A stretch of 49,793 nt of DNA from Pseudomonadota bacterium (GTDB lineage Bacteria; Desulfobacterota; Desulfobacteria; Desulfobacterales; RPRI01): assembly GCA_018817425.1 (NCBI GenBank), contig JAHITX010000099.1, positions 1 to 49,793 on the forward strand, in the 5' to 3' direction. Positions 1 to 49,793 of this stretch are shown here, one piece after another. Position 1 is the first letter of the stretch. Every line of letters starts with the position of its first letter. The translations under genes were made by a program, and so were the position numbers. A model generated the notes under the pieces. That model searched no databases. It was given only the letters and a program-made list of their open reading frames with translations, and was not told the origin of the DNA.

Positions 1-43
1 GCTGGTAGAGTTCGTTAAATCGATTTGTTTCAGTTTTATTCAT
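1..43 (-). CDS. N-terminus of a gene running off the left edge (possibly a tyrosine recombinase)
   Basis: Only 14 codons are visible (MNKTETNRFNELYQ), read leftward from an ATG whose first base is 43. The start is well supported by AAAGGAG, spaced about 6 nt upstream. The opening residues recall the N-terminal core-binding region of some phage-type or integron-like tyrosine recombinases ('RFNELY..HL..L'), which would fit the repeat-rich surroundings. Fourteen residues cannot prove a family. A short hairpin (TGCCC/GGGCA, 65-80) lies just upstream of the ribosome-binding site. Confidence 0.5.
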   Translation of the reverse strand, partial: MNKTETNRFNELYQ

Positions 44-138
44 GGTACACTCCTTTATAAATTGTGCCCTGAATTGGGCAGATAAGGGAGTATACACTAA
101 TTTTAATTTTTTCCTGCCGCATCAGCGGCTTCGTTCAA

Positions 139-219
139 CAATGATGCTTAGTGATTTTAAAAGAGAATGATTGTGGTTGGTATAAATAAGAGGTTCAACC
201 TACAAGGTTGAACCAGCAA
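139..219. repeat. 81-bp direct repeat, copy 1
   Basis: This segment, starting CAATGATGCTTAGTG and ending CCAGCAA, recurs at 413-493 with a few substitutions. Each copy carries the hairpin GGTTCAACC/GGTTGAACC near its end (192-214 here). Copy 1 is followed by a second small hairpin (CCAGCA AAG TGCTGG, 213-227) that copy 2 lacks. The two copies bracket the inverted repeat at 261-353. Confidence 0.85.
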
Positions 220-260
220 AGTGCTGGTAAATCACAGAGCATAAAGTTTTCCCCTGTATC

Positions 261-353
261 GTCTTTCTGGCTTGTCCAGAATCTGTAACTGTTAGGTTTA
301 CTTGAACTGAATCATAACTGTTAGGTTCAAGATTCTGGACAAGCCAGAAAGAC
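261..353. repeat. long perfect inverted repeat (23-bp arms) with an internal direct repeat
   Basis: The left arm (261-283) begins GTCTTTCTGGCTTGTCC. The right arm (331-353) is its exact reverse complement, with 23 of 23 positions pairing. The 47-nt loop holds a 13-bp direct repeat, TAACTGTTAGGTT, at 285-297 and 315-327. No coding sequence spans it convincingly. It lies between two copies of an 81-bp direct repeat, so the unit from 139 to 493 looks like a small composite element or recombination product. Confidence 0.85.
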
Positions 354-412
354 CGACTATTACTTTTTTGTTGTGTGTTGGTGATAACACCAATAGAGGA
401 CGAAAAGTCTAC

Positions 413-493
413 CAATGATGCTTAGTGATTTTAGAAGAGGATGATTGTGGTTGGTATAAATAAGAGGTTCAACCTACAAGGTTGAACCAGCAA
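413..493. repeat. 81-bp direct repeat, copy 2
   Basis: Second copy of the 139-219 segment, including the GGTTCAACC/GGTTGAACC hairpin (467-489). After position 493 the sequence diverges into a run of REP-like hairpins. Confidence 0.85.
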
Positions 494-520
494 GCGACTA
501 GCAAAAAGCGAGGTCGCATG

Positions 521-624
521 GATCCCCGCTTTCGCGGGAATGACACGAACACAAGCGCAAGCTACAAACACCCCCTGAATCCCCGATTAGTCGGGACAGG
601 CTCCCCTCTGCTTTGCAGGGGGAC
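521..624. repeat. cluster of REP-like GC-rich hairpins
   Basis: Three short GC-rich hairpins follow one another. The first is CCCGC/GCGGG (525-538), in a context (ATCCCCGCTTTCGCGGGAAT) common to intergenic REP-like elements of proteobacteria. The second is CCCCGA/TCGGGA near 580-595. The third is CCCCTCTGC/GCAGGGGG (603-622). They fill the gap downstream of the P-ATPase remnant and contrast with the AT-rich flanks. No gene is apparent here. Confidence 0.6.
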
Positions 625-650
625 TGCTCTAAACTACCTTCTACTTCTCT

Positions 651-699
651 ACCAACTACCAACTACCAACTACCAACTACCCTCTACCAACTACGAACT
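651..699. repeat. heptamer tandem repeat (ACCAACT)n overlapping the P-ATPase stop codon
   Basis: Seven consecutive 7-bp units read ACCAACT with variants ACCCTCT and ACGAACT. The last units overlap the 3' end of the minus-strand P-ATPase frame, so its final residues (RSW) and its TAG stop are written by the repeat. Changes in unit number would change that protein's C-terminus, because 7 is not a multiple of 3. Confidence 0.85.
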
Positions 700-2663
700 A
701 TCTTCCTCACTTCCTCAAAAACCAACACACTCAAACTCACTCCAATCACAATTGTCCAGTCTTTTAAGGAAAGAGCGGTGGTGTGCATTTTGTCTGTGAA
801 CCAGGGGATGTAAACCATCATTGCGACCATAATGGCGGAAATTGAAACGGCACCCCAAAGGAAAAGATTTCTCTTGAGTTTAAAGACGGAAAATTTAGCG
901 GAACGGGCATTGAAGGCGTTGACCATTTGAATCAGCACCAAGGTCGCAAAAGCCATCGTGGAAGCATGCAGATGGATGTTGTCTTCATCGCTGAGAATTT
1001 CTCCCCATTGCCAACCGGCTTCAAAAAGGTCGTAAATATAGACACCGATTACGAGCAATCCCATCAAGATTCCAAGGAAAAGAAAATGCAGGACGAATTT
1101 TTTTTGCATAATATGTACATTTGAGTCGCGTGGAGGGTCTTCCATAATTTTCGGTTCGCGTCGGTCAATTCCCAGAGCAATCGCAGGTAAAACATCCGTT
1201 CCCAAGTCGATGGCTAAGATCAGGATTGCGGTTAAAGGCGCAGGAACCCCCAGTAAAATTGCAACAAAGATGGTAGTGAGTTCGCCGATATTGCAAGAAA
1301 AAATATACCAAACGAATTTTTTTAAATTCTGATAAATACGCCTTCCTTCTTCCACGGCTGTGATAATGGAAGCAAAACTGTCATCGGTTAAAATCATATT
1401 AGCGGCTTCTTTGGAAACATCCGTTCCCGTAATTCCCATCGCTATTCCGATATCGGCGCGTTTTAACGCGGGTGCGTCATTTACGCCGTCTCCCGTTACC
1501 GCCACAATTTCACCCAGTTCTTTCAAGGCGTTGACGATGCGTTTTTTATCTTCCGGAGCGACGCGCGCAAAAATAATGTCTCTATTTTTTTGCAGTTTTT
1601 TCTTGAGTTCACTTTCACTTAATTTTTCAAGTTCTTCTCCCGTGATTACAGGTGTGTCCTTTTGCGCCAGTTTGATTTTTTGGGCAATTGCTTTCGCGGT
1701 CAATCCGTAATCTCCGGTTATGATAATAACGCGAATACCGGCTTTATGACAAAGTTCAACGGCCGGTTTAACTTCGGGACGCGGAGGATCAATCATGCCA
1801 ACCAGTCCTACGAAGATTAAATCTTTTTCCGCTGTGGCATTGTCTTTGAATTTGTCGGAAACATTTTTACGATAAGCGATTGCCAAAACACGCAAAGCTT
1901 CTTCCGCCATTTGGCTGTATTTCCCTTCAATCTTCTTTTTAAGTTCCGCGGTTAATTTAACAATTTTACCGTTTTCCTGAATGTGTGTGCAAAGCTTAAG
2001 AATTGAATCGGGCGCGCCTTTGACCAAAAGTTCTTGATTGACCAAAACACTCATACGCTTTCTGAAGCTGTCAAAAGGAAATATTTTTAGCTTTTCGGAA
2101 GGATTATTTTTTAAATCAAAACCGCCTTTTTGCGCGGCAACCAAAAGCGAGCCTTCAGTCGGGTCGCCCAAGATTTGCCATTTATTTTTGACTTGAACCA
2201 GTTTTGCTTCATTACAAAGCGCGGAGATAAAGAGTAGTTTTTGAAAATCATCTTGATTGTAATTTTTTGGGAAAATGATTTTTCCTTCCGGTTTATAACC
2301 GACACCTTCGATTTTAATTTCCTTCTCAGAACCAAGTAGAATTTGCGTAACGGTCATTTCATTTTTGGTCAGCGTGCCTGTCTTATCACTGCAAATAACC
2401 GTGGTGCTTCCCAATGTTTCGACGGAAGAAAGTTGTTTGATAATCGCATTCTTTTTGGCCAGACGTTGTACGCCCAGCGCCAAAGCGATGGTGATTGTAG
2501 CAGGCAAACCTTCCGGGACGGCGGCAACGGCGACAGCAACGCTGAATAAAAGCGAGTCTTTCTTTTTAACGTCAATTTTATTAAAATCGTAAGTTTCAAG
2601 TCTTGAGTCTACTTCTTTTTGAGAAAGACCTTCTTCAGAGGTTTGGAAGTTGGGGCGTCTGTA
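684..2663 (-). pseudogene. Ca2+-type P-type ATPase, 5'-truncated and internally deleted
   Basis: The frame encodes most of a type II cation-transporting P-type ATPase. Visible are the M4 motif PEGLPAT, the phosphorylation loop DKTGTLT, the nucleotide-domain TGD, the hinge GDGVNDAP and a C-terminal six-helix domain with AIDLGTDVLPAIALG. Upstream of M4 the frame opens at about 2663 with no ATG and no ribosome-binding site. The first residues (EEGLSQKEVDSRLETYDFN) match the usual N-terminal cap of these pumps, but the next residues already run into M4. Helices M1-M3 and the whole actuator domain with TGES are therefore missing: about 660 codons against roughly 850-900 in intact pumps. The catalytic core is otherwise undamaged, suggesting a recent in-frame deletion. 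Without the actuator domain it cannot complete the transport cycle. The 5' edge abuts the duplicated segment starting at 2679. Confidence 0.85.
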
Positions 2664-2678
2664 TTATTATGTTTTGTT

Positions 2679-2955
2679 TTTAATACTGCATATGATAAGA
2701 GATAGTTATGCATAGGAAAGCGAGGATAGATTTACATGATATACTTCATTGGGAGAATCAAACGCAAAAATATCTTTAGATCCGAAGGACTTATGGCTTC
2801 GGGACAGGCAGCACAAGCGGGACCTGGAATACTTCTACTTGAAAAAATGAGACGTACCGGACTCAAGCTTTGTATTACAGGAAAGGGCCGCTGCAACATC
2901 ACAAATATCGTCGGGATATCCCATAATAGAAGGGAGAAGTTGAAAAAGAAAAGTG
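2679..2955 (+). pseudogene. chimeric duplicate: upstream region plus internal fragment of the HI0933-type flavoprotein gene
   Basis: Three pieces match the downstream flavoprotein locus. Bases 2679-2785 match 5121-5227 (107 bp, few differences). Bases 2786-2921 match coding bases 5356-5491 (136 bp, roughly 90% identical). Bases 2923-2955 resume the match at 5227-5260. An internal coding fragment thus sits inside a copy of the region upstream of the gene. The fragment remains open in the flavoprotein frame within an 80-codon ORF (2736-2978) and keeps the GLM-GQAAQAG, LLLEKM and GKGRCNITNI segments. It lacks the GGGPAG nucleotide-binding start and everything after about residue 59. It cannot be a functional enzyme. 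Confidence 0.8.
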
Positions 2956-3089
2956 GTTTGTGGAAAACAGCCCGTTGATTATTGAATAAGAAGCCCAAAC
3001 GTACAGCTGTTGGAGATTTCTTCTTTAAACGCTTTTATATTTGCCATGATAATACTTTCGAGATACAAGTTTTCTTGCTTAAATCACAA

Positions 3090-3860
3090 TTCAAGGTTTG
3101 ACCTCAAACGCCAGTAATGCACGGAGGCCGGCGTTTTGCATCCCCACTTCAATGGCCAGGGTTCGCTTTCTCTTTAAATCAAAACGATAGACTATAGCGG
3201 CCCCATATCCTAGTCGAATGCCAAGAAGATTATGTACAAATACGGCAAAAAATACGATTCCGGTTAGAGTCAGAAAGTAATCCCGGTTCATAGCAACCAC
3301 CATGGCGCAGATTATAGCCACGAATGCGGCCGAAAAGGCAGGGGGGCATAGCTGAACCGATTGATCTGTTTTTTAAAAAAGTTCCTCAGGAGAAAATCGA
3401 TGAATAGTGGGGCAATCAACGTAATGATCGTAAGAAACATCTTAAAAAACGGTCAAGCAATGTATGGGCATAAAAGAGCAACAGCGCAGGCGCAAGCACG
3501 GGCGAGATCAGGATTGCAATACTTGTCAGTGTAATGGAATAGGCCACATCTGTACGGGCAAGGTATGCGATGACATTGCTTACCATTGCCCCCGGTATGC
3601 AGCCCACAAGGATCGGACCCAGTTTCGGTGGGATTGAAAGATACAGGAGTTCACCGATCATAAACCCCAGGGCAGGCATGATTAAAATCTGGGAAAAGAT
3701 GCCCAGACCAACGACATAGGGTCTTTTAAGGGTGGTTTCGAAATCGGAAAAATTTTAGACCGCGCCGATTCCCACCATTGTGCAAAAAACATCAGGTATA
3801 GGTAGGGCCATAATATGTGAAACCCGCCGGGATAAAAAAATCCTACTACCCCCAGCAAAA
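3090..3860 (-). pseudogene. frameshifted bile acid:sodium symporter (BASS/SBF) family remnant
   Basis: Minus-strand fragments in different frames line up as one degraded membrane transporter. An upstream piece (about 3416-3720) reads MPALGFMIGELLYL...PKLGPILVGCIPGAMVSNV. A middle piece begins MFLTIITLIAPLF. A downstream piece (3091-3321) ends with IEVGMQNAGL, a signature of Na+-dependent bile-acid symporter-like proteins. At least two frameshifts separate them, and the end after the NAGL motif is missing. Family assignment rests on the IEVGMQNAGL and GCIPGAMVSN motifs. Confidence 0.75.
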
Positions 3861-3956
3861 CCTCCCAGAGGGGCGTGAGACGAGAAAAACCTTCAAATAT
3901 TTTTTTGCCCTTGTCAGGATATTGCCTTTGAAGGAAATTTCGCTTTGGGCCAATAA

Positions 3957-3989
3957 AAAAAGCAAAGGCCGCTACAACCTTTGCTTTTT
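3957..3989 (-). terminator. rho-independent terminator of the PEP-CTERM gene
   Basis: The 12-bp arms AAAAAGCAAAGG (3957-3968) and CCTTTGCTTTTT (3978-3989) pair perfectly around a 9-nt loop. Read on the minus strand, the stem is followed by a T-run. It lies 22 bp beyond the stop codon of the gene ending at 4011. Confidence 0.8.
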
Positions 3990-4010
3990 AAAATAGTATT
4001 TCGTACAGAG

Positions 4011-4832
4011 TTAATTGCTGCGCCTTCTTATGAAAGCGATCATTCCCAAAAAGCCTGAGCCCATCAACCATATGGCTCCTGGAATGGGAACGGTTGTAGC
4101 ACCAAGCGCTAAATCCGTGGTGTCATCAAAGGTTAAATTAAGGGTGTTGTATGCATCAGCCGATGAATTGGAGCCGACGGCTGTGGCATTTAGAGTAGAA
4201 ACTACGTAGAAAGACTGGCCTGGATCCAGGTCCAGAAAAATCGAGTTCGAAGTAGAACCATTCGTGATGGTATCTAAAAAACTAAGAGCCATTGATGAAT
4301 TATCATAATCTTCATCATAAAACAATTTGGCCCCAAGCTCAAATAAAAGGGTTCCTGGATCATAACAGTAATCAAAATTAATCGGTTGATAAACATAAAT
4401 TTCGGCACCTATAATAACGCTATCACTCGCAGCCGGGTCGTAAAGGCTTCCGGTTAGAATTGCGTTTAGGGTAAGTGTTGTTGAAGCAGCGCCGGTATAG
4501 GTATAGCCTTGAATGGTCCTTGCGTTGGCCCAGGCTCCGTTTATGCCATCAAAATGTTCTGCCTTGGCTTTAAGCGTAGATGCAATACCCAGAACAGATT
4601 CAGCATCTGCCGAGCCTCGTGAATCTGTAATACTACTTTGTGCGTAGGACACTCCTTGCCCGCCATCGTTAGTGGGATTAAAATCTGTATAATAACTAGG
4701 CGCATAGAATGTGGCGGCGGATGTTTCCGTGCCGTAAATGTTACTCCCCAATGCCGCAGATACATATGTCAGTTCCCCAAGAAACAGGGCGAAGACCCCC
4801 AAGAATAAAATACCCAAAACCCTTTTTTTCAT
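4011..4832 (-). CDS. secreted PEP-CTERM sorting-domain protein
   Basis: This 273-residue protein has a signal peptide (MKKRVLGILFLGVFALFLGE, cleavage probably after YVSAA near residue 28). The mature region is Ser/Thr/Asn/Asp-rich and low in Cys, of unknown fold. It ends with a canonical PEP-CTERM-like tripartite tail: VPIPGAIWL, a hydrophobic helix, then RRRSN. Proteins with this tail are exported, cut by an exosortase in the membrane, and usually associated with extracellular polysaccharide or biofilm matrix. No exosortase gene is in the window. The start has a clear GGAGGC ribosome-binding site about 4 nt upstream. It is transcribed alone and ends at the 3957-3989 terminator. Confidence 0.85.
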   Translation of the reverse strand: MKKRVLGILFLGVFALFLGELTYVSAALGSNIYGTETSAATFYAPSYYTDFNPTNDGGQGVSYAQSSITDSRGSADAESVLGIASTLKAKAEHFDGINGAWANARTIQGYTYTGAASTTLTLNAILTGSLYDPAASDSVIIGAEIYVYQPINFDYCYDPGTLLFELGAKLFYDEDYDNSSMALSFLDTITNGSTSNSIFLDLDPGQSFYVVSTLNATAVGSNSSADAYNTLNLTFDDTTDLALGATTVPIPGAIWLMGSGFLGMIAFIRRRSN

Positions 4833-5314
4833 TGTGCCTCCTTTTAATATTAATTGATTTTTCTGAATGATACCCCAAGCTCACCAAAATTACGGCTGGC
4901 GAGAGTTTCTCCCATAAATCCATAGATTATGTTGTATATAAAAAATAGGTACGCCGATATGGTTTAATTAATTGGAAATAATGTAATAATTTTCTATAAG
5001 AAAATAACTATAAAAATAATAGTGTGTCAAGAAAAATATTAAATATATTAAAAGATGTTAAAGGAGAAATAGGGCCAAACATAGAATGGGGCCGGAATGC
5101 TTATGTAATTATGCTTTATATTTAATACTGCATATGATAAGAGATAGTTATGCATAGGAAAGCGAGGATGGATTTGCATGATATACTTCATTAGGAGAAT
5201 CAAACGCAAAAATATCTTTAGATCCGATAATAGATGGGATATGTTAAAAAAGAAAAAGTAATTAAAGGTCAAATATAGACCCCATTTTATAGGATTAAAG
5301 ATGGCAAAGAATAT
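4833..5314. other. AT-rich intergenic region with the original copy of the duplicated segment
   Basis: No convincing gene is present. Bases 5121-5227 are the second copy of the 107-bp segment also found at 2679-2785, followed by the stretch related to 2923-2955. The remainder is very AT-rich and should hold the promoters for the minus-strand PEP-CTERM gene and the plus-strand flavoprotein gene. I could not pick a clear -35/-10 pair. Confidence 0.6.
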
Positions 5315-6568
5315 ATGAAGGCGCGAAAAATAATTGTTATAGGCGGTGGCCCTGCAGGACTTATGGCTGCGGGACAGGCAGCACAAGCGGGAGCTGAAAC
5401 ACTTCTACTGGAAAAAATGAGACATACCGGACTCAAGCTCTGTATTACAGGAAAGGGCCGCTGCAACATCACAAATATCGCCGGGATATCCGACTTTATT
5501 TCCCATTTCGGCAAAACCGGCTCTTTTCTTCGTCAAGCCTTTGCCAGGTTCTTCAATACCGATCTCATGGAATTCTTCAATGAGCTGGGTTTAGAGTTGG
5601 CAACAGAAAGAGGCGGCCGGGTTTTTCCTGCAAGCGGCAAAGCGCCGGATGTCCACAGAGTTCTTCTGCAATGGAATAAAAAAGCCGGAGTCGCTATAAA
5701 AAATTCCTCTTCTGTTGATAAAATACTGATACATAACAAACGCATCATTGGTGTTGTTGCTCAAGGCAGGGAAATCTCCTGTGATGCCGTTATCTTGGCA
5801 TTGGGCGGAGCCTCCTATCCGGCTACAGGTTCAACCGGAGACGGCTACAGCCTTTCTGAATCCGCAGGACATACAGTAATACCGGTCCGCCAGGCGCTTG
5901 TTCCACTTGAAACCTCCGGAGATGAAGCAAAAAGGATGACTGGTCTTAATCTTCGCAATGTGAAAGCCAAAATGTTTGTAAACGGTAAGAAAAAAAGGGA
6001 AGAATTTGGTGAGATTGTTTTTGCCGAATTTGGATTGACAGGACCTGCAATTCTCACCCTGAGCGGTGAGGCGGTGGACAGCTTGCGCAATGGGCACAAA
6101 ATCACCCTTTCACTTGATCTCAAACCTGCCCTTGATGAAAAAAAACTTGATGCACGTCTTTTGCGAGACATTGCTTCCAGGGGCAAGGAGCAAATCAGCA
6201 GTTTTCTGCGGGGGGTAATCCCGAGAGAAATGGTTCCTGTCTGCCTTGATTTCATCCAAATACCAGCCGATTATCAGGTTTGCAATATCTCAGCAAAACA
6301 ACGCTTGCGCATTAGGACCTGGCTCAAGGATTTCCGGCTGGATGTCGTTGGATACAGACCGTTTGCTGAGGCAATTATTACAGCTGGTGGAATAGACACC
6401 CGCGAAATTGACCCCAGAACTATGGAATCCAAGAAAACAAAGGGTCTCTTTTTTGCCGGAGAGCTGATAGACATTCAGGCTGACACAGGTGGATACAATC
6501 TGCAGGCGGCATTCTCAACCGGCTGGATAGCGGGACGTAGTGCTGCGCAAATAACTAACGAATCTTAA
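5315..6568 (+). CDS. HI0933/BaiN-like NAD(P)/FAD-dependent oxidoreductase
   Basis: At 417 residues this is the usual length for the HI0933 family (often annotated 'aminoacetone oxidase family FAD-binding enzyme' or BaiN-like). The N-terminus shows the dinucleotide-binding motif GGGPAGLMAAGQAAQ (about residues 10-24) and LLLEKM. The family signature GKGRCNITN follows, then FxxxGLEL and GRVFPASGKA. Near the C-terminus are ITAGGI, GLFFAGELID and GGYNLQAAFSTG, which complete the FAD site. The enzyme is cytoplasmic. Its substrate cannot be read from the sequence; BaiN acts on bile-acid intermediates, but most homologues are uncharacterised. It heads a tight run with the ThrRS editing-domain protein (25-bp gap) and the O-methyltransferase. 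Part of the gene is duplicated at 2786-2921. Confidence 0.9.
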   Translation: MKARKIIVIGGGPAGLMAAGQAAQAGAETLLLEKMRHTGLKLCITGKGRCNITNIAGISDFISHFGKTGSFLRQAFARFFNTDLMEFFNELGLELATERGGRVFPASGKAPDVHRVLLQWNKKAGVAIKNSSSVDKILIHNKRIIGVVAQGREISCDAVILALGGASYPATGSTGDGYSLSESAGHTVIPVRQALVPLETSGDEAKRMTGLNLRNVKAKMFVNGKKKREEFGEIVFAEFGLTGPAILTLSGEAVDSLRNGHKITLSLDLKPALDEKKLDARLLRDIASRGKEQISSFLRGVIPREMVPVCLDFIQIPADYQVCNISAKQRLRIRTWLKDFRLDVVGYRPFAEAIITAGGIDTREIDPRTMESKKTKGLFFAGELIDIQADTGGYNLQAAFSTGWIAGRSAAQITNES

Positions 6569-6593
6569 AGTTGATAATAAACGAGGATAAATA

Positions 6594-7001
6594 ATGCGCT
6601 TACTGTTCTGGTATTGCGACCGATTCGCCTGGAATCCGTCAATGAAAACCCTTGACAACGCTCCTGATGCATTTCCCATGGCTTACGAACAAACGGTAGT
6701 GGCCTTCATCCATGTGGAACCACCAGACGTGTTGGATAAAAGCTCAGCCGAAACCAAACTGGTAAAAAACGCCAAATGGATGGCCAGAAAATGGGAAACC
6801 CAAAAAATTGTTTTGCACTCGTTCACCCATCTGGGAGAACAAAAGGCGGACAATGAGGAGGCCGGAAAGCTTATCGACCGGGTGCAGAAGCGATTGGAAA
6901 CGGCCGGGTATGCTGCGGTTCAGACACCTTACGGCTATTTCAATGACCTTTCCATGGATGCGCCGGGGCATCCGCTGGCAAGGATTTACAAGGAGTTTTA
7001 G
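6594..7001 (+). CDS. free-standing threonyl-tRNA synthetase editing-domain protein
   Basis: The 135-residue protein matches the archaeal-type ThrRS N-terminal editing domain (tRNA-Thr_ED family, a D-aminoacyl-tRNA-deacylase-like fold). Indicative segments are MRLLFWYCDRFAW, VVAFIHVEP, the strand and loop KIVLHSFTHLGEQKA, and the C-terminal QTPYGYFNDLSMDAPGHP. The family removes mischarged Ser from tRNA-Thr. In bacteria such solo copies are found without the archaeal synthetase body, and a proofreading role here is inference. The start has a GAGG ribosome-binding site, and the stop is 15 bp before the next gene, so it is probably co-transcribed with its neighbours. Confidence 0.85.
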   Translation: MRLLFWYCDRFAWNPSMKTLDNAPDAFPMAYEQTVVAFIHVEPPDVLDKSSAETKLVKNAKWMARKWETQKIVLHSFTHLGEQKADNEEAGKLIDRVQKRLETAGYAAVQTPYGYFNDLSMDAPGHPLARIYKEF

Positions 7002-7016
7002 CGTACAGGAGATACT

Positions 7017-7730
7017 ATGAGCCAAAAACCTGACAATACTTTTCAAAAAGATAAAAACAATTCAAACGGCATATACTGCTTCATGGATGTGGTTGCCAAG
7101 GAAGCAGAGAAATATGCGGCGGTTCATACATCTCCCATGTCGCCTCTTCTTGAAGAGATTGAACAGTTCACCCTGACCAATACCACCTATCCCAGCATGC
7201 TTACCGGCCGGGTCGAAGGCCGGTTCCTGCAACTGATCGTTCAACTTTCCGGTGCCAAAAACATCGTCGATATCGGCACCTTTACCGGTTATTCCGCCCT
7301 CGCTATGGCCGAGGTGCTACCACAAGACGGCAGTATTATCACTATTGAACATAATCCGGAGCATGAGAAGTTAGCGCAGAGTTTCTTCGACCGGCACCCC
7401 GATAAAAATAAAATCACAATTCACCTGGGTGAAGCTCTGGAAATTCTAAAAACCCTGCCGGACGGTCAGACCGATTTGGTCTTTATCGATGCCGATAAGC
7501 AAAACTACATTGCATATTACGAAGAATCCATGCGGATTTTGCGAAACAGCGGTCTGATTCTTGCTGATAATACCCTGTGGTATGGGAGGATATTTGATCC
7601 ACAGGACGATGACAGCCGGGCAATGGCAGACTTTAATGAAAGGGTGAACACAGACGAACGTGCCCAAAAGCTGTTTTTGACAATTCGTGACGGTATATAC
7701 CTTATAAGGAAACACAGCAGTATGGTATGA
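7017..7730 (+). CDS. class I SAM-dependent O-methyltransferase (caffeoyl-CoA/COMT-like)
   Basis: The 237-residue protein has the Methyltransf_3 layout: a helical N-terminus (residues ~25-75), SAM motif I VDIGTFTGYSALAMAE, then the acidic strand end IITIEHNPE. The metal-binding region is DLVFIDADKQNY, followed by GLILADNTLWYGR. Members methylate catechol-like hydroxyls with divalent metal; the substrate here is unknown. The chosen ATG follows AGGAGA by 5 nt. An internal ATG (codon 23) would remove a charged leader and cannot be excluded. It is the third gene of the run starting at 5315, and the palindromic element at 7755-7896 begins 24 bp after its stop. Confidence 0.9.
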   Translation: MSQKPDNTFQKDKNNSNGIYCFMDVVAKEAEKYAAVHTSPMSPLLEEIEQFTLTNTTYPSMLTGRVEGRFLQLIVQLSGAKNIVDIGTFTGYSALAMAEVLPQDGSIITIEHNPEHEKLAQSFFDRHPDKNKITIHLGEALEILKTLPDGQTDLVFIDADKQNYIAYYEESMRILRNSGLILADNTLWYGRIFDPQDDDSRAMADFNERVNTDERAQKLFLTIRDGIYLIRKHSSMV

Positions 7731-7754
7731 AGAGTTATTATGGCGAAAGCAAGA

Positions 7755-7896
7755 GAGCCAGTTTCAAAACGCCCCATTTTGGCCGATCTCTGCGTTGGGC
7801 TCAAATTTCAATCCTCGAAATACTCTATGTATTTCTGTGGTTGAAATTTTCTCCCGCCTTGAGCTTGACCAAACTGAAACGTTTTGAAAGTGGCTC
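7755..7896 (+). repeat. palindromic GAGCCA element, copy 1 (142 bp)
   Basis: The element starts GAGCCAGTTTCAAAACG and ends ACGTTTTGAAAGTGGCTC; its terminal 28 bp pair with about 4 mismatches. The centre holds ATTTCAA/TTGAAAT arms around CTCGAAATACTCTATGTATTTC. It is nearly identical to copies at 8058, 22245 and 32627, with longer versions at 43052 and 45391. Copies 1 and 2 are in the same orientation, 161 bp apart. Flanking bases (AAGA and ATTG) show no duplication. It lies directly downstream of the O-methyltransferase gene. Confidence 0.9.
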
Positions 7897-8041
7897 ATTG
7901 GATAAATATTTTTATGGTACCTGGCTTTATAACTAGTGGCATTGTTATAGATAACATGGTATATATAATAAATCACTAGCGCATAATACATCGTACGATA
8001 AGGCAAAAATCCGCGGTACCTCATATCGGTTATTATCTAAA

Positions 8042-8058
8042 AGGAGGACATATCAATG
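8042..8058 (+). promoter_or_regulatory. orphaned ribosome-binding site and start codon cut off by a palindromic element
   Basis: AAGGAGGACATATCAATG (8041-8058) is an ideal Shine-Dalgarno plus ATG. However, the G of this ATG is the first base of palindromic element copy 2. Translation from it would enter the element, not the membrane-protein gene starting at 8202. The real gene now has only element sequence upstream. Both ATGs sit in CAATGAG, as expected if the element landed at the original start and duplicated CAAT. Confidence 0.7.
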
Positions 8059-8199
8059 AGCCAGTTTCAAAACGCCCCATTTTGGCCGATCTTGGCGTTG
8101 GGCTTAAATTTCAATCCTCGAAATACTCAATGTATTCCTGCGGTTGAAATTTTCTCCCGCCTTGAGCTTGAACAAACTGAAACGTTTTGGAAGTGGCTC
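8058..8199 (+). repeat. palindromic GAGCCA element, copy 2 (142 bp)
   Basis: Same ends and length as copy 1 (7755-7896), with about ten substitutions. It is flanked by CAAT on the left (8054-8057) and CAAT on the right (8200-8203), consistent with a 4-bp target duplication. It separates a strong ribosome-binding site from the reading frame of the small membrane protein. Confidence 0.9.
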
Positions 8200-8201
8200 C
8201 A

Positions 8202-8606
8202 ATGAGAAGTTTAAAAACAGCTCTATGGATTTGTGCTTCAGGATGTCTGGCAGCCATTCCATTTGTTGTATTGCCATGGGAAATAATTCAAGATCTCTTT
8301 GTTTGGTTTGGGATAGAGCCAATTCCTGATACCCCGCTATTAATTTATTTCTTCAGAGGTGCTTGTGGTATAATTGGATTGATCGGAATTTATTTTATTA
8401 TACTTGCAAGAAATCCTGTAAAGTATGGCCCAATGCTGAATTTGGGAGCTTATGGTTTAATGGCTTTTGGTTTGCTGAGTTTAATTCTTGGATTGAGTCT
8501 TCAAATGTCTCTGAAAATTTATTTGGGAGACGCTATTTTTGGGATAGCGCTTGGGCTTATCGTTGCTATTCTTTCTCGTAGAGCACAAGAAATCTCAAAG
8601 GTGTGA
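8202..8606 (+). CDS. small four-helix membrane protein of unknown function
   Basis: This 134-residue protein starts MRSLKTALWICASGCLA and has about four hydrophobic helices (residues ~5-25, 45-65, 75-98 and 105-125). It has no catalytic motif that I recognise. I start it at the ATG at 8202; an upstream in-frame ATG at 8187 lies inside the palindromic element. Its original ribosome-binding site appears to be at 8042-8047, now cut off by the element, so expression may be low or may depend on translation through the element. A terminator follows at 8611-8638. Confidence 0.65.
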   Translation: MRSLKTALWICASGCLAAIPFVVLPWEIIQDLFVWFGIEPIPDTPLLIYFFRGACGIIGLIGIYFIILARNPVKYGPMLNLGAYGLMAFGLLSLILGLSLQMSLKIYLGDAIFGIALGLIVAILSRRAQEISKV

Positions 8607-8610
8607 GAGC

Positions 8611-8638
8611 AAGTTGTTTTTTTACACACAACTTTTTG
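8611..8638 (+). terminator. probable rho-independent terminator
   Basis: The arms AAGTTGT (8611-8617) and ACAACTT (8628-8634) are followed by a short T-run, directly after the stop of the small membrane protein. The stem is AU-rich and modest. Confidence 0.5.
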
Positions 8639-8714
8639 TTTAACCTGGGCTTACTCATAACTGTGTTTCTTCCCAATGTCCGGTAAGTATTATGTTCTGT
8701 CAAGGGAGATAATA

Positions 8715-9041
8715 ATGAAAAAATGTCCATTCTGTGCTGAAGAAATTCAAGACGATGCTATAAAGTGTAAACATTGTGGTGAGTTTCTAAATTCCTTCTA
8801 TCCTCCACGATCAACAGAGGAAAAGCTTCCATGGTATTTTCGAAAATCCTTTATTATAATTGCAGTCTGTAGTGTTGGGCCTCTGGCACTGCCTCTTATC
8901 TGGTGGCGTCCGCAAACGACTTTATCATGGAAGATCATACTTACAATAGCAATTATTGTTTTCAGTTGGGTTTTATTCCAAATGACTATGGAATCCATTC
9001 AAACTTTAAAGGAATATTACAAACTGATTGAAGGTCTATGA
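8715..9041 (+). CDS. zinc-ribbon membrane protein
   Basis: The 108-residue protein opens with a zinc ribbon, [23 protein letters not shown], with cysteines as CPFC and CKHC (residues ~4-22). A linker and two hydrophobic helices (about 45-62 and 70-90) follow. This architecture is widespread in small bacterial membrane proteins of unknown role. The ATG at 8715 has an AGGGAG ribosome-binding site. The stop overlaps an ATG of the next gene's frame (ATGA), so the two are probably translated together. Confidence 0.75.
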
Positions 9042-9058
9042 GAGGCGGGGCATCAAAT

Positions 9059-10303
9059 ATGAGCAACAACGAACTTTTAGAATTGATGGGAAGTCCGGAG
9101 AAGCTCGAATTGCTTTACCGTAACAAGCCGGAGCAATTTCGTAACTGGCTTAACGAAGCTATAATAAAGCACCCTGAATCAGAGACATTAAAAGTTTGGA
9201 ATGCCCGTATTAATTTTACCAGGCTTTCATTTATTCCGGAAACTAAGGTACCTCTTTTCATTGTTGTTATTCTATCTCTGGCATCCGGTTTTTTGATGAA
9301 ACTACCGGCCTTTTTACCAATAACAGAAAAATGGTTTTACCCCCGATTCGCACCATTGATTGTTATATGTGCTCTTATTTGTTACTTTCTGCCTGTAATC
9401 AACTCTTTTAAAATTAAAAGTATAATTATCGTAGGGCTTTTGCTGTGTACAGCAGTACTGTTGCTGCTACCTGATAACCCGATGTCTCCTTCTATAATAA
9501 TGTCCCAGATTCATATGCCGTTAGTATTAGGCTCATTGTTAGCTCTGGCCTTTATGGCCGATGACTGGACAAAGCCGGACGCAAGATTGCTTTATGTTCG
9601 TTATGTGGGTGAAGTAATAATATATTCAATTCTTATACTTATTGGAGGTATAGTTTTAACCCTGTTGACATTCGGCTTGTTTGGTTTGATCGGACTGTCA
9701 ATCCGGGAATGGTATATCAGTCATATCGTTGTTTTTGGTTTGGTAGCCATTCCTATAGTTGCTACCTTTTTATATGACTCGGCATTGAAAAGAGTCAGCA
9801 AGATCGCAATATTAATCTCTAATGTATTTTCACCTCTTTTATTAATTACTGTATTTGTTTACCTTTTGGCCATATTGTACCAGGGTAAAAGCCCGTATGC
9901 GGATCGTGATTTTTTTATATCGTTTAATGGTCTGTTAGTTATTGTTTTGGCGATTACTGTTTTTTCAATATCCGGAAAAAGCAAGCCGGAGACTTCGAGA
10001 GTGGTGGATAAAGTTAATATATCTCTTGTATCAGTTACATTGCTGATAAACACTGTTGCGCTTTCTGCAATTTTATTTCGACTTTCAGAGTATGGGATCA
10101 CGCCCAATCGTGTAGCTGTAACAGGATCAAATATTTTAATTTTTATACACCTTGTGTTAATTCTTAAAGCATATATACATCAATATAAAAATTCAGATTC
10201 TCCGGACAAACTAAAAAAGGTTGTTGCAAATTATTTGCCAATTTATTCGACCTGGTCAGTTTTTATAGGGGTCATATTGCCTGTAATGTTTGCTTTCCGA
10301 TAA
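9059..10303 (+). CDS. DUF4153-like polytopic membrane protein
   Basis: The 414-residue protein has a soluble N-terminal stretch (~1-60, helical, charged) and then about ten transmembrane helices. The segment RLSEYGITPNRVAVTGSN and the following hydrophobic helix resemble the conserved region of DUF4153 proteins, whose function is unknown. An earlier in-frame ATG at 9038 overlaps the upstream stop as ATGA. I prefer 9059 (MSNNELLELM) because GAGGCGGGG lies upstream of it, but either is possible. It forms a unit with the zinc-ribbon protein. Confidence 0.7.
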   Translation: MSNNELLELMGSPEKLELLYRNKPEQFRNWLNEAIIKHPESETLKVWNARINFTRLSFIPETKVPLFIVVILSLASGFLMKLPAFLPITEKWFYPRFAPLIVICALICYFLPVINSFKIKSIIIVGLLLCTAVLLLLPDNPMSPSIIMSQIHMPLVLGSLLALAFMADDWTKPDARLLYVRYVGEVIIYSILILIGGIVLTLLTFGLFGLIGLSIREWYISHIVVFGLVAIPIVATFLYDSALKRVSKIAILISNVFSPLLLITVFVYLLAILYQGKSPYADRDFFISFNGLLVIVLAITVFSISGKSKPETSRVVDKVNISLVSVTLLINTVALSAILFRLSEYGITPNRVAVTGSNILIFIHLVLILKAYIHQYKNSDSPDKLKKVVANYLPIYSTWSVFIGVILPVMFAFR

Positions 10304-10423
10304 CATTACCTTATAATGTTTTATTGCGAATCTGCGCACTGATTAATTTTGCAAGCAAATATTTTGTTTACTTTTAACGATTGTAATAAGAAAAATATCT
10401 TAGCAGTATAAATAGAGGAAGTT

Positions 10424-10948
10424 GTGAAACAAAAAATCCATAGGTATAAAATGATTATTTTTATATCCATAGCCTTGCCGATTCTCCTGGTATTCATTTA
10501 TAATTGTACTCCAGGTACTAAGCAAATAGCCTATGCCGAAACAAAGCATAGTGCTGTTATGAAGAAAATTGTTGCAGAAAAGGCTATGCTAAGAGAACAG
10601 GCCGAGCAAAGAATGAAGGCTGGTGAAATTATTCCGCCGCGAGTTAAAGATCCGGGATACCCGGTGGCCAACTGTATTCTTCCCGATAACTTTCCGTCGG
10701 ACAATGGATTTGTTTCATTTGACACAGGCTTTTTAGGCAAAATACAGTACACTTGCTTCAATCAGAAAGCAGGCAAATTAATTGTTGCAAGGAGAGCTTG
10801 GTATTGTGAAGGAAGTAATAAAAGGAAATCTTGTATATTGGGTAAATGGGTAAACGGGGAACCAACTTTTAGGGACATGCTGGTAGGTACTCATGAAACC
10901 GGCCTTGGCAATATTACTTTTTATTTTAAAAGATGCAGTATTAAATGA
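10424..10948 (+). CDS. exported protein of unknown function
   Basis: The 174-residue protein starts with GTG behind an AGAGGAAG ribosome-binding site. It has a basic N-terminus and one hydrophobic segment (IIFISIALPILLVFIYNC, residues ~11-28), consistent with a signal anchor; a Cys follows the segment but the context is not a clean lipobox. A charged helical stretch (about 42-65) precedes a compact C-terminal domain with Cys in CILP, YTCFNQ, WYCEG, SCILG and RCSIK, plausibly forming disulfides in the periplasm. I do not recognise the family. It ends 17 bp before the GatZ-like gene. Confidence 0.65.
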   Translation: MKQKIHRYKMIIFISIALPILLVFIYNCTPGTKQIAYAETKHSAVMKKIVAEKAMLREQAEQRMKAGEIIPPRVKDPGYPVANCILPDNFPSDNGFVSFDTGFLGKIQYTCFNQKAGKLIVARRAWYCEGSNKRKSCILGKWVNGEPTFRDMLVGTHETGLGNITFYFKRCSIK

Positions 10949-10965
10949 TAAGATAGTAAGTTGAA

Positions 10966-12291
10966 ATGACAGATTATCTGCTAAAACTTTTGGCAGCACA
11001 TAAACAAGGCGATCCGGTAGGGATCACTTCAATATGTTCGGCTAATAATTTTGTTGTCAGTGCTGCAATGGAATATGCCCGAAAACGGAATCGTTTAGTG
11101 TGCATAGAATCCACGGGGCGACAAGTAAATCAGTATGGTGGTTATGCCGGTATGCAGCCGGAGCAATTTGCTAAATACGTTAGAAGCATTTCTGAAGCGA
11201 TGCGACTTGATGGTGATCAGGTTGTTTTAGGTGGTGATCACTTGGGACCAGACGCCTGGCGTTTCGAGAATTCAGATGTGGCTATGGCAAAAGCTAAGGA
11301 TCTGATTCGTAATTGCGTTTATGCGGGTTACCAAAAGTTGCATTTGGATCCAAGTATGCCTTGTCAAGATGATATGCAAAACGGTCGCACACACCTTTCT
11401 ATAACAACGATAGCGGATCGAACGGCATCTCTTTGCGAAATCGCCGAGCAAGCCGCAAAAGCACATACGGGAAACAAAGCTCAACTCGTGTATGTTGTGG
11501 GTGCTGAAGTACCAACACCTGGCGGAATGCTTGAAAGCGGAAGTGATGAGATACGTGTATCATTTGCCAGGGATGTTGAAGAGACGATAAGCATTATGCA
11601 CCGGGCCTTTGTTAAAAGAGGGCTTGAATCTGCCTGGGATCGTTGTGTAGCACTTGTTGTGGAGACTGGCACATCATTTGGCCCGGAAACAGTGTGTGAC
11701 TATGACAGCAAGAAAACAAAAGATCTTAAGTTGTTAATAGAGGGTGAGGCAAATATGGTTTTTGAAGCCCATTCCACCGATTTTCAGACCCTGCCATCAC
11801 TTTCCAATATGATTTATGATCACTTCGCAATCCTTAAGGTAGGCCCGTGGCTTACATTTACCACACGAGAAGCACTTTATGCTTTGGCATACATCGAGCG
11901 GGAATGGCTGGCAGAAAGACGGGGAGTAACCCTTTCCAGACTTCCCGAACTGATGCAAGAACTTATGGATGCAGACAGTAAGCACTGGCAGGAGCACTAC
12001 CAAGGTGATAAAGCATACTTGCGATATATTTCAGCCTACGGCTTTAGTGACCGTATCCGATATTACTGGTCAGACCACAGATGTTCGGAGGCTATAGAGC
12101 GTTTGTTTGAAAATCTGACAAAATATGGGATTCCATTGCCACTTCTTAGTCAATACATGCCCACTTTGTATGAAGCAGTAAGAGAAGGGCGTATTCAATG
12201 TATCCCGAGTCGTTTGGTTTATGGCAGAATTGAGGAAATACTGGATAAGTATGCAAAAGCCTGTGGTAATTATGCTACAGTCTCATCTTGA
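10966..12291 (+). CDS. GatZ/KbaZ-like (class II tagatose-bisphosphate aldolase non-catalytic subunit family) protein
   Basis: The 441-residue protein matches the GatZ/KbaZ family over its length. Seen are PVGITSICSANNFVV, ESTGRQVNQYGGYAGM, VLGGDHLGP, KLHLDPSMPCQDD, VVGAEVPTPGG, the stretch VFEAHSTDFQT and LKVGPWLTFTTREALYAL. In enterobacteria the family is the chaperone-like partner of the aldolase GatY/KbaY. No GatY/KbaY-like aldolase is nearby, and the His/Asp motifs of the barrel are intact. A stand-alone enzyme, for example an epimerase or aldolase on a ketose phosphate or uronate, is therefore possible; this is inference. The 3' end overlaps the convergent sirtuin gene by 17 bp. Confidence 0.85.
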   Translation: MTDYLLKLLAAHKQGDPVGITSICSANNFVVSAAMEYARKRNRLVCIESTGRQVNQYGGYAGMQPEQFAKYVRSISEAMRLDGDQVVLGGDHLGPDAWRFENSDVAMAKAKDLIRNCVYAGYQKLHLDPSMPCQDDMQNGRTHLSITTIADRTASLCEIAEQAAKAHTGNKAQLVYVVGAEVPTPGGMLESGSDEIRVSFARDVEETISIMHRAFVKRGLESAWDRCVALVVETGTSFGPETVCDYDSKKTKDLKLLIEGEANMVFEAHSTDFQTLPSLSNMIYDHFAILKVGPWLTFTTREALYALAYIEREWLAERRGVTLSRLPELMQELMDADSKHWQEHYQGDKAYLRYISAYGFSDRIRYYWSDHRCSEAIERLFENLTKYGIPLPLLSQYMPTLYEAVREGRIQCIPSRLVYGRIEEILDKYAKACGNYATVSS

Positions 12292-13042
12292 CTTCTTCTA
12301 CTATACGATTAAGAGTTTCACCGGTTTTTGCATGAATTACTACATCGGCAAGCCTGTCCATCGAAGTTTCGGTCATATTAATGATAATCAGCTTAGCTCC
12401 GGCCTGAGAAGCATACTGAGGCAGATAGGCTGCGGGATATACTACTAAAGAAGAACCGAGTGTTAACATTAAATCACAGGATTCTGCCCTGCGGTTAGAT
12501 TCAGCCAGTTCTCTTTCCGGCATAGATTGGCCGAAAGAAATAGTGGCGTCTTTTAAAAATCCGTTACAATCAATACAATGGGGTACTTTGATAGACTCAT
12601 CTGCTTCCAATTGTTGCTGAATCTCGTTTCTGGGATAAATCTTTTTGCATTTCAAGCAGATTGCAAAAGCATTGGTGCCGTGGATCTCAATGATTTTTTC
12701 ATCGGAGTTGCCTGCTTTGTGATGCAAACGGTCTATGTTTTGAGTAACTATGCAATCAAGCTTTCCCATTTTCTCAAGTTCAAACAAAGACAGATGGGTA
12801 AGATTAGGTTTGGCGCTGCTTATAAGCGGATAAATTACTTTACTTCTTAACCAGTATTTCTCACGGGCTTCTTCACTTTCAACAAAATCCTGAAAATATA
12901 CAGGTTCAAATTTATCCCAAATTCCACCTGGGCTTCGAAAATCCGGAATTCCGGATTCCGTGCTTACTCCTGCACCAGTGAAAACTACTATTTTTTTTGA
13001 GTTATGTATTAAATAGGCTGCACGGTTAATTAATTCTTCCAT
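12275..13042 (-). CDS. Sir2-family NAD+-dependent protein deacylase
   Basis: The 255-residue sirtuin has all core motifs. These are GAGVSTESGIPDFRSPGGIW (about residues 22-41), TQNIDRLHHKAGN, catalytic His in EIHGTNA, zinc cysteines CLKC and CIDC, and GSSLVVYPA in the Rossmann fold, with the C-terminal IIINMTET. It removes acyl groups from lysines in the cytoplasm, releasing nicotinamide and O-acyl-ADP-ribose. The start has a GGGGAGC ribosome-binding site. It is a single gene whose 3' end overlaps the convergent GatZ-like gene, with no room for separate terminators. Confidence 0.93.
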   Translation of the reverse strand: MEELINRAAYLIHNSKKIVVFTGAGVSTESGIPDFRSPGGIWDKFEPVYFQDFVESEEAREKYWLRSKVIYPLISSAKPNLTHLSLFELEKMGKLDCIVTQNIDRLHHKAGNSDEKIIEIHGTNAFAICLKCKKIYPRNEIQQQLEADESIKVPHCIDCNGFLKDATISFGQSMPERELAESNRRAESCDLMLTLGSSLVVYPAAYLPQYASQAGAKLIIINMTETSMDRLADVVIHAKTGETLNRIVEEVKMRL

Positions 13043-13082
13043 AGTGATTGCTCCCCTGATTATTTGCGGCTATTTTGAAAAA

Positions 13083-13254
13083 GGGGTCGAGGATTCGAGG
13101 GGTCGAGGGGTCGAGGGTTCAAGTGTTTATCTTCTCATTCCTATGCTCTCTGGGTCGGAATGCCCCGAAACGATGCTCTCAGTCCGTTATCCATAGTGTG
13201 AGACTCTGTATATGCATTTCACTTGAATCCTTGAATCCTGGAACCCTGGAATCC
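13083..13254. repeat. degenerate inverted repeat built of GAGGGTTCAAG-type units
   Basis: The left side has repeated GGGGTCGAGG units ending GAGGGTTCAAGTG (13083-13124). The right side has CACTTGAATCCTTGAATCC followed by CCTGGAACCCTGG (13220-13254), roughly its reverse complement. It fills the gap between the sirtuin start and the 3' end of nadA and could fold as a long imperfect hairpin. No gene is apparent here. Confidence 0.6.
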
Positions 13255-13293
13255 TAATAGGATTACCAACTCTTATGGAGGTGATCCTGTTTT

Positions 13294-14193
13294 TTATCCT
13301 AGTGAAAACTCTATCATCTTACTTACAGCTTCTTTTGCCTTTATCCTGATATCTTCAGGAACCTTTACTTCCCCTTCCATAAATTCCAGGCTTCTTGCTA
13401 CATCTTCCAAAGTTATTTTCTTCATATCTTTGCATTCCATATCCTCTGAAACAGGATAAAATATTTTATCCGGGCAGGCTTTTTTCATTGGATGAAGTAT
13501 TCCTATTTCAGTGCCTATAATAAAAGTCTTGTTTTCAGATTCTGCTGCATATTTTATCATTCCGGATGTGCTTAAAATAAGATCTGCAAGTTCAAGAACT
13601 TCCATGCGGCATTCGGGATGAGCCATAAAAAGTGCTTCAGGATGCTTGCTTTTTGCTTTTAGCACTTTTTCTGCTGTAAGGCTGTCATGTATAGGGCAAT
13701 ATCCTTCCCAAAGATGTAATTTCTTTTTTGTATGCAAAGCTGCATATTTTGCAAGATTTCTGTCCGGCACCATTAAGATCTCATCAGCGTCAAGGCTGTT
13801 AACAATACCTACTACATTAGCAGATGTACAGCATATGGTAGAAAGCGCCTTCACTGCCGCAGTTGAGTTCACATATGTAACAACCGGCATGGAAGGAATT
13901 TCTTTAAGCTTATTTGCAAGTGCTTCGGGTGTTACCATATCAGCCATAGGACAGCCTGCATCTTTTCCGGGAAGTAAAACTATTTTTTCAGGCGACATTA
14001 TAGAGGCTGTTTCAGCCATAAAATGAACCCCGCAAAACACAATAACCTTAGCATCGGTTTGTGATGCCTTTATACTCAGCTCAAGAGAGTCTCCGCAAAG
14101 GTCGGCCACATCCTGTATTTCAGGCGGCTCATAATTATGTGCAAGCATAATCGCCTTTCTTTGTTTCAAAAGACTCCTGACTTTATCTTTCAT
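13294..14193 (-). CDS. nadA: quinolinate synthase NadA
   Basis: NadA condenses iminoaspartate with dihydroxyacetone phosphate to quinolinate in de novo NAD synthesis, using a [4Fe-4S] cluster. The 299-residue length fits the short NadA class. Motifs seen are MLAHNYEPPEIQDVAD near the N-terminus, FCGVHFMAETA, the cluster cysteines in ICCTSANVVG, in GYCPIHDSL and in MECKDMKKITLE, and HPECRMEV. The start has a GGAGG ribosome-binding site. It follows lolA by 13 bp, so the two are surely co-transcribed. No nadB or nadC lies in the window. Confidence 0.95.
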   Translation of the reverse strand: MKDKVRSLLKQRKAIMLAHNYEPPEIQDVADLCGDSLELSIKASQTDAKVIVFCGVHFMAETASIMSPEKIVLLPGKDAGCPMADMVTPEALANKLKEIPSMPVVTYVNSTAAVKALSTICCTSANVVGIVNSLDADEILMVPDRNLAKYAALHTKKKLHLWEGYCPIHDSLTAEKVLKAKSKHPEALFMAHPECRMEVLELADLILSTSGMIKYAAESENKTFIIGTEIGILHPMKKACPDKIFYPVSEDMECKDMKKITLEDVARSLEFMEGEVKVPEDIRIKAKEAVSKMIEFSLG

Positions 14194-14206
14194 TTAAATC
14201 CTCCAA

Positions 14207-14869
14207 TTACTCACCCATTTTCAGGACTTCAGTACCTTTAGGTATCTTAAAACTAAAAACCGAATCCGGGTTGTCAACAAACTTTGAATCAATAAGTTCG
14301 ATTTCGGTTTCATCATCATATAAATTATAAATTCCGATTTTTGCAATTTCAAAAGTTGTTTTTAAAATATAAAGATGTACATAAGCTAACTCGACCCTTT
14401 TTTCATTGGGTATTAATTTTAATGCAAAATATTTATCGTTGTCATTTTTTATTGTAACCGAAAAATTATGCCGGATAATACTTATATCCGATAAAAAACT
14501 TGCTCCCTTACCTGCACCAAAAAATTCCGGAGCTTTGCCTACCATAACCTGGTTGTCATCCGGTCTGTAAATCCAGATGCTTTCTCCGTCTGTAACAACA
14601 GTCTGTTTATCGGGTTTCTCGTATTCCCATCTCATCATACCGGGACGCTTAACCAGTATCCGGCCTTCTGCGACATCTGATATTCCCATAGCCTTTAATG
14701 TTGACATCTGGATAAACTTAGCAACAAAACCGGGAACTGAATATTTTTTTTCCAGCTTTACCATAATCTGATTGGCTGTTAATGAATCTTCTTTTACTTT
14801 AGCATAAGAAAAAAAACAGGTCAGACAGAATATAATGGCAAAGCTTATAATTATTGCTCTTAATTTCAT
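14207..14869 (-). CDS. lolA: outer-membrane lipoprotein carrier protein LolA
   Basis: The 220-residue periplasmic chaperone carries lipoproteins from the inner membrane to the outer membrane. It has a signal peptide (MKLRAIIISFAIIFCLTCFF...) and the LolA pattern: an early amphipathic helix, FVAKFIQMST, EGRILVKRPGMMRWEYEKPDKQTVVTDG, IWIYRPDDNQV and a C-terminal SKFVDNPDSVFSFKIPKGTEVL. The moderately long mature chain is normal for Desulfobacterota. It is the first gene of a lolA-nadA operon, divergent from the TauE/SafE gene. Confidence 0.9.
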   Translation of the reverse strand: MKLRAIIISFAIIFCLTCFFSYAKVKEDSLTANQIMVKLEKKYSVPGFVAKFIQMSTLKAMGISDVAEGRILVKRPGMMRWEYEKPDKQTVVTDGESIWIYRPDDNQVMVGKAPEFFGAGKGASFLSDISIIRHNFSVTIKNDNDKYFALKLIPNEKRVELAYVHLYILKTTFEIAKIGIYNLYDDETEIELIDSKFVDNPDSVFSFKIPKGTEVLKMGE

Positions 14870-15046
14870 ATGATATGTTTAACCTTTACGAGTTAGTTTA
14901 TAAACCGCCACATAATTTATTTACCATCTAGAAAATTATTTTATTTACTGATTCCTACAATAAAAAAAAGATGCTTGCAAGATATAAGGTTGGACGAAAA
15001 TATTCAACAATATATGAATATAGCCGGAAACACAGCGTAAATTGGC

Positions 15047-15075
15047 TTGACACATATAAAGCCTGCTTATACGAT
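15047..15075 (+). promoter_or_regulatory. sigma70-type promoter for the TauE/SafE gene
   Basis: TTGACA (15047-15052), a 17-bp spacer, and TACGAT (15070-15075; TATACG overlaps it) make a good housekeeping promoter. Transcription would start near 15082, about 50 bp before the ATG at 15135. Confidence 0.65.
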
Positions 15076-15134
15076 AAGTAAAAAATTTATTATTATCTAA
15101 TCTAAAACCTTAATGTTGCAACAGGAATTATGCA

Positions 15135-16097
15135 ATGTTTTTCCAAACAGCAGGTATTGAAGTTTCTTTATGGGTTCCACCGCTTGTAGCTTTTGTTATC
15201 TCATTTTTCACTTCTATGGGTGGTGTGTCCGGTGCTTTTTTGCTGCTTCCTTTTCAGGTTTCCGTTTTAGGCTATTCAAATCCATCGGTAAGCGCAACCA
15301 ATCAGTTGTTTAATATCGTAGCTATTCCAAGCGGAATCTATCGTTATTGCAAGGAAGGAAGAATGGTGTGGCCGCTTGCATGGGTTATAGTGGTCGGCAC
15401 TCTTCCAGGGGTATTTATCGGCGCTGTTGTGCGGGTTGCATATCTTCCTGATCCGAAGAATTTCAAGCTGTTTGCGGCTTTTGTTTTGTTGTACATTGGT
15501 GCAAGGTTGATACGCGATCTTTTATCAAAAAACGCTAAAGGTGCAGACAAGACCTTGAGCGAAAACCGTTTTCAGGATATGGTTCGCAATCATCTATTAG
15601 AGGCCGCACAATCTGACAAGTCAGGCTGTGAAGCAATTCCGGCTGTAAAGGTTACGCATTTTAATTTAAAACGATTGGGGTATAAATTTTACGGCGAACA
15701 GTTTGATGTATCCTTCTGGGGGATATTTATTTTAAGCTTTGTCGTTGGCATAGTAGGTGGAATATACGGAATCGGCGGCGGAGCAATTATTGCACCCTTT
15801 TTAGTAACATATTTCGGATTGCCGGTTTACACCATAGCCGGGGCAGCACTTATGGGTACATTTGTCACCTCAATAGCAGGCGTTGCTTTCTATCAGGCTA
15901 TTGCACCGTTTTATCCCAATATATCCGTTGCTCCGGATTGGTTTTTGGGAATTTTATTCGGGCTGGGAGGAATGGCCGGAATATATCTTGGTGCCCGCTG
16001 CCAGAAATTTGTTCCGGCTAAAGTTATCAAATGGATGCTTGCGGGTATAATTACGCTTACGGCATTGAAATATCTGGCAGGGTTTCTGGGATTCTGA
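15135..16097 (+). CDS. TauE/SafE-family anion (sulfite/sulfonate) exporter
   Basis: The 320-residue membrane protein has about eight helices in two related halves. Family signatures appear as the GGVSGAFLLLPFQV helix with NPSVSATNQLFN in the first half and VGGIYGIGGGAIIAPFLV with TIAGAALMGTFVTS in the second. A cytoplasmic loop of about 55 residues (~135-185) separates the halves. The family exports sulfite, sulfonates or other small anions. Sulfur-anion export would suit a sulfate reducer, but the substrate is inferred. It appears monocistronic behind the promoter at 15047-15075. Confidence 0.88.
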   Translation: MFFQTAGIEVSLWVPPLVAFVISFFTSMGGVSGAFLLLPFQVSVLGYSNPSVSATNQLFNIVAIPSGIYRYCKEGRMVWPLAWVIVVGTLPGVFIGAVVRVAYLPDPKNFKLFAAFVLLYIGARLIRDLLSKNAKGADKTLSENRFQDMVRNHLLEAAQSDKSGCEAIPAVKVTHFNLKRLGYKFYGEQFDVSFWGIFILSFVVGIVGGIYGIGGGAIIAPFLVTYFGLPVYTIAGAALMGTFVTSIAGVAFYQAIAPFYPNISVAPDWFLGILFGLGGMAGIYLGARCQKFVPAKVIKWMLAGIITLTALKYLAGFLGF

Positions 16098-16302
16098 TTA
16101 TAACAGTTTGTCTGGTTTTATACTCTTTCAACATCTCTGCGCTCCCATATTTCTTGGTTTAACTCTTGAGTATAACTAAAAAATATGGCATATTAATCAA
16201 TAAAATATTTGCGTTCTTTTTATGTAACCAGATAATGATACATAACTTAGCATAATTACTTATATTAGATAGATATAACTTAACTGCACGGGAGTAATAA
16301 TT

Positions 16303-18882
16303 ATGGCGATGACAGCCGATAAAGCTGAAGAACTCCGCCGGATTGAAGTTTTACAGTATCGTGTCTTAGAGTTGGAAGAAACTCTACGTAAGTATGAATG
16401 CAGTACCCGTCATGAATTTAAAACCATAAATCCTCCGGTCCACCAGACAGATGAATTGCAACGAGGAAATGATGCTTTATTGCATCTTGCACAGTTCACC
16501 ATCCATAATGCTATGGACGCAGCATACTGGATAGATTCAGATATGCAAATTCTGTATGTAAATGATTCTGCATGCAAGGCACTGGGCTATTCCCGTGAAG
16601 AACTGCTTACCATGTCCATAGCCGATATCGACCCTAATTATTCTGAAGAACTTTTGTCGGCTTTTCGGAAAGAGTTTAAAGAAAACAAATATTTTATTTC
16701 GGAATCAATTCATAAAAGAAAAGACGGGAGTGTTTTTCCGGTAGAAATTGCAATTAATGATATCCCGGTCGGGGACAGAAAATATCATTGTACCTTTGCC
16801 CGTGATATTACCGAGCGCAAGCAAGCCGAGCTTGAGCGATTGGCCAGTCTGAAGTTTTTTGAAAGCATGGATAAAATTAATCGGGCAATACAAGTGGCAC
16901 AGGACCCCAACAGTATGATAAGCGGTGTGCTCGATATTATGCTGTCTGTATTTGATTGCGACCGGGCAATTCTACAGTATCCATGCGATCCCGAAGCCGA
17001 ATCATGGGAAGCACCAATGATCAGCAATAAACCTGAATATCCCAGGATATCAACGCCGGGAATAATGATACCTATGGATACCGATATCGCAAAGATTCTT
17101 CGTACTACCCTGGATTCCAACGGTCCCTTTAGATTAGGCCCCGGGAGCACTTGCCCGGAATCGTCTTTGGTGCTGGAAGGTTTCGGATTAAAAAGTTTTA
17201 TGATGAACGCTCTTTACCCGAAAGTTGGTAAACCCTGGCTGTTCGGCATACAGCAGTGTTCTCATGCAAGAGTCTGGACACCCGAAGAGGAAAAACTTTT
17301 TCAGGAAATCGGAAGACGCCTAACCGATGCACTTACCAGCCTGCTGACCTATCGCAATCTTGTAAAGAGTGAAGAATTTCTTAGTAATATATTGGAAAAT
17401 ATTCCATACATAGTAATAGTAAAAGATGCCTATGATTTGAGATATTTAAGAAGAAACAAGGCTAGTGAGCATTTTGCCGGACGTCCGAATAAAGAAGTGA
17501 TAGGTAAAACCAATTATGACTTATTGCCGAAGGAAATAGCTGACGCTGTTACTGCAAATGACTACGACGTGCTTCGCAATAAAAAGCTTGTCGATATACC
17601 GGAAGTTATGTTTAGAAATAAAGATAATGAAAAACGGATATTGCATACAAAAAAAATCCCGCTTTTGGATAAAACCGGAACCCCGCAATATCTGTTAATT
17701 ATAGCTGAGGACATTACGGATCATAAAAAGTTGGAAGCGCAGCTACGTCAAGCTCAGAAGATGGATGCCATAGGGCGTTTGGCTGGTGGTGTAGCACACG
17801 ACTTCAACAATATGATAGGTGTTATTATAGGCCATGCGGATCTGTGTCTGGAGAAGCTGGATATTTCTCATCCATTCTTTGACAATTTGAAGGAAATACA
17901 AACAGCCGCCCAACGCTCCGCCAACCTGACCAGACAGCTTCTGGCTTTTGCACGCAAGCAGACTATTACCCCCAGGATTCTGGATTTGAATGAGACAGTG
18001 GAAGGTATGCTCAAAATGCTGCGGCGATTGATCGGCGAGGATATCGATCTTGCATGGCTGCCGGATACAGGAATTTGGCCGGTCAAGATGGATCCATCCC
18101 AGATAGATCAAATATTGGCTAACCTTTGCGTTAATGCCCGTGACTCAATTCCGGGTGTCGGAAAAATTACCATAAGTACAGAAAATATTACTATAGATAA
18201 AGCCTATTGCAATGAGCATGCCGGCTTTGTTCCGGGTGAGTTTGTGCTTCTGACGGTAAGTGATAACGGCAGCGGCATGGATAAAAAGATTTTAAGTAAT
18301 TTGTTTGAACCATTCTTTACTACCAAAGCAAAAGGTAAAGGTACCGGCCTTGGATTGGCCACGGCATATGGTATTGTTAAGCAAAATAACGGCTTTATCA
18401 ATGTTTATAGCGAACCGGGTCAGGGTTCGACTTTCAAAATTTATCTTCCCCGGCAAGCTGCCCATATCATGCAGACAAAAAAGAAACAAAAAACAGCTCC
18501 CGCATTGCAGGGCAACGAAACCGTCTTATTAGTGGAAGATGAGTCCGCGTTGCTGGATATGGGAAAGGAAATACTCGAGATATTAGGATATAAGGTTCTG
18601 GCTGCTTCGACACCGCAAGATGCCATTAGGATAGCTGAGGCCGACTCCGCCATAATCAACCTGATTATAACCGATGTCGTTCTGCCAAGTATGAATGGGC
18701 CTGATTTGGCAAGAAAGATAATGTCTATTCATCCTGACATCAAGTGCTTATTTACCTCCGGTTACACAAGCGACATAATCACTCATCATAGTGTACTGGA
18801 CGAAGGTGTAAATTTCATTCAGAAACCGTTTTCATTAAATACTCTGGCCGCAAAGGTTCGCGAAGTAATAGATAATACATAG
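16303..18882 (+). CDS. PAS-GAF-PAS hybrid histidine kinase with C-terminal receiver
   Basis: The 859-residue sensor has no membrane segment, so it is cytoplasmic. A coiled-coil start (~5-45) is followed by a PAS domain (~65-175, ending in the PAC-like RKDGSVFPVEI...DITERKQAE). Next come a GAF-like domain (~180-345), a second PAS (~365-480), and a dimerisation/phosphoacceptor domain with His499 in GGVAHDFNN. An ATPase domain (~600-715: NLCVNARDSI, DNGSGMDKK, GTGLGLATAYGIV) precedes a receiver (~735-859) with phosphoacceptor Asp791 in ITDVVLP. There is no DNA-binding output and no adjacent response regulator, so the output partner is unknown. The ATG has a GGGAG ribosome-binding site. Confidence 0.92.
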   Translation: MAMTADKAEELRRIEVLQYRVLELEETLRKYECSTRHEFKTINPPVHQTDELQRGNDALLHLAQFTIHNAMDAAYWIDSDMQILYVNDSACKALGYSREELLTMSIADIDPNYSEELLSAFRKEFKENKYFISESIHKRKDGSVFPVEIAINDIPVGDRKYHCTFARDITERKQAELERLASLKFFESMDKINRAIQVAQDPNSMISGVLDIMLSVFDCDRAILQYPCDPEAESWEAPMISNKPEYPRISTPGIMIPMDTDIAKILRTTLDSNGPFRLGPGSTCPESSLVLEGFGLKSFMMNALYPKVGKPWLFGIQQCSHARVWTPEEEKLFQEIGRRLTDALTSLLTYRNLVKSEEFLSNILENIPYIVIVKDAYDLRYLRRNKASEHFAGRPNKEVIGKTNYDLLPKEIADAVTANDYDVLRNKKLVDIPEVMFRNKDNEKRILHTKKIPLLDKTGTPQYLLIIAEDITDHKKLEAQLRQAQKMDAIGRLAGGVAHDFNNMIGVIIGHADLCLEKLDISHPFFDNLKEIQTAAQRSANLTRQLLAFARKQTITPRILDLNETVEGMLKMLRRLIGEDIDLAWLPDTGIWPVKMDPSQIDQILANLCVNARDSIPGVGKITISTENITIDKAYCNEHAGFVPGEFVLLTVSDNGSGMDKKILSNLFEPFFTTKAKGKGTGLGLATAYGIVKQNNGFINVYSEPGQGSTFKIYLPRQAAHIMQTKKKQKTAPALQGNETVLLVEDESALLDMGKEILEILGYKVLAASTPQDAIRIAEADSAIINLIITDVVLPSMNGPDLARKIMSIHPDIKCLFTSGYTSDIITHHSVLDEGVNFIQKPFSLNTLAAKVREVIDNT

Positions 18883-18926
18883 CGATTGTCAGAATACTAC
18901 TTGTAATAGTATGAGCATAAAATATA

Positions 18927-21900
18927 CTATAATAATCGGTTCAAATAAGCACTGATATCATCGGATACTTTTTTATGCCTGTTTGTTGTTCCCATATGTG
19001 CCCACCAGAACAACTCATCCGATGCCCAGTGATATTCCCCGTTATTAGAAAGCCCGGTTTCCAAACATATCTGGTACCAGTTGGCCGCCTCTCTGAAATT
19101 ACCCTTCATTCGCTCTGAAAATCCGATATAATATAAAAACTCACAACGCTGTTTAGGGCTCTTGATAAGCCGCAAAAGATCAGAACGCGATATTAAACCC
19201 ATCATGTATTTACCTATTGAATGGTAGTAGTCAGGTGAGTTGTTTTCATAATGGCGGGTAAATTCTGGAAGATCTTGTTCAGGCTGATTGCACGCCTGCC
19301 AAGCCATCAGCTTCATTAACCACATAAATTCTCTGAAGTCTTCTTGATAATCATTCGGATTCTTTAGTTCGGTCAAAATCAGATCGAATTGTCCTTCTTT
19401 AAACAAGATCATAGACAAGGGGCCCATTGATTGAGGAGTTAAATTCGGCGCTAAAAATTTTCCGGCTTGATCAACTCCTTTCCACTTACGTAATACTTTA
19501 TAAATATTAACAGTATTTTCAAGTTGCTGCATTCGGGTTGCTGCCTTAACTTTTGTTAAAAGCCAGTATGCAATTTCAGGCCTTTTTACTTTTTCAAAAT
19601 AAAAGGCAAGTGAACTTATCTCCCATACTCCTGCTCCTGCGGCAATGTGATCAAATGCCTTCATGATTCTTTCTTCAGTTGCCTGGGAAAAGATTTTCAT
19701 ATAGTCGTCAAAGTACCACCTTGAAAACTTACCGTTTAATAAACGTCCTTTCTCTATATATTCTGCGGCCTCTTTGTCCCGGCCAAAACGCCACATAAAT
19801 GCTGCAGCACCTGAAAGTATATGACTTCCAGTCGGATATCGCGTCAGGGCTTTATGATAAATTTTTTCGGCTTCCTCAGGTTTTTTCAGATCTTCATATG
19901 TTCTTGCAAGACTCATCATAAAACCGCCCTGATAGGAATCTATTTCATCGGAAAGTACTTTAAACGCTATCTTTGGTTTACCCATATCCAGATATATGTT
20001 TGCCAGTTTCGATTTATAAATAGTTGTAACCAGGTCATTTCTGCCGTATTTTTTAAGCCATTTTTTTAAAACCTCTGCGGATTCTTCGTATCTTTTAAGA
20101 TTTTGTAAAATCTTGGCTTTTTGTTTCCATAGACGATTTCTTGAGGGTGCCAATTTAAGCGCTTTGTCATAACAATCCAAAGCCTTGATTTTATAAACAG
20201 GTTCTTCGTGCCGGGCTAAATAATCTCCGGCCTTTTCTAAAAATAAAAAATTATAAGAAAAGTTTTCCAGATTGCAAGTAATGGGAACATGAGTACCCGC
20301 AACTTTTGCAAGAGACTGATAGTTGGAAAAATAAAACGGGTCTTTTTTAAGGGCAAGAGAATAAAAATCCCCGGCCATGTCATAATTGTATATCTGTTGA
20401 AAGACACGCCCCATGCGGGTAAGATTAACAGGCCTGCCATCAAGTTTTTTGAAAATGGCTGGAGCAAATTTCAATTTTACCTGATAATCATCGACACAAA
20501 GATATGCCTTCATTGCGAGTGATGCGCTGGTTTCAGGATGATTAACAATTTTTTCACAAATCGATTTTACCTGCTCAAAGTTGCCTAATTCATTATTTGC
20601 TTCTGCCAGCATAATCATTGCCACAAGAGATGTTTCATCACCTTCAGATATAGCCCTGACATAGTTTTCGGCCTTATCAACAGTATTCCATCTATTTAAA
20701 AGAATTTTAAACCTCAAATACACTGCACCGGAATAAAGCGACTTATATATATTTTTGATTTGCTGCTCATTAATAAAAAAACCGTACCCCTCATTGCCGT
20801 CAGGCAAATGCCAATTCGATAAAAGGTTTTCAAATTGTTGAATGGAAGTACTGCTCCCTGTTGATGGATCACCCGCAAAGGCATTTATCCGTTCACTCCA
20901 TTTTTTGCGGATTTTCAAAGTGCCGGGTGATACCTTTTGCTCCATATCAGCCAGGATATCAAGAGGATATAATATGGTCAGTATCTTGGCAACACTCAAA
21001 TCCGATGAATAAATTGCTTCCATAATAGTAGGATAATGGTCAGGAATTCTTTTAAGCAATCCCTTCGTCATCTCTTCGGCTTCTCTGTATAAACCGCTTT
21101 CACGGTAAAGGCGCGCCAGCAAATAATACGATAACACATTTGAGCCATCACCCTGAAGATCCTGTAAAACTTTAAAATCTTTTTTCATATAAGCGTCAAT
21201 AATCTTGTCTGTCGGTTCGTCAGGTTTGTCGAAACTGCTTTTCAGTAAACGATCTGCATGAGCGGTATAACCCATATTCATAGCTATAAGCGCTTCCTCA
21301 CGAAAAGAAGAAATGCCGGGATCAACATGCCTGGCCAGTGCCAAAAATCCAAGCGAATACGAGGCAAAATCATCGGCATATTGCATACGATCCGGATATA
21401 AACTCATATAAAGCAAAGCATACCCCTTTGCTGCTGCAAGAAGTAGTCTTGAATCAGGCCCTTCCTTTTGCCATAATCTTTCTATATCCGACAGGCCTTC
21501 GATAATACGCCGAGGGTCAATCCTGTGAAAATTACTGATAGCAGCTTCATATTCACTCATCCAATATATCCCTCTTTGAGGATTTGCTGTTACCCGTAAG
21601 TTCCCTTCATCTATTTTGCTCAAACACTGATCCAGCGTTTGAAGGACATCAGCAAAAGTCATATCCGCAGTCAATGCAATAGTAGTTACAACATTTTCGT
21701 CTTTGATGACGGGGATCGAAGCCATTTTACCATCATGTATGACATTGCCGATACTAAATGCCGGATCATTCTCAGAAAGGTTCCGATACTTCCCATAAAG
21801 TTTGGCTAAAATCTTAAACGAATTGATAAATCTGGTATCAGGCCTTACTGTATAGCGATCAAGAAATTCATGATAGATATCTTTTTGTTTGGCTGTCGGA

Positions 21901-22148
21901 ATTGTATATTGGGTTCCGCTTATTTGTGTCAGGTTTTTTATATTACTTGTTATATTATAAACCCAATACGAGAGCCTGGTTTGGTTTGCCAGATAGGCAA
22001 GCAATATTATCGAGGTTGCAAGTACTATTATTATTGTCAGAAAGAGGCGCTTTTTTGAGGTGGGTTTCGTAAAAACATATCCACAAGAAGAACATTGAGT
22101 TTTATCTTTTTCCGATATAGTTAAACCACATTCGGGACACTTTTTCAT
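18927..22148 (-). CDS. large zinc-ribbon, single-pass membrane TPR protein
   Basis: The 1073-residue protein begins with a zinc ribbon (CPEC at residues 4-7, CSSC near 17-20). A single transmembrane helix follows (about 31-50, LFLTIIIVLATSIILLAYLA). The long remainder is mostly helical with repeated TPR-like units, for example CYDKALKLAPSRNRLWKQKA, EESAEVLKKWLKK, EEAEKIYHKALTRYPTGSHIL and REAANWYQICLETGL. With the ribbon inside, the TPR domain would be in the periplasm as a large protein-binding scaffold. It has no enzymatic domain. It stands alone, and the gap to the upstream thioredoxin gene contains palindromic element copy 3. Confidence 0.8.
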   Translation of the reverse strand: MKKCPECGLTISEKDKTQCSSCGYVFTKPTSKKRLFLTIIIVLATSIILLAYLANQTRLSYWVYNITSNIKNLTQISGTQYTIPTAKQKDIYHEFLDRYTVRPDTRFINSFKILAKLYGKYRNLSENDPAFSIGNVIHDGKMASIPVIKDENVVTTIALTADMTFADVLQTLDQCLSKIDEGNLRVTANPQRGIYWMSEYEAAISNFHRIDPRRIIEGLSDIERLWQKEGPDSRLLLAAAKGYALLYMSLYPDRMQYADDFASYSLGFLALARHVDPGISSFREEALIAMNMGYTAHADRLLKSSFDKPDEPTDKIIDAYMKKDFKVLQDLQGDGSNVLSYYLLARLYRESGLYREAEEMTKGLLKRIPDHYPTIMEAIYSSDLSVAKILTILYPLDILADMEQKVSPGTLKIRKKWSERINAFAGDPSTGSSTSIQQFENLLSNWHLPDGNEGYGFFINEQQIKNIYKSLYSGAVYLRFKILLNRWNTVDKAENYVRAISEGDETSLVAMIMLAEANNELGNFEQVKSICEKIVNHPETSASLAMKAYLCVDDYQVKLKFAPAIFKKLDGRPVNLTRMGRVFQQIYNYDMAGDFYSLALKKDPFYFSNYQSLAKVAGTHVPITCNLENFSYNFLFLEKAGDYLARHEEPVYKIKALDCYDKALKLAPSRNRLWKQKAKILQNLKRYEESAEVLKKWLKKYGRNDLVTTIYKSKLANIYLDMGKPKIAFKVLSDEIDSYQGGFMMSLARTYEDLKKPEEAEKIYHKALTRYPTGSHILSGAAAFMWRFGRDKEAAEYIEKGRLLNGKFSRWYFDDYMKIFSQATEERIMKAFDHIAAGAGVWEISSLAFYFEKVKRPEIAYWLLTKVKAATRMQQLENTVNIYKVLRKWKGVDQAGKFLAPNLTPQSMGPLSMILFKEGQFDLILTELKNPNDYQEDFREFMWLMKLMAWQACNQPEQDLPEFTRHYENNSPDYYHSIGKYMMGLISRSDLLRLIKSPKQRCEFLYYIGFSERMKGNFREAANWYQICLETGLSNNGEYHWASDELFWWAHMGTTNRHKKVSDDISAYLNRLL

Positions 22149-22244
22149 ATTGATTACGCTCCCTGTCTTTTATGGCAAGCGCCGGTGGAAGTAAATCTGT
22201 CATTGATGCTTTTAGACTGCTTGTTATGGTTAATCATACTTATA

Positions 22245-22386
22245 GAGCCAGTTTCAAAACGTCCCATTTTGGCCGATCTCTGCGTTGGGTGAAAATTATA
22301 ATCCTCGAAATACTCCATGTATTCCTGCGGTTAAAATTTTCCCCCGCCTTGACCTTGACCAAACTGAAACGTTTTGAAAGTAGCTC
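22245..22386 (+). repeat. palindromic GAGCCA element, copy 3 (142 bp)
   Basis: Starts GAGCCAGTTTCAAAACGTCCC and ends in TAGCTC (one change in the right terminus). It is flanked by TATA at 22241-22244 and TATA at 22387-22390, a 4-bp direct duplication as left by transposition. It lies 97 bp upstream of the TPR gene start, between it and the 3' end of the thioredoxin gene. Confidence 0.9.
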
Positions 22387-22464
22387 TATAGTGCATGTTT
22401 TTCTCAGCAAAGCTTCAATGCTTTTTAGAAAGAACAATAAAAAGGGAATCATTGCAAATTTTTT

Positions 22465-22926
22465 CTATAAAATAAAAGGCGATATTTTACCAACTATCTG
22501 TTGTTTCGGAACTGCTCCCACGATTGTATCTTTCAGTTCTCCTTTATCAAATATCAGCATTGAAGGAATGCTTGATATCTGAAATCTTGAAGACGTTGCC
22601 GGGTTTTCATCCACATTAAGCTTACATACTCTTATTTTGCCGGAGTATTGAGTAGCAAGTTCTTCCATAACAGGCCCTATCATTTTGCATGGCCCGCACC
22701 AGGGAGCCCAGCAATCAAGCAGAACCGGAATGGGTGATTTTAAAACTTTTGTTCCAAAATCACTGTCCGTTACAATTACTGGCTTTCTGTTCGTAAGATC
22801 ACTTGTGTCAAGCGGGGAAGAACATTTTCCGCATTTTGCAATAGCTCCGGCTTTATCCAACGGGACTCTGTTTTTAGCGCTGCATTTCGTACATCTTATT
22901 GTCCGTGTTTTATCCTGGTTAATCAT
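22465..22926 (-). CDS. trxC: thioredoxin 2 (TrxC type) with N-terminal zinc ribbon
   Basis: The protein of about 153 residues has an N-terminal zinc finger (CTKC and CGKC, residues ~11-37) and a thioredoxin domain with DCWAPWCGPCKMIGP (active-site CGPC) and the cis-Pro region SSIPSMLIF. This is the architecture of thioredoxin 2, a cytoplasmic disulfide reductase with a zinc-dependent, oxidative-stress-linked role in E. coli. The start follows GGAGG closely. It lies 16 bp downstream of the sigma54 regulator gene, so it is probably the last gene of that operon. Confidence 0.92.
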   Translation of the reverse strand: MINQDKTRTIRCTKCSAKNRVPLDKAGAIAKCGKCSSPLDTSDLTNRKPVIVTDSDFGTKVLKSPIPVLLDCWAPWCGPCKMIGPVMEELATQYSGKIRVCKLNVDENPATSSRFQISSIPSMLIFDKGELKDTIVGAVPKQQIVGKISPFIL

Positions 22927-22942
22927 CAATACCTCCAGGTCT

Positions 22943-24304
22943 TTATGGCATCACACCGTATTTTTTTAATTTCTTATGTAGAGTTCTTCTTGTTATACCA
23001 AGTCTTCTGGCTGCTTCACTTTTATTTTCTTTCGAAGACTCCAGTGTTTTTAGTATAGATGCTTTTTCAATTTCTTCAAGAGGCATATCGCAGGTATCAA
23101 AAGGTTGTGTTAATTCACTTTTTCCGGATTCAACCTGAATTGCTTCAAAATCATTTACATCCAGGTAATCTAAACGTGCAAGCACAACAGCTCTTTCAAT
23201 AGCATTCATTAGTTCCCGTACATTTCCAGGCCAGTCATATTTTATAATTCCATCCATAGCTGCCGGAGTATACCCTTTTATATTTTTATGGTTTCTTTCT
23301 GAAAACATTTCAAGAAAATGTGCAGCAAGAAGAGAAATATCTTCTTTTCTCTCCCTTAAAGGAGGAACCACAATATTAACCACATTTAACCTGTAGTAAA
23401 GATCTTCACGAAAAGCTCCTGAAGCAACCATTTCCTGAATATCTTTGTTTGATGCGACAATTATTCTTACATCCACTTTTATGACATCATTTCCCCCGAC
23501 TCTGGTTATCTCCCTTTCCTGAAGCACCCGCAGGAGTTTGACCTGCATTGTAAGCGGCATTTCAGTGATTTCATCAAGAAAAATGCTGCCTCCTGTTGCT
23601 TGAAGAAACCTCCCGTCTTTTTTTCTGTCTGCTCCTGTAAATGCTCCTTTTTCATGGCCGAATAATTCAGATTCGAGAAGAGTTTCAGGAATTGCAGCAC
23701 AGTTGATTTTAACAAAAGGACCTTTTACTCTTGCACTGTTAAAATGGGTAGCACCAGCAATCAATTCTTTCCCTGTTCCGGATTCCCCTGTAATAAGCAC
23801 AGTAGCTTCAGATGGAGCAACCAGGGAAATGGTATCGAATAATTTTGTGATAGCCAGACTTTGCCCTATTATATTCTGCCTGTCAAAACGCATTCCGAGA
23901 TTTTCTTTAAGAAGACGGTTTTCCTCCTTAAGATGAATATGCTCCATAGCTCTTGCTATAGTCAGTTTTAACTTGTCAAAGTCGAGCGGTTTTGTAAGAT
24001 AATCATAAGCGCCATATTTGATGGCCTTAACGGCCGATTCTACAGATGAGTAAGCGGTCATTATTATTACCGGAATTGCAGGGTTTAGTACTTTAATCTC
24101 TTTAAGCGCTTCAATACCTGACAGTTTTATCATTCTTACATCCATTAGAATAAGATCATAAGGCTTTATCTTTACTGCCTCAATCGCCGCTATGCCATCA
24201 TCTGCTTCGGTCATTTCGTAGCCCCAACTGCCGATAAGCTTGGACAGCATGGTACGGTGTGCCATATCATCATCTACAACAAGAATTGTGTTTTTTTGTT
24301 TCAT
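22943..24304 (-). CDS. sigma54-dependent response regulator (NtrC/AtoC/ZraR type)
   Basis: The 453-residue regulator has a receiver domain (1-120; acidic DDD at 11-13, phosphoacceptor Asp55 in ILMDVRM). A sigma54-interacting AAA+ domain follows (~140-380) with Walker A GESGTGKE, the sigma54-contact GAFTGA, Walker B IFLDEI and the arginine-containing YDWPGNVREL. The Fis-type helix-turn-helix is at the end (SEAARRLGITRRTLHKKL). All parts needed for phosphorylation-controlled activation of sigma54 promoters are intact. The kinase gene is immediately upstream (27-bp gap) and the thioredoxin gene immediately downstream. Targets are not identifiable in the window; I did not find a convincing -24/-12 site. 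Confidence 0.95.
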   Translation of the reverse strand: MKQKNTILVVDDDMAHRTMLSKLIGSWGYEMTEADDGIAAIEAVKIKPYDLILMDVRMIKLSGIEALKEIKVLNPAIPVIIMTAYSSVESAVKAIKYGAYDYLTKPLDFDKLKLTIARAMEHIHLKEENRLLKENLGMRFDRQNIIGQSLAITKLFDTISLVAPSEATVLITGESGTGKELIAGATHFNSARVKGPFVKINCAAIPETLLESELFGHEKGAFTGADRKKDGRFLQATGGSIFLDEITEMPLTMQVKLLRVLQEREITRVGGNDVIKVDVRIIVASNKDIQEMVASGAFREDLYYRLNVVNIVVPPLRERKEDISLLAAHFLEMFSERNHKNIKGYTPAAMDGIIKYDWPGNVRELMNAIERAVVLARLDYLDVNDFEAIQVESGKSELTQPFDTCDMPLEEIEKASILKTLESSKENKSEAARRLGITRRTLHKKLKKYGVMP

Positions 24305-24331
24305 GTTTTTTAATCCCTTAAAATCATATTT

Positions 24332-25711
24332 CTACTTTGTTCCAGGCAGGAAAATCGTAAATACCGTTTCTTTCCCGGAAAGACTTTGCACTGTAATTTT
24401 ACCGTCATGAGCCTCTATTATGTTATAAACTATCGCAAGCCCAAGTCCTGTTCCGCCTGATTTTGTTGTAAAATACGGGTCAAAAATTTGAGCAAGATCA
24501 TCTTTGTCAATACCTGATCCTGTATCCGAAACTTTAATAAGGACTCCTTTATCTTTTTCTAAAACATCGATAGTGAGCTTGCCGCCTTTTTCCATTGACT
24601 CAATTGCATTGATAAAAAGATTTAATAAAACCTGTGTTATTCTGTCTTTATCAATTGCTATTTCAATTCTTGCTGAAGAAATATTTAATGCAATGCGTAT
24701 GTTTTTTTCCAATGCTTCTCTTTCAAGAAGTTTCATTGAATTTTCTATTACGGATTTAAGCTGGGTGCGTTGCTTTGATATGGTTACCGGTCTTGCAAGT
24801 TCTACCAATTGACTTACAACTTTGTTAAGCCTGTCTACTTCGCTGATCATAATTTTCGCAACGTTTTTATCTTCCTCTTCTTCATTTCGTTCCATAAAAT
24901 AGGTTGCAAGACCTTTAATGGAACTCAATGGATTTCTTATTTCATGCGCTACTCCTGCAGCAAGACTTCCAATAGATGCAAGGCGCTGGCTTCTTGCGAT
25001 TTCTCTCGTTAAGGAGGCTTTGGTATTTTTATAGTTTTGAGTCATAAAAAGCAGGGCAACACCGGCAAAGCCCACAAGCAGCAATACTATACCCATAAAT
25101 ATATAATGCCTTGTATCAGCCTTTCTTGCCTGTTCAACAGCAGTCATATCAAGACCGACAAATATTATGAGTTCCGCCTGCCTGGGATTTTTTATGTCAT
25201 ACCTGGGATCAAATAATTTACGTATCATCTCTTTACTGAAAAACTCACCTGCCGGATTAAATCTTTTATATACTTCAAATATCTTTTCATTGTCTGGCGT
25301 TTTAATAATATGCCACTGTATATCATCTGTCAGATAAGCCTTCTTGAGATCAATATGGGTTTTATAAAGTTCCCCTTCATAATCGGGGTTATCATGGGCA
25401 ACGATCGTTTTTTCGGTGTCTGTAATAAGAATATATGATACATAAGGTTGTATTGCTATTTCGGTCAAAAGATTATGAAGATGAAAACTTCCTATGTAAT
25501 CTCCCATTATTCCGGTTCTTGTGCCTGCTTCGAAAGAACGTATAAGCGATGTGCCTTTTTCAAGTAAAAGACGATTATTGTAGGTATTCCAGCGTTGTAT
25601 ATTTTGAGCCGTCGTGAAAGCAAAAATAGGAAGAAGTACTGCAAAAGCACCTATTAATAACCATGAAGGAAATCCGGTCCAGAATTTATTGTTTAGTATT
25701 TTTTTAAACAT
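24332..25711 (-). CDS. membrane sensor histidine kinase paired with the sigma54 regulator
   Basis: The 459-residue kinase has a helix at ~15-34, a periplasmic sensor region of about 170 residues (~35-205), a second helix (~208-228), then a phosphoacceptor domain with His256 in GVAHEIRNPLSS. The ATPase domain shows NLFINAIES, SDTGSGIDKDD and GTGLGLAIVYNII. Overall layout resembles ZraS/AtoS-type kinases, with a double-Cache-like extracellular part inferred only from size. It is the first gene of a kinase-regulator-thioredoxin unit. The stimulus is unknown. Confidence 0.92.
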   Translation of the reverse strand: MFKKILNNKFWTGFPSWLLIGAFAVLLPIFAFTTAQNIQRWNTYNNRLLLEKGTSLIRSFEAGTRTGIMGDYIGSFHLHNLLTEIAIQPYVSYILITDTEKTIVAHDNPDYEGELYKTHIDLKKAYLTDDIQWHIIKTPDNEKIFEVYKRFNPAGEFFSKEMIRKLFDPRYDIKNPRQAELIIFVGLDMTAVEQARKADTRHYIFMGIVLLLVGFAGVALLFMTQNYKNTKASLTREIARSQRLASIGSLAAGVAHEIRNPLSSIKGLATYFMERNEEEEDKNVAKIMISEVDRLNKVVSQLVELARPVTISKQRTQLKSVIENSMKLLEREALEKNIRIALNISSARIEIAIDKDRITQVLLNLFINAIESMEKGGKLTIDVLEKDKGVLIKVSDTGSGIDKDDLAQIFDPYFTTKSGGTGLGLAIVYNIIEAHDGKITVQSLSGKETVFTIFLPGTK

Positions 25712-26139
25712 AATAGAGTTGAAAAAAGTTAGAATTTTAACGGCAAATTACCTGGATTAAGTAAGTTATAGAATACATTGGCTACAAAGCCATCATATTT
25801 GAATACTTAGTATCCGGCATATTTTATTTTATATCAAGAATTGTTTATTTTATATGAAAAAACATATAAAATTATGCGACATATTTCAGACATAATTTTT
25901 ATTGAACTGTTGAATACGTGAAAATTGGAATTTTTAGCTGATATGTTGGATTATCGAAAGGAATTGGTTGTAAGCAAAACCATAATCGATAAGAAAGCAG
26001 GAACTTGATTTATGACATTTGCTATAATAGATGATTGTAAAATGGAAAAAGCTTGTTACCCCATAAAAATTAATCCCTAAGCAAAAAGTCTAAAACGACT
26101 TTTTGCTTAGGGATATATATTGTCTTTATCTGTAAGAAA
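25712..26139. other. AT-rich intergenic region upstream of the two-component operon
   Basis: This 428-bp gap is very AT-rich and has no credible gene. The end nearest 25712 must carry the promoter of the kinase operon. The end near 26100 carries the strong terminator listed at 26073-26114. Confidence 0.6.
26073..26114 (-). terminator. strong terminator of the FabG-like gene
   Basis: Two 18-bp arms pair perfectly (26073-26090 and 26097-26114) around a 6-nt loop; the arms carry CCCTAAGCAAAAAGTC. The stem lies 25 bp past the stop of the minus-strand reductase gene. The hairpin is symmetric and could block transcription from both sides, though the U-tract after the stem is poor on the minus strand. 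Confidence 0.75.
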
Positions 26140-26895
26140 TTAACCTAAGCCTGCTATGCCTCCATCAACTGCAATAACCTGCCCCTGAATTATCTTGGCG
26201 GCATCCGATGCCAAAAATGAAAAAACTTTACCAACTTCTTCCGGTTCCATAGGTCTTTTCAGCAATGCTCTTGCAAGTGTGGCTTCCCTGAATTTAGGAT
26301 CTGATAAAATTTTAGATGTCATATCGGTAGATACTATTCCTAAACTTACCGCATTGACAGTAACATTATAACGTGCAAGCTCTTTTGCTCCGCTTTTAAT
26401 CAGACCAATAACACCGCCTTTAGAAGCCGCATAATTTGGTTGTCCTACCGAACCCTGAATACCTGCTACCGAAATAACACAAAGAATTGTTCCCTGTTGT
26501 TTTTCTATCATGTGTTTGGCTGCTTCTCTCATGCATAAAAATGTTCCCTTAAGATGAATATCCACTACGCTGTCCCATTTTTCCGTAGACATCTTATGAA
26601 ACATTCCGGGAGCCGAATTGCCGGCATTGTTTACCAGTATATCAACCTTGCCGAAACCATCGATGGCGGCTTTAAACATATTGATTACATCTTCTTCTTT
26701 GGAAACATCAGCCTTAACAGCAATGCCTTTACGGCCCATTTTTTCTATTTCCTTCACAACTTCGTTAGCCGCTGCTTCGCTGCTGCTATAATTTACCAAG
26801 ACATCAGCGCCTTCTCTTGCAAATTCCAAAGCAATTCCTCTTCCTACTCCTCTTCCGGCACCTGTTACGATTGCCGATTTACCTTCTAACATCAT
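26140..26895 (-). CDS. FabG-like short-chain dehydrogenase/reductase
   Basis: The 251-residue classical SDR has the NAD(P)-binding TGAGRGVGRGIALEF (residues ~11-25), NNAGNSAPG, an SVAGIQG segment carrying the catalytic serine position, YAASKGG (catalytic Tyr and Lys), and the C-terminal VIAVDGGIAGLG. It is closest in pattern to 3-oxoacyl-ACP reductases, reducing beta-keto groups, but many such enzymes act on other ketones. It stands alone between a strong terminator and an AT-rich gap, not in a fatty-acid operon. Start chosen for the AGGAAG ribosome-binding site. Confidence 0.9.
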   Translation of the reverse strand: MMLEGKSAIVTGAGRGVGRGIALEFAREGADVLVNYSSSEAAANEVVKEIEKMGRKGIAVKADVSKEEDVINMFKAAIDGFGKVDILVNNAGNSAPGMFHKMSTEKWDSVVDIHLKGTFLCMREAAKHMIEKQQGTILCVISVAGIQGSVGQPNYAASKGGVIGLIKSGAKELARYNVTVNAVSLGIVSTDMTSKILSDPKFREATLARALLKRPMEPEEVGKVFSFLASDAAKIIQGQVIAVDGGIAGLG

Positions 26896-27125
26896 ATTAA
26901 CTTCCTCCCTTGATTGTTTTTATTATGAAATATTTGTTCCTAAAACAAAAATGTTCTTAAATTATTTATTCTAAGCCAGTTTCAAATTAAAGTTTTCGCT
27001 ATTCAGACAAGTTTAAAACCTAATAGCAAAGCTTTCCGGTATTTTCAAGCAATTCTCAACAATATAAAACACTGATAAATAATATTTTGTACAACAAACT
27101 GTAATAATATAATATTCAGATTAGT

Positions 27126-28238
27126 TTATTCATCAGGCATTGTTTCTTTCGGGTAAATTATAAGACGATCTCCCTGTTTTATATGAAGTCCTTTATTTAG
27201 ATTATTCCAGATAGCAATGGACAAAAGAGGAACATTATGCTTTCTGGCGATTGAATAAAGAGTATCTCCTCTTTTCACAATATATATATTATTATTCTTT
27301 TCAGACAGAAAATTTTCCAAAATCAAATTATAACAGCTTATAAAATCTTCCGAACCGGTTTTCGGGATATTTATGTTATGAGTGCCTTTTTCAAGAAAAT
27401 GACCTTTGATTTCCGGATTAAGATTCTTTATCGTTTTAAAAGTAGTGTTTGCTGCCTTTGCTATAAGCATTAAAGGGATTTTATAAGAAGATTCAATAAT
27501 AAAAGTATCAAAGGATATTGGCGGGTAATAGTCTTTGTCTTTAATATTGAATCCGTATTTAGCCGGATTTTCCATGATAAGTTTTATTGAAAGAATCCGA
27601 AAAATGTATCTTTGGGTTTCTTCCGGAAGATAGAGCCTGTAAAAATCATTTCTTTCCTGTTCATGGATTTCGGCAAGAAGGCCCTCTTCTCCCATATTAT
27701 ACGCAGCTGCCGCAAGAGTCCATGATCCCAGTATGCCATAAAGATCCTTTAAATAAGTAATAGCTGCCTGGGTTGATATGAAAAAATTACGTCTTTCATC
27801 TTTTTGCTGATTGACGGCTAATCCGTATCTTTTCCCTGTACTGGATATAAACTGCCAGTACCCTACAGCGCCCTGTTTTGACCTGACATTTGGTCTTAAT
27901 GCACTTTCTGCAACAGCAATATATTTTAAATCATCCGGCATTCCGTTTTCTTTAAGGATTTCTTCGATATAAGGAAAGTATCTGCTTGAACGTTTTAGCC
28001 ATAACATAACCTGCGGTCTGTCCCAGGATGAAAGAAGAATCTCTTTTTCAAATCTTTCTCTGACTTCCTGAAGTTCAAAAGGAACGGGTTCCCCGCAAAA
28101 TGTTAGAGTTTCACTGGGTATTTCGGCAATATCTGTTTGAAAGAAGAAATCGGCTTGTTCTAAAGATTCGGCATAAACAGTTGAAGAAATAAAAAAAACG
28201 CAAAGAAGTAAAACCAGTTTTTTGCAGCTTGAATACAT
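27126..28238 (-). CDS. LysM-containing lytic transglycosylase (MltD-like)
   Basis: I start this protein (about 370 residues) at the ATG at 28238, which gives a proper signal peptide (MYSSCKKLVLLLCVFFISSTVYAES). The longer frame to 28352 would put a charged 38-residue extension ahead of it. The transglycosylase domain (~95-230) shows AVAESALRPNVRSKQGAVGYWQFI (catalytic Glu in AESAL) and the AAYNMGEEG motif. A single LysM domain lies at the C-terminus (YIVKRGDTLYSIARKHNVP). It cuts peptidoglycan in the periplasm. It follows the lipoprotein gene by about 50 bp and is probably co-transcribed. Confidence 0.9.
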   Translation of the reverse strand: MYSSCKKLVLLLCVFFISSTVYAESLEQADFFFQTDIAEIPSETLTFCGEPVPFELQEVRERFEKEILLSSWDRPQVMLWLKRSSRYFPYIEEILKENGMPDDLKYIAVAESALRPNVRSKQGAVGYWQFISSTGKRYGLAVNQQKDERRNFFISTQAAITYLKDLYGILGSWTLAAAAYNMGEEGLLAEIHEQERNDFYRLYLPEETQRYIFRILSIKLIMENPAKYGFNIKDKDYYPPISFDTFIIESSYKIPLMLIAKAANTTFKTIKNLNPEIKGHFLEKGTHNINIPKTGSEDFISCYNLILENFLSEKNNNIYIVKRGDTLYSIARKHNVPLLSIAIWNNLNKGLHIKQGDRLIIYPKETMPDE

Positions 28239-28287
28239 AATTTGCCACCAGTAATTCTTTAAGTTGAGGTTTGATTTTATTGTGAAA

Positions 28288-29019
28288 TTAAAATGCAGTT
28301 TGTCCGGCTTTTTTTCTTTCATCTTCCTTTCTTTTAATTGCATTTTCTTCAATTGTAAGGAGATGTTTTATATTATTTGCGAAGTAAATCATTATAGTGT
28401 ATTTAAAGCTTCCACCCCTTGAGATTGCAGAAAATATCAAAAAATCATTATTAATTTCCCAGGCTAAAGACATGCTTTCTCCATCATCCCAGTTGACCAT
28501 GAGAGGTTCACCATATTTTTGTTTCAGAATATCAGCAATATCTCCTTCCTTTTTTTTTGAAGTAACAGAAAAAAGCAGGGGTTTTTTTGTGTAGTTTGAA
28601 AAAACCAGTTTAATACTGTCAAAAGGTGTGTATTCATTCTGAGGGTATCTGAAAATCAGGTTTGTGATATTATGTTCAACTCTTGCTCCCTTTTCATCAT
28701 TTAATTTCATGTTTAGATTATAAAGATTGGGAAAGGTTTTTTTGAAAAAGATCTTGTTGCTTAAAGAAATATCAAGAGTTCCTTTTTTTTCAACAGCATA
28801 AGAGCCAAGCTGTTTTGAAAGTTTATTTATTACCGTTTCAGATAAAATGGTATTTGATCCCAGATCAAAAAAAGTAAAACTTTCAGGAAAATTTATTTTT
28901 GCAATTTCTGGATTTTTTTTCTCGGCATTTTCACTACAACCGGTAACAAGAAATGTTGAGAATAGAATAAAAAATATAATTCCTGAAAACAATATTACCC
29001 TATTACCCTGTAATTTCAT
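28288..29019 (-). CDS. lipoprotein of unknown function
   Basis: The protein of about 243 residues starts MKLQGNRVILFSGIIFF and has a lipobox ending in LVTGC, so it is anchored by a lipid at that Cys. The mature part has no motif that I recognise. An ATG 12 nt upstream (29031) lies directly against the AAAGGA ribosome-binding site with no spacing, so I prefer 29019. Its position ahead of the transglycosylase gene suggests a cell-envelope role. Confidence 0.75.
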   Translation of the reverse strand: MKLQGNRVILFSGIIFFILFSTFLVTGCSENAEKKNPEIAKINFPESFTFFDLGSNTILSETVINKLSKQLGSYAVEKKGTLDISLSNKIFFKKTFPNLYNLNMKLNDEKGARVEHNITNLIFRYPQNEYTPFDSIKLVFSNYTKKPLLFSVTSKKKEGDIADILKQKYGEPLMVNWDDGESMSLAWEINNDFLIFSAISRGGSFKYTIMIYFANNIKHLLTIEENAIKRKEDERKKAGQTAF

Positions 29020-29093
29020 AAAATATTTCATTCCTTTTCTTGATATAATTTTTTGTTATGAGTGTGTACGCAAATTGTAGAATTGAAACTTTT

Positions 29094-30200
29094 TTATACT
29101 TCTATAATTTTGTAGCTACGGGTTCCTAAACCTAACTTTTGCGCATAATCAAGTTGTAAGGGCCAGTCTACTTTTGGATGAACCGCCCTGAATTTATCTT
29201 CGCCAGGCCCAAGAACTGAGTTGATACAAGAACCCGGAAGAGAATATTCATTATTTACCAGATCTACCGAAGCCTGATCTATTGCAACCGGATCATTTGA
29301 AGCAACGATTCCGATATCCCTTACAATCGCAGTGTCATTGTAAGGAGCACAATCGCAATCAGGAGAAATATCTGTAATGAAATTGATAAAAAGAGACTTT
29401 CCGGCCTTGTTTTTTAATACACCCATTGTGTATTCAACCATTTTTTCGAGAAAAACCGGAATTACCGCATTCCATTTGATCTGGATGGCTTCATTTATAC
29501 ATATCAGAATACATTCTCCACAACCTATACATTTGGCCGAATCGATAGAAGCTTTATCGTTAATAAGGGAAATTGCCTCCTGTGAGCAATGAGCAATACA
29601 TTCTCCACAACCTATACATTTTTTTTTCTTCACACCCGGGGCCATTTTTGAATGTTGCGCCATTTTGCCTCTCCTGGACGCACAGCCCATACCAAGATTT
29701 TTTATTGTTCCTCCAAACCCGGATAATTCGTGGCCCTTGAAATGAGCAACCGAAATAAGTGAATCAGCTTGGACAATTTCAGAACCAATATAAACCTCTT
29801 TGAAATGCTTCTGGTTAATCATAACAGATGTTACCGATTTTCCTCGCAATCCGTCCGCAATTACAATAGGTGCTTCAATGACAGAATATGCAAAGCCATT
29901 TTGTATAGCTGTTATTATATGATGAGGAGCATCGCTGCGGGTTCCGGCGTATAACGTATTTGCATCCGTTAAAAAAGGAGTGCCACCTTTTGCTTTAATT
30001 AATTCTACGATTTTTCTCAAATAAACCGGGCGTATATAGGCGGTATTCCCCATTTCCCCAAAATGAAGTTTTACAGCAACAAGGTCTCTTTTATTGATAG
30101 CATCAGAAATCCCGGCGGTATTAAGAAGCTTTTCAATCTTCTTCAACAGGTTTTCTTTGTGACTAGCTCTTAAATTCGTAAAATAGACTTGACTCTTCAT
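29094..30200 (-). CDS. DUF362 protein with two [4Fe-4S] ferredoxin motifs
   Basis: The 368-residue protein has an N-terminal DUF362 region (VYFTNLRASHKENLL, VAVKLHFGEMGNTAYIRPVY, and the FKGHELSGFGGTIKNLGMG signature). A double ferredoxin insert follows (~190-245; CIGCGECIAHC and CIGCGECILIC, each closed by a later Cys). The C-terminus completes the DUF362 domain. Such proteins are frequent in anaerobes and are presumed electron carriers or iron-sulfur enzymes; the reaction is unknown. It is a single cytoplasmic gene, divergent from the YkgJ-type gene. Confidence 0.9.
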   Translation of the reverse strand: MKSQVYFTNLRASHKENLLKKIEKLLNTAGISDAINKRDLVAVKLHFGEMGNTAYIRPVYLRKIVELIKAKGGTPFLTDANTLYAGTRSDAPHHIITAIQNGFAYSVIEAPIVIADGLRGKSVTSVMINQKHFKEVYIGSEIVQADSLISVAHFKGHELSGFGGTIKNLGMGCASRRGKMAQHSKMAPGVKKKKCIGCGECIAHCSQEAISLINDKASIDSAKCIGCGECILICINEAIQIKWNAVIPVFLEKMVEYTMGVLKNKAGKSLFINFITDISPDCDCAPYNDTAIVRDIGIVASNDPVAIDQASVDLVNNEYSLPGSCINSVLGPGEDKFRAVHPKVDWPLQLDYAQKLGLGTRSYKIIEV

Positions 30201-30449
30201 CTATCCACCATACCTTGTATGAAATTATAAAAAATAAACATGTTGTTTTTAATGCCTTTATGAAAAGTCAAATAATGAATTTTTATGAGTTCATCTAGTT
30301 TGTATGGACTTTGAAATTAATACTTGCATGAATTGAAATTGTCTGCTTTTTAGAAAATAGCGGTAGGACTCACTTAAGTCAAGACGTTTAAATACAATTC
30401 CGATAATGCATAGCGATCTCTTTGGGATCTAATGGAGTAATAATATTAA

Positions 30450-31130
30450 ATGAATCTAAATTCAAAACTTTTAGCGCTTGAAAAAATTTATAAAATTTAC
30501 GATGATTTTATAGAAAGCATTGATACTGTCTGCAAGCAATATTGCTCCACATGCTGTACCAGAGATGTCATAATGACAAGCGTTGAAGGATATAAAATTA
30601 TCCGGCATATTATATCGGAAGATAAAACTCATTTGTTTGAAAAAATAAAAGCTTCTTCAGCTAAGCAAAGGTTTAGGCCCCAAACAACCATAAATGCCTT
30701 GGCAGAGAATTGCAAAGAAGAAGATGATTTTTCCGAAGTAATTAAAACGCCAATGGGTAAATGCCCCTTGTTGATAAATAATGCATGTTCTGTATATCCG
30801 GTAAGACCTTTTGCATGCAGATGTTTTGTTTCAAAGGAAGATTGTGCAAAAAACGAATGTGCAATAATTGACGACTTTGTATTGGCAGTAAATAATATTT
30901 TTTTACAGGTAATCGAACATATAGACCAAGACAGATTTACAGGCAATCTGACAGATATATTACTTTTCCTTGAATCCGAACAAACTCGTGAAAATCTTTT
31001 GGCAGGTAGAAATATTACCCTGCCGTCTTACATTGTAAATAATCGTCCTTTGAAAATACTTATGATTCCTCCCGAACACAGAGAAAAAACACTGCCTATA
31101 ATAAAATCTTTAAAAAATATTACTTTTTAA
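30450..31130 (+). CDS. YkgJ-type cysteine-cluster (putative Fe/Zn-binding) protein
   Basis: The 226-residue protein has the CxxxCxxCC motif CKQYCSTCCTR (~27-37) and a second cluster region GKCPLLINNACSVYPVRPFACRCF (~109-132). These are the hallmark of YkgJ/UPF0153 proteins, thought to bind a metal or Fe-S cluster. No function is established. Convergent with the octaheme cytochrome gene; a weak hairpin (CCCAA TTAG TTGGG, 31147-31160) between the two stops may help end both transcripts. Confidence 0.85.
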   Translation: MNLNSKLLALEKIYKIYDDFIESIDTVCKQYCSTCCTRDVIMTSVEGYKIIRHIISEDKTHLFEKIKASSAKQRFRPQTTINALAENCKEEDDFSEVIKTPMGKCPLLINNACSVYPVRPFACRCFVSKEDCAKNECAIIDDFVLAVNNIFLQVIEHIDQDRFTGNLTDILLFLESEQTRENLLAGRNITLPSYIVNNRPLKILMIPPEHREKTLPIIKSLKNITF

Positions 31131-31195
31131 TACATAGGGTTCTTCTCCCAATTAGTTGGGAAAAAGGGTTCAATTTATATAAGACCCAAATCACA

Positions 31196-32596
31196 TTACT
31201 TGTCCGGGAAAATCTCTTTTGGTTTTACCTTATTTCCGGTGGCATTGGGGAAATTTATTGCCTTATAAGCTTTTTTGCCGCTATTTAAAAGTTCGTCTGC
31301 TTCTTCCTCGAAATTATTGAATCTTTTCTTGCATTCGTAAAATCCGTGCCACCACGAATAATCCGGGGCCATCATTGCTGTTCCCATTCTTGCTCTTCTT
31401 CCTTCGTGATGCCATAATTCATAAAACTCAACTTCAAGCCTTTCATCGAAATATCTGCTGTCATCCAAAAGTTTTTTAGCATACAGTTCATCCAAAAGTT
31501 TTCTGGCAGGTTTATAATATACTTCATTGTATTCACTTACTACTTTGTCCAGTTTGTAATAGTGATCATCAACCCACTTGTTGCCATGACATTGGATACA
31601 GGTTTCTTTCATTTTTTCTCTTTCTATCTTCCAGTTAGTTTTTGCAGGAAATGCTTTAAAATCCTGGGGACGAACTGTAAGGGGTGCCTGTAGTTCCCAG
31701 GACAAGCGTTCGGTAACATCATGTGAAGTTAAAACTTTGCCTGCACCTGAGATATGACATGATGCACAGGTTGGGCCTCTGAAATCAACGCCGGGAGTCC
31801 ATGTGCCGGGTGCCGAATTCCAGTTATAATCATCGCCATGAGCAGTATAAATATCACCGTGTTTTGATTCCATAAAAATCTCAATCTGGGGATGATCGGG
31901 ACCAAGATGGCATTGTCCGCAAGCTTCGGGTTTTCTTGCTTCCATAACAGAAAAGCGATGGCGTGTGTGGCAGCTGGTACAGCTTCCAATGCTTGAGTCA
32001 AGATTCACGCGACCCACCCCTACATTAGGCCATGTTTCCGGATCAAGGGCCCCGTCTTTGGTTTTAAGAACAGTGCCATGACAATGGAAGCAACCGGCAT
32101 TTCTTTCAGTATCGCTGTTCATGCCTTTATTTAGCCATGGATCGATTTTCCAGATTATCTCAATTGTATTTGCGTGCTTGCTGCGAGCATACTGCTTTGC
32201 TTCATCAGGATGGCACCGCGAACAATCTTTAGGTGTTACAACTGCCGTAACAGGAACTTTAGTTTCCCTGCCACCGGAATATTCTTTTCCTTCATACTGC
32301 TTATAATGTGATTTGCTTACATCAGGGTCAGATTCTTGTGCTTTATGGCAATCATAACATGTAATATTGGCGCTGGCATGGCGGCTTTGAGCCCAATCGG
32401 CAAATAGACCCGGATTTTCTTTTTTATGACATTCTATACAGGCTACAGCCTCTTTAGGGGTGCTTCTTTCAATTCGAAATGCTTTTTCTTTTGGCATATT
32501 TACGGCATTTTGAGCATCTGCAATAATTGCCTTTAAAACAATAATACTGCTTATTGCTATAACAAAAGCTATGATTGTTAAAAGCCTTTTTTTCAT
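31196..32596 (-). CDS. octaheme c-type cytochrome of the hydroxylamine oxidoreductase (HAO) family
   Basis: The 466-residue secreted cytochrome has a signal peptide (MKKRLLTIIAFVIAISS...) and exactly eight CxxCH sites: CIECH, CYDCH, CSRCH, CFHCH, CTSCH, CGQCH, CASCH and CIQCH. The heme spacing and the C-terminal helical region (EFYELWHHEGRRARMG, MMAPDYSWWHGFYE) fit the HAO family. Relatives in anaerobes act as reductases of nitrite or hydroxylamine rather than oxidases; whether the cross-linking Tyr of true HAO is present cannot be decided by eye. A tetraheme NapC/NrfH-type gene lies just upstream as the likely quinol-linked electron donor. GGGGG precedes the ATG. A palindromic element (32627-32768) lies between the two genes. 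Confidence 0.9.
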   Translation of the reverse strand: MKKRLLTIIAFVIAISSIIVLKAIIADAQNAVNMPKEKAFRIERSTPKEAVACIECHKKENPGLFADWAQSRHASANITCYDCHKAQESDPDVSKSHYKQYEGKEYSGGRETKVPVTAVVTPKDCSRCHPDEAKQYARSKHANTIEIIWKIDPWLNKGMNSDTERNAGCFHCHGTVLKTKDGALDPETWPNVGVGRVNLDSSIGSCTSCHTRHRFSVMEARKPEACGQCHLGPDHPQIEIFMESKHGDIYTAHGDDYNWNSAPGTWTPGVDFRGPTCASCHISGAGKVLTSHDVTERLSWELQAPLTVRPQDFKAFPAKTNWKIEREKMKETCIQCHGNKWVDDHYYKLDKVVSEYNEVYYKPARKLLDELYAKKLLDDSRYFDERLEVEFYELWHHEGRRARMGTAMMAPDYSWWHGFYECKKRFNNFEEEADELLNSGKKAYKAINFPNATGNKVKPKEIFPDK

Positions 32597-32626
32597 CTGC
32601 GCCCCCTTTAATTATGCATATATTGT

Positions 32627-32768
32627 GAGCCAGTTTCAAAACGTCCCATTTTGGCCGATCTCTGCGTTGGGCGAAAATTTTAATTCTCGAAATACTACAT
32701 GTATTCCTGCGGTTAAAATTTTCGCCCGCCTTGACCTTGACCAAACTGAAACGTTTTGAAAGTGGCTC
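32627..32768 (+). repeat. palindromic GAGCCA element, copy 4 (142 bp), inside the cytochrome operon
   Basis: It has intact ends (GAGCCAGTTTC... GAAAGTGGCTC) and the best central pairing of the family (GGGCGAAAATTTT with AAAATTTTCGCCC). It starts 13 bp past the stop of the NapC-type gene and ends 30 bp before the octaheme gene's ATG, read along the minus-strand transcript. The flanks (TTGT and ATAA) are not duplicated. Confidence 0.9.
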
Positions 32769-32781
32769 ATAAATTTATCTT

Positions 32782-33333
32782 TTACAATCCGGAGCCTATA
32801 TATGGCTCTTTGTATTGTTTGTAATCATAAACCTGTTTTTTATTGTGAACCAGGTTTTTATGGCAGTCCACGCATTTTTTTTCATATCCTTCCCGTGGAT
32901 ATAAAACCGACCTATGGGCAAGCATTGCTCCGCGCTTATCGGGAATGTACAAAATATTCCTGTGGCATTTTTCACATTCCCTGTTTTTAAATGTCGCATA
33001 GGCTTTTGCACGGTTTTTTTCATGATCATATTCACTTATTGTAAAATGGGCGAAAACATCTTTTATGCCGTGAAAAGTTTTGGCAAAAAAGAAATTGAAG
33101 GTATCGTAAGGGGCCGGCAGGTGGCAATCCATGCAATCAGCAACAAATCCATGAGCATTGTTCACATGGCTGGATGTTTTCCAGGTATCAAAAGCATATT
33201 GAATTTCATGACAGGTCGCGCAAAACTGTGGAGTTGAGGTCCGAACCATTGTATAGTAAGTAATACTGAAAAGAGGAAAGGCTATAACAATGCCTATGAG
33301 GATAAGAATAAATTTTTTTGTATTCTTTTTCAT
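32782..33333 (-). CDS. NapC/NirT (NrfH)-type tetraheme membrane cytochrome c
   Basis: The protein of about 183 residues has an N-terminal membrane anchor (FILILIGIVIAFPLFSITYY) and four heme sites: CATCH, CMDCH, CEKCH and CVDCH. Early features of the family, TPQFCATCHEIQYAFDTWKTSSH, are present. Such proteins take electrons from menaquinol and pass them to a periplasmic multiheme reductase. The adjacent octaheme HAO-family cytochrome is the natural partner. I start at the ATG (33333). The next codons upstream (TTG-TCA-GGT) would add three residues; the ribosome-binding site is weak either way. Confidence 0.9.
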   Translation of the reverse strand: MKKNTKKFILILIGIVIAFPLFSITYYTMVRTSTPQFCATCHEIQYAFDTWKTSSHVNNAHGFVADCMDCHLPAPYDTFNFFFAKTFHGIKDVFAHFTISEYDHEKNRAKAYATFKNRECEKCHRNILYIPDKRGAMLAHRSVLYPREGYEKKCVDCHKNLVHNKKQVYDYKQYKEPYIGSGL

Positions 33334-33409
33334 ACCTGACAAACCATTCTAAAGCTTTTAAGGCTATTAAGTTTGTTCCGGTCCCAAAGTTTTTTTTATT
33401 TTATCACAA

Positions 33410-33642
33410 TTAAATTGAATGTACAGCGTAAACTGTAAGAAGCTTTCTGCCATCAGTTGTTAATGAAATCTCTACGCTGTAATCGCCGTAAAAATTTTCT
33501 TAGATAGCAGGTCTATATGCAAGATTAAAAACAAGACCGTCTATATAAATTCCTTCATCAGAATTTATTGCACAGGTTGTGGGAAAAATACGGGGTATTT
33601 TTGTTGGAATCTGGAATTTATAAAGCGAATAGCAAATGTATT
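33410..33642 (-). pseudogene. degraded gene fragment with an in-frame stop
   Basis: One minus-strand frame from about 33642 to 33410 reads as plausible protein interrupted once by TAA. Before the stop it contains PTKIPRIFPTTCAINSDEG and YIDGLVFNLAYRP; after it, NFYGDYSVEISLTTDGRK and LLTVYAVHSI. The absence of a start and the internal stop suggest the 3' remnant of an inactivated gene. I do not recognise the family. It lies between gap and the tetraheme gene, a 338-bp gap with no other feature. Confidence 0.4.
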
Positions 33643-33680
33643 TTTAGCACTATCTGCTATCCGCTTTAAATAGTAGGATT

Positions 33681-35091
<1,411 letters not shown>

Positions 35092-36123
35092 ATGACCACA
35101 TATATATTAAGACGTCTGTTATTAATAATTCCGACTTTTCTTGGAATTACAATAATGGTTTTTGTGATTACAAGGTTTGTGCCCGGAGGCCCTATCGAAC
35201 GAATGATAGCTCAGGCCCAGCAAATGCAGAGCATGGGTGGAAATAGCGGAGCAAGACCTACTTCCAAGGAACAGAACCAACCCCTTTCTAAAGAGCAGAT
35301 TAATGAGCTGAAAAAATATTACGGTTTTGATAAACCTGTTCTTGTAAGCTATTTTCTGTGGGTGAAAAAGGTGCTTAAAGGAGACCTGGGTGTTTCAACG
35401 CGTTATTATGATCCGGTCTGGACCATGATAAAAGAGCGGATACCCATATCCCTTTATTTTGGAATAATTACAATGATACTTGTGCACGGGATCTGTATTC
35501 CCCTTGGAATCTTAAAGGCTGTAAAACATAAAAGCTCTTTTGACAACGCAACCTCTGTAGTTGTTTTTGTCGGTTATGCAATTCCCGGATGGGTTATTGG
35601 AGTACTTTTGCTTATTTTACTTTCTTCACATTGGGATATATTTCCTTTGGGCGAATTTGTGAGCGAAAATTTTGAAGAACTCAATTATTTCCGAAAAATT
35701 ACTGATATTTTGTGGCATACGGCTCTTCCTCTTGCGGCATATCTGGTCGGGTCATTTACCGTTATGACTTTTTTGATGAAAAATACACTTCTTGATAATC
35801 TTTGTGCAGATTATGTACGTACCGCAATTGCAAAGGGACTTTCTTTTAAAAAAGCCGTTTTCAGGCATGCTTTAAGAAACAGCCTTATTCCGATTGCAAC
35901 TAATTTTGGTAACAATATTTCAATTATTCTGATGGGGTCTTTTTTGATTGAAAAAGTTTTTAATATAAACGGCATGGGGCTTTTGGGATATGAAGCAATT
36001 ATAGAACGCGATTATCCTGTTGTTCTCGGAATACTTGTGATTTCATCTCTTTTGCTTCTTATAGGAAATATTTTTTCAGACATTTGCGTTGCAATTGTTG
36101 ATCCGAGGGTTAAGTTCGAGTGA
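35092..36123 (+). CDS. yejB: peptide ABC transporter permease (YejB/DppB type)
   Basis: The 343-residue inner-membrane permease opens with the family N-terminus (MTTYILRRLLLIIPTFLGIT) and FVPGGPIERMIAQA, which is YejB-like. The ABC-permease EAA loop appears as DYVRTAIAKGLSFKKAVFRHALRNSLIPI, and the protein ends near VAIVDPRVKFE. About six helices are expected. It is the first gene of a five-gene operon (B-E-A-ATPase-ATPase), overlapping or abutting its neighbours. Yej systems import oligopeptides such as microcin C in E. coli; the substrate here is inferred to be a peptide. Confidence 0.9.
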   Translation: MTTYILRRLLLIIPTFLGITIMVFVITRFVPGGPIERMIAQAQQMQSMGGNSGARPTSKEQNQPLSKEQINELKKYYGFDKPVLVSYFLWVKKVLKGDLGVSTRYYDPVWTMIKERIPISLYFGIITMILVHGICIPLGILKAVKHKSSFDNATSVVVFVGYAIPGWVIGVLLLILLSSHWDIFPLGEFVSENFEELNYFRKITDILWHTALPLAAYLVGSFTVMTFLMKNTLLDNLCADYVRTAIAKGLSFKKAVFRHALRNSLIPIATNFGNNISIILMGSFLIEKVFNINGMGLLGYEAIIERDYPVVLGILVISSLLLLIGNIFSDICVAIVDPRVKFE

Positions 36124-36127
36124 AGAT

Positions 36128-37171
36128 ATGCTTTTAAATCCTCTTACCAGAAAAAAAATACAGCGATTTAAATCCATAAAAAGAGGGTTCTATTCTTTTT
36201 TGCTGTTATCTGTCATGATTCTTATTTCTTTTTTAGCAGAAAGTTTTGTAAACAGCCGGGCTCTTGTAGTTTACTATAATAATCAATTCTATTTTCCTGT
36301 GTATGCCGATATGATTCCGGGCAGTAAATTCGGCCTTGATTATGATTATGAAACAAATTACAGGCAGTTAAAGAAAGTATTTGCAGAAGGGAAAAAAGGA
36401 AATTGGCTTATTATGCCTTTAGTGCCTTATAATGCTTATGAAAATGATCTTAAAAATGATTTGTTCCCTCCGTATCCGCCTTCATTTAAAGAGAGACACT
36501 ATTTGGGTACCGATAATGTAGGAAGAGATATTCTTGCCCGCCTTGTGTATGGCTTTAGAATTGCTATATCCTTTTCTCTTCTTCTGCTTTTATTTAATTA
36601 TGGGATCGGTATTAGTATCGGAAGCGCCATGGGCTATTTTGGGGGAAAATTCGATCTTTTTTTCCAGCGTATAATTGAAATATGGTCTAATGTCCCATTT
36701 CTTTATGTAATCATAATTATATCTTCTATTGTAGTACCCGGATTTATTACTCTGATAATGATCATGGCTTTTTTCGGATGGATTGGTATAACATGGATTA
36801 TACGAACGGTAACATATAAAGAAAAAGCAAGGGAATATGTACTTGCAGCAAAGGCTATAGGTGCTTCAAACAGCCGCATAATTTTCAAACATATAATCCC
36901 AAACACAATATCAATTATAGTAACCTATGCTCCTTTTGCAGTTTCAGGCGGAATTGTCGCTCTTACATCACTTGATTATCTTGGCTTTGGTCTTCCTCCT
37001 CCAACACCAAGCTGGGGTGAACTGATACAGCAGGGTTGGATACATAAAGATTCATGGTGGATTGGCGGATCGGTTATAAGTGCAATGACTTTAACATTGC
37101 TTACGGTGACATTCATTGGAGAAGCAGTAAGAGAGGCTTTTGATCCTAAAATGTATTCAGTATATGAATAG
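36128..37171 (+). CDS. yejE: peptide ABC transporter permease (YejE/DppC type)
   Basis: The protein of about 347 residues starts MLLNPLTRKKIQRFKSIKRG, 4 bp after the previous stop. The YejE family's long periplasmic insert between the first and second helices is visible (residues ~40-130, with YFPVYADMIPGSKFGLDYDY). The DPPC signature LGTDNVGRDILARLVYGFRI follows, and the EAA loop is REYVLAAKAIGASNSRIIFKHIIPN. It pairs with the upstream permease to form the channel. Confidence 0.9.
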   Translation: MLLNPLTRKKIQRFKSIKRGFYSFLLLSVMILISFLAESFVNSRALVVYYNNQFYFPVYADMIPGSKFGLDYDYETNYRQLKKVFAEGKKGNWLIMPLVPYNAYENDLKNDLFPPYPPSFKERHYLGTDNVGRDILARLVYGFRIAISFSLLLLLFNYGIGISIGSAMGYFGGKFDLFFQRIIEIWSNVPFLYVIIIISSIVVPGFITLIMIMAFFGWIGITWIIRTVTYKEKAREYVLAAKAIGASNSRIIFKHIIPNTISIIVTYAPFAVSGGIVALTSLDYLGFGLPPPTPSWGELIQQGWIHKDSWWIGGSVISAMTLTLLTVTFIGEAVREAFDPKMYSVYE

Positions 37172-37282
37172 GGGTAGGGGGCAGTAAATCAGGGATATAG
37201 GCTTTAAGTTAATTAATCTGTATCAACTAATATAATAGTAAATTGAATATCGAATATTGAACAAGGGGACAACCCCCTTAAT

Positions 37283-37300
37283 CCCCCTTTTTAAAGGGGG
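37283..37300. repeat. short perfect hairpin CCCCCTTT/AAAGGGGG inside the ABC operon
   Basis: CCCCCTTT and AAAGGGGG are 2 nt apart, in a CCCCTTAATCCCCC context common to dispersed intergenic repeats. It lies in the 206-bp gap between the second permease and the binding-protein gene, where a hairpin could alter relative expression or protect the downstream mRNA. Confidence 0.6.
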
Positions 37301-37377
37301 AACGAATGTCGAAGGAAGATAAGAAGTAAAAAACTTCATAATTCGAAATTTAAACGGGTTTTAAAAGAAAAAGTATT

Positions 37378-39204
37378 ATGAAAATATATATTAGATTTAT
37401 CAAACTTTTTTTAGTTGCCGGGATATTATTAATTTGTACTCAGTCTTATGCTGCTCCTCAACTGCCAAAAGATATAAAATGGCTTACAAATAATTCCGAC
37501 CCTGTATTTGCTTGTACTGATGCAAAAAAAGGAGGGATATTTCATACCGCTTTGATGAGTTTTCCTATGACTTTTCGCGTTGTAGGGCCTGATTCCAATA
37601 GCAGCTTCAGAAGTGCTATTTTGGGTAATCAGCTATCTCTTATAGGAATTCATCCGAATACTTTAAATATTATTCCCGAGATTGCAACTCACTGGGCTTT
37701 TGGTAAAGATAAAAAAACCATGTATTTCAAGCTTAACAAAAAAGCTCGCTGGTCGGACGGAGTACCTGTGACAGCAGCTGATTTTGCCTATACGCTTGAT
37801 TTCATGCGCTCAAAACATATAGTTGCCCCCTGGTATAATGATTACTATGCCAAAGAGATAGACCGGGTTATTGTATATGATGACTATACCCTTGCAGTTG
37901 TTGCAACAAAAGCGGAACCGGATCTTTATCTAAAACTGGGAATAAGTCCCACCCCCCGTCATTATTATAAAAAGCTGGATAAGAATTTTGTCAGAAAATA
38001 TAACTGGAAGATTGTGCCAAACACAGGGCCATATCAAATAAGTGATTTTGTCAAAGGAAAAACTGTAGCATTTAAACGCAAAATTAATTGGTGGGGAGAA
38101 AATCTTAAATATTTTAAAAATCGTTATAACGTGGACAAAATAATATTCAAGGTAATCAGGGACAGTAATATAATCTGGGAGTATTTTAAAAAAGGGAAAA
38201 TAGATGAGTACAACATGACCATTCCGGAATACTGGCATGTGAAATCAAAGACACAGGTTATAGAAAACGGCTATGTTCACAAAATCTGGTTTTTTAATGA
38301 TACCCAGCAGTCTGCAACGGGGCTGTGGCTTAATCAGGATAAGGAAATATTCAAGGATATATATGTTAGATATGCTTTTGCACATGCAATGAATGTAGAA
38401 AAAGTTATAGAAAAAGTATTACGAAACGATTATTTCAGACTCGAACATGGATTTATGGGTTATGGGCATTATTCCAATGAGAAGATAAGAGCAAGAAGGT
38501 TTGATCTTAATAAAGTTGACTTTTATATGAAAAAAGCAGGCTGGAAACGCGGCTCAGACGGCATATGGGAAAAAGGGAAAAATCGTTTTTCGGTAAATGT
38601 CGCTTACGGTCATGATGAACATACTCCACGGCTTGTAGTTTTAAAGGAAGAAGCAAAAAAAGCAGGGATTGAGCTTTTACTGCAAAAGCTTGACCCAACA
38701 GCCGTTTATAAAAAAGTTCTTGAAAAAAAGCATGATGTGGCATGGATGGGTTGGAGTACTTCCTTTAGGCCGCAATATTGGGAACATTTTCACTCGGCAA
38801 ATGCTCACAAGCCTCAAACAAACAATATCACAAACACCGATAACCCTGAAATGGACAAACTCATAGATGCATACCGCAATTCGCTTGTAGAAAAAGAACG
38901 GATAAAACTATCACTTGAAATACAACAAAAAATACATGATCTTTGTGTTTTTGTGCCGACGTTCATGGTGCCTTACACCCGTGATGCTTATTGGAGATGG
39001 TGGAAATTTCCAAAAGTTTTTGGAACCAAAAATTCTACTGATTTATTTGATCCTTTCAGCAGTATGACAGGCGGTCTCTTCTGGTTTGACGCCAACAGCT
39101 ATGATGAAACTAAAAAAGCCATGAAAAAGGGCGAAGAATTTGACCCTGTTTCTATGACAGATGAAACTTATAAAATGAAAACAATAACAATGAAAATTCA
39201 GTGA
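37378..39204 (+). CDS. yejA: family 5 extracellular peptide-binding protein (YejA-like)
   Basis: The 608-residue periplasmic protein has a signal peptide ending near TQSYAAPQ. The binding fold shows KKGGIFHTALMSFPMTFR, PEIATHWAFGKDKKTMYFKLNKKARWSDGVPVTAADF, YDDYTLAV and NTGPYQISDF. The large size and the FPMTFR start fit the YejA subgroup. It delivers peptides to the permeases encoded just upstream. Its stop is 6 bp before the first ATPase gene. Confidence 0.9.
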   Translation: MKIYIRFIKLFLVAGILLICTQSYAAPQLPKDIKWLTNNSDPVFACTDAKKGGIFHTALMSFPMTFRVVGPDSNSSFRSAILGNQLSLIGIHPNTLNIIPEIATHWAFGKDKKTMYFKLNKKARWSDGVPVTAADFAYTLDFMRSKHIVAPWYNDYYAKEIDRVIVYDDYTLAVVATKAEPDLYLKLGISPTPRHYYKKLDKNFVRKYNWKIVPNTGPYQISDFVKGKTVAFKRKINWWGENLKYFKNRYNVDKIIFKVIRDSNIIWEYFKKGKIDEYNMTIPEYWHVKSKTQVIENGYVHKIWFFNDTQQSATGLWLNQDKEIFKDIYVRYAFAHAMNVEKVIEKVLRNDYFRLEHGFMGYGHYSNEKIRARRFDLNKVDFYMKKAGWKRGSDGIWEKGKNRFSVNVAYGHDEHTPRLVVLKEEAKKAGIELLLQKLDPTAVYKKVLEKKHDVAWMGWSTSFRPQYWEHFHSANAHKPQTNNITNTDNPEMDKLIDAYRNSLVEKERIKLSLEIQQKIHDLCVFVPTFMVPYTRDAYWRWWKFPKVFGTKNSTDLFDPFSSMTGGLFWFDANSYDETKKAMKKGEEFDPVSMTDETYKMKTITMKIQ

Positions 39205-39210
39205 TAAGTA

Positions 39211-40188
39211 ATGGCTGAAAATGAAATATTAAAAGTTGAAAACCTTGTTACATCCTTTAATACGGAAGCAGGCAGAATCCGTGCAGTAGATGATGTCAGC
39301 TTTGCTGTAAACAAAGGAGAAGTTTTCGGTATAGTAGGAGAATCAGGATGCGGAAAAAGTGTTACGGCTCTTTCTATAATGAGGCTTCTCCCGAAACCGG
39401 CCGGACAAATTGATAGTGGGCGCATTATTTTTTCAGGAACCGATATAGTATCTTTGCCTGTAGAAAGCATGCATCAGATACGGGGAAATAAAATTTCCAT
39501 GATCTTTCAGGAACCCATGACTGCCTTAAATCCGGTTCATACCATAGGCGATCAGATAAATGAAGTATATCTTCTTCGAAATCCGGGAAGGAAGATAAAA
39601 GATATCAGGGAAGATTCCATAGAAATGCTTAAAAAAGTAGGTATTTCAGATCCTGAAAAACGCATTAAAGATTATCCTCACAGCATATCAGGCGGCATGC
39701 GGCAAAGAGTAATGATTGCAATGGCTCTTGCCTGCAAGCCTGATGTCCTTATTGCGGATGAACCTACAACCGCTTTAGATGTAACGATACAGGCACAAAT
39801 ACTGGATCTGATGAAAAAACTTCAGGATGAAACCGGTATGGCAATAATATTTATAACCCATGCGCTTGGTGTGATAGCTGAAACAAGCAAAAGAGTACTT
39901 GTGATGTATGCAGGGAAAATAGCCGAAACAGCGCCGGTGGAAAGTCTTTTCAAAAAACCTATGCACCCTTATACAAAAGGACTTTTTTTATCCATTCCGC
40001 GTCTTGAAGGAAAAAGAAAAACAAGGCTTCATGTAATAAAAGGTGCAGTTCCTGCTCTTAACGAACTTCCCGAAGGTTGCAGGTTTAAAAATCGTTGCCC
40101 GGAAGCTATGGATATATGCGGAACAGTTTCTCCTCCTTCTGTTCGTATTGAAGATAACCATTTTGTGAGCTGCTATCTTTATGTCTGA
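39211..40188 (+). CDS. peptide ABC transporter ATPase (DppD/OppD type)
   Basis: The 325-residue ATPase has Walker [11 protein letters not shown]-loop [14 protein letters not shown], signature [18 protein letters not shown], Walker [13 protein letters not shown] and the switch His in ITHAL. The C-terminal oligopeptide-transporter extension ([15 protein letters not shown]) may bind a [4Fe-4S] cluster, as in some family members. E. coli Yej uses one fused double ATPase, YejF; here the two halves are separate genes overlapping by 8 bp. Confidence 0.93.
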
Positions 40189-41164
40189 ATACCTCATTGA
40201 AACAAAAAACATTAAGGTACATTTTCCAGTTTATGGAGGCATATTACGTCGAAAAACAGGAAAAGTATATGCTGTAGACGGCGTATCCATTAAAGTGAAA
40301 AAAGGTGAGACAATAGGGCTTGTAGGTGAGTCAGGCTGCGGTAAAACAACAACAGGGCGTGCGATTATAAGACTTTATAATTTGACGAAAGGGGATATAT
40401 TTTTTGAGGGAGAAAATATTTCCCGTTTAAGTGACAGGGAAATGAGGCCGCATAGAAGAAATATGCAGATGATTTTCCAGGACCCTTTCGAATCATTGGA
40501 TGCAAGGCAAACTATCGGAGATATATTGGAAGAACCTTTACTAGTTCATAAATTGGGTTCATCACAAACAAGACTGGAAGAAGTGTTAAATCTCTTATCG
40601 CGGGTTGGGATACCGCAAAACGCAGTAAACCGTTTTCCGCATGAATTCAGTGGCGGGCAGCGCCAGAGAATAGGAATAGCAAGGTCTATCGCCTTAAAGC
40701 CCAAACTGATAGTGTGCGATGAACCGGTATCGGCTCTTGATGTTTCTATCCAATCGCAGATACTTAATCTTCTTATTGACCTTCAATCTGAGATGAATCT
40801 TACTTATATTTTTATCGCACATGATCTGTCGGTTGTTAAACATATTTCGGATAATATAGCAGTGATGTATTTAGGAAAAATCGTGGAATATACTGATGCC
40901 GACAGCATTTATGAAAATCCTCTGCATCCCTATACAAAGGCATTGATATCCGCAATTCCAGTTCCTGACCCTTCAATTAAAAATAAAAAAATTGTGCTTT
41001 ACGGAGATGTCCCTTCTCCTTTAAATCCTCCATCAGGATGCCGTTTTCATACAAGGTGTCCTGTAGCTTTTGACAGATGCAGTATTGATGAGCCGGAGTT
41101 GCAGCCGGTTCCGGAAGCTCATGGCTTAGGGCATTTGGCGGCATGCCATCTTATAAATGGTTAA
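40181..41164 (+). CDS. peptide ABC transporter ATPase (DppF/OppF type)
   Basis: The 327-residue ATPase has Walker A GESGCGKTTTGRAI, Q-loop MIFQDPFESLDARQT, signature SGGQRQRIGIARSIALKP, Walker B LIVCDEPVSALD and the switch His in IAHDL. The C-terminal cysteine extension is GCRFHTRCPVAFDRC. It starts inside the end of the preceding ATPase gene and closes the operon. Confidence 0.93.
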   Translation: MSEYLIETKNIKVHFPVYGGILRRKTGKVYAVDGVSIKVKKGETIGLVGESGCGKTTTGRAIIRLYNLTKGDIFFEGENISRLSDREMRPHRRNMQMIFQDPFESLDARQTIGDILEEPLLVHKLGSSQTRLEEVLNLLSRVGIPQNAVNRFPHEFSGGQRQRIGIARSIALKPKLIVCDEPVSALDVSIQSQILNLLIDLQSEMNLTYIFIAHDLSVVKHISDNIAVMYLGKIVEYTDADSIYENPLHPYTKALISAIPVPDPSIKNKKIVLYGDVPSPLNPPSGCRFHTRCPVAFDRCSIDEPELQPVPEAHGLGHLAACHLING

Positions 41165-41248
41165 TGGTGGATAAACAAAAAAGCGATTTCAAACTTTGAT
41201 ATTAAAACGCTGCCTTTAAATCGGAAATTATTTATTTGGCACGATATC

Positions 41249-41959
41249 CTATTGTGAGATATCAGGAGACGAGTTATCCGGGTATGATGGGGGAGTGATA
41301 TCCTGTGACGTAGTCTCGGGTAACGTAGTATCAGATAACGGTATTTCCTGGGACGGTATATCCCGGTTTTCCGGACTTATTTCCAAACCCGCCTTGAGAA
41401 AGGCCATTCGACCTATTATAAAATCTATTTTTCGCTTTATCAGATCTGATTCTATCTCATCAGGGCCAAGTAACATTGCTCTTTTTAAATATTCATGAGC
41501 GGTTTTCAACTCAGTAAGTGTATCTTTATTTAAAGCTATATCCCCTTTATAAATAAGCACCATTCTGTCTATTTTATTTAAACGGGCATTGGCCTGCTGC
41601 ATAAGATCGTCGTTAATTGCAAAAGATAAAGACTTGTTCAAATAAGTTCTCATTCCTTCAAAGTCGGGGAGACCCGGCACGTCCATTACTGCATCAGCCT
41701 TCTCAATGTAATATTTTGCTATTAACGGAAAAACTTCTTCACGTGTATACACCTCTTTTAAAGGGTTCGGGGCTTCCGCTCCGGGCATGACAATAAAAAG
41801 TTCTCTGCCGAGAGGAGAGAATCTTCCCTTCCATATTTCTATTGCTCCCTGCTTATATTCTATAAAGTAATTATCTGTGTTTAAACGGCTTGCCATTAAG
41901 GTTATAGAAATTAAGGCTGCAACGATTAAAGCTATAGTTAACATTGTTGTCTTTTTCAT
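41249..41959 (-). CDS. membrane-anchored helical protein with a Ser/Thr/Pro-rich tail
   Basis: The 236-residue protein has one N-terminal hydrophobic segment (MLTIALIVAALISITLMAS, signal or anchor), then a largely helical middle (~75-195, TPR-like character). Its C-terminal tail of about 40 residues has repeated short units (IPSQEIPLSDTTLPETTSQD...), likely unstructured and exported. The tail's DNA shows matching short repeats near 41260-41360. I do not recognise the family. Single gene, convergent with the ABC operon. Confidence 0.65.
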   Translation of the reverse strand: MKKTTMLTIALIVAALISITLMASRLNTDNYFIEYKQGAIEIWKGRFSPLGRELFIVMPGAEAPNPLKEVYTREEVFPLIAKYYIEKADAVMDVPGLPDFEGMRTYLNKSLSFAINDDLMQQANARLNKIDRMVLIYKGDIALNKDTLTELKTAHEYLKRAMLLGPDEIESDLIKRKIDFIIGRMAFLKAGLEISPENRDIPSQEIPLSDTTLPETTSQDITPPSYPDNSSPDISQ

Positions 41960-42213
41960 AAAAGATACACCTTTAGGATTAATTACCCTGCCCCGATATG
42001 ATATTAGATCGGATATTATGCAAAGCTCCGGATTTTTGAGGGCTTATCTTAATTTATATTCCATATTTTGTAAACATCTTTCGGAAAGTTAAAAAAGCAT
42101 AAAACATTATAGTTTTTAGAGTAACATACCGAATGAAGAAATAAAATAAGTTTGTTCATGATACTTATTGAGTTATAATACGAAATATATGAAAAACAAA
42201 CATTATACCAGGT

Positions 42214-43053
42214 ATGGAGAGCTATATAGCAATGACCAGTAAAACCCTTAATTGCGGTAATATCGAAGAAAAAAAAGAACGGCTGATTTCAATTTTAAAA
42301 AATTATGATTCACTTGCGATTGCCTTTTCAGGAGGTGTTGACAGCTCCTATTTGCTTGCTTTGTCACATAAAGTTATGGGTAAGAAAGTTTTTGCTATTA
42401 CAGCCATATCACCGGTTCATCCGGCAAGAGAAATTAAATTTGCACAAAAATTTGCAGCAAGTCGTAAGATCAGGCATGTAATCATTAAATCGGACGAGAT
42501 GAGTCTTCCGGAATTTATAGCAAACAACAGAAACAGATGTTATGTATGCAAGAAAATTCTTTTTCCGAAGATGCTTGAGTATGCGGTAAAATCAGGAGTA
42601 AAAGATCTGGTTCATGGTGCAAATGTTGATGATCTCAATGACTTCCGTCCCGGTTTTTCAGCCGCTTCAGAGTCAAAAATTGCAGCTCCCCTGATAGATG
42701 CCGGGCTTTCAAAAAAGGATATACGCCAGCTTTCAAAAAACATGAATCTTGAAACATGGAATAAACCTGCAATGGCATGTCTTGCTACAAGAATACCATA
42801 TGGGACAAGTATTACAGCCGAAATTTTAAATAAGATTGAAGATGCAGAAAATGCTTTAATCGATCTTGGTTTTAGCACCTGCCGTGTCCGTCATCATGGC
42901 GATCTTGCAAGAATCGAGGTGCCTCCTAAAGATTTTAAAAAGATATTAAGCAAAGAAAATATGGAAGCAATCATCAAAACAATAAAAAAGGCAGGTTATT
43001 TATACGTTACAATGGATATTGAAGGCTATATTCAGGGAAGTATGAACAGGTGA
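42214..43053 (+). CDS. larE: LarE-type ATP-dependent sulfur transferase (PP-loop), three-cysteine form
   Basis: The 279-residue protein has the PP-loop SGGVDSS (residues 39-45) and the LarE pattern, with RCYVCKK (Cys109 and Cys112), GANVDDLNDFRPG, and ACLATRIPYG (Cys189). LarE adds sulfur to the pyridinium cofactor precursor of nickel-pincer lactate racemase. Enzymes with three such cysteines are reported to use a [4Fe-4S] cluster as the sulfur carrier, unlike the self-sacrificing one-cysteine type; assignment to the cluster type is inference from the Cys set. No larA, larB or larC is in the window. An ATG at 42232 is an alternative start. The stop codon overlaps palindromic element copy 5. 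Confidence 0.88.
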   Translation: MESYIAMTSKTLNCGNIEEKKERLISILKNYDSLAIAFSGGVDSSYLLALSHKVMGKKVFAITAISPVHPAREIKFAQKFAASRKIRHVIIKSDEMSLPEFIANNRNRCYVCKKILFPKMLEYAVKSGVKDLVHGANVDDLNDFRPGFSAASESKIAAPLIDAGLSKKDIRQLSKNMNLETWNKPAMACLATRIPYGTSITAEILNKIEDAENALIDLGFSTCRVRHHGDLARIEVPPKDFKKILSKENMEAIIKTIKKAGYLYVTMDIEGYIQGSMNR

Positions 43054-43215
43054 GCCAGTTTCAAAACGTCCCATTTTGGCCGATCTCTACGTTGGGTGAA
43101 AATTTCGCACGAAGTGAAGCTTTAGCGCTATCCTCGAAATACTAAATGTATTCCTGTGGTTAAAATTTTCACCCGCCTTGACCTTGACCAAACTGAAACG
43201 TTTTGAAAGTGGCTC
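43052..43215 (+). repeat. palindromic GAGCCA element, copy 5 (164 bp, long form)
   Basis: It has the usual ends but is 22 bp longer. The extra sequence lies in the left inner arm (TTTCGCACGAAGTGAAGC... TAGCGCTATCC). The pairing GGGTGAAAATTT/AAATTTTCACCC shows a T-A pair where copy 4 has C-G. The first two bases of the element are the last two bases of the larE TGA stop. Confidence 0.9.
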
Positions 43216-43279
43216 AAGTAGTAAAGATTTAAACAAACGGTAAATTATCAGGTAAATTTAGATTGTCGGGCGTTATAAA

Positions 43280-43729
43280 TTATTGGGGGCAGTTATCCCC
43301 TTTAAATTTTATATTAATAATAATATTATCTTTGTTAACCTCGAAATATCCCGCGCATTCTGTTTTTTTGATTTGATGTTCAATCGTCAACCCCCCATCG
43401 GATGTGCTTGTACCGTAAGAGTATGCCCCTGTTTTGGTATTATAAATATCAATATCCTTGCGTTGGGGCTGTCTTAAAACCGGAACAGGATAAAATTTTT
43501 TAATGTTTTTAATGACAATATATACTGTATTTCCGTTTGGAGCAGTAATTGAACGGTCAGGATAACCATGCTTTTCAACAAGTTTGTTAATATTTACTCC
43601 TATCCACTTTTTCCGGACTTCATCTATTGTTTGCCCGGCAAAAGTCATATCTATTGCTGTAAATGATAAAAGAAACAGCAAAATAATGGTTAAATTAAAA
43701 ATTATATTTGGATTTGTTTTGTATTTCAT
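43280..43729 (-). CDS. small exported protein of unknown function
   Basis: The 149-residue protein has a signal peptide (IIFNLTIILLFLLSFTAIDMTFA, cleavage near residue 31). The mature part contains WIGVNINKLVEKHGYPDRS and NGNTVYIV, a pattern seen in small exported proteins that compare a 'G.P' strand with a 'Y.V' strand, but I cannot name the family. Two cysteines (ECAGYF, DNCPQ) could form a disulfide. It stands alone. Confidence 0.65.
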   Translation of the reverse strand: MKYKTNPNIIFNLTIILLFLLSFTAIDMTFAGQTIDEVRKKWIGVNINKLVEKHGYPDRSITAPNGNTVYIVIKNIKKFYPVPVLRQPQRKDIDIYNTKTGAYSYGTSTSDGGLTIEHQIKKTECAGYFEVNKDNIIINIKFKGDNCPQ

Positions 43730-43954
43730 GAAATTCTCTTTTCAGGTTGTTGAGTTATATTTTGTTACGAATATACTAAAAAGAGTGTTTAATTGCAATA
43801 TAAAAACCGGGAAGCTCATTTTCCACTCAATCTGTAGGATTTCTTTAGGTTGCAATGTGATAGTTAATCCTATTTTTTACAGGCTTTTACCGGCGCTTTC
43901 GGTCAGACCCCAAAGCCTATAACCCCTATGTCTGGATTTCGGGATGGCAAAATA

Positions 43955-45316
43955 CTATTTTCTGGAAATATTATAATAGATAAGTATTACAATGAAGTTG
44001 CAGAACAGGCCTATAATAAGTCCGTCCAATCCTGCCGGATTATCCAAAATAAAATTCCAGACAATAACACCAATAACACCGGCTATGGCACCGGCTATAA
44101 AATGCTTTGTTTTTGTTTTATAACCAAGGATGGCAAGTGTCAGGGGCGCAAGCACTATGGGTGACCAGAAATTATATGAATAAAGAAGTATGTCAAGAAC
44201 GCTTTTAATCTTTACCGCAAAAACAATTGCGATAATACCTGTCAGAACATTAACTGAGCGTACCTGTAGCAGTTCCGATGACGAATTGTGATTTTTACTT
44301 AAAGGTTTCACAATGTCATTAACAAAAGCAACTGCTGCGGCATTCAGAAACGAATCTGCAGAAGACATAACAATGGAAATAACTCCTGCAATTACAATCC
44401 CTTTAAGCCCGATTGGCAGAACGGTATTAATTACAAATGGCATGGAAAGATTAGGATCCAGATCAGGTTTTATAACCAATGCAACAATTCCAATTAAACC
44501 TGTAATCGCGAAAAAGGGAAAAGAAAATAGTCCGCTCCACAAAATACCTTTGGCTGTATGCTTTGATTCTTTTGAAAGAAAAAGCCTTTGCACATAAGGA
44601 GGCACCAGGGTTTCCCCAAAAAGAAAGGACATAAAAAGAACTGAAAGTTGTAAAAATGTCCTGCCTGTTCCAAGAAAAGAAAAGTGTGTTGCAGGAACAG
44701 CACTTTTAACCGCTGCCCAGCCGCCTGCATAGTGAATTCCGAAAATCAGTGTCAGGGGAATTCCAATTGACAGTATAATAAATTGAAAAACATCTGTAAA
44801 AACAACAGCACGCATTCCGCCAACAGTTGAATAGACAATAACAATACCGCACCCGATAAGTATACCGTACATACGCGGAATGCCCATAAAAACATTAAAT
44901 ATATAGCCCATTGCGCCTACCTGTGCCCCGAGAATCCCTGCGCACACTGCAACAGACATTATACCGGTTATTATTTTACCGCTTTTGCCATAGTTTTCAT
45001 ACATGATGTCGCCAACGGAAATCGCATCAGGATATTTTCCCATTTTTGGCGCGATCAGGGTCGCAACCAGGATTTCCTTGAGACTGAATCCCCACAAAGC
45101 AAAGATATTTACAATACCGAAAATGAATACTTTCTCAGCATTTCCCATGGAAAAGCCGCCGCCAATAAATGAGGCGGAAATGGTTGCGAAAATAACCCAG
45201 GTACCGAATGAACGATCAGACACAGAAAAATGTGTCAGGTTTTTTACGCCTTTTCCTGCCCAGACTCCGATCGCGAGGACACACAACAAATAAATAATGG
45301 TGATTGCCTGATCCAT
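43955..45316 (-). CDS. sodium:solute symporter (SSS/SLC5) family transporter
   Basis: The protein of about 453 residues starts MDQAITIIYLLCVLAIGVWAG, the correct start because AAAGGA lies 8 nt upstream; a longer reading would enter the palindromic element. About 13 hydrophobic helices are expected. Family features: GKGVKNLTHFSVSDRSFGTW in the first loop, ISASFIGGGFSMG, TVGGMRAVVFTDVFQFIIL and the Na+-site helix ISIVMSSADSFLNAAA. It takes up a small solute with Na+; the substrate cannot be told. No enzyme genes flank it. Confidence 0.9.
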   Translation of the reverse strand: MDQAITIIYLLCVLAIGVWAGKGVKNLTHFSVSDRSFGTWVIFATISASFIGGGFSMGNAEKVFIFGIVNIFALWGFSLKEILVATLIAPKMGKYPDAISVGDIMYENYGKSGKIITGIMSVAVCAGILGAQVGAMGYIFNVFMGIPRMYGILIGCGIVIVYSTVGGMRAVVFTDVFQFIILSIGIPLTLIFGIHYAGGWAAVKSAVPATHFSFLGTGRTFLQLSVLFMSFLFGETLVPPYVQRLFLSKESKHTAKGILWSGLFSFPFFAITGLIGIVALVIKPDLDPNLSMPFVINTVLPIGLKGIVIAGVISIVMSSADSFLNAAAVAFVNDIVKPLSKNHNSSSELLQVRSVNVLTGIIAIVFAVKIKSVLDILLYSYNFWSPIVLAPLTLAILGYKTKTKHFIAGAIAGVIGVIVWNFILDNPAGLDGLIIGLFCNFIVILIYYNISRK

Positions 45317-45390
45317 AAGCAATATCCTTTCGGTTAAAAAGGGGGTAAGTAAAAAAGAGGGACAGCCGTTACAATAAAAATCATACTTAT

Positions 45391-45576
45391 GAGCCACTTT
45401 CAAAACGTTTCAGTTTGGTTAAGCTCAAGGCGGAAGAAAATTTCAACCGCAGGAATACATTTAGTATTTCGAGGATAGCGCTAATGGTTAGCGCTATGCT
45501 TCACTACGTGTCACTTCGTGCGAAATTTGAGCCCAACGCAGAGATCGGCTAAAATGGGGCGTTTTGAAACTGGCTC
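45391..45576 (-). repeat. palindromic GAGCCA element, copy 6 (186 bp, longest form, reversed)
   Basis: It lies in the opposite orientation to the other five: GAGCCACTTTCAAAACG on the left, ACGTTTTGAAACTGGCTC-type right end. Its inner arm holds an enlarged version of the copy 5 insertion, with GATAGCGCTA and TTAGCGCTATGC as a nested inverted repeat and a duplicated ACGTGTCACTTCGTG segment. It ends 75 bp upstream of the symporter gene start. The flanks (TTAT and ATCA) are not duplicated. Confidence 0.9.
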
Positions 45577-45631
45577 ATCAGTTTCTATTTGGACTGACGG
45601 TATAGTTTAACTCCCCATGAAAGTCATTTTT

Positions 45632-45787
45632 CTACATTATCAGCGATTTCATTATTTTGTCAGACACCTTGATTCCCGTTGGATATTCTTTTAAATCTAT
45701 TGCCGCCAGTATTTTCAGACACGCTTCGGTTGTCGTATTTGCTATAAATAAGTTTACAAGTTGCATACGTCCCCGATACTACCGTCA
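45632..45787 (-). pseudogene. C-terminal remnant of an ISAzo13-family transposase
   Basis: The minus-strand frame ending at 45632 reads QLVNLFIANTTTEACLKI, then LAAIDLKEYPTGIKVSDKIM. This matches the C-terminal end of ISAzo13-type (Rhodopirellula-type DDE) transposases, which typically read LI..T.T..GLKV...LD...Y..G.KVSD. Stops interrupt the frame just upstream, and no further transposase sequence was found, so only about 50 codons survive. Confidence 0.6.
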
Positions 45788-45891
45788 TTTAAAAAAGAGC
45801 CCATCTTTTTTAATAGGGGGTGTTTTTTCTCTTGACGAACCCTTTAATGGGTGACCCCATTTCTTTATTTGAAAGGCGCGATACGAGCGTC

Positions 45892-46290
45892 CTACTCAAC
45901 GCCCTTGTTGGCCTGGGCATGTTTTGGAAAATATTTTACTCCTGGTAGATCCTTAAAATGGGTGTCCAATGTCCATATGTCACATTGATATGATTTTGCA
46001 GTGGCAAAAATTATGCTATCCGCCATCGGCAATTTATGTATTAGACTCAGCTTGGCAGCACTTAAAGATAGGCTTATGCTAAGTTCGATTACTTTTCCTT
46101 TTTGCATTGCAGCTACTGATTGCAACGCCTCATTCTCTCCGGCTTCACGTAAAACGACTTTAAATACTTCATATATGGTAATGATAGGGACAATTAGGGA
46201 TGAAACGTCTTCTAAAGGCATAGAAAATTGTGTTGCATTAGGCCCACCAGAAAAGTATTCCAGCCAACCAGACGAATCGACAATGTTCAT
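45892..46290 (-). CDS. VapC-like PIN-domain toxin
   Basis: The 132-residue protein has the PIN-domain acidic set: Asp5 in NIVDSSGWLEYF, Glu near residue 41 in ITIYEVFKV, Asp in LPMADSIIFATA and Asp in IWTLDTHFKDL. VapC toxins are Mg2+-dependent RNases acting on tRNA or rRNA, held inactive by the partner antitoxin. It overlaps the AbrB-type antitoxin gene by 4 bp (ATGA). The last codons (GCC AAC AAG GGC GTT GAG) resemble the left arm of the hairpin at 46566. Confidence 0.92.
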   Translation of the reverse strand: MNIVDSSGWLEYFSGGPNATQFSMPLEDVSSLIVPIITIYEVFKVVLREAGENEALQSVAAMQKGKVIELSISLSLSAAKLSLIHKLPMADSIIFATAKSYQCDIWTLDTHFKDLPGVKYFPKHAQANKGVE

Positions 46291-46493
46291 AAGCGGTCAC
46301 TTTCACGCTCGAATTCTGTATCAATTCCTTTTATAAATCCACGGAGATCTGAAATATCTTTGTCAGGAATTAATTCGATTCTTCCTTCATACTCAATGAC
46401 TGTTAATTTTTGCCCAGGGCGTAGTCGCATAGTTTCACGGATTAACTTAGGAATAACCACCTGAAATTTTGGAGAAACTGTTACTGTTTGCAT
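46287..46493 (-). CDS. AbrB/MazE-type (SpoVT-AbrB fold) antitoxin
   Basis: The 68-residue protein starts MQTVTVSPKFQVVIPKLIRE, a typical swapped-hairpin AbrB DNA-binding start, and continues LRPGQKLTVIEYEGRIELIP. Its C-terminal acidic tail (DLRGFIKGIDTEFERE) is the expected toxin-binding region. GAGGTG precedes the ATG. Antitoxin and toxin are translationally coupled and presumably autorepressed by the complex; CGATCG lies at about 46505. Confidence 0.9.
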   Translation of the reverse strand: MQTVTVSPKFQVVIPKLIRETMRLRPGQKLTVIEYEGRIELIPDKDISDLRGFIKGIDTEFERESDRL

Positions 46494-46565
46494 GATTGCA
46501 CCTCGATCGGTTTGGTTTTTGTAATACATTATCATGATCGATAGGGTCTTGTCAATTTCAAGAGG

Positions 46566-46609
46566 CCAACAAGCAGTTGAGCAGCTCCCCTGCTCAACTG
46601 CCTTGTTGG
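46566..46609. other. bulged long hairpin beside vapBC (attC-like)
   Basis: The arms CCAACAAGCAGTTGAGCAG (46566-46584) and CTGCTCAACTG-C-CTTGTTGG (46590-46609) pair fully apart from one extra base in the right arm. The single bulged base and the right-end GTTGGAT (fitting GTTRRRY) recall an integron attC site. It is shorter than usual, and the left core GGCCAAC does not fully fit RYYYAAC. A related left arm lies at the vapC 3' end (45892-45915). Confidence 0.45.
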
Positions 46610-46666
46610 ATGATATGGTTTCAAAAATGGGGCAGTAAATTACCGTCTATTTGAGAAACGCATAAA

Positions 46667-46852
46667 AGCATAGACGTTACTACCCAGGCTTTTCTGGAAA
46701 TTATTCTGGCGTTTGTCCTGTTAATATTTGTTGTAGGACTTTTGGTCTGGTTTTTTGAAAGGAAGAAAAACCAGGAACAATTCGGCGGCAGCTTTCTGGC
46801 AGGATATTTTATTTCGCTATCTGGGAGAACCGACTTCTTGATAAAGGAATAA
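46667..46852 (+). pseudogene. fragment of a membrane ion-channel/receptor-like protein
   Basis: One frame reads TTQAFLEIILAFVLLIFVVG, then LLVWFFERKKNQEQFGGSFLAG, and ends in TAA TAG. The segment of a hydrophobic helix followed by W.FERK.N.EQFGG resembles the helix before the pore loop in bacterial two-helix K+ channels fused to solute-binding domains. The pore signature (TVGYGD) and all flanking parts are missing, so this is a remnant. Confidence 0.45.
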
Positions 46853-46930
46853 TAGGGCCTGCATGAAAATCCTTAAGCGAGATCTACTTCTAAATCATTT
46901 GGGGTTAAAGAGTTACACCTGATTCTTACC

Positions 46931-47193
46931 TTATTTGGAAAGCATATTTTCAGAAAGTTCCTTTTGCCTTGATTCATAAACGGCCTCGCTTATGAGACCT
47001 TGATTATAAGTTCCTCAAAGCTTATTGAGGCTTTTCTTCAAGATCAAGACCGATATTAAGTGCTGGTGCAACATAGGCGCCAGGAACCGCCTTTTCCAGA
47101 GTTAAAAAAAATCCTGAAAGCAAGCATAATTCGCCTGTCTCTTTTTCTTCATGTTCAAGATAATGCCCTGAGTCAATGGTGGGCAGGTATCAG
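46931..47193 (-). pseudogene. degraded 3' end of a gene with a SHOCT-like tail
   Basis: An open minus-strand stretch reads YLPTIDSGHYLEHEEKETGE, LCLLSGFFLTLEKAVPGAY and VAPALNIGLDLEEKPQ before a stop (47193-47030). In a shifted frame immediately downstream it resumes as NQGLISEAVYESRQKELSEN and ends at 46931. The last part is the typical G-L-I-S-E-x-x-Y-E-x-x-x-x-E-L pattern of SHOCT-like C-termini. An inserted and a missing base near 47015-47035 explain the break. No start is visible. Confidence 0.5.
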
Positions 47194-47347
47194 TTTGCTC
47201 GATATAAGCAAGGCATGAATAATTTTAACTGCAATACCTTTTTATAACCGCTGTGCCCCTGACCAACCAAGTGCACTCAGTTGATAGGACAAATAGTGTC
47301 TGATACTTTTTGACGAGAAACTTTCGACATCTTTATATTGTCCTATA

Positions 47348-48109
47348 CTAATCAACTCGATTTCTTTGAGTACGTTTGATAATCAATCCAATTATAATCG
47401 AAGGTATTGATAGCAGTGGGCAAAAAATGATTAAACTATAAAGAATCCACCATCCTCCTTCTGAATTGTATGTTTTTCCAGAAATAAGCAGTATAATATG
47501 AGATATGATTATCAAAAGGGGAAGTTTCGCAAGGTCATAAAATATCTTTGGTCTATTTTTAATGTTATCATTAATATTTCTGTATACAATGAATAAAAAG
47601 GAAGAAGCTATAAAGAGGCTGAGAACAAACCTAACTGAAGCGGTTGTTTCACTATATGGGTACATGAAATGGGATTGAATGAGCCACAATATTAGGAGAA
47701 TTGCGAATGGTATCCAAGGAGGATTTATTTTAATCCAAAACTTGATCTTTGATGGTAATCCGTCGAACCCTTTCCTTTTAAACAGGCAATGAGATGACAC
47801 CAAGAAACCAAATACACAGCCGATAGGAACCAGGGCAATGAGGCTTGCATATTCCTCAGCATAAGCAGGCTGTATAAATAATGATGGGCCAAGAATTAAT
47901 AAAGGCACCAATGCTCCTTGAATAGAGCCAATTAGTGGAGAGCATAGCTTTATACTTTCAAAAACAACAAAAATAACCCCTATTAAAAACATGATAATTC
48001 CAAACGGATATTGCTGTTTCGCCCATTCAATCCAAAGACCTAACGGGATGTAGGTAACAATAAGAGTAAGCGTCAAAACAATATCTATCTTGGCGAGTCG
48101 ATTCTGCAT
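47348..48109 (-). CDS. polytopic membrane protein of unknown function
   Basis: The 253-residue protein has about seven hydrophobic helices, starting after MQNRLAKIDI. No conserved motif that I recognise. It ends in a basic tail (IIKRTQRNRVD). It begins 7 bp after the stop of the peroxiredoxin-like gene, so the two are likely co-transcribed. Confidence 0.7.
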   Translation of the reverse strand: MQNRLAKIDIVLTLTLIVTYIPLGLWIEWAKQQYPFGIIMFLIGVIFVVFESIKLCSPLIGSIQGALVPLLILGPSLFIQPAYAEEYASLIALVPIGCVFGFLVSSHCLFKRKGFDGLPSKIKFWIKINPPWIPFAILLILWLIQSHFMYPYSETTASVRFVLSLFIASSFLFIVYRNINDNIKNRPKIFYDLAKLPLLIIISHIILLISGKTYNSEGGWWILYSLIIFCPLLSIPSIIIGLIIKRTQRNRVD

Positions 48110-48116
48110 ATTTTAA

Positions 48117-48656
48117 TTAGGAAATTATCTTCAACAGAGTAGAATTTTCAGGTACATCACCCACATTTTTCCCATAGTAGGCATAGCGGATGATTCTATC
48201 GGTATCCACCAGAAAAACCGCTGGCAACTGTTTCTCCCGACCTTCGTATTTACCATGCCCATATCCCAGTTTATTAGAAGCCAGCCCTTTTCTAATAACA
48301 CTTGGTGTTAAATAACGAAAAATAGACCCAACCTTGACACCGTATTGTTCAAAAATCTCCGCTTTAGGATCACAGACGACGGTTAATGGTATTTCTTTCT
48401 GCTCTTTCTGATCTCTCATTACTTCCGGTGCGCTCTGCAAAACAGCTACAGGCCTTACTCCGTGTGCTTCAAACTGATCCAAATCCCGGATCAGCTCATC
48501 GATTTTTATCCGGCATAGTGGACAGCCGATATATCTTAGAAACAATAAAAAAACTTTGCTTTGTTCAAGCATATTGTAAAAACTATTATTTCCATTCCAA
48601 AGGGTCTCAAAAGAAAAATCCGGGGCTGTATCTCCGATCGAAAACAAGCCGTTCAT
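48117..48656 (-). CDS. peroxiredoxin-like (AhpC/TSA superfamily) protein
   Basis: The protein of about 179 residues has a thioredoxin fold of the AhpC/TSA type. It reads GDTAPDFSFETLWNG, then FLLFLRYIGCPLCRIKIDEL with a CPLC pair at the usual first-active-site position, VVCDPKAEIFEQYGV, and LPAVFLVDTDRIIRYAYYG. This fits the 'peroxiredoxin-like' group rather than classical 2-Cys peroxiredoxins. It may reduce peroxides or disulfides; the substrate is unknown. I start at 48656 (MNGLFSIGD) because GGGAGAA lies just upstream. Confidence 0.85.
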   Translation of the reverse strand: MNGLFSIGDTAPDFSFETLWNGNNSFYNMLEQSKVFLLFLRYIGCPLCRIKIDELIRDLDQFEAHGVRPVAVLQSAPEVMRDQKEQKEIPLTVVCDPKAEIFEQYGVKVGSIFRYLTPSVIRKGLASNKLGYGHGKYEGREKQLPAVFLVDTDRIIRYAYYGKNVGDVPENSTLLKIIS

Positions 48657-48883
48657 AGCGTTCTCCCTATATAGTGGAAAAAGTATTGATAAGAATTTAG
48701 GCAATATTAATCTGCTATCAATGTAACCATATCAGACATCTGGAAATTATATCCTTAGCGTTCCAGATATATTTTCATCTTACATCCTAACTTAAAAAAT
48801 GAAGAAGAACCATCTTTGCCCTTTTTTATATTTAAAATTATCTTCTGTAATCTCCTGAATATATTTAACACCGGAAATAGTAT

Positions 48884-49078
48884 TTAAAGACCCCAATGCC
48901 CCTTTCTATCAAAAGCCATGTAAATTTGATCAGCTTCTCCTGCAATCGCTTCAATGGCGCGATAATCAGTAGAATTTTTACCATCCCATAATGCCATTGT
49001 AGCACATCCATTTAGAAAGAGACTTATTAAAATGGTGCTGGCTTTCTTTTTCAAGTATTTATTTATAATGTCTCGCAT
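48884..49078 (-). CDS. small lipoprotein
   Basis: The 64-residue protein starts MRDIINKYLKKKASTILISL and has a lipobox ending in FLNGC, then a short mature chain of about 38 residues (ATMALWDGKNSTDYRAIEAI...). AAGGAC precedes the ATG at 49078. Probably outer-membrane anchored; the family is not recognised, and the short mature part may reflect 3' truncation. Confidence 0.6.
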   Translation of the reverse strand: MRDIINKYLKKKASTILISLFLNGCATMALWDGKNSTDYRAIEAIAGEADQIYMAFDRKGHWGL

Positions 49079-49103
49079 TGTTGTCCTTATAGGAGGTAAG
49101 ATT

Positions 49104-49178
49104 ATGAAGTTCAATGAGTTAGCAGAAAAAAACCTCAATCCAATTCCAGCAACATCAATATTTATAGAAACTCAATAG
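49104..49178 (+). CDS. possible 24-residue peptide with a strong ribosome-binding site
   Basis: AGGAGG (49091-49096) sits 7 nt before an ATG opening a 24-codon frame, MKFNELAEKNLNPIPATSIF..., ending in TAG at 49178. The quality of the ribosome-binding site suggests a real start. The short length fits either a small peptide or the intact head of a gene truncated by later rearrangement. It is divergent from the small lipoprotein. Confidence 0.35.
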   Translation: MKFNELAEKNLNPIPATSIFIETQ

Positions 49179-49227
49179 CTTGCGATACCCGATATGATTT
49201 ATTTGCATTGCCCATAATTTAATATAG

Positions 49228-49479
49228 ATGTTTGAAGAATACCTCAAACAAGAAGGCGCTGAAAATAAAATTGAAAATAACAGACGTAAAAAGAGGCTTG
49301 AAGAAACCCTGGCCAAAGTCAAAATCAAGAAAGACAAATTACCGTTCTTTCTCACAACGGCCAGAGGACCAACTCAACAGTCAGTAGAATTTATCCGATG
49401 GATACGCAACAACTTATTCTCAAGCACTTCATGGGTAGAGGCTATGGGCTCGTTAAAGCAGATTTATGCTGTCTTTTGA
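49228..49479 (+). CDS. hypothetical charged protein, uncertain
   Basis: The 83-codon frame starts MFEEYLKQEGAENKIENNRR and has a strongly basic/acidic N-terminal half, followed by LPFFLTTARGPTQQSVEFIR. There is no visible ribosome-binding site and no recognised family. It may be a fragment of a longer gene; the sequence after its stop is non-coding. Confidence 0.3.
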   Translation: MFEEYLKQEGAENKIENNRRKKRLEETLAKVKIKKDKLPFFLTTARGPTQQSVEFIRWIRNNLFSSTSWVEAMGSLKQIYAVF

Positions 49480-49548
49480 TCGGAAATTTTGGACACCGTT
49501 GTTTCCTACTGTCCCTTTATTTTCCTATTGTAAAAAAGCGCTAACAAA

Positions 49549-49677
49549 TTAACTGGCGGGCGTTCAAAGTGGGTAAAGCCAGTTAACATGATTGATTAAT
49601 AAAACCCCAACTGAAAATTCAGCGGCAATGTAACGCCCGTCCACGTTGAATTAATTGTGTACGCCCGGCATGGGCGT
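49549..49677. repeat. group of nested inverted repeats near the right edge
   Basis: Three pairings occur here: TTAACTGGC (49549-49557) with GCCAGTTAA (49578-49586); GGGCGTT (49558-49564) with AACGCCC (49632-49638); and the hairpin CGCCC GGCAT GGGCG near 49662-49677. The region is non-coding and continues AT-rich to the edge. It could be the end of a mobile element such as an integron site or intron, but the rest is outside the window. Confidence 0.4.
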
Positions 49678-49793
49678 GAATTTATGGGGTGTAAGTTATA
49701 TATTAAAATAACAATAGAACATATCCCCACACGTAGTATAAAAATAATTTATTATCGCGCAGATAAACAAATAACCTCCTGATAAGATAAATA

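Follow-up and report, generated by a model that had tools for sequence, protein, structure and literature searches.

The window analysed here covers positions 1–49,793 of a contig from a bacterium of the order Desulfobacterales (JAHITX010000099.1), and it contains six copies of a short element with 17-nt inverted ends, GAGCCASTTTCAAAACG. The second of these copies lies between the Shine–Dalgarno (SD) sequence of a small gene and the ATG of that gene, and the features on either side of it are collected in Table 1. The small gene is present in two of ten genomes of the genus (G000 and G006), and a search of its product found no Pfam match.

Table 1. Features in and around element copy 2
Feature	Position	Strand	Remark
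Element copy 1	7755–7896	+	161 bp upstream of copy 2, in the same orientation
Promoter-like TTGTTA-16-TATAAT between copies 1 and 2	7942–7969	+	Weak; two sites found against 1.6 expected in 561 bases
SD sequence AAGGAGG of the small gene	8041–8047	+	−11.6 kcal/mol with the anti-SD; AAGGAGA is the counterpart at the empty site
CAAT, left copy of the target duplication	8054–8057	+	Direct reading; 4 bp is the rule in the family
49-codon frame from the original ATG through the element	8056–8205	+	Stop TGA (8203–8205) overlaps the gene ATG at 8202
MITE copy 2, 142 bp	8058–8199	+	Predicted single hairpin from end to end
TGG in place of the family-consensus TGA	8188–8190	+	The only stop of the consensus in the 49-codon frame
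CAAT, right copy of the target duplication	8200–8203	+	Direct reading
Small gene, 134 aa	8202–8606	+	Hydrophobic sequence, called a membrane protein in an earlier, sequence-only reading; ATG 8202–8204; protein of the ortholog 82% identical

A MITE inserted in the start codon of a small gene

The element is a MITE: it is short, has inverted ends and a target duplication of fixed length, occurs in many copies and carries no transposase. The ends of copy 2 (GAGCCAGTTTCAAAACG and CGTTTTGGAAGTGGCTC) agree with those of the five other copies in the window, where 12 matches to the 17-nt ends were counted at up to three mismatches against 0.21 expected, and its own genome holds 412 end motifs at up to one mismatch, compared with a single match for a reversed-pattern control. 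The stretches around the listed copies were fetched and their ends paired, which gave 96 pairs; one mis-paired nested match was dropped and 95 copies were used, a non-random sample that follows the best BLAST hits and the first-listed pattern matches. Their length is 142–143 bp in 84 cases and 164–188 bp in the other 11. Both flanks are available for 94 copies, 70 from the own genome and 24 from G006, and a perfect 4-bp duplication surrounds 62 of them (42 and 20, respectively), where 300 shuffles gave a mean of 2.1 and a maximum of 7, and this rules out a chance origin of the repeated CAAT; a 5-bp duplication fits three. The bases that flank the duplication, C at −5 in 51 and G at +5 in 48 of the 94, suggest a target of the form C-NNNN-G, and copy 2 itself has the G at +5 and a T at −5.

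Other identities for the element were considered and set aside. As a protein gene it appears unlikely: its reading frames are open throughout in 13, 2 and 58 of the 95 copies on the forward strand and in 21, 0 and 3 on the reverse, the orientation rule behind these counts having mislabelled at least one copy (L031:3374), and a Pfam search with codons 1–48 of the 49-codon frame gave no match. No known RNA family gave a hit at its gathering threshold in the window, and the one match over the element, at 18.6 bits below the threshold of 37 (E 0.92), was taken as chance. Searches found no match to the element among plasmids and no viral contig with its pattern. The window also contains longer variants at 43052–43215 (164 bp) and 45391–45576 (186 bp), whose hairpin encloses 22 or 44 additional bp bearing AGCGCT motifs, and two further repeat pairs, 2666–2921/5108–5491 and 139–219/413–493, which are 94–98% identical and belong to families apart from the MITE. 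In the draft of G000, contigs 19, 40, 41, 52, 56, 65, 81, 83, 85, 87, 89, 97 and 98 have an element copy at base 1, which indicates that the assembly breaks at the element and that the true copy number is uncertain.

The site without its element is seen at the orthologous locus L003, probably contig 151 of G006, where AAGGAG-AACATGTCT-ATGAGAAG stands immediately before the gene, the site reads TATAAGGAGAACATGTCTATGAGAAGTTTAAA and no match to the end motif was found at up to three mismatches across 6,402 bases. Over the 20 nt before the ATG this locus agrees with the left flank of copy 2 at 15 positions, while 13 is the highest agreement among 3,020 other ATGs, each followed by 60 or more open codons, from 41 stretches of the own genome. 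When the two flanks in the window are joined, their alignment with the G006 locus crosses the junction free of gaps with 20 nt on its left. A zinc-ribbon gene follows the small gene at both loci; farther upstream the two do not align, and a different gene seems to precede the small gene in G006.

The family-wide 4-bp duplication and the empty orthologous site together show that a 142-bp MITE transposed into the start codon of the small gene and duplicated CAAT, leaving an ATG on both edges. Misassembly at a repeat is an unlikely explanation, as the ribosome-binding site flank and the gene flank are contiguous in G006. The insertion is known from one genome, the genomes are drafts and the ortholog comes from a metagenome-assembled genome. 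An earlier, sequence-only reading of the window had proposed the 4-bp duplication, which is matched by the CAAT on both sides and by the rule of the family, and had expected removal of the element and one CAAT to restore normal spacing between the ribosome-binding site and the ATG, which is the arrangement in G006. That reading had looked to an element-free ortholog as the check, and held that one lacking the AAGGAGG region as well would speak against it; the G006 locus has the ribosome-binding site (AAGGAGA), the ATG and the gene, and lacks the element. Its figure of about 145 bp for the displacement of the initiation signals is close to the 146 bp found. Of the two CAATGAG that it noted, the first, at the left edge, has as its GAG the element's own first three bases, and in the second, directly behind the element, GAG is part of the gene.

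The element family across the order

Matches to the element occur in all ten genomes of the genus, and in 62 of 116 sampled genomes and 52 of 92 genera of the order. The set from other species, built from 60 fetched stretches together with L026–L029, comprises 63 copies, two loci (L124 and L127) having given none. Across the order-wide loci (L026–L029, L077–L096 and L112–L151) a hairpin core of about 142 nt is common and the inverted ends differ. Within the 63 copies, all nine exact 4-bp duplications are carried by ends of the GAGCCA type and its close variants, and all 18 exact 5-bp duplications by ends of the GAGACC type and its close variants; three rows have other duplication lengths and 33 have none. 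For 21 rows of the GAGACC type, which were drawn from part of the 63-copy set and include one mis-paired second match, 5 bp fits six exactly and 15 with at most one mismatch, against shuffled means of 0.2 and 1.0.

Of the 47 copies that are exactly 142 nt long, 45 were aligned with copy 2; the alignment is free of gaps and has a mean column identity of 89%, the lack of gaps following partly from the choice of length and two copies (one from L077, and L089) having been removed by hand. In this alignment 21 of 51 hairpin pairs have changed on both sides, against a mean of 9.8 in shuffles that ignore relatedness and none of 500 reaching that number, and 87.0% of alignment cells pair, compared with 27–51% when the structure is slid, a comparison that favours the true register because the structure was taken from copy 2. 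Ends that match would by themselves produce covariation in the outer helix; the interior is supported by pairs 43–101, 55–89 and 26–117. The structure could act either as RNA or as extruded DNA.

A partner transposase was sought in three families (five DDE_Tnp_1 hits in the own genome, and four DDE_Tnp_ISAZ013 and six DDE_Tnp_1_6 hits in the ten genomes), and none of these 15 hits is enclosed by two good ends in loci of up to 1.5 kb on each side. At L070 the only end resemblances are two with four mismatches and no target duplication, and in L073, L104 and L110 the neighbourhood of the hits contains ordinary copies of the element. A partner insertion sequence, which would end in GAGCCASTTTCAAAACG or GAGACCTTTGCAAAACG, may exist beyond the three families searched. 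A remnant of the C-terminus of an ISAzo13-family transposase (45590–45766 on the reverse strand, E 1.4e-8, one stop) lies 13 bp from element copy 6 in the window; three other remnants of this type have no element ends in their loci.

Translation across the insertion

The original ATG at 8056 is retained with the first base of the element as its G, and is spaced 8 nt from the AAGGAGG. The frame that it opens, MSQFQNAPFWPILALG...FWKWLQ, ends in an ATGA overlap with the start of the gene (8202–8205). In the family consensus the same frame meets a single stop, a TGA inside the right-hand terminal repeat and 11 nt upstream of the gene ATG. Position 8190 is A in 93 of the 95 copies and G in two, and the frame is open only in copy 2 and in an intergenic copy (L035:2459), which also account for the only two of 190 copy-by-orientation placements at this site that put a stop on the second ATG. 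Six random changes made to the consensus open the frame in 7.1% of trials. We regard the open frame in copy 2, which has a chance probability of 2–7% and was noticed post hoc, as suggestive and as no proof of selection. The same A to G change is found in L076, outside the 95 copies, and its presence there and in the intergenic L035 copy indicates that it arises without a start-codon setting. Another copy (L032:11924) has two rare variants in common with copy 2 yet retains the A, and copy 2 may accordingly have acquired its G after it was inserted.

The explanation that we consider best, with a probability of about 0.45, is that insertion of the MITE into the start codon was followed by leader translation and a coupled restart at 8202. 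The native SD sequence and the first ATG would still recruit ribosomes, which would translate the 49-codon leader through the element; the leader would end at the UGA overlapping the second AUG (AUGA), and translation of the intact gene would restart there. The A to G change at 8190 would have removed the family stop and moved termination from its place upstream onto the gene ATG itself. An upstream frame with its own SD sequence that ends overlapping a downstream start, as coupling demands, is found here, and the SD energy is −11.6 kcal/mol before ATG 8056 against −4.0 in the 20 nt before 8202. The small gene is moreover intact, with a dN of 0.097 and a dS of 0.309 against its ortholog (NG86) and a dN/dS of 0.31 (NG86) or 0.37 (YN00), a ratio that averages over time including the period before the insertion.

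Against coupling stands the predicted hairpin, which begins at the G of the first ATG. Copy 2 is predicted to fold from end to end at −52.1 kcal/mol (z −6.1), with an outer stem that reaches to two bases before ATG 8202 and six tested outer-stem pairs at probabilities of 0.93–1.0; the A to G change leaves the helix intact (U–A to U–G). Opening the SD sequence together with 8056 would cost 20.6 kcal/mol, more than at any of 14 control starts (3.7–16.3), the joined empty site (9.6) or the ortholog (11.2). A start at 8202 opened locally would cost 24.2 kcal/mol, and a split footprint with the hairpin kept 8.0. This last value, the lowest of the three, favours a different route, possible if on the unlikely side, in which a ribosome on AAGGAGG starts at AUG 8202 across the looped-out hairpin. 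By prediction a stable helix does lie between the SD sequence and the AUG, and the effective spacing is a workable 12 nt (10 + 2), which bears on the question, raised in the sequence-only reading, of whether the hairpin brings the ribosome-binding site near 8202; the order-wide covariation described above also speaks for the hairpin, subject to the relatedness among copies that its shuffles ignore and to the structure having come from one of the aligned sequences. Split sites can work in phage T4, where, in the portion of the account consulted, structure between SD and AUG shortens the spacing from 22 to 5 nt in gene 38 and from 27 to 11 nt in gene 25 (PMC3014915), effective spacings comparable with the 12 nt predicted at copy 2. 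The T4 structures absorb only 16–17 nt, however, whereas the modelled structure at copy 2 is a whole 142-nt transposable element in a formerly normal site and may not fit the mRNA path of the ribosome; the energy model leaves out sterics, kinetics and ribosome geometry, and SD bases 8044–8047 are themselves predicted to be paired.

It seems distinctly unlikely that neither route works and that the small gene is silenced or greatly weakened, a pseudogene in waiting. A strong hairpin over the old start and a weak SD sequence before the new one would fit such an outcome, as would poor tolerance of the element in genes, to which the placement of 83 of the 95 copies between predicted ORFs (by a rough rule of at least 100 aa) may point, unless that placement reflects an A+T-rich target preference. 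The gene is nevertheless fully intact although copy 2 differs from the own-genome consensus at six of 142 positions, suggesting that the element did not arrive very recently. We consider it very improbable that a new start inside or beside the element has taken over: the A to G change does make a GGAAG (8189–8193) 8 nt before AUG 8202 and improves the SD energy there from −2.3 to −4.0 kcal/mol, and TTG 8187 and GTG 8193 share the frame of the gene, in an ORF open from 8187 to 8606, but the improved value is weak next to that of the native SD sequence and the local footprint is the costliest to open. Leader translation with coupled restart has a slight lead over initiation across the hairpin because of the exact fit of the frame, and both may act. 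On these models the small gene may still be translatable from its old ribosome-binding site by coupling or loop-out, and the earlier description of a gene cut off from that site is not established, given that the original ATG is kept, that its frame ends on the duplicated ATG and that the predicted hairpin brings the site close.

The layout GGAG-N5–11-ATG followed by an exact element end, a pattern that takes exact ends only, has five matches in the ten genomes, and with a chimeric case (L099) left out only copy 2 has a gene start directly behind the element; at L100 a 212-aa frame begins 46 nt behind it, and at L098 and L101 no downstream frame of note follows. The chimeric element (L099, G000:C131:65962) has a left end of the GAGCCAG type and a right end of the GGTCTC type and lies beside GAGGAGG-TTAT-ATG. 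In 14 of 188 element-strand views a start that opens 60 or more codons lies 0–13 nt behind the element, and copy 2 alone among these has a strong SD sequence in its left flank (−11.6 kcal/mol; the next is −7.2). Another of the 14 is a 164-bp copy (L031:3374–3537, G000 contig 1) in the start codon, with the duplication TATG, of a gene that from its sequence appears epimerase-like. The original ATG there leads through 56 codons across the copy and in frame into the gene, whose orthologs in G006 (76% identical) and G007 (73%) share this ATG as their start, the stretches fetched around them being free of element ends. At least two of the 95 copies have thus landed in a start codon, and at both sites the old start can, as read, still give access to the gene. 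A general rule is opposed by six other insertions near predicted ORF starts, which run into a stop (L014, L034, two in L038, L045 and L048), several of these predicted starts being doubtful. We advance only as a rather doubtful idea that the element is built for self-repair in start codons, the 4-bp duplication re-creating the ATG, the paired ends holding the old ribosome-binding site close and the near-open frame leading to a coupled restart, and that an order-wide hairpin core of about 142 nt swaps its ends, and with them a duplication length of 4 or 5 bp, presumably so as to use different transposases.

Relation to known elements and wider meaning

In coupling by an ATGA stop–start overlap the upstream frame ends on the downstream start codon. 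The site of copy 2 differs from the usual case in that its upstream frame consists of the element and the gene's own original start codon. MITEAba12 of Acinetobacter resembles the family of copy 2 in being short and non-autonomous, in its inverted ends and in its target duplications, and it differs in its 9-bp duplication, a length of mostly 113 bp, a weak predicted structure and a proposed parent, ISAba12; the parts of that report consulted mention no element that separates a ribosome-binding site from a duplicated start codon (PMC6382973). The BOX repeats of pneumococci, as presented in the sections consulted, are likewise small and mobile, and provide the genes beside them with stop codons or short frames; they are modular and variable in size, whereas the MITE family is mostly 142–143 bp long and spans many genera with differing ends (PMC3049150). 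Within the partial view of the open-access literature available to us, we recognised no report of an element between an SD sequence and a start codon or of a MITE combined with coupling, and no match among split sites, Desulfobacter repeats or repeats with differing transposases.

Copy 2 is a natural experiment on the fate of a gene, dead or still translatable, once a mobile hairpin separates its Shine–Dalgarno sequence from its start codon, and the spread of a single conserved hairpin core with varying ends through dozens of genera offers a way to ask how a MITE changes its transposase.
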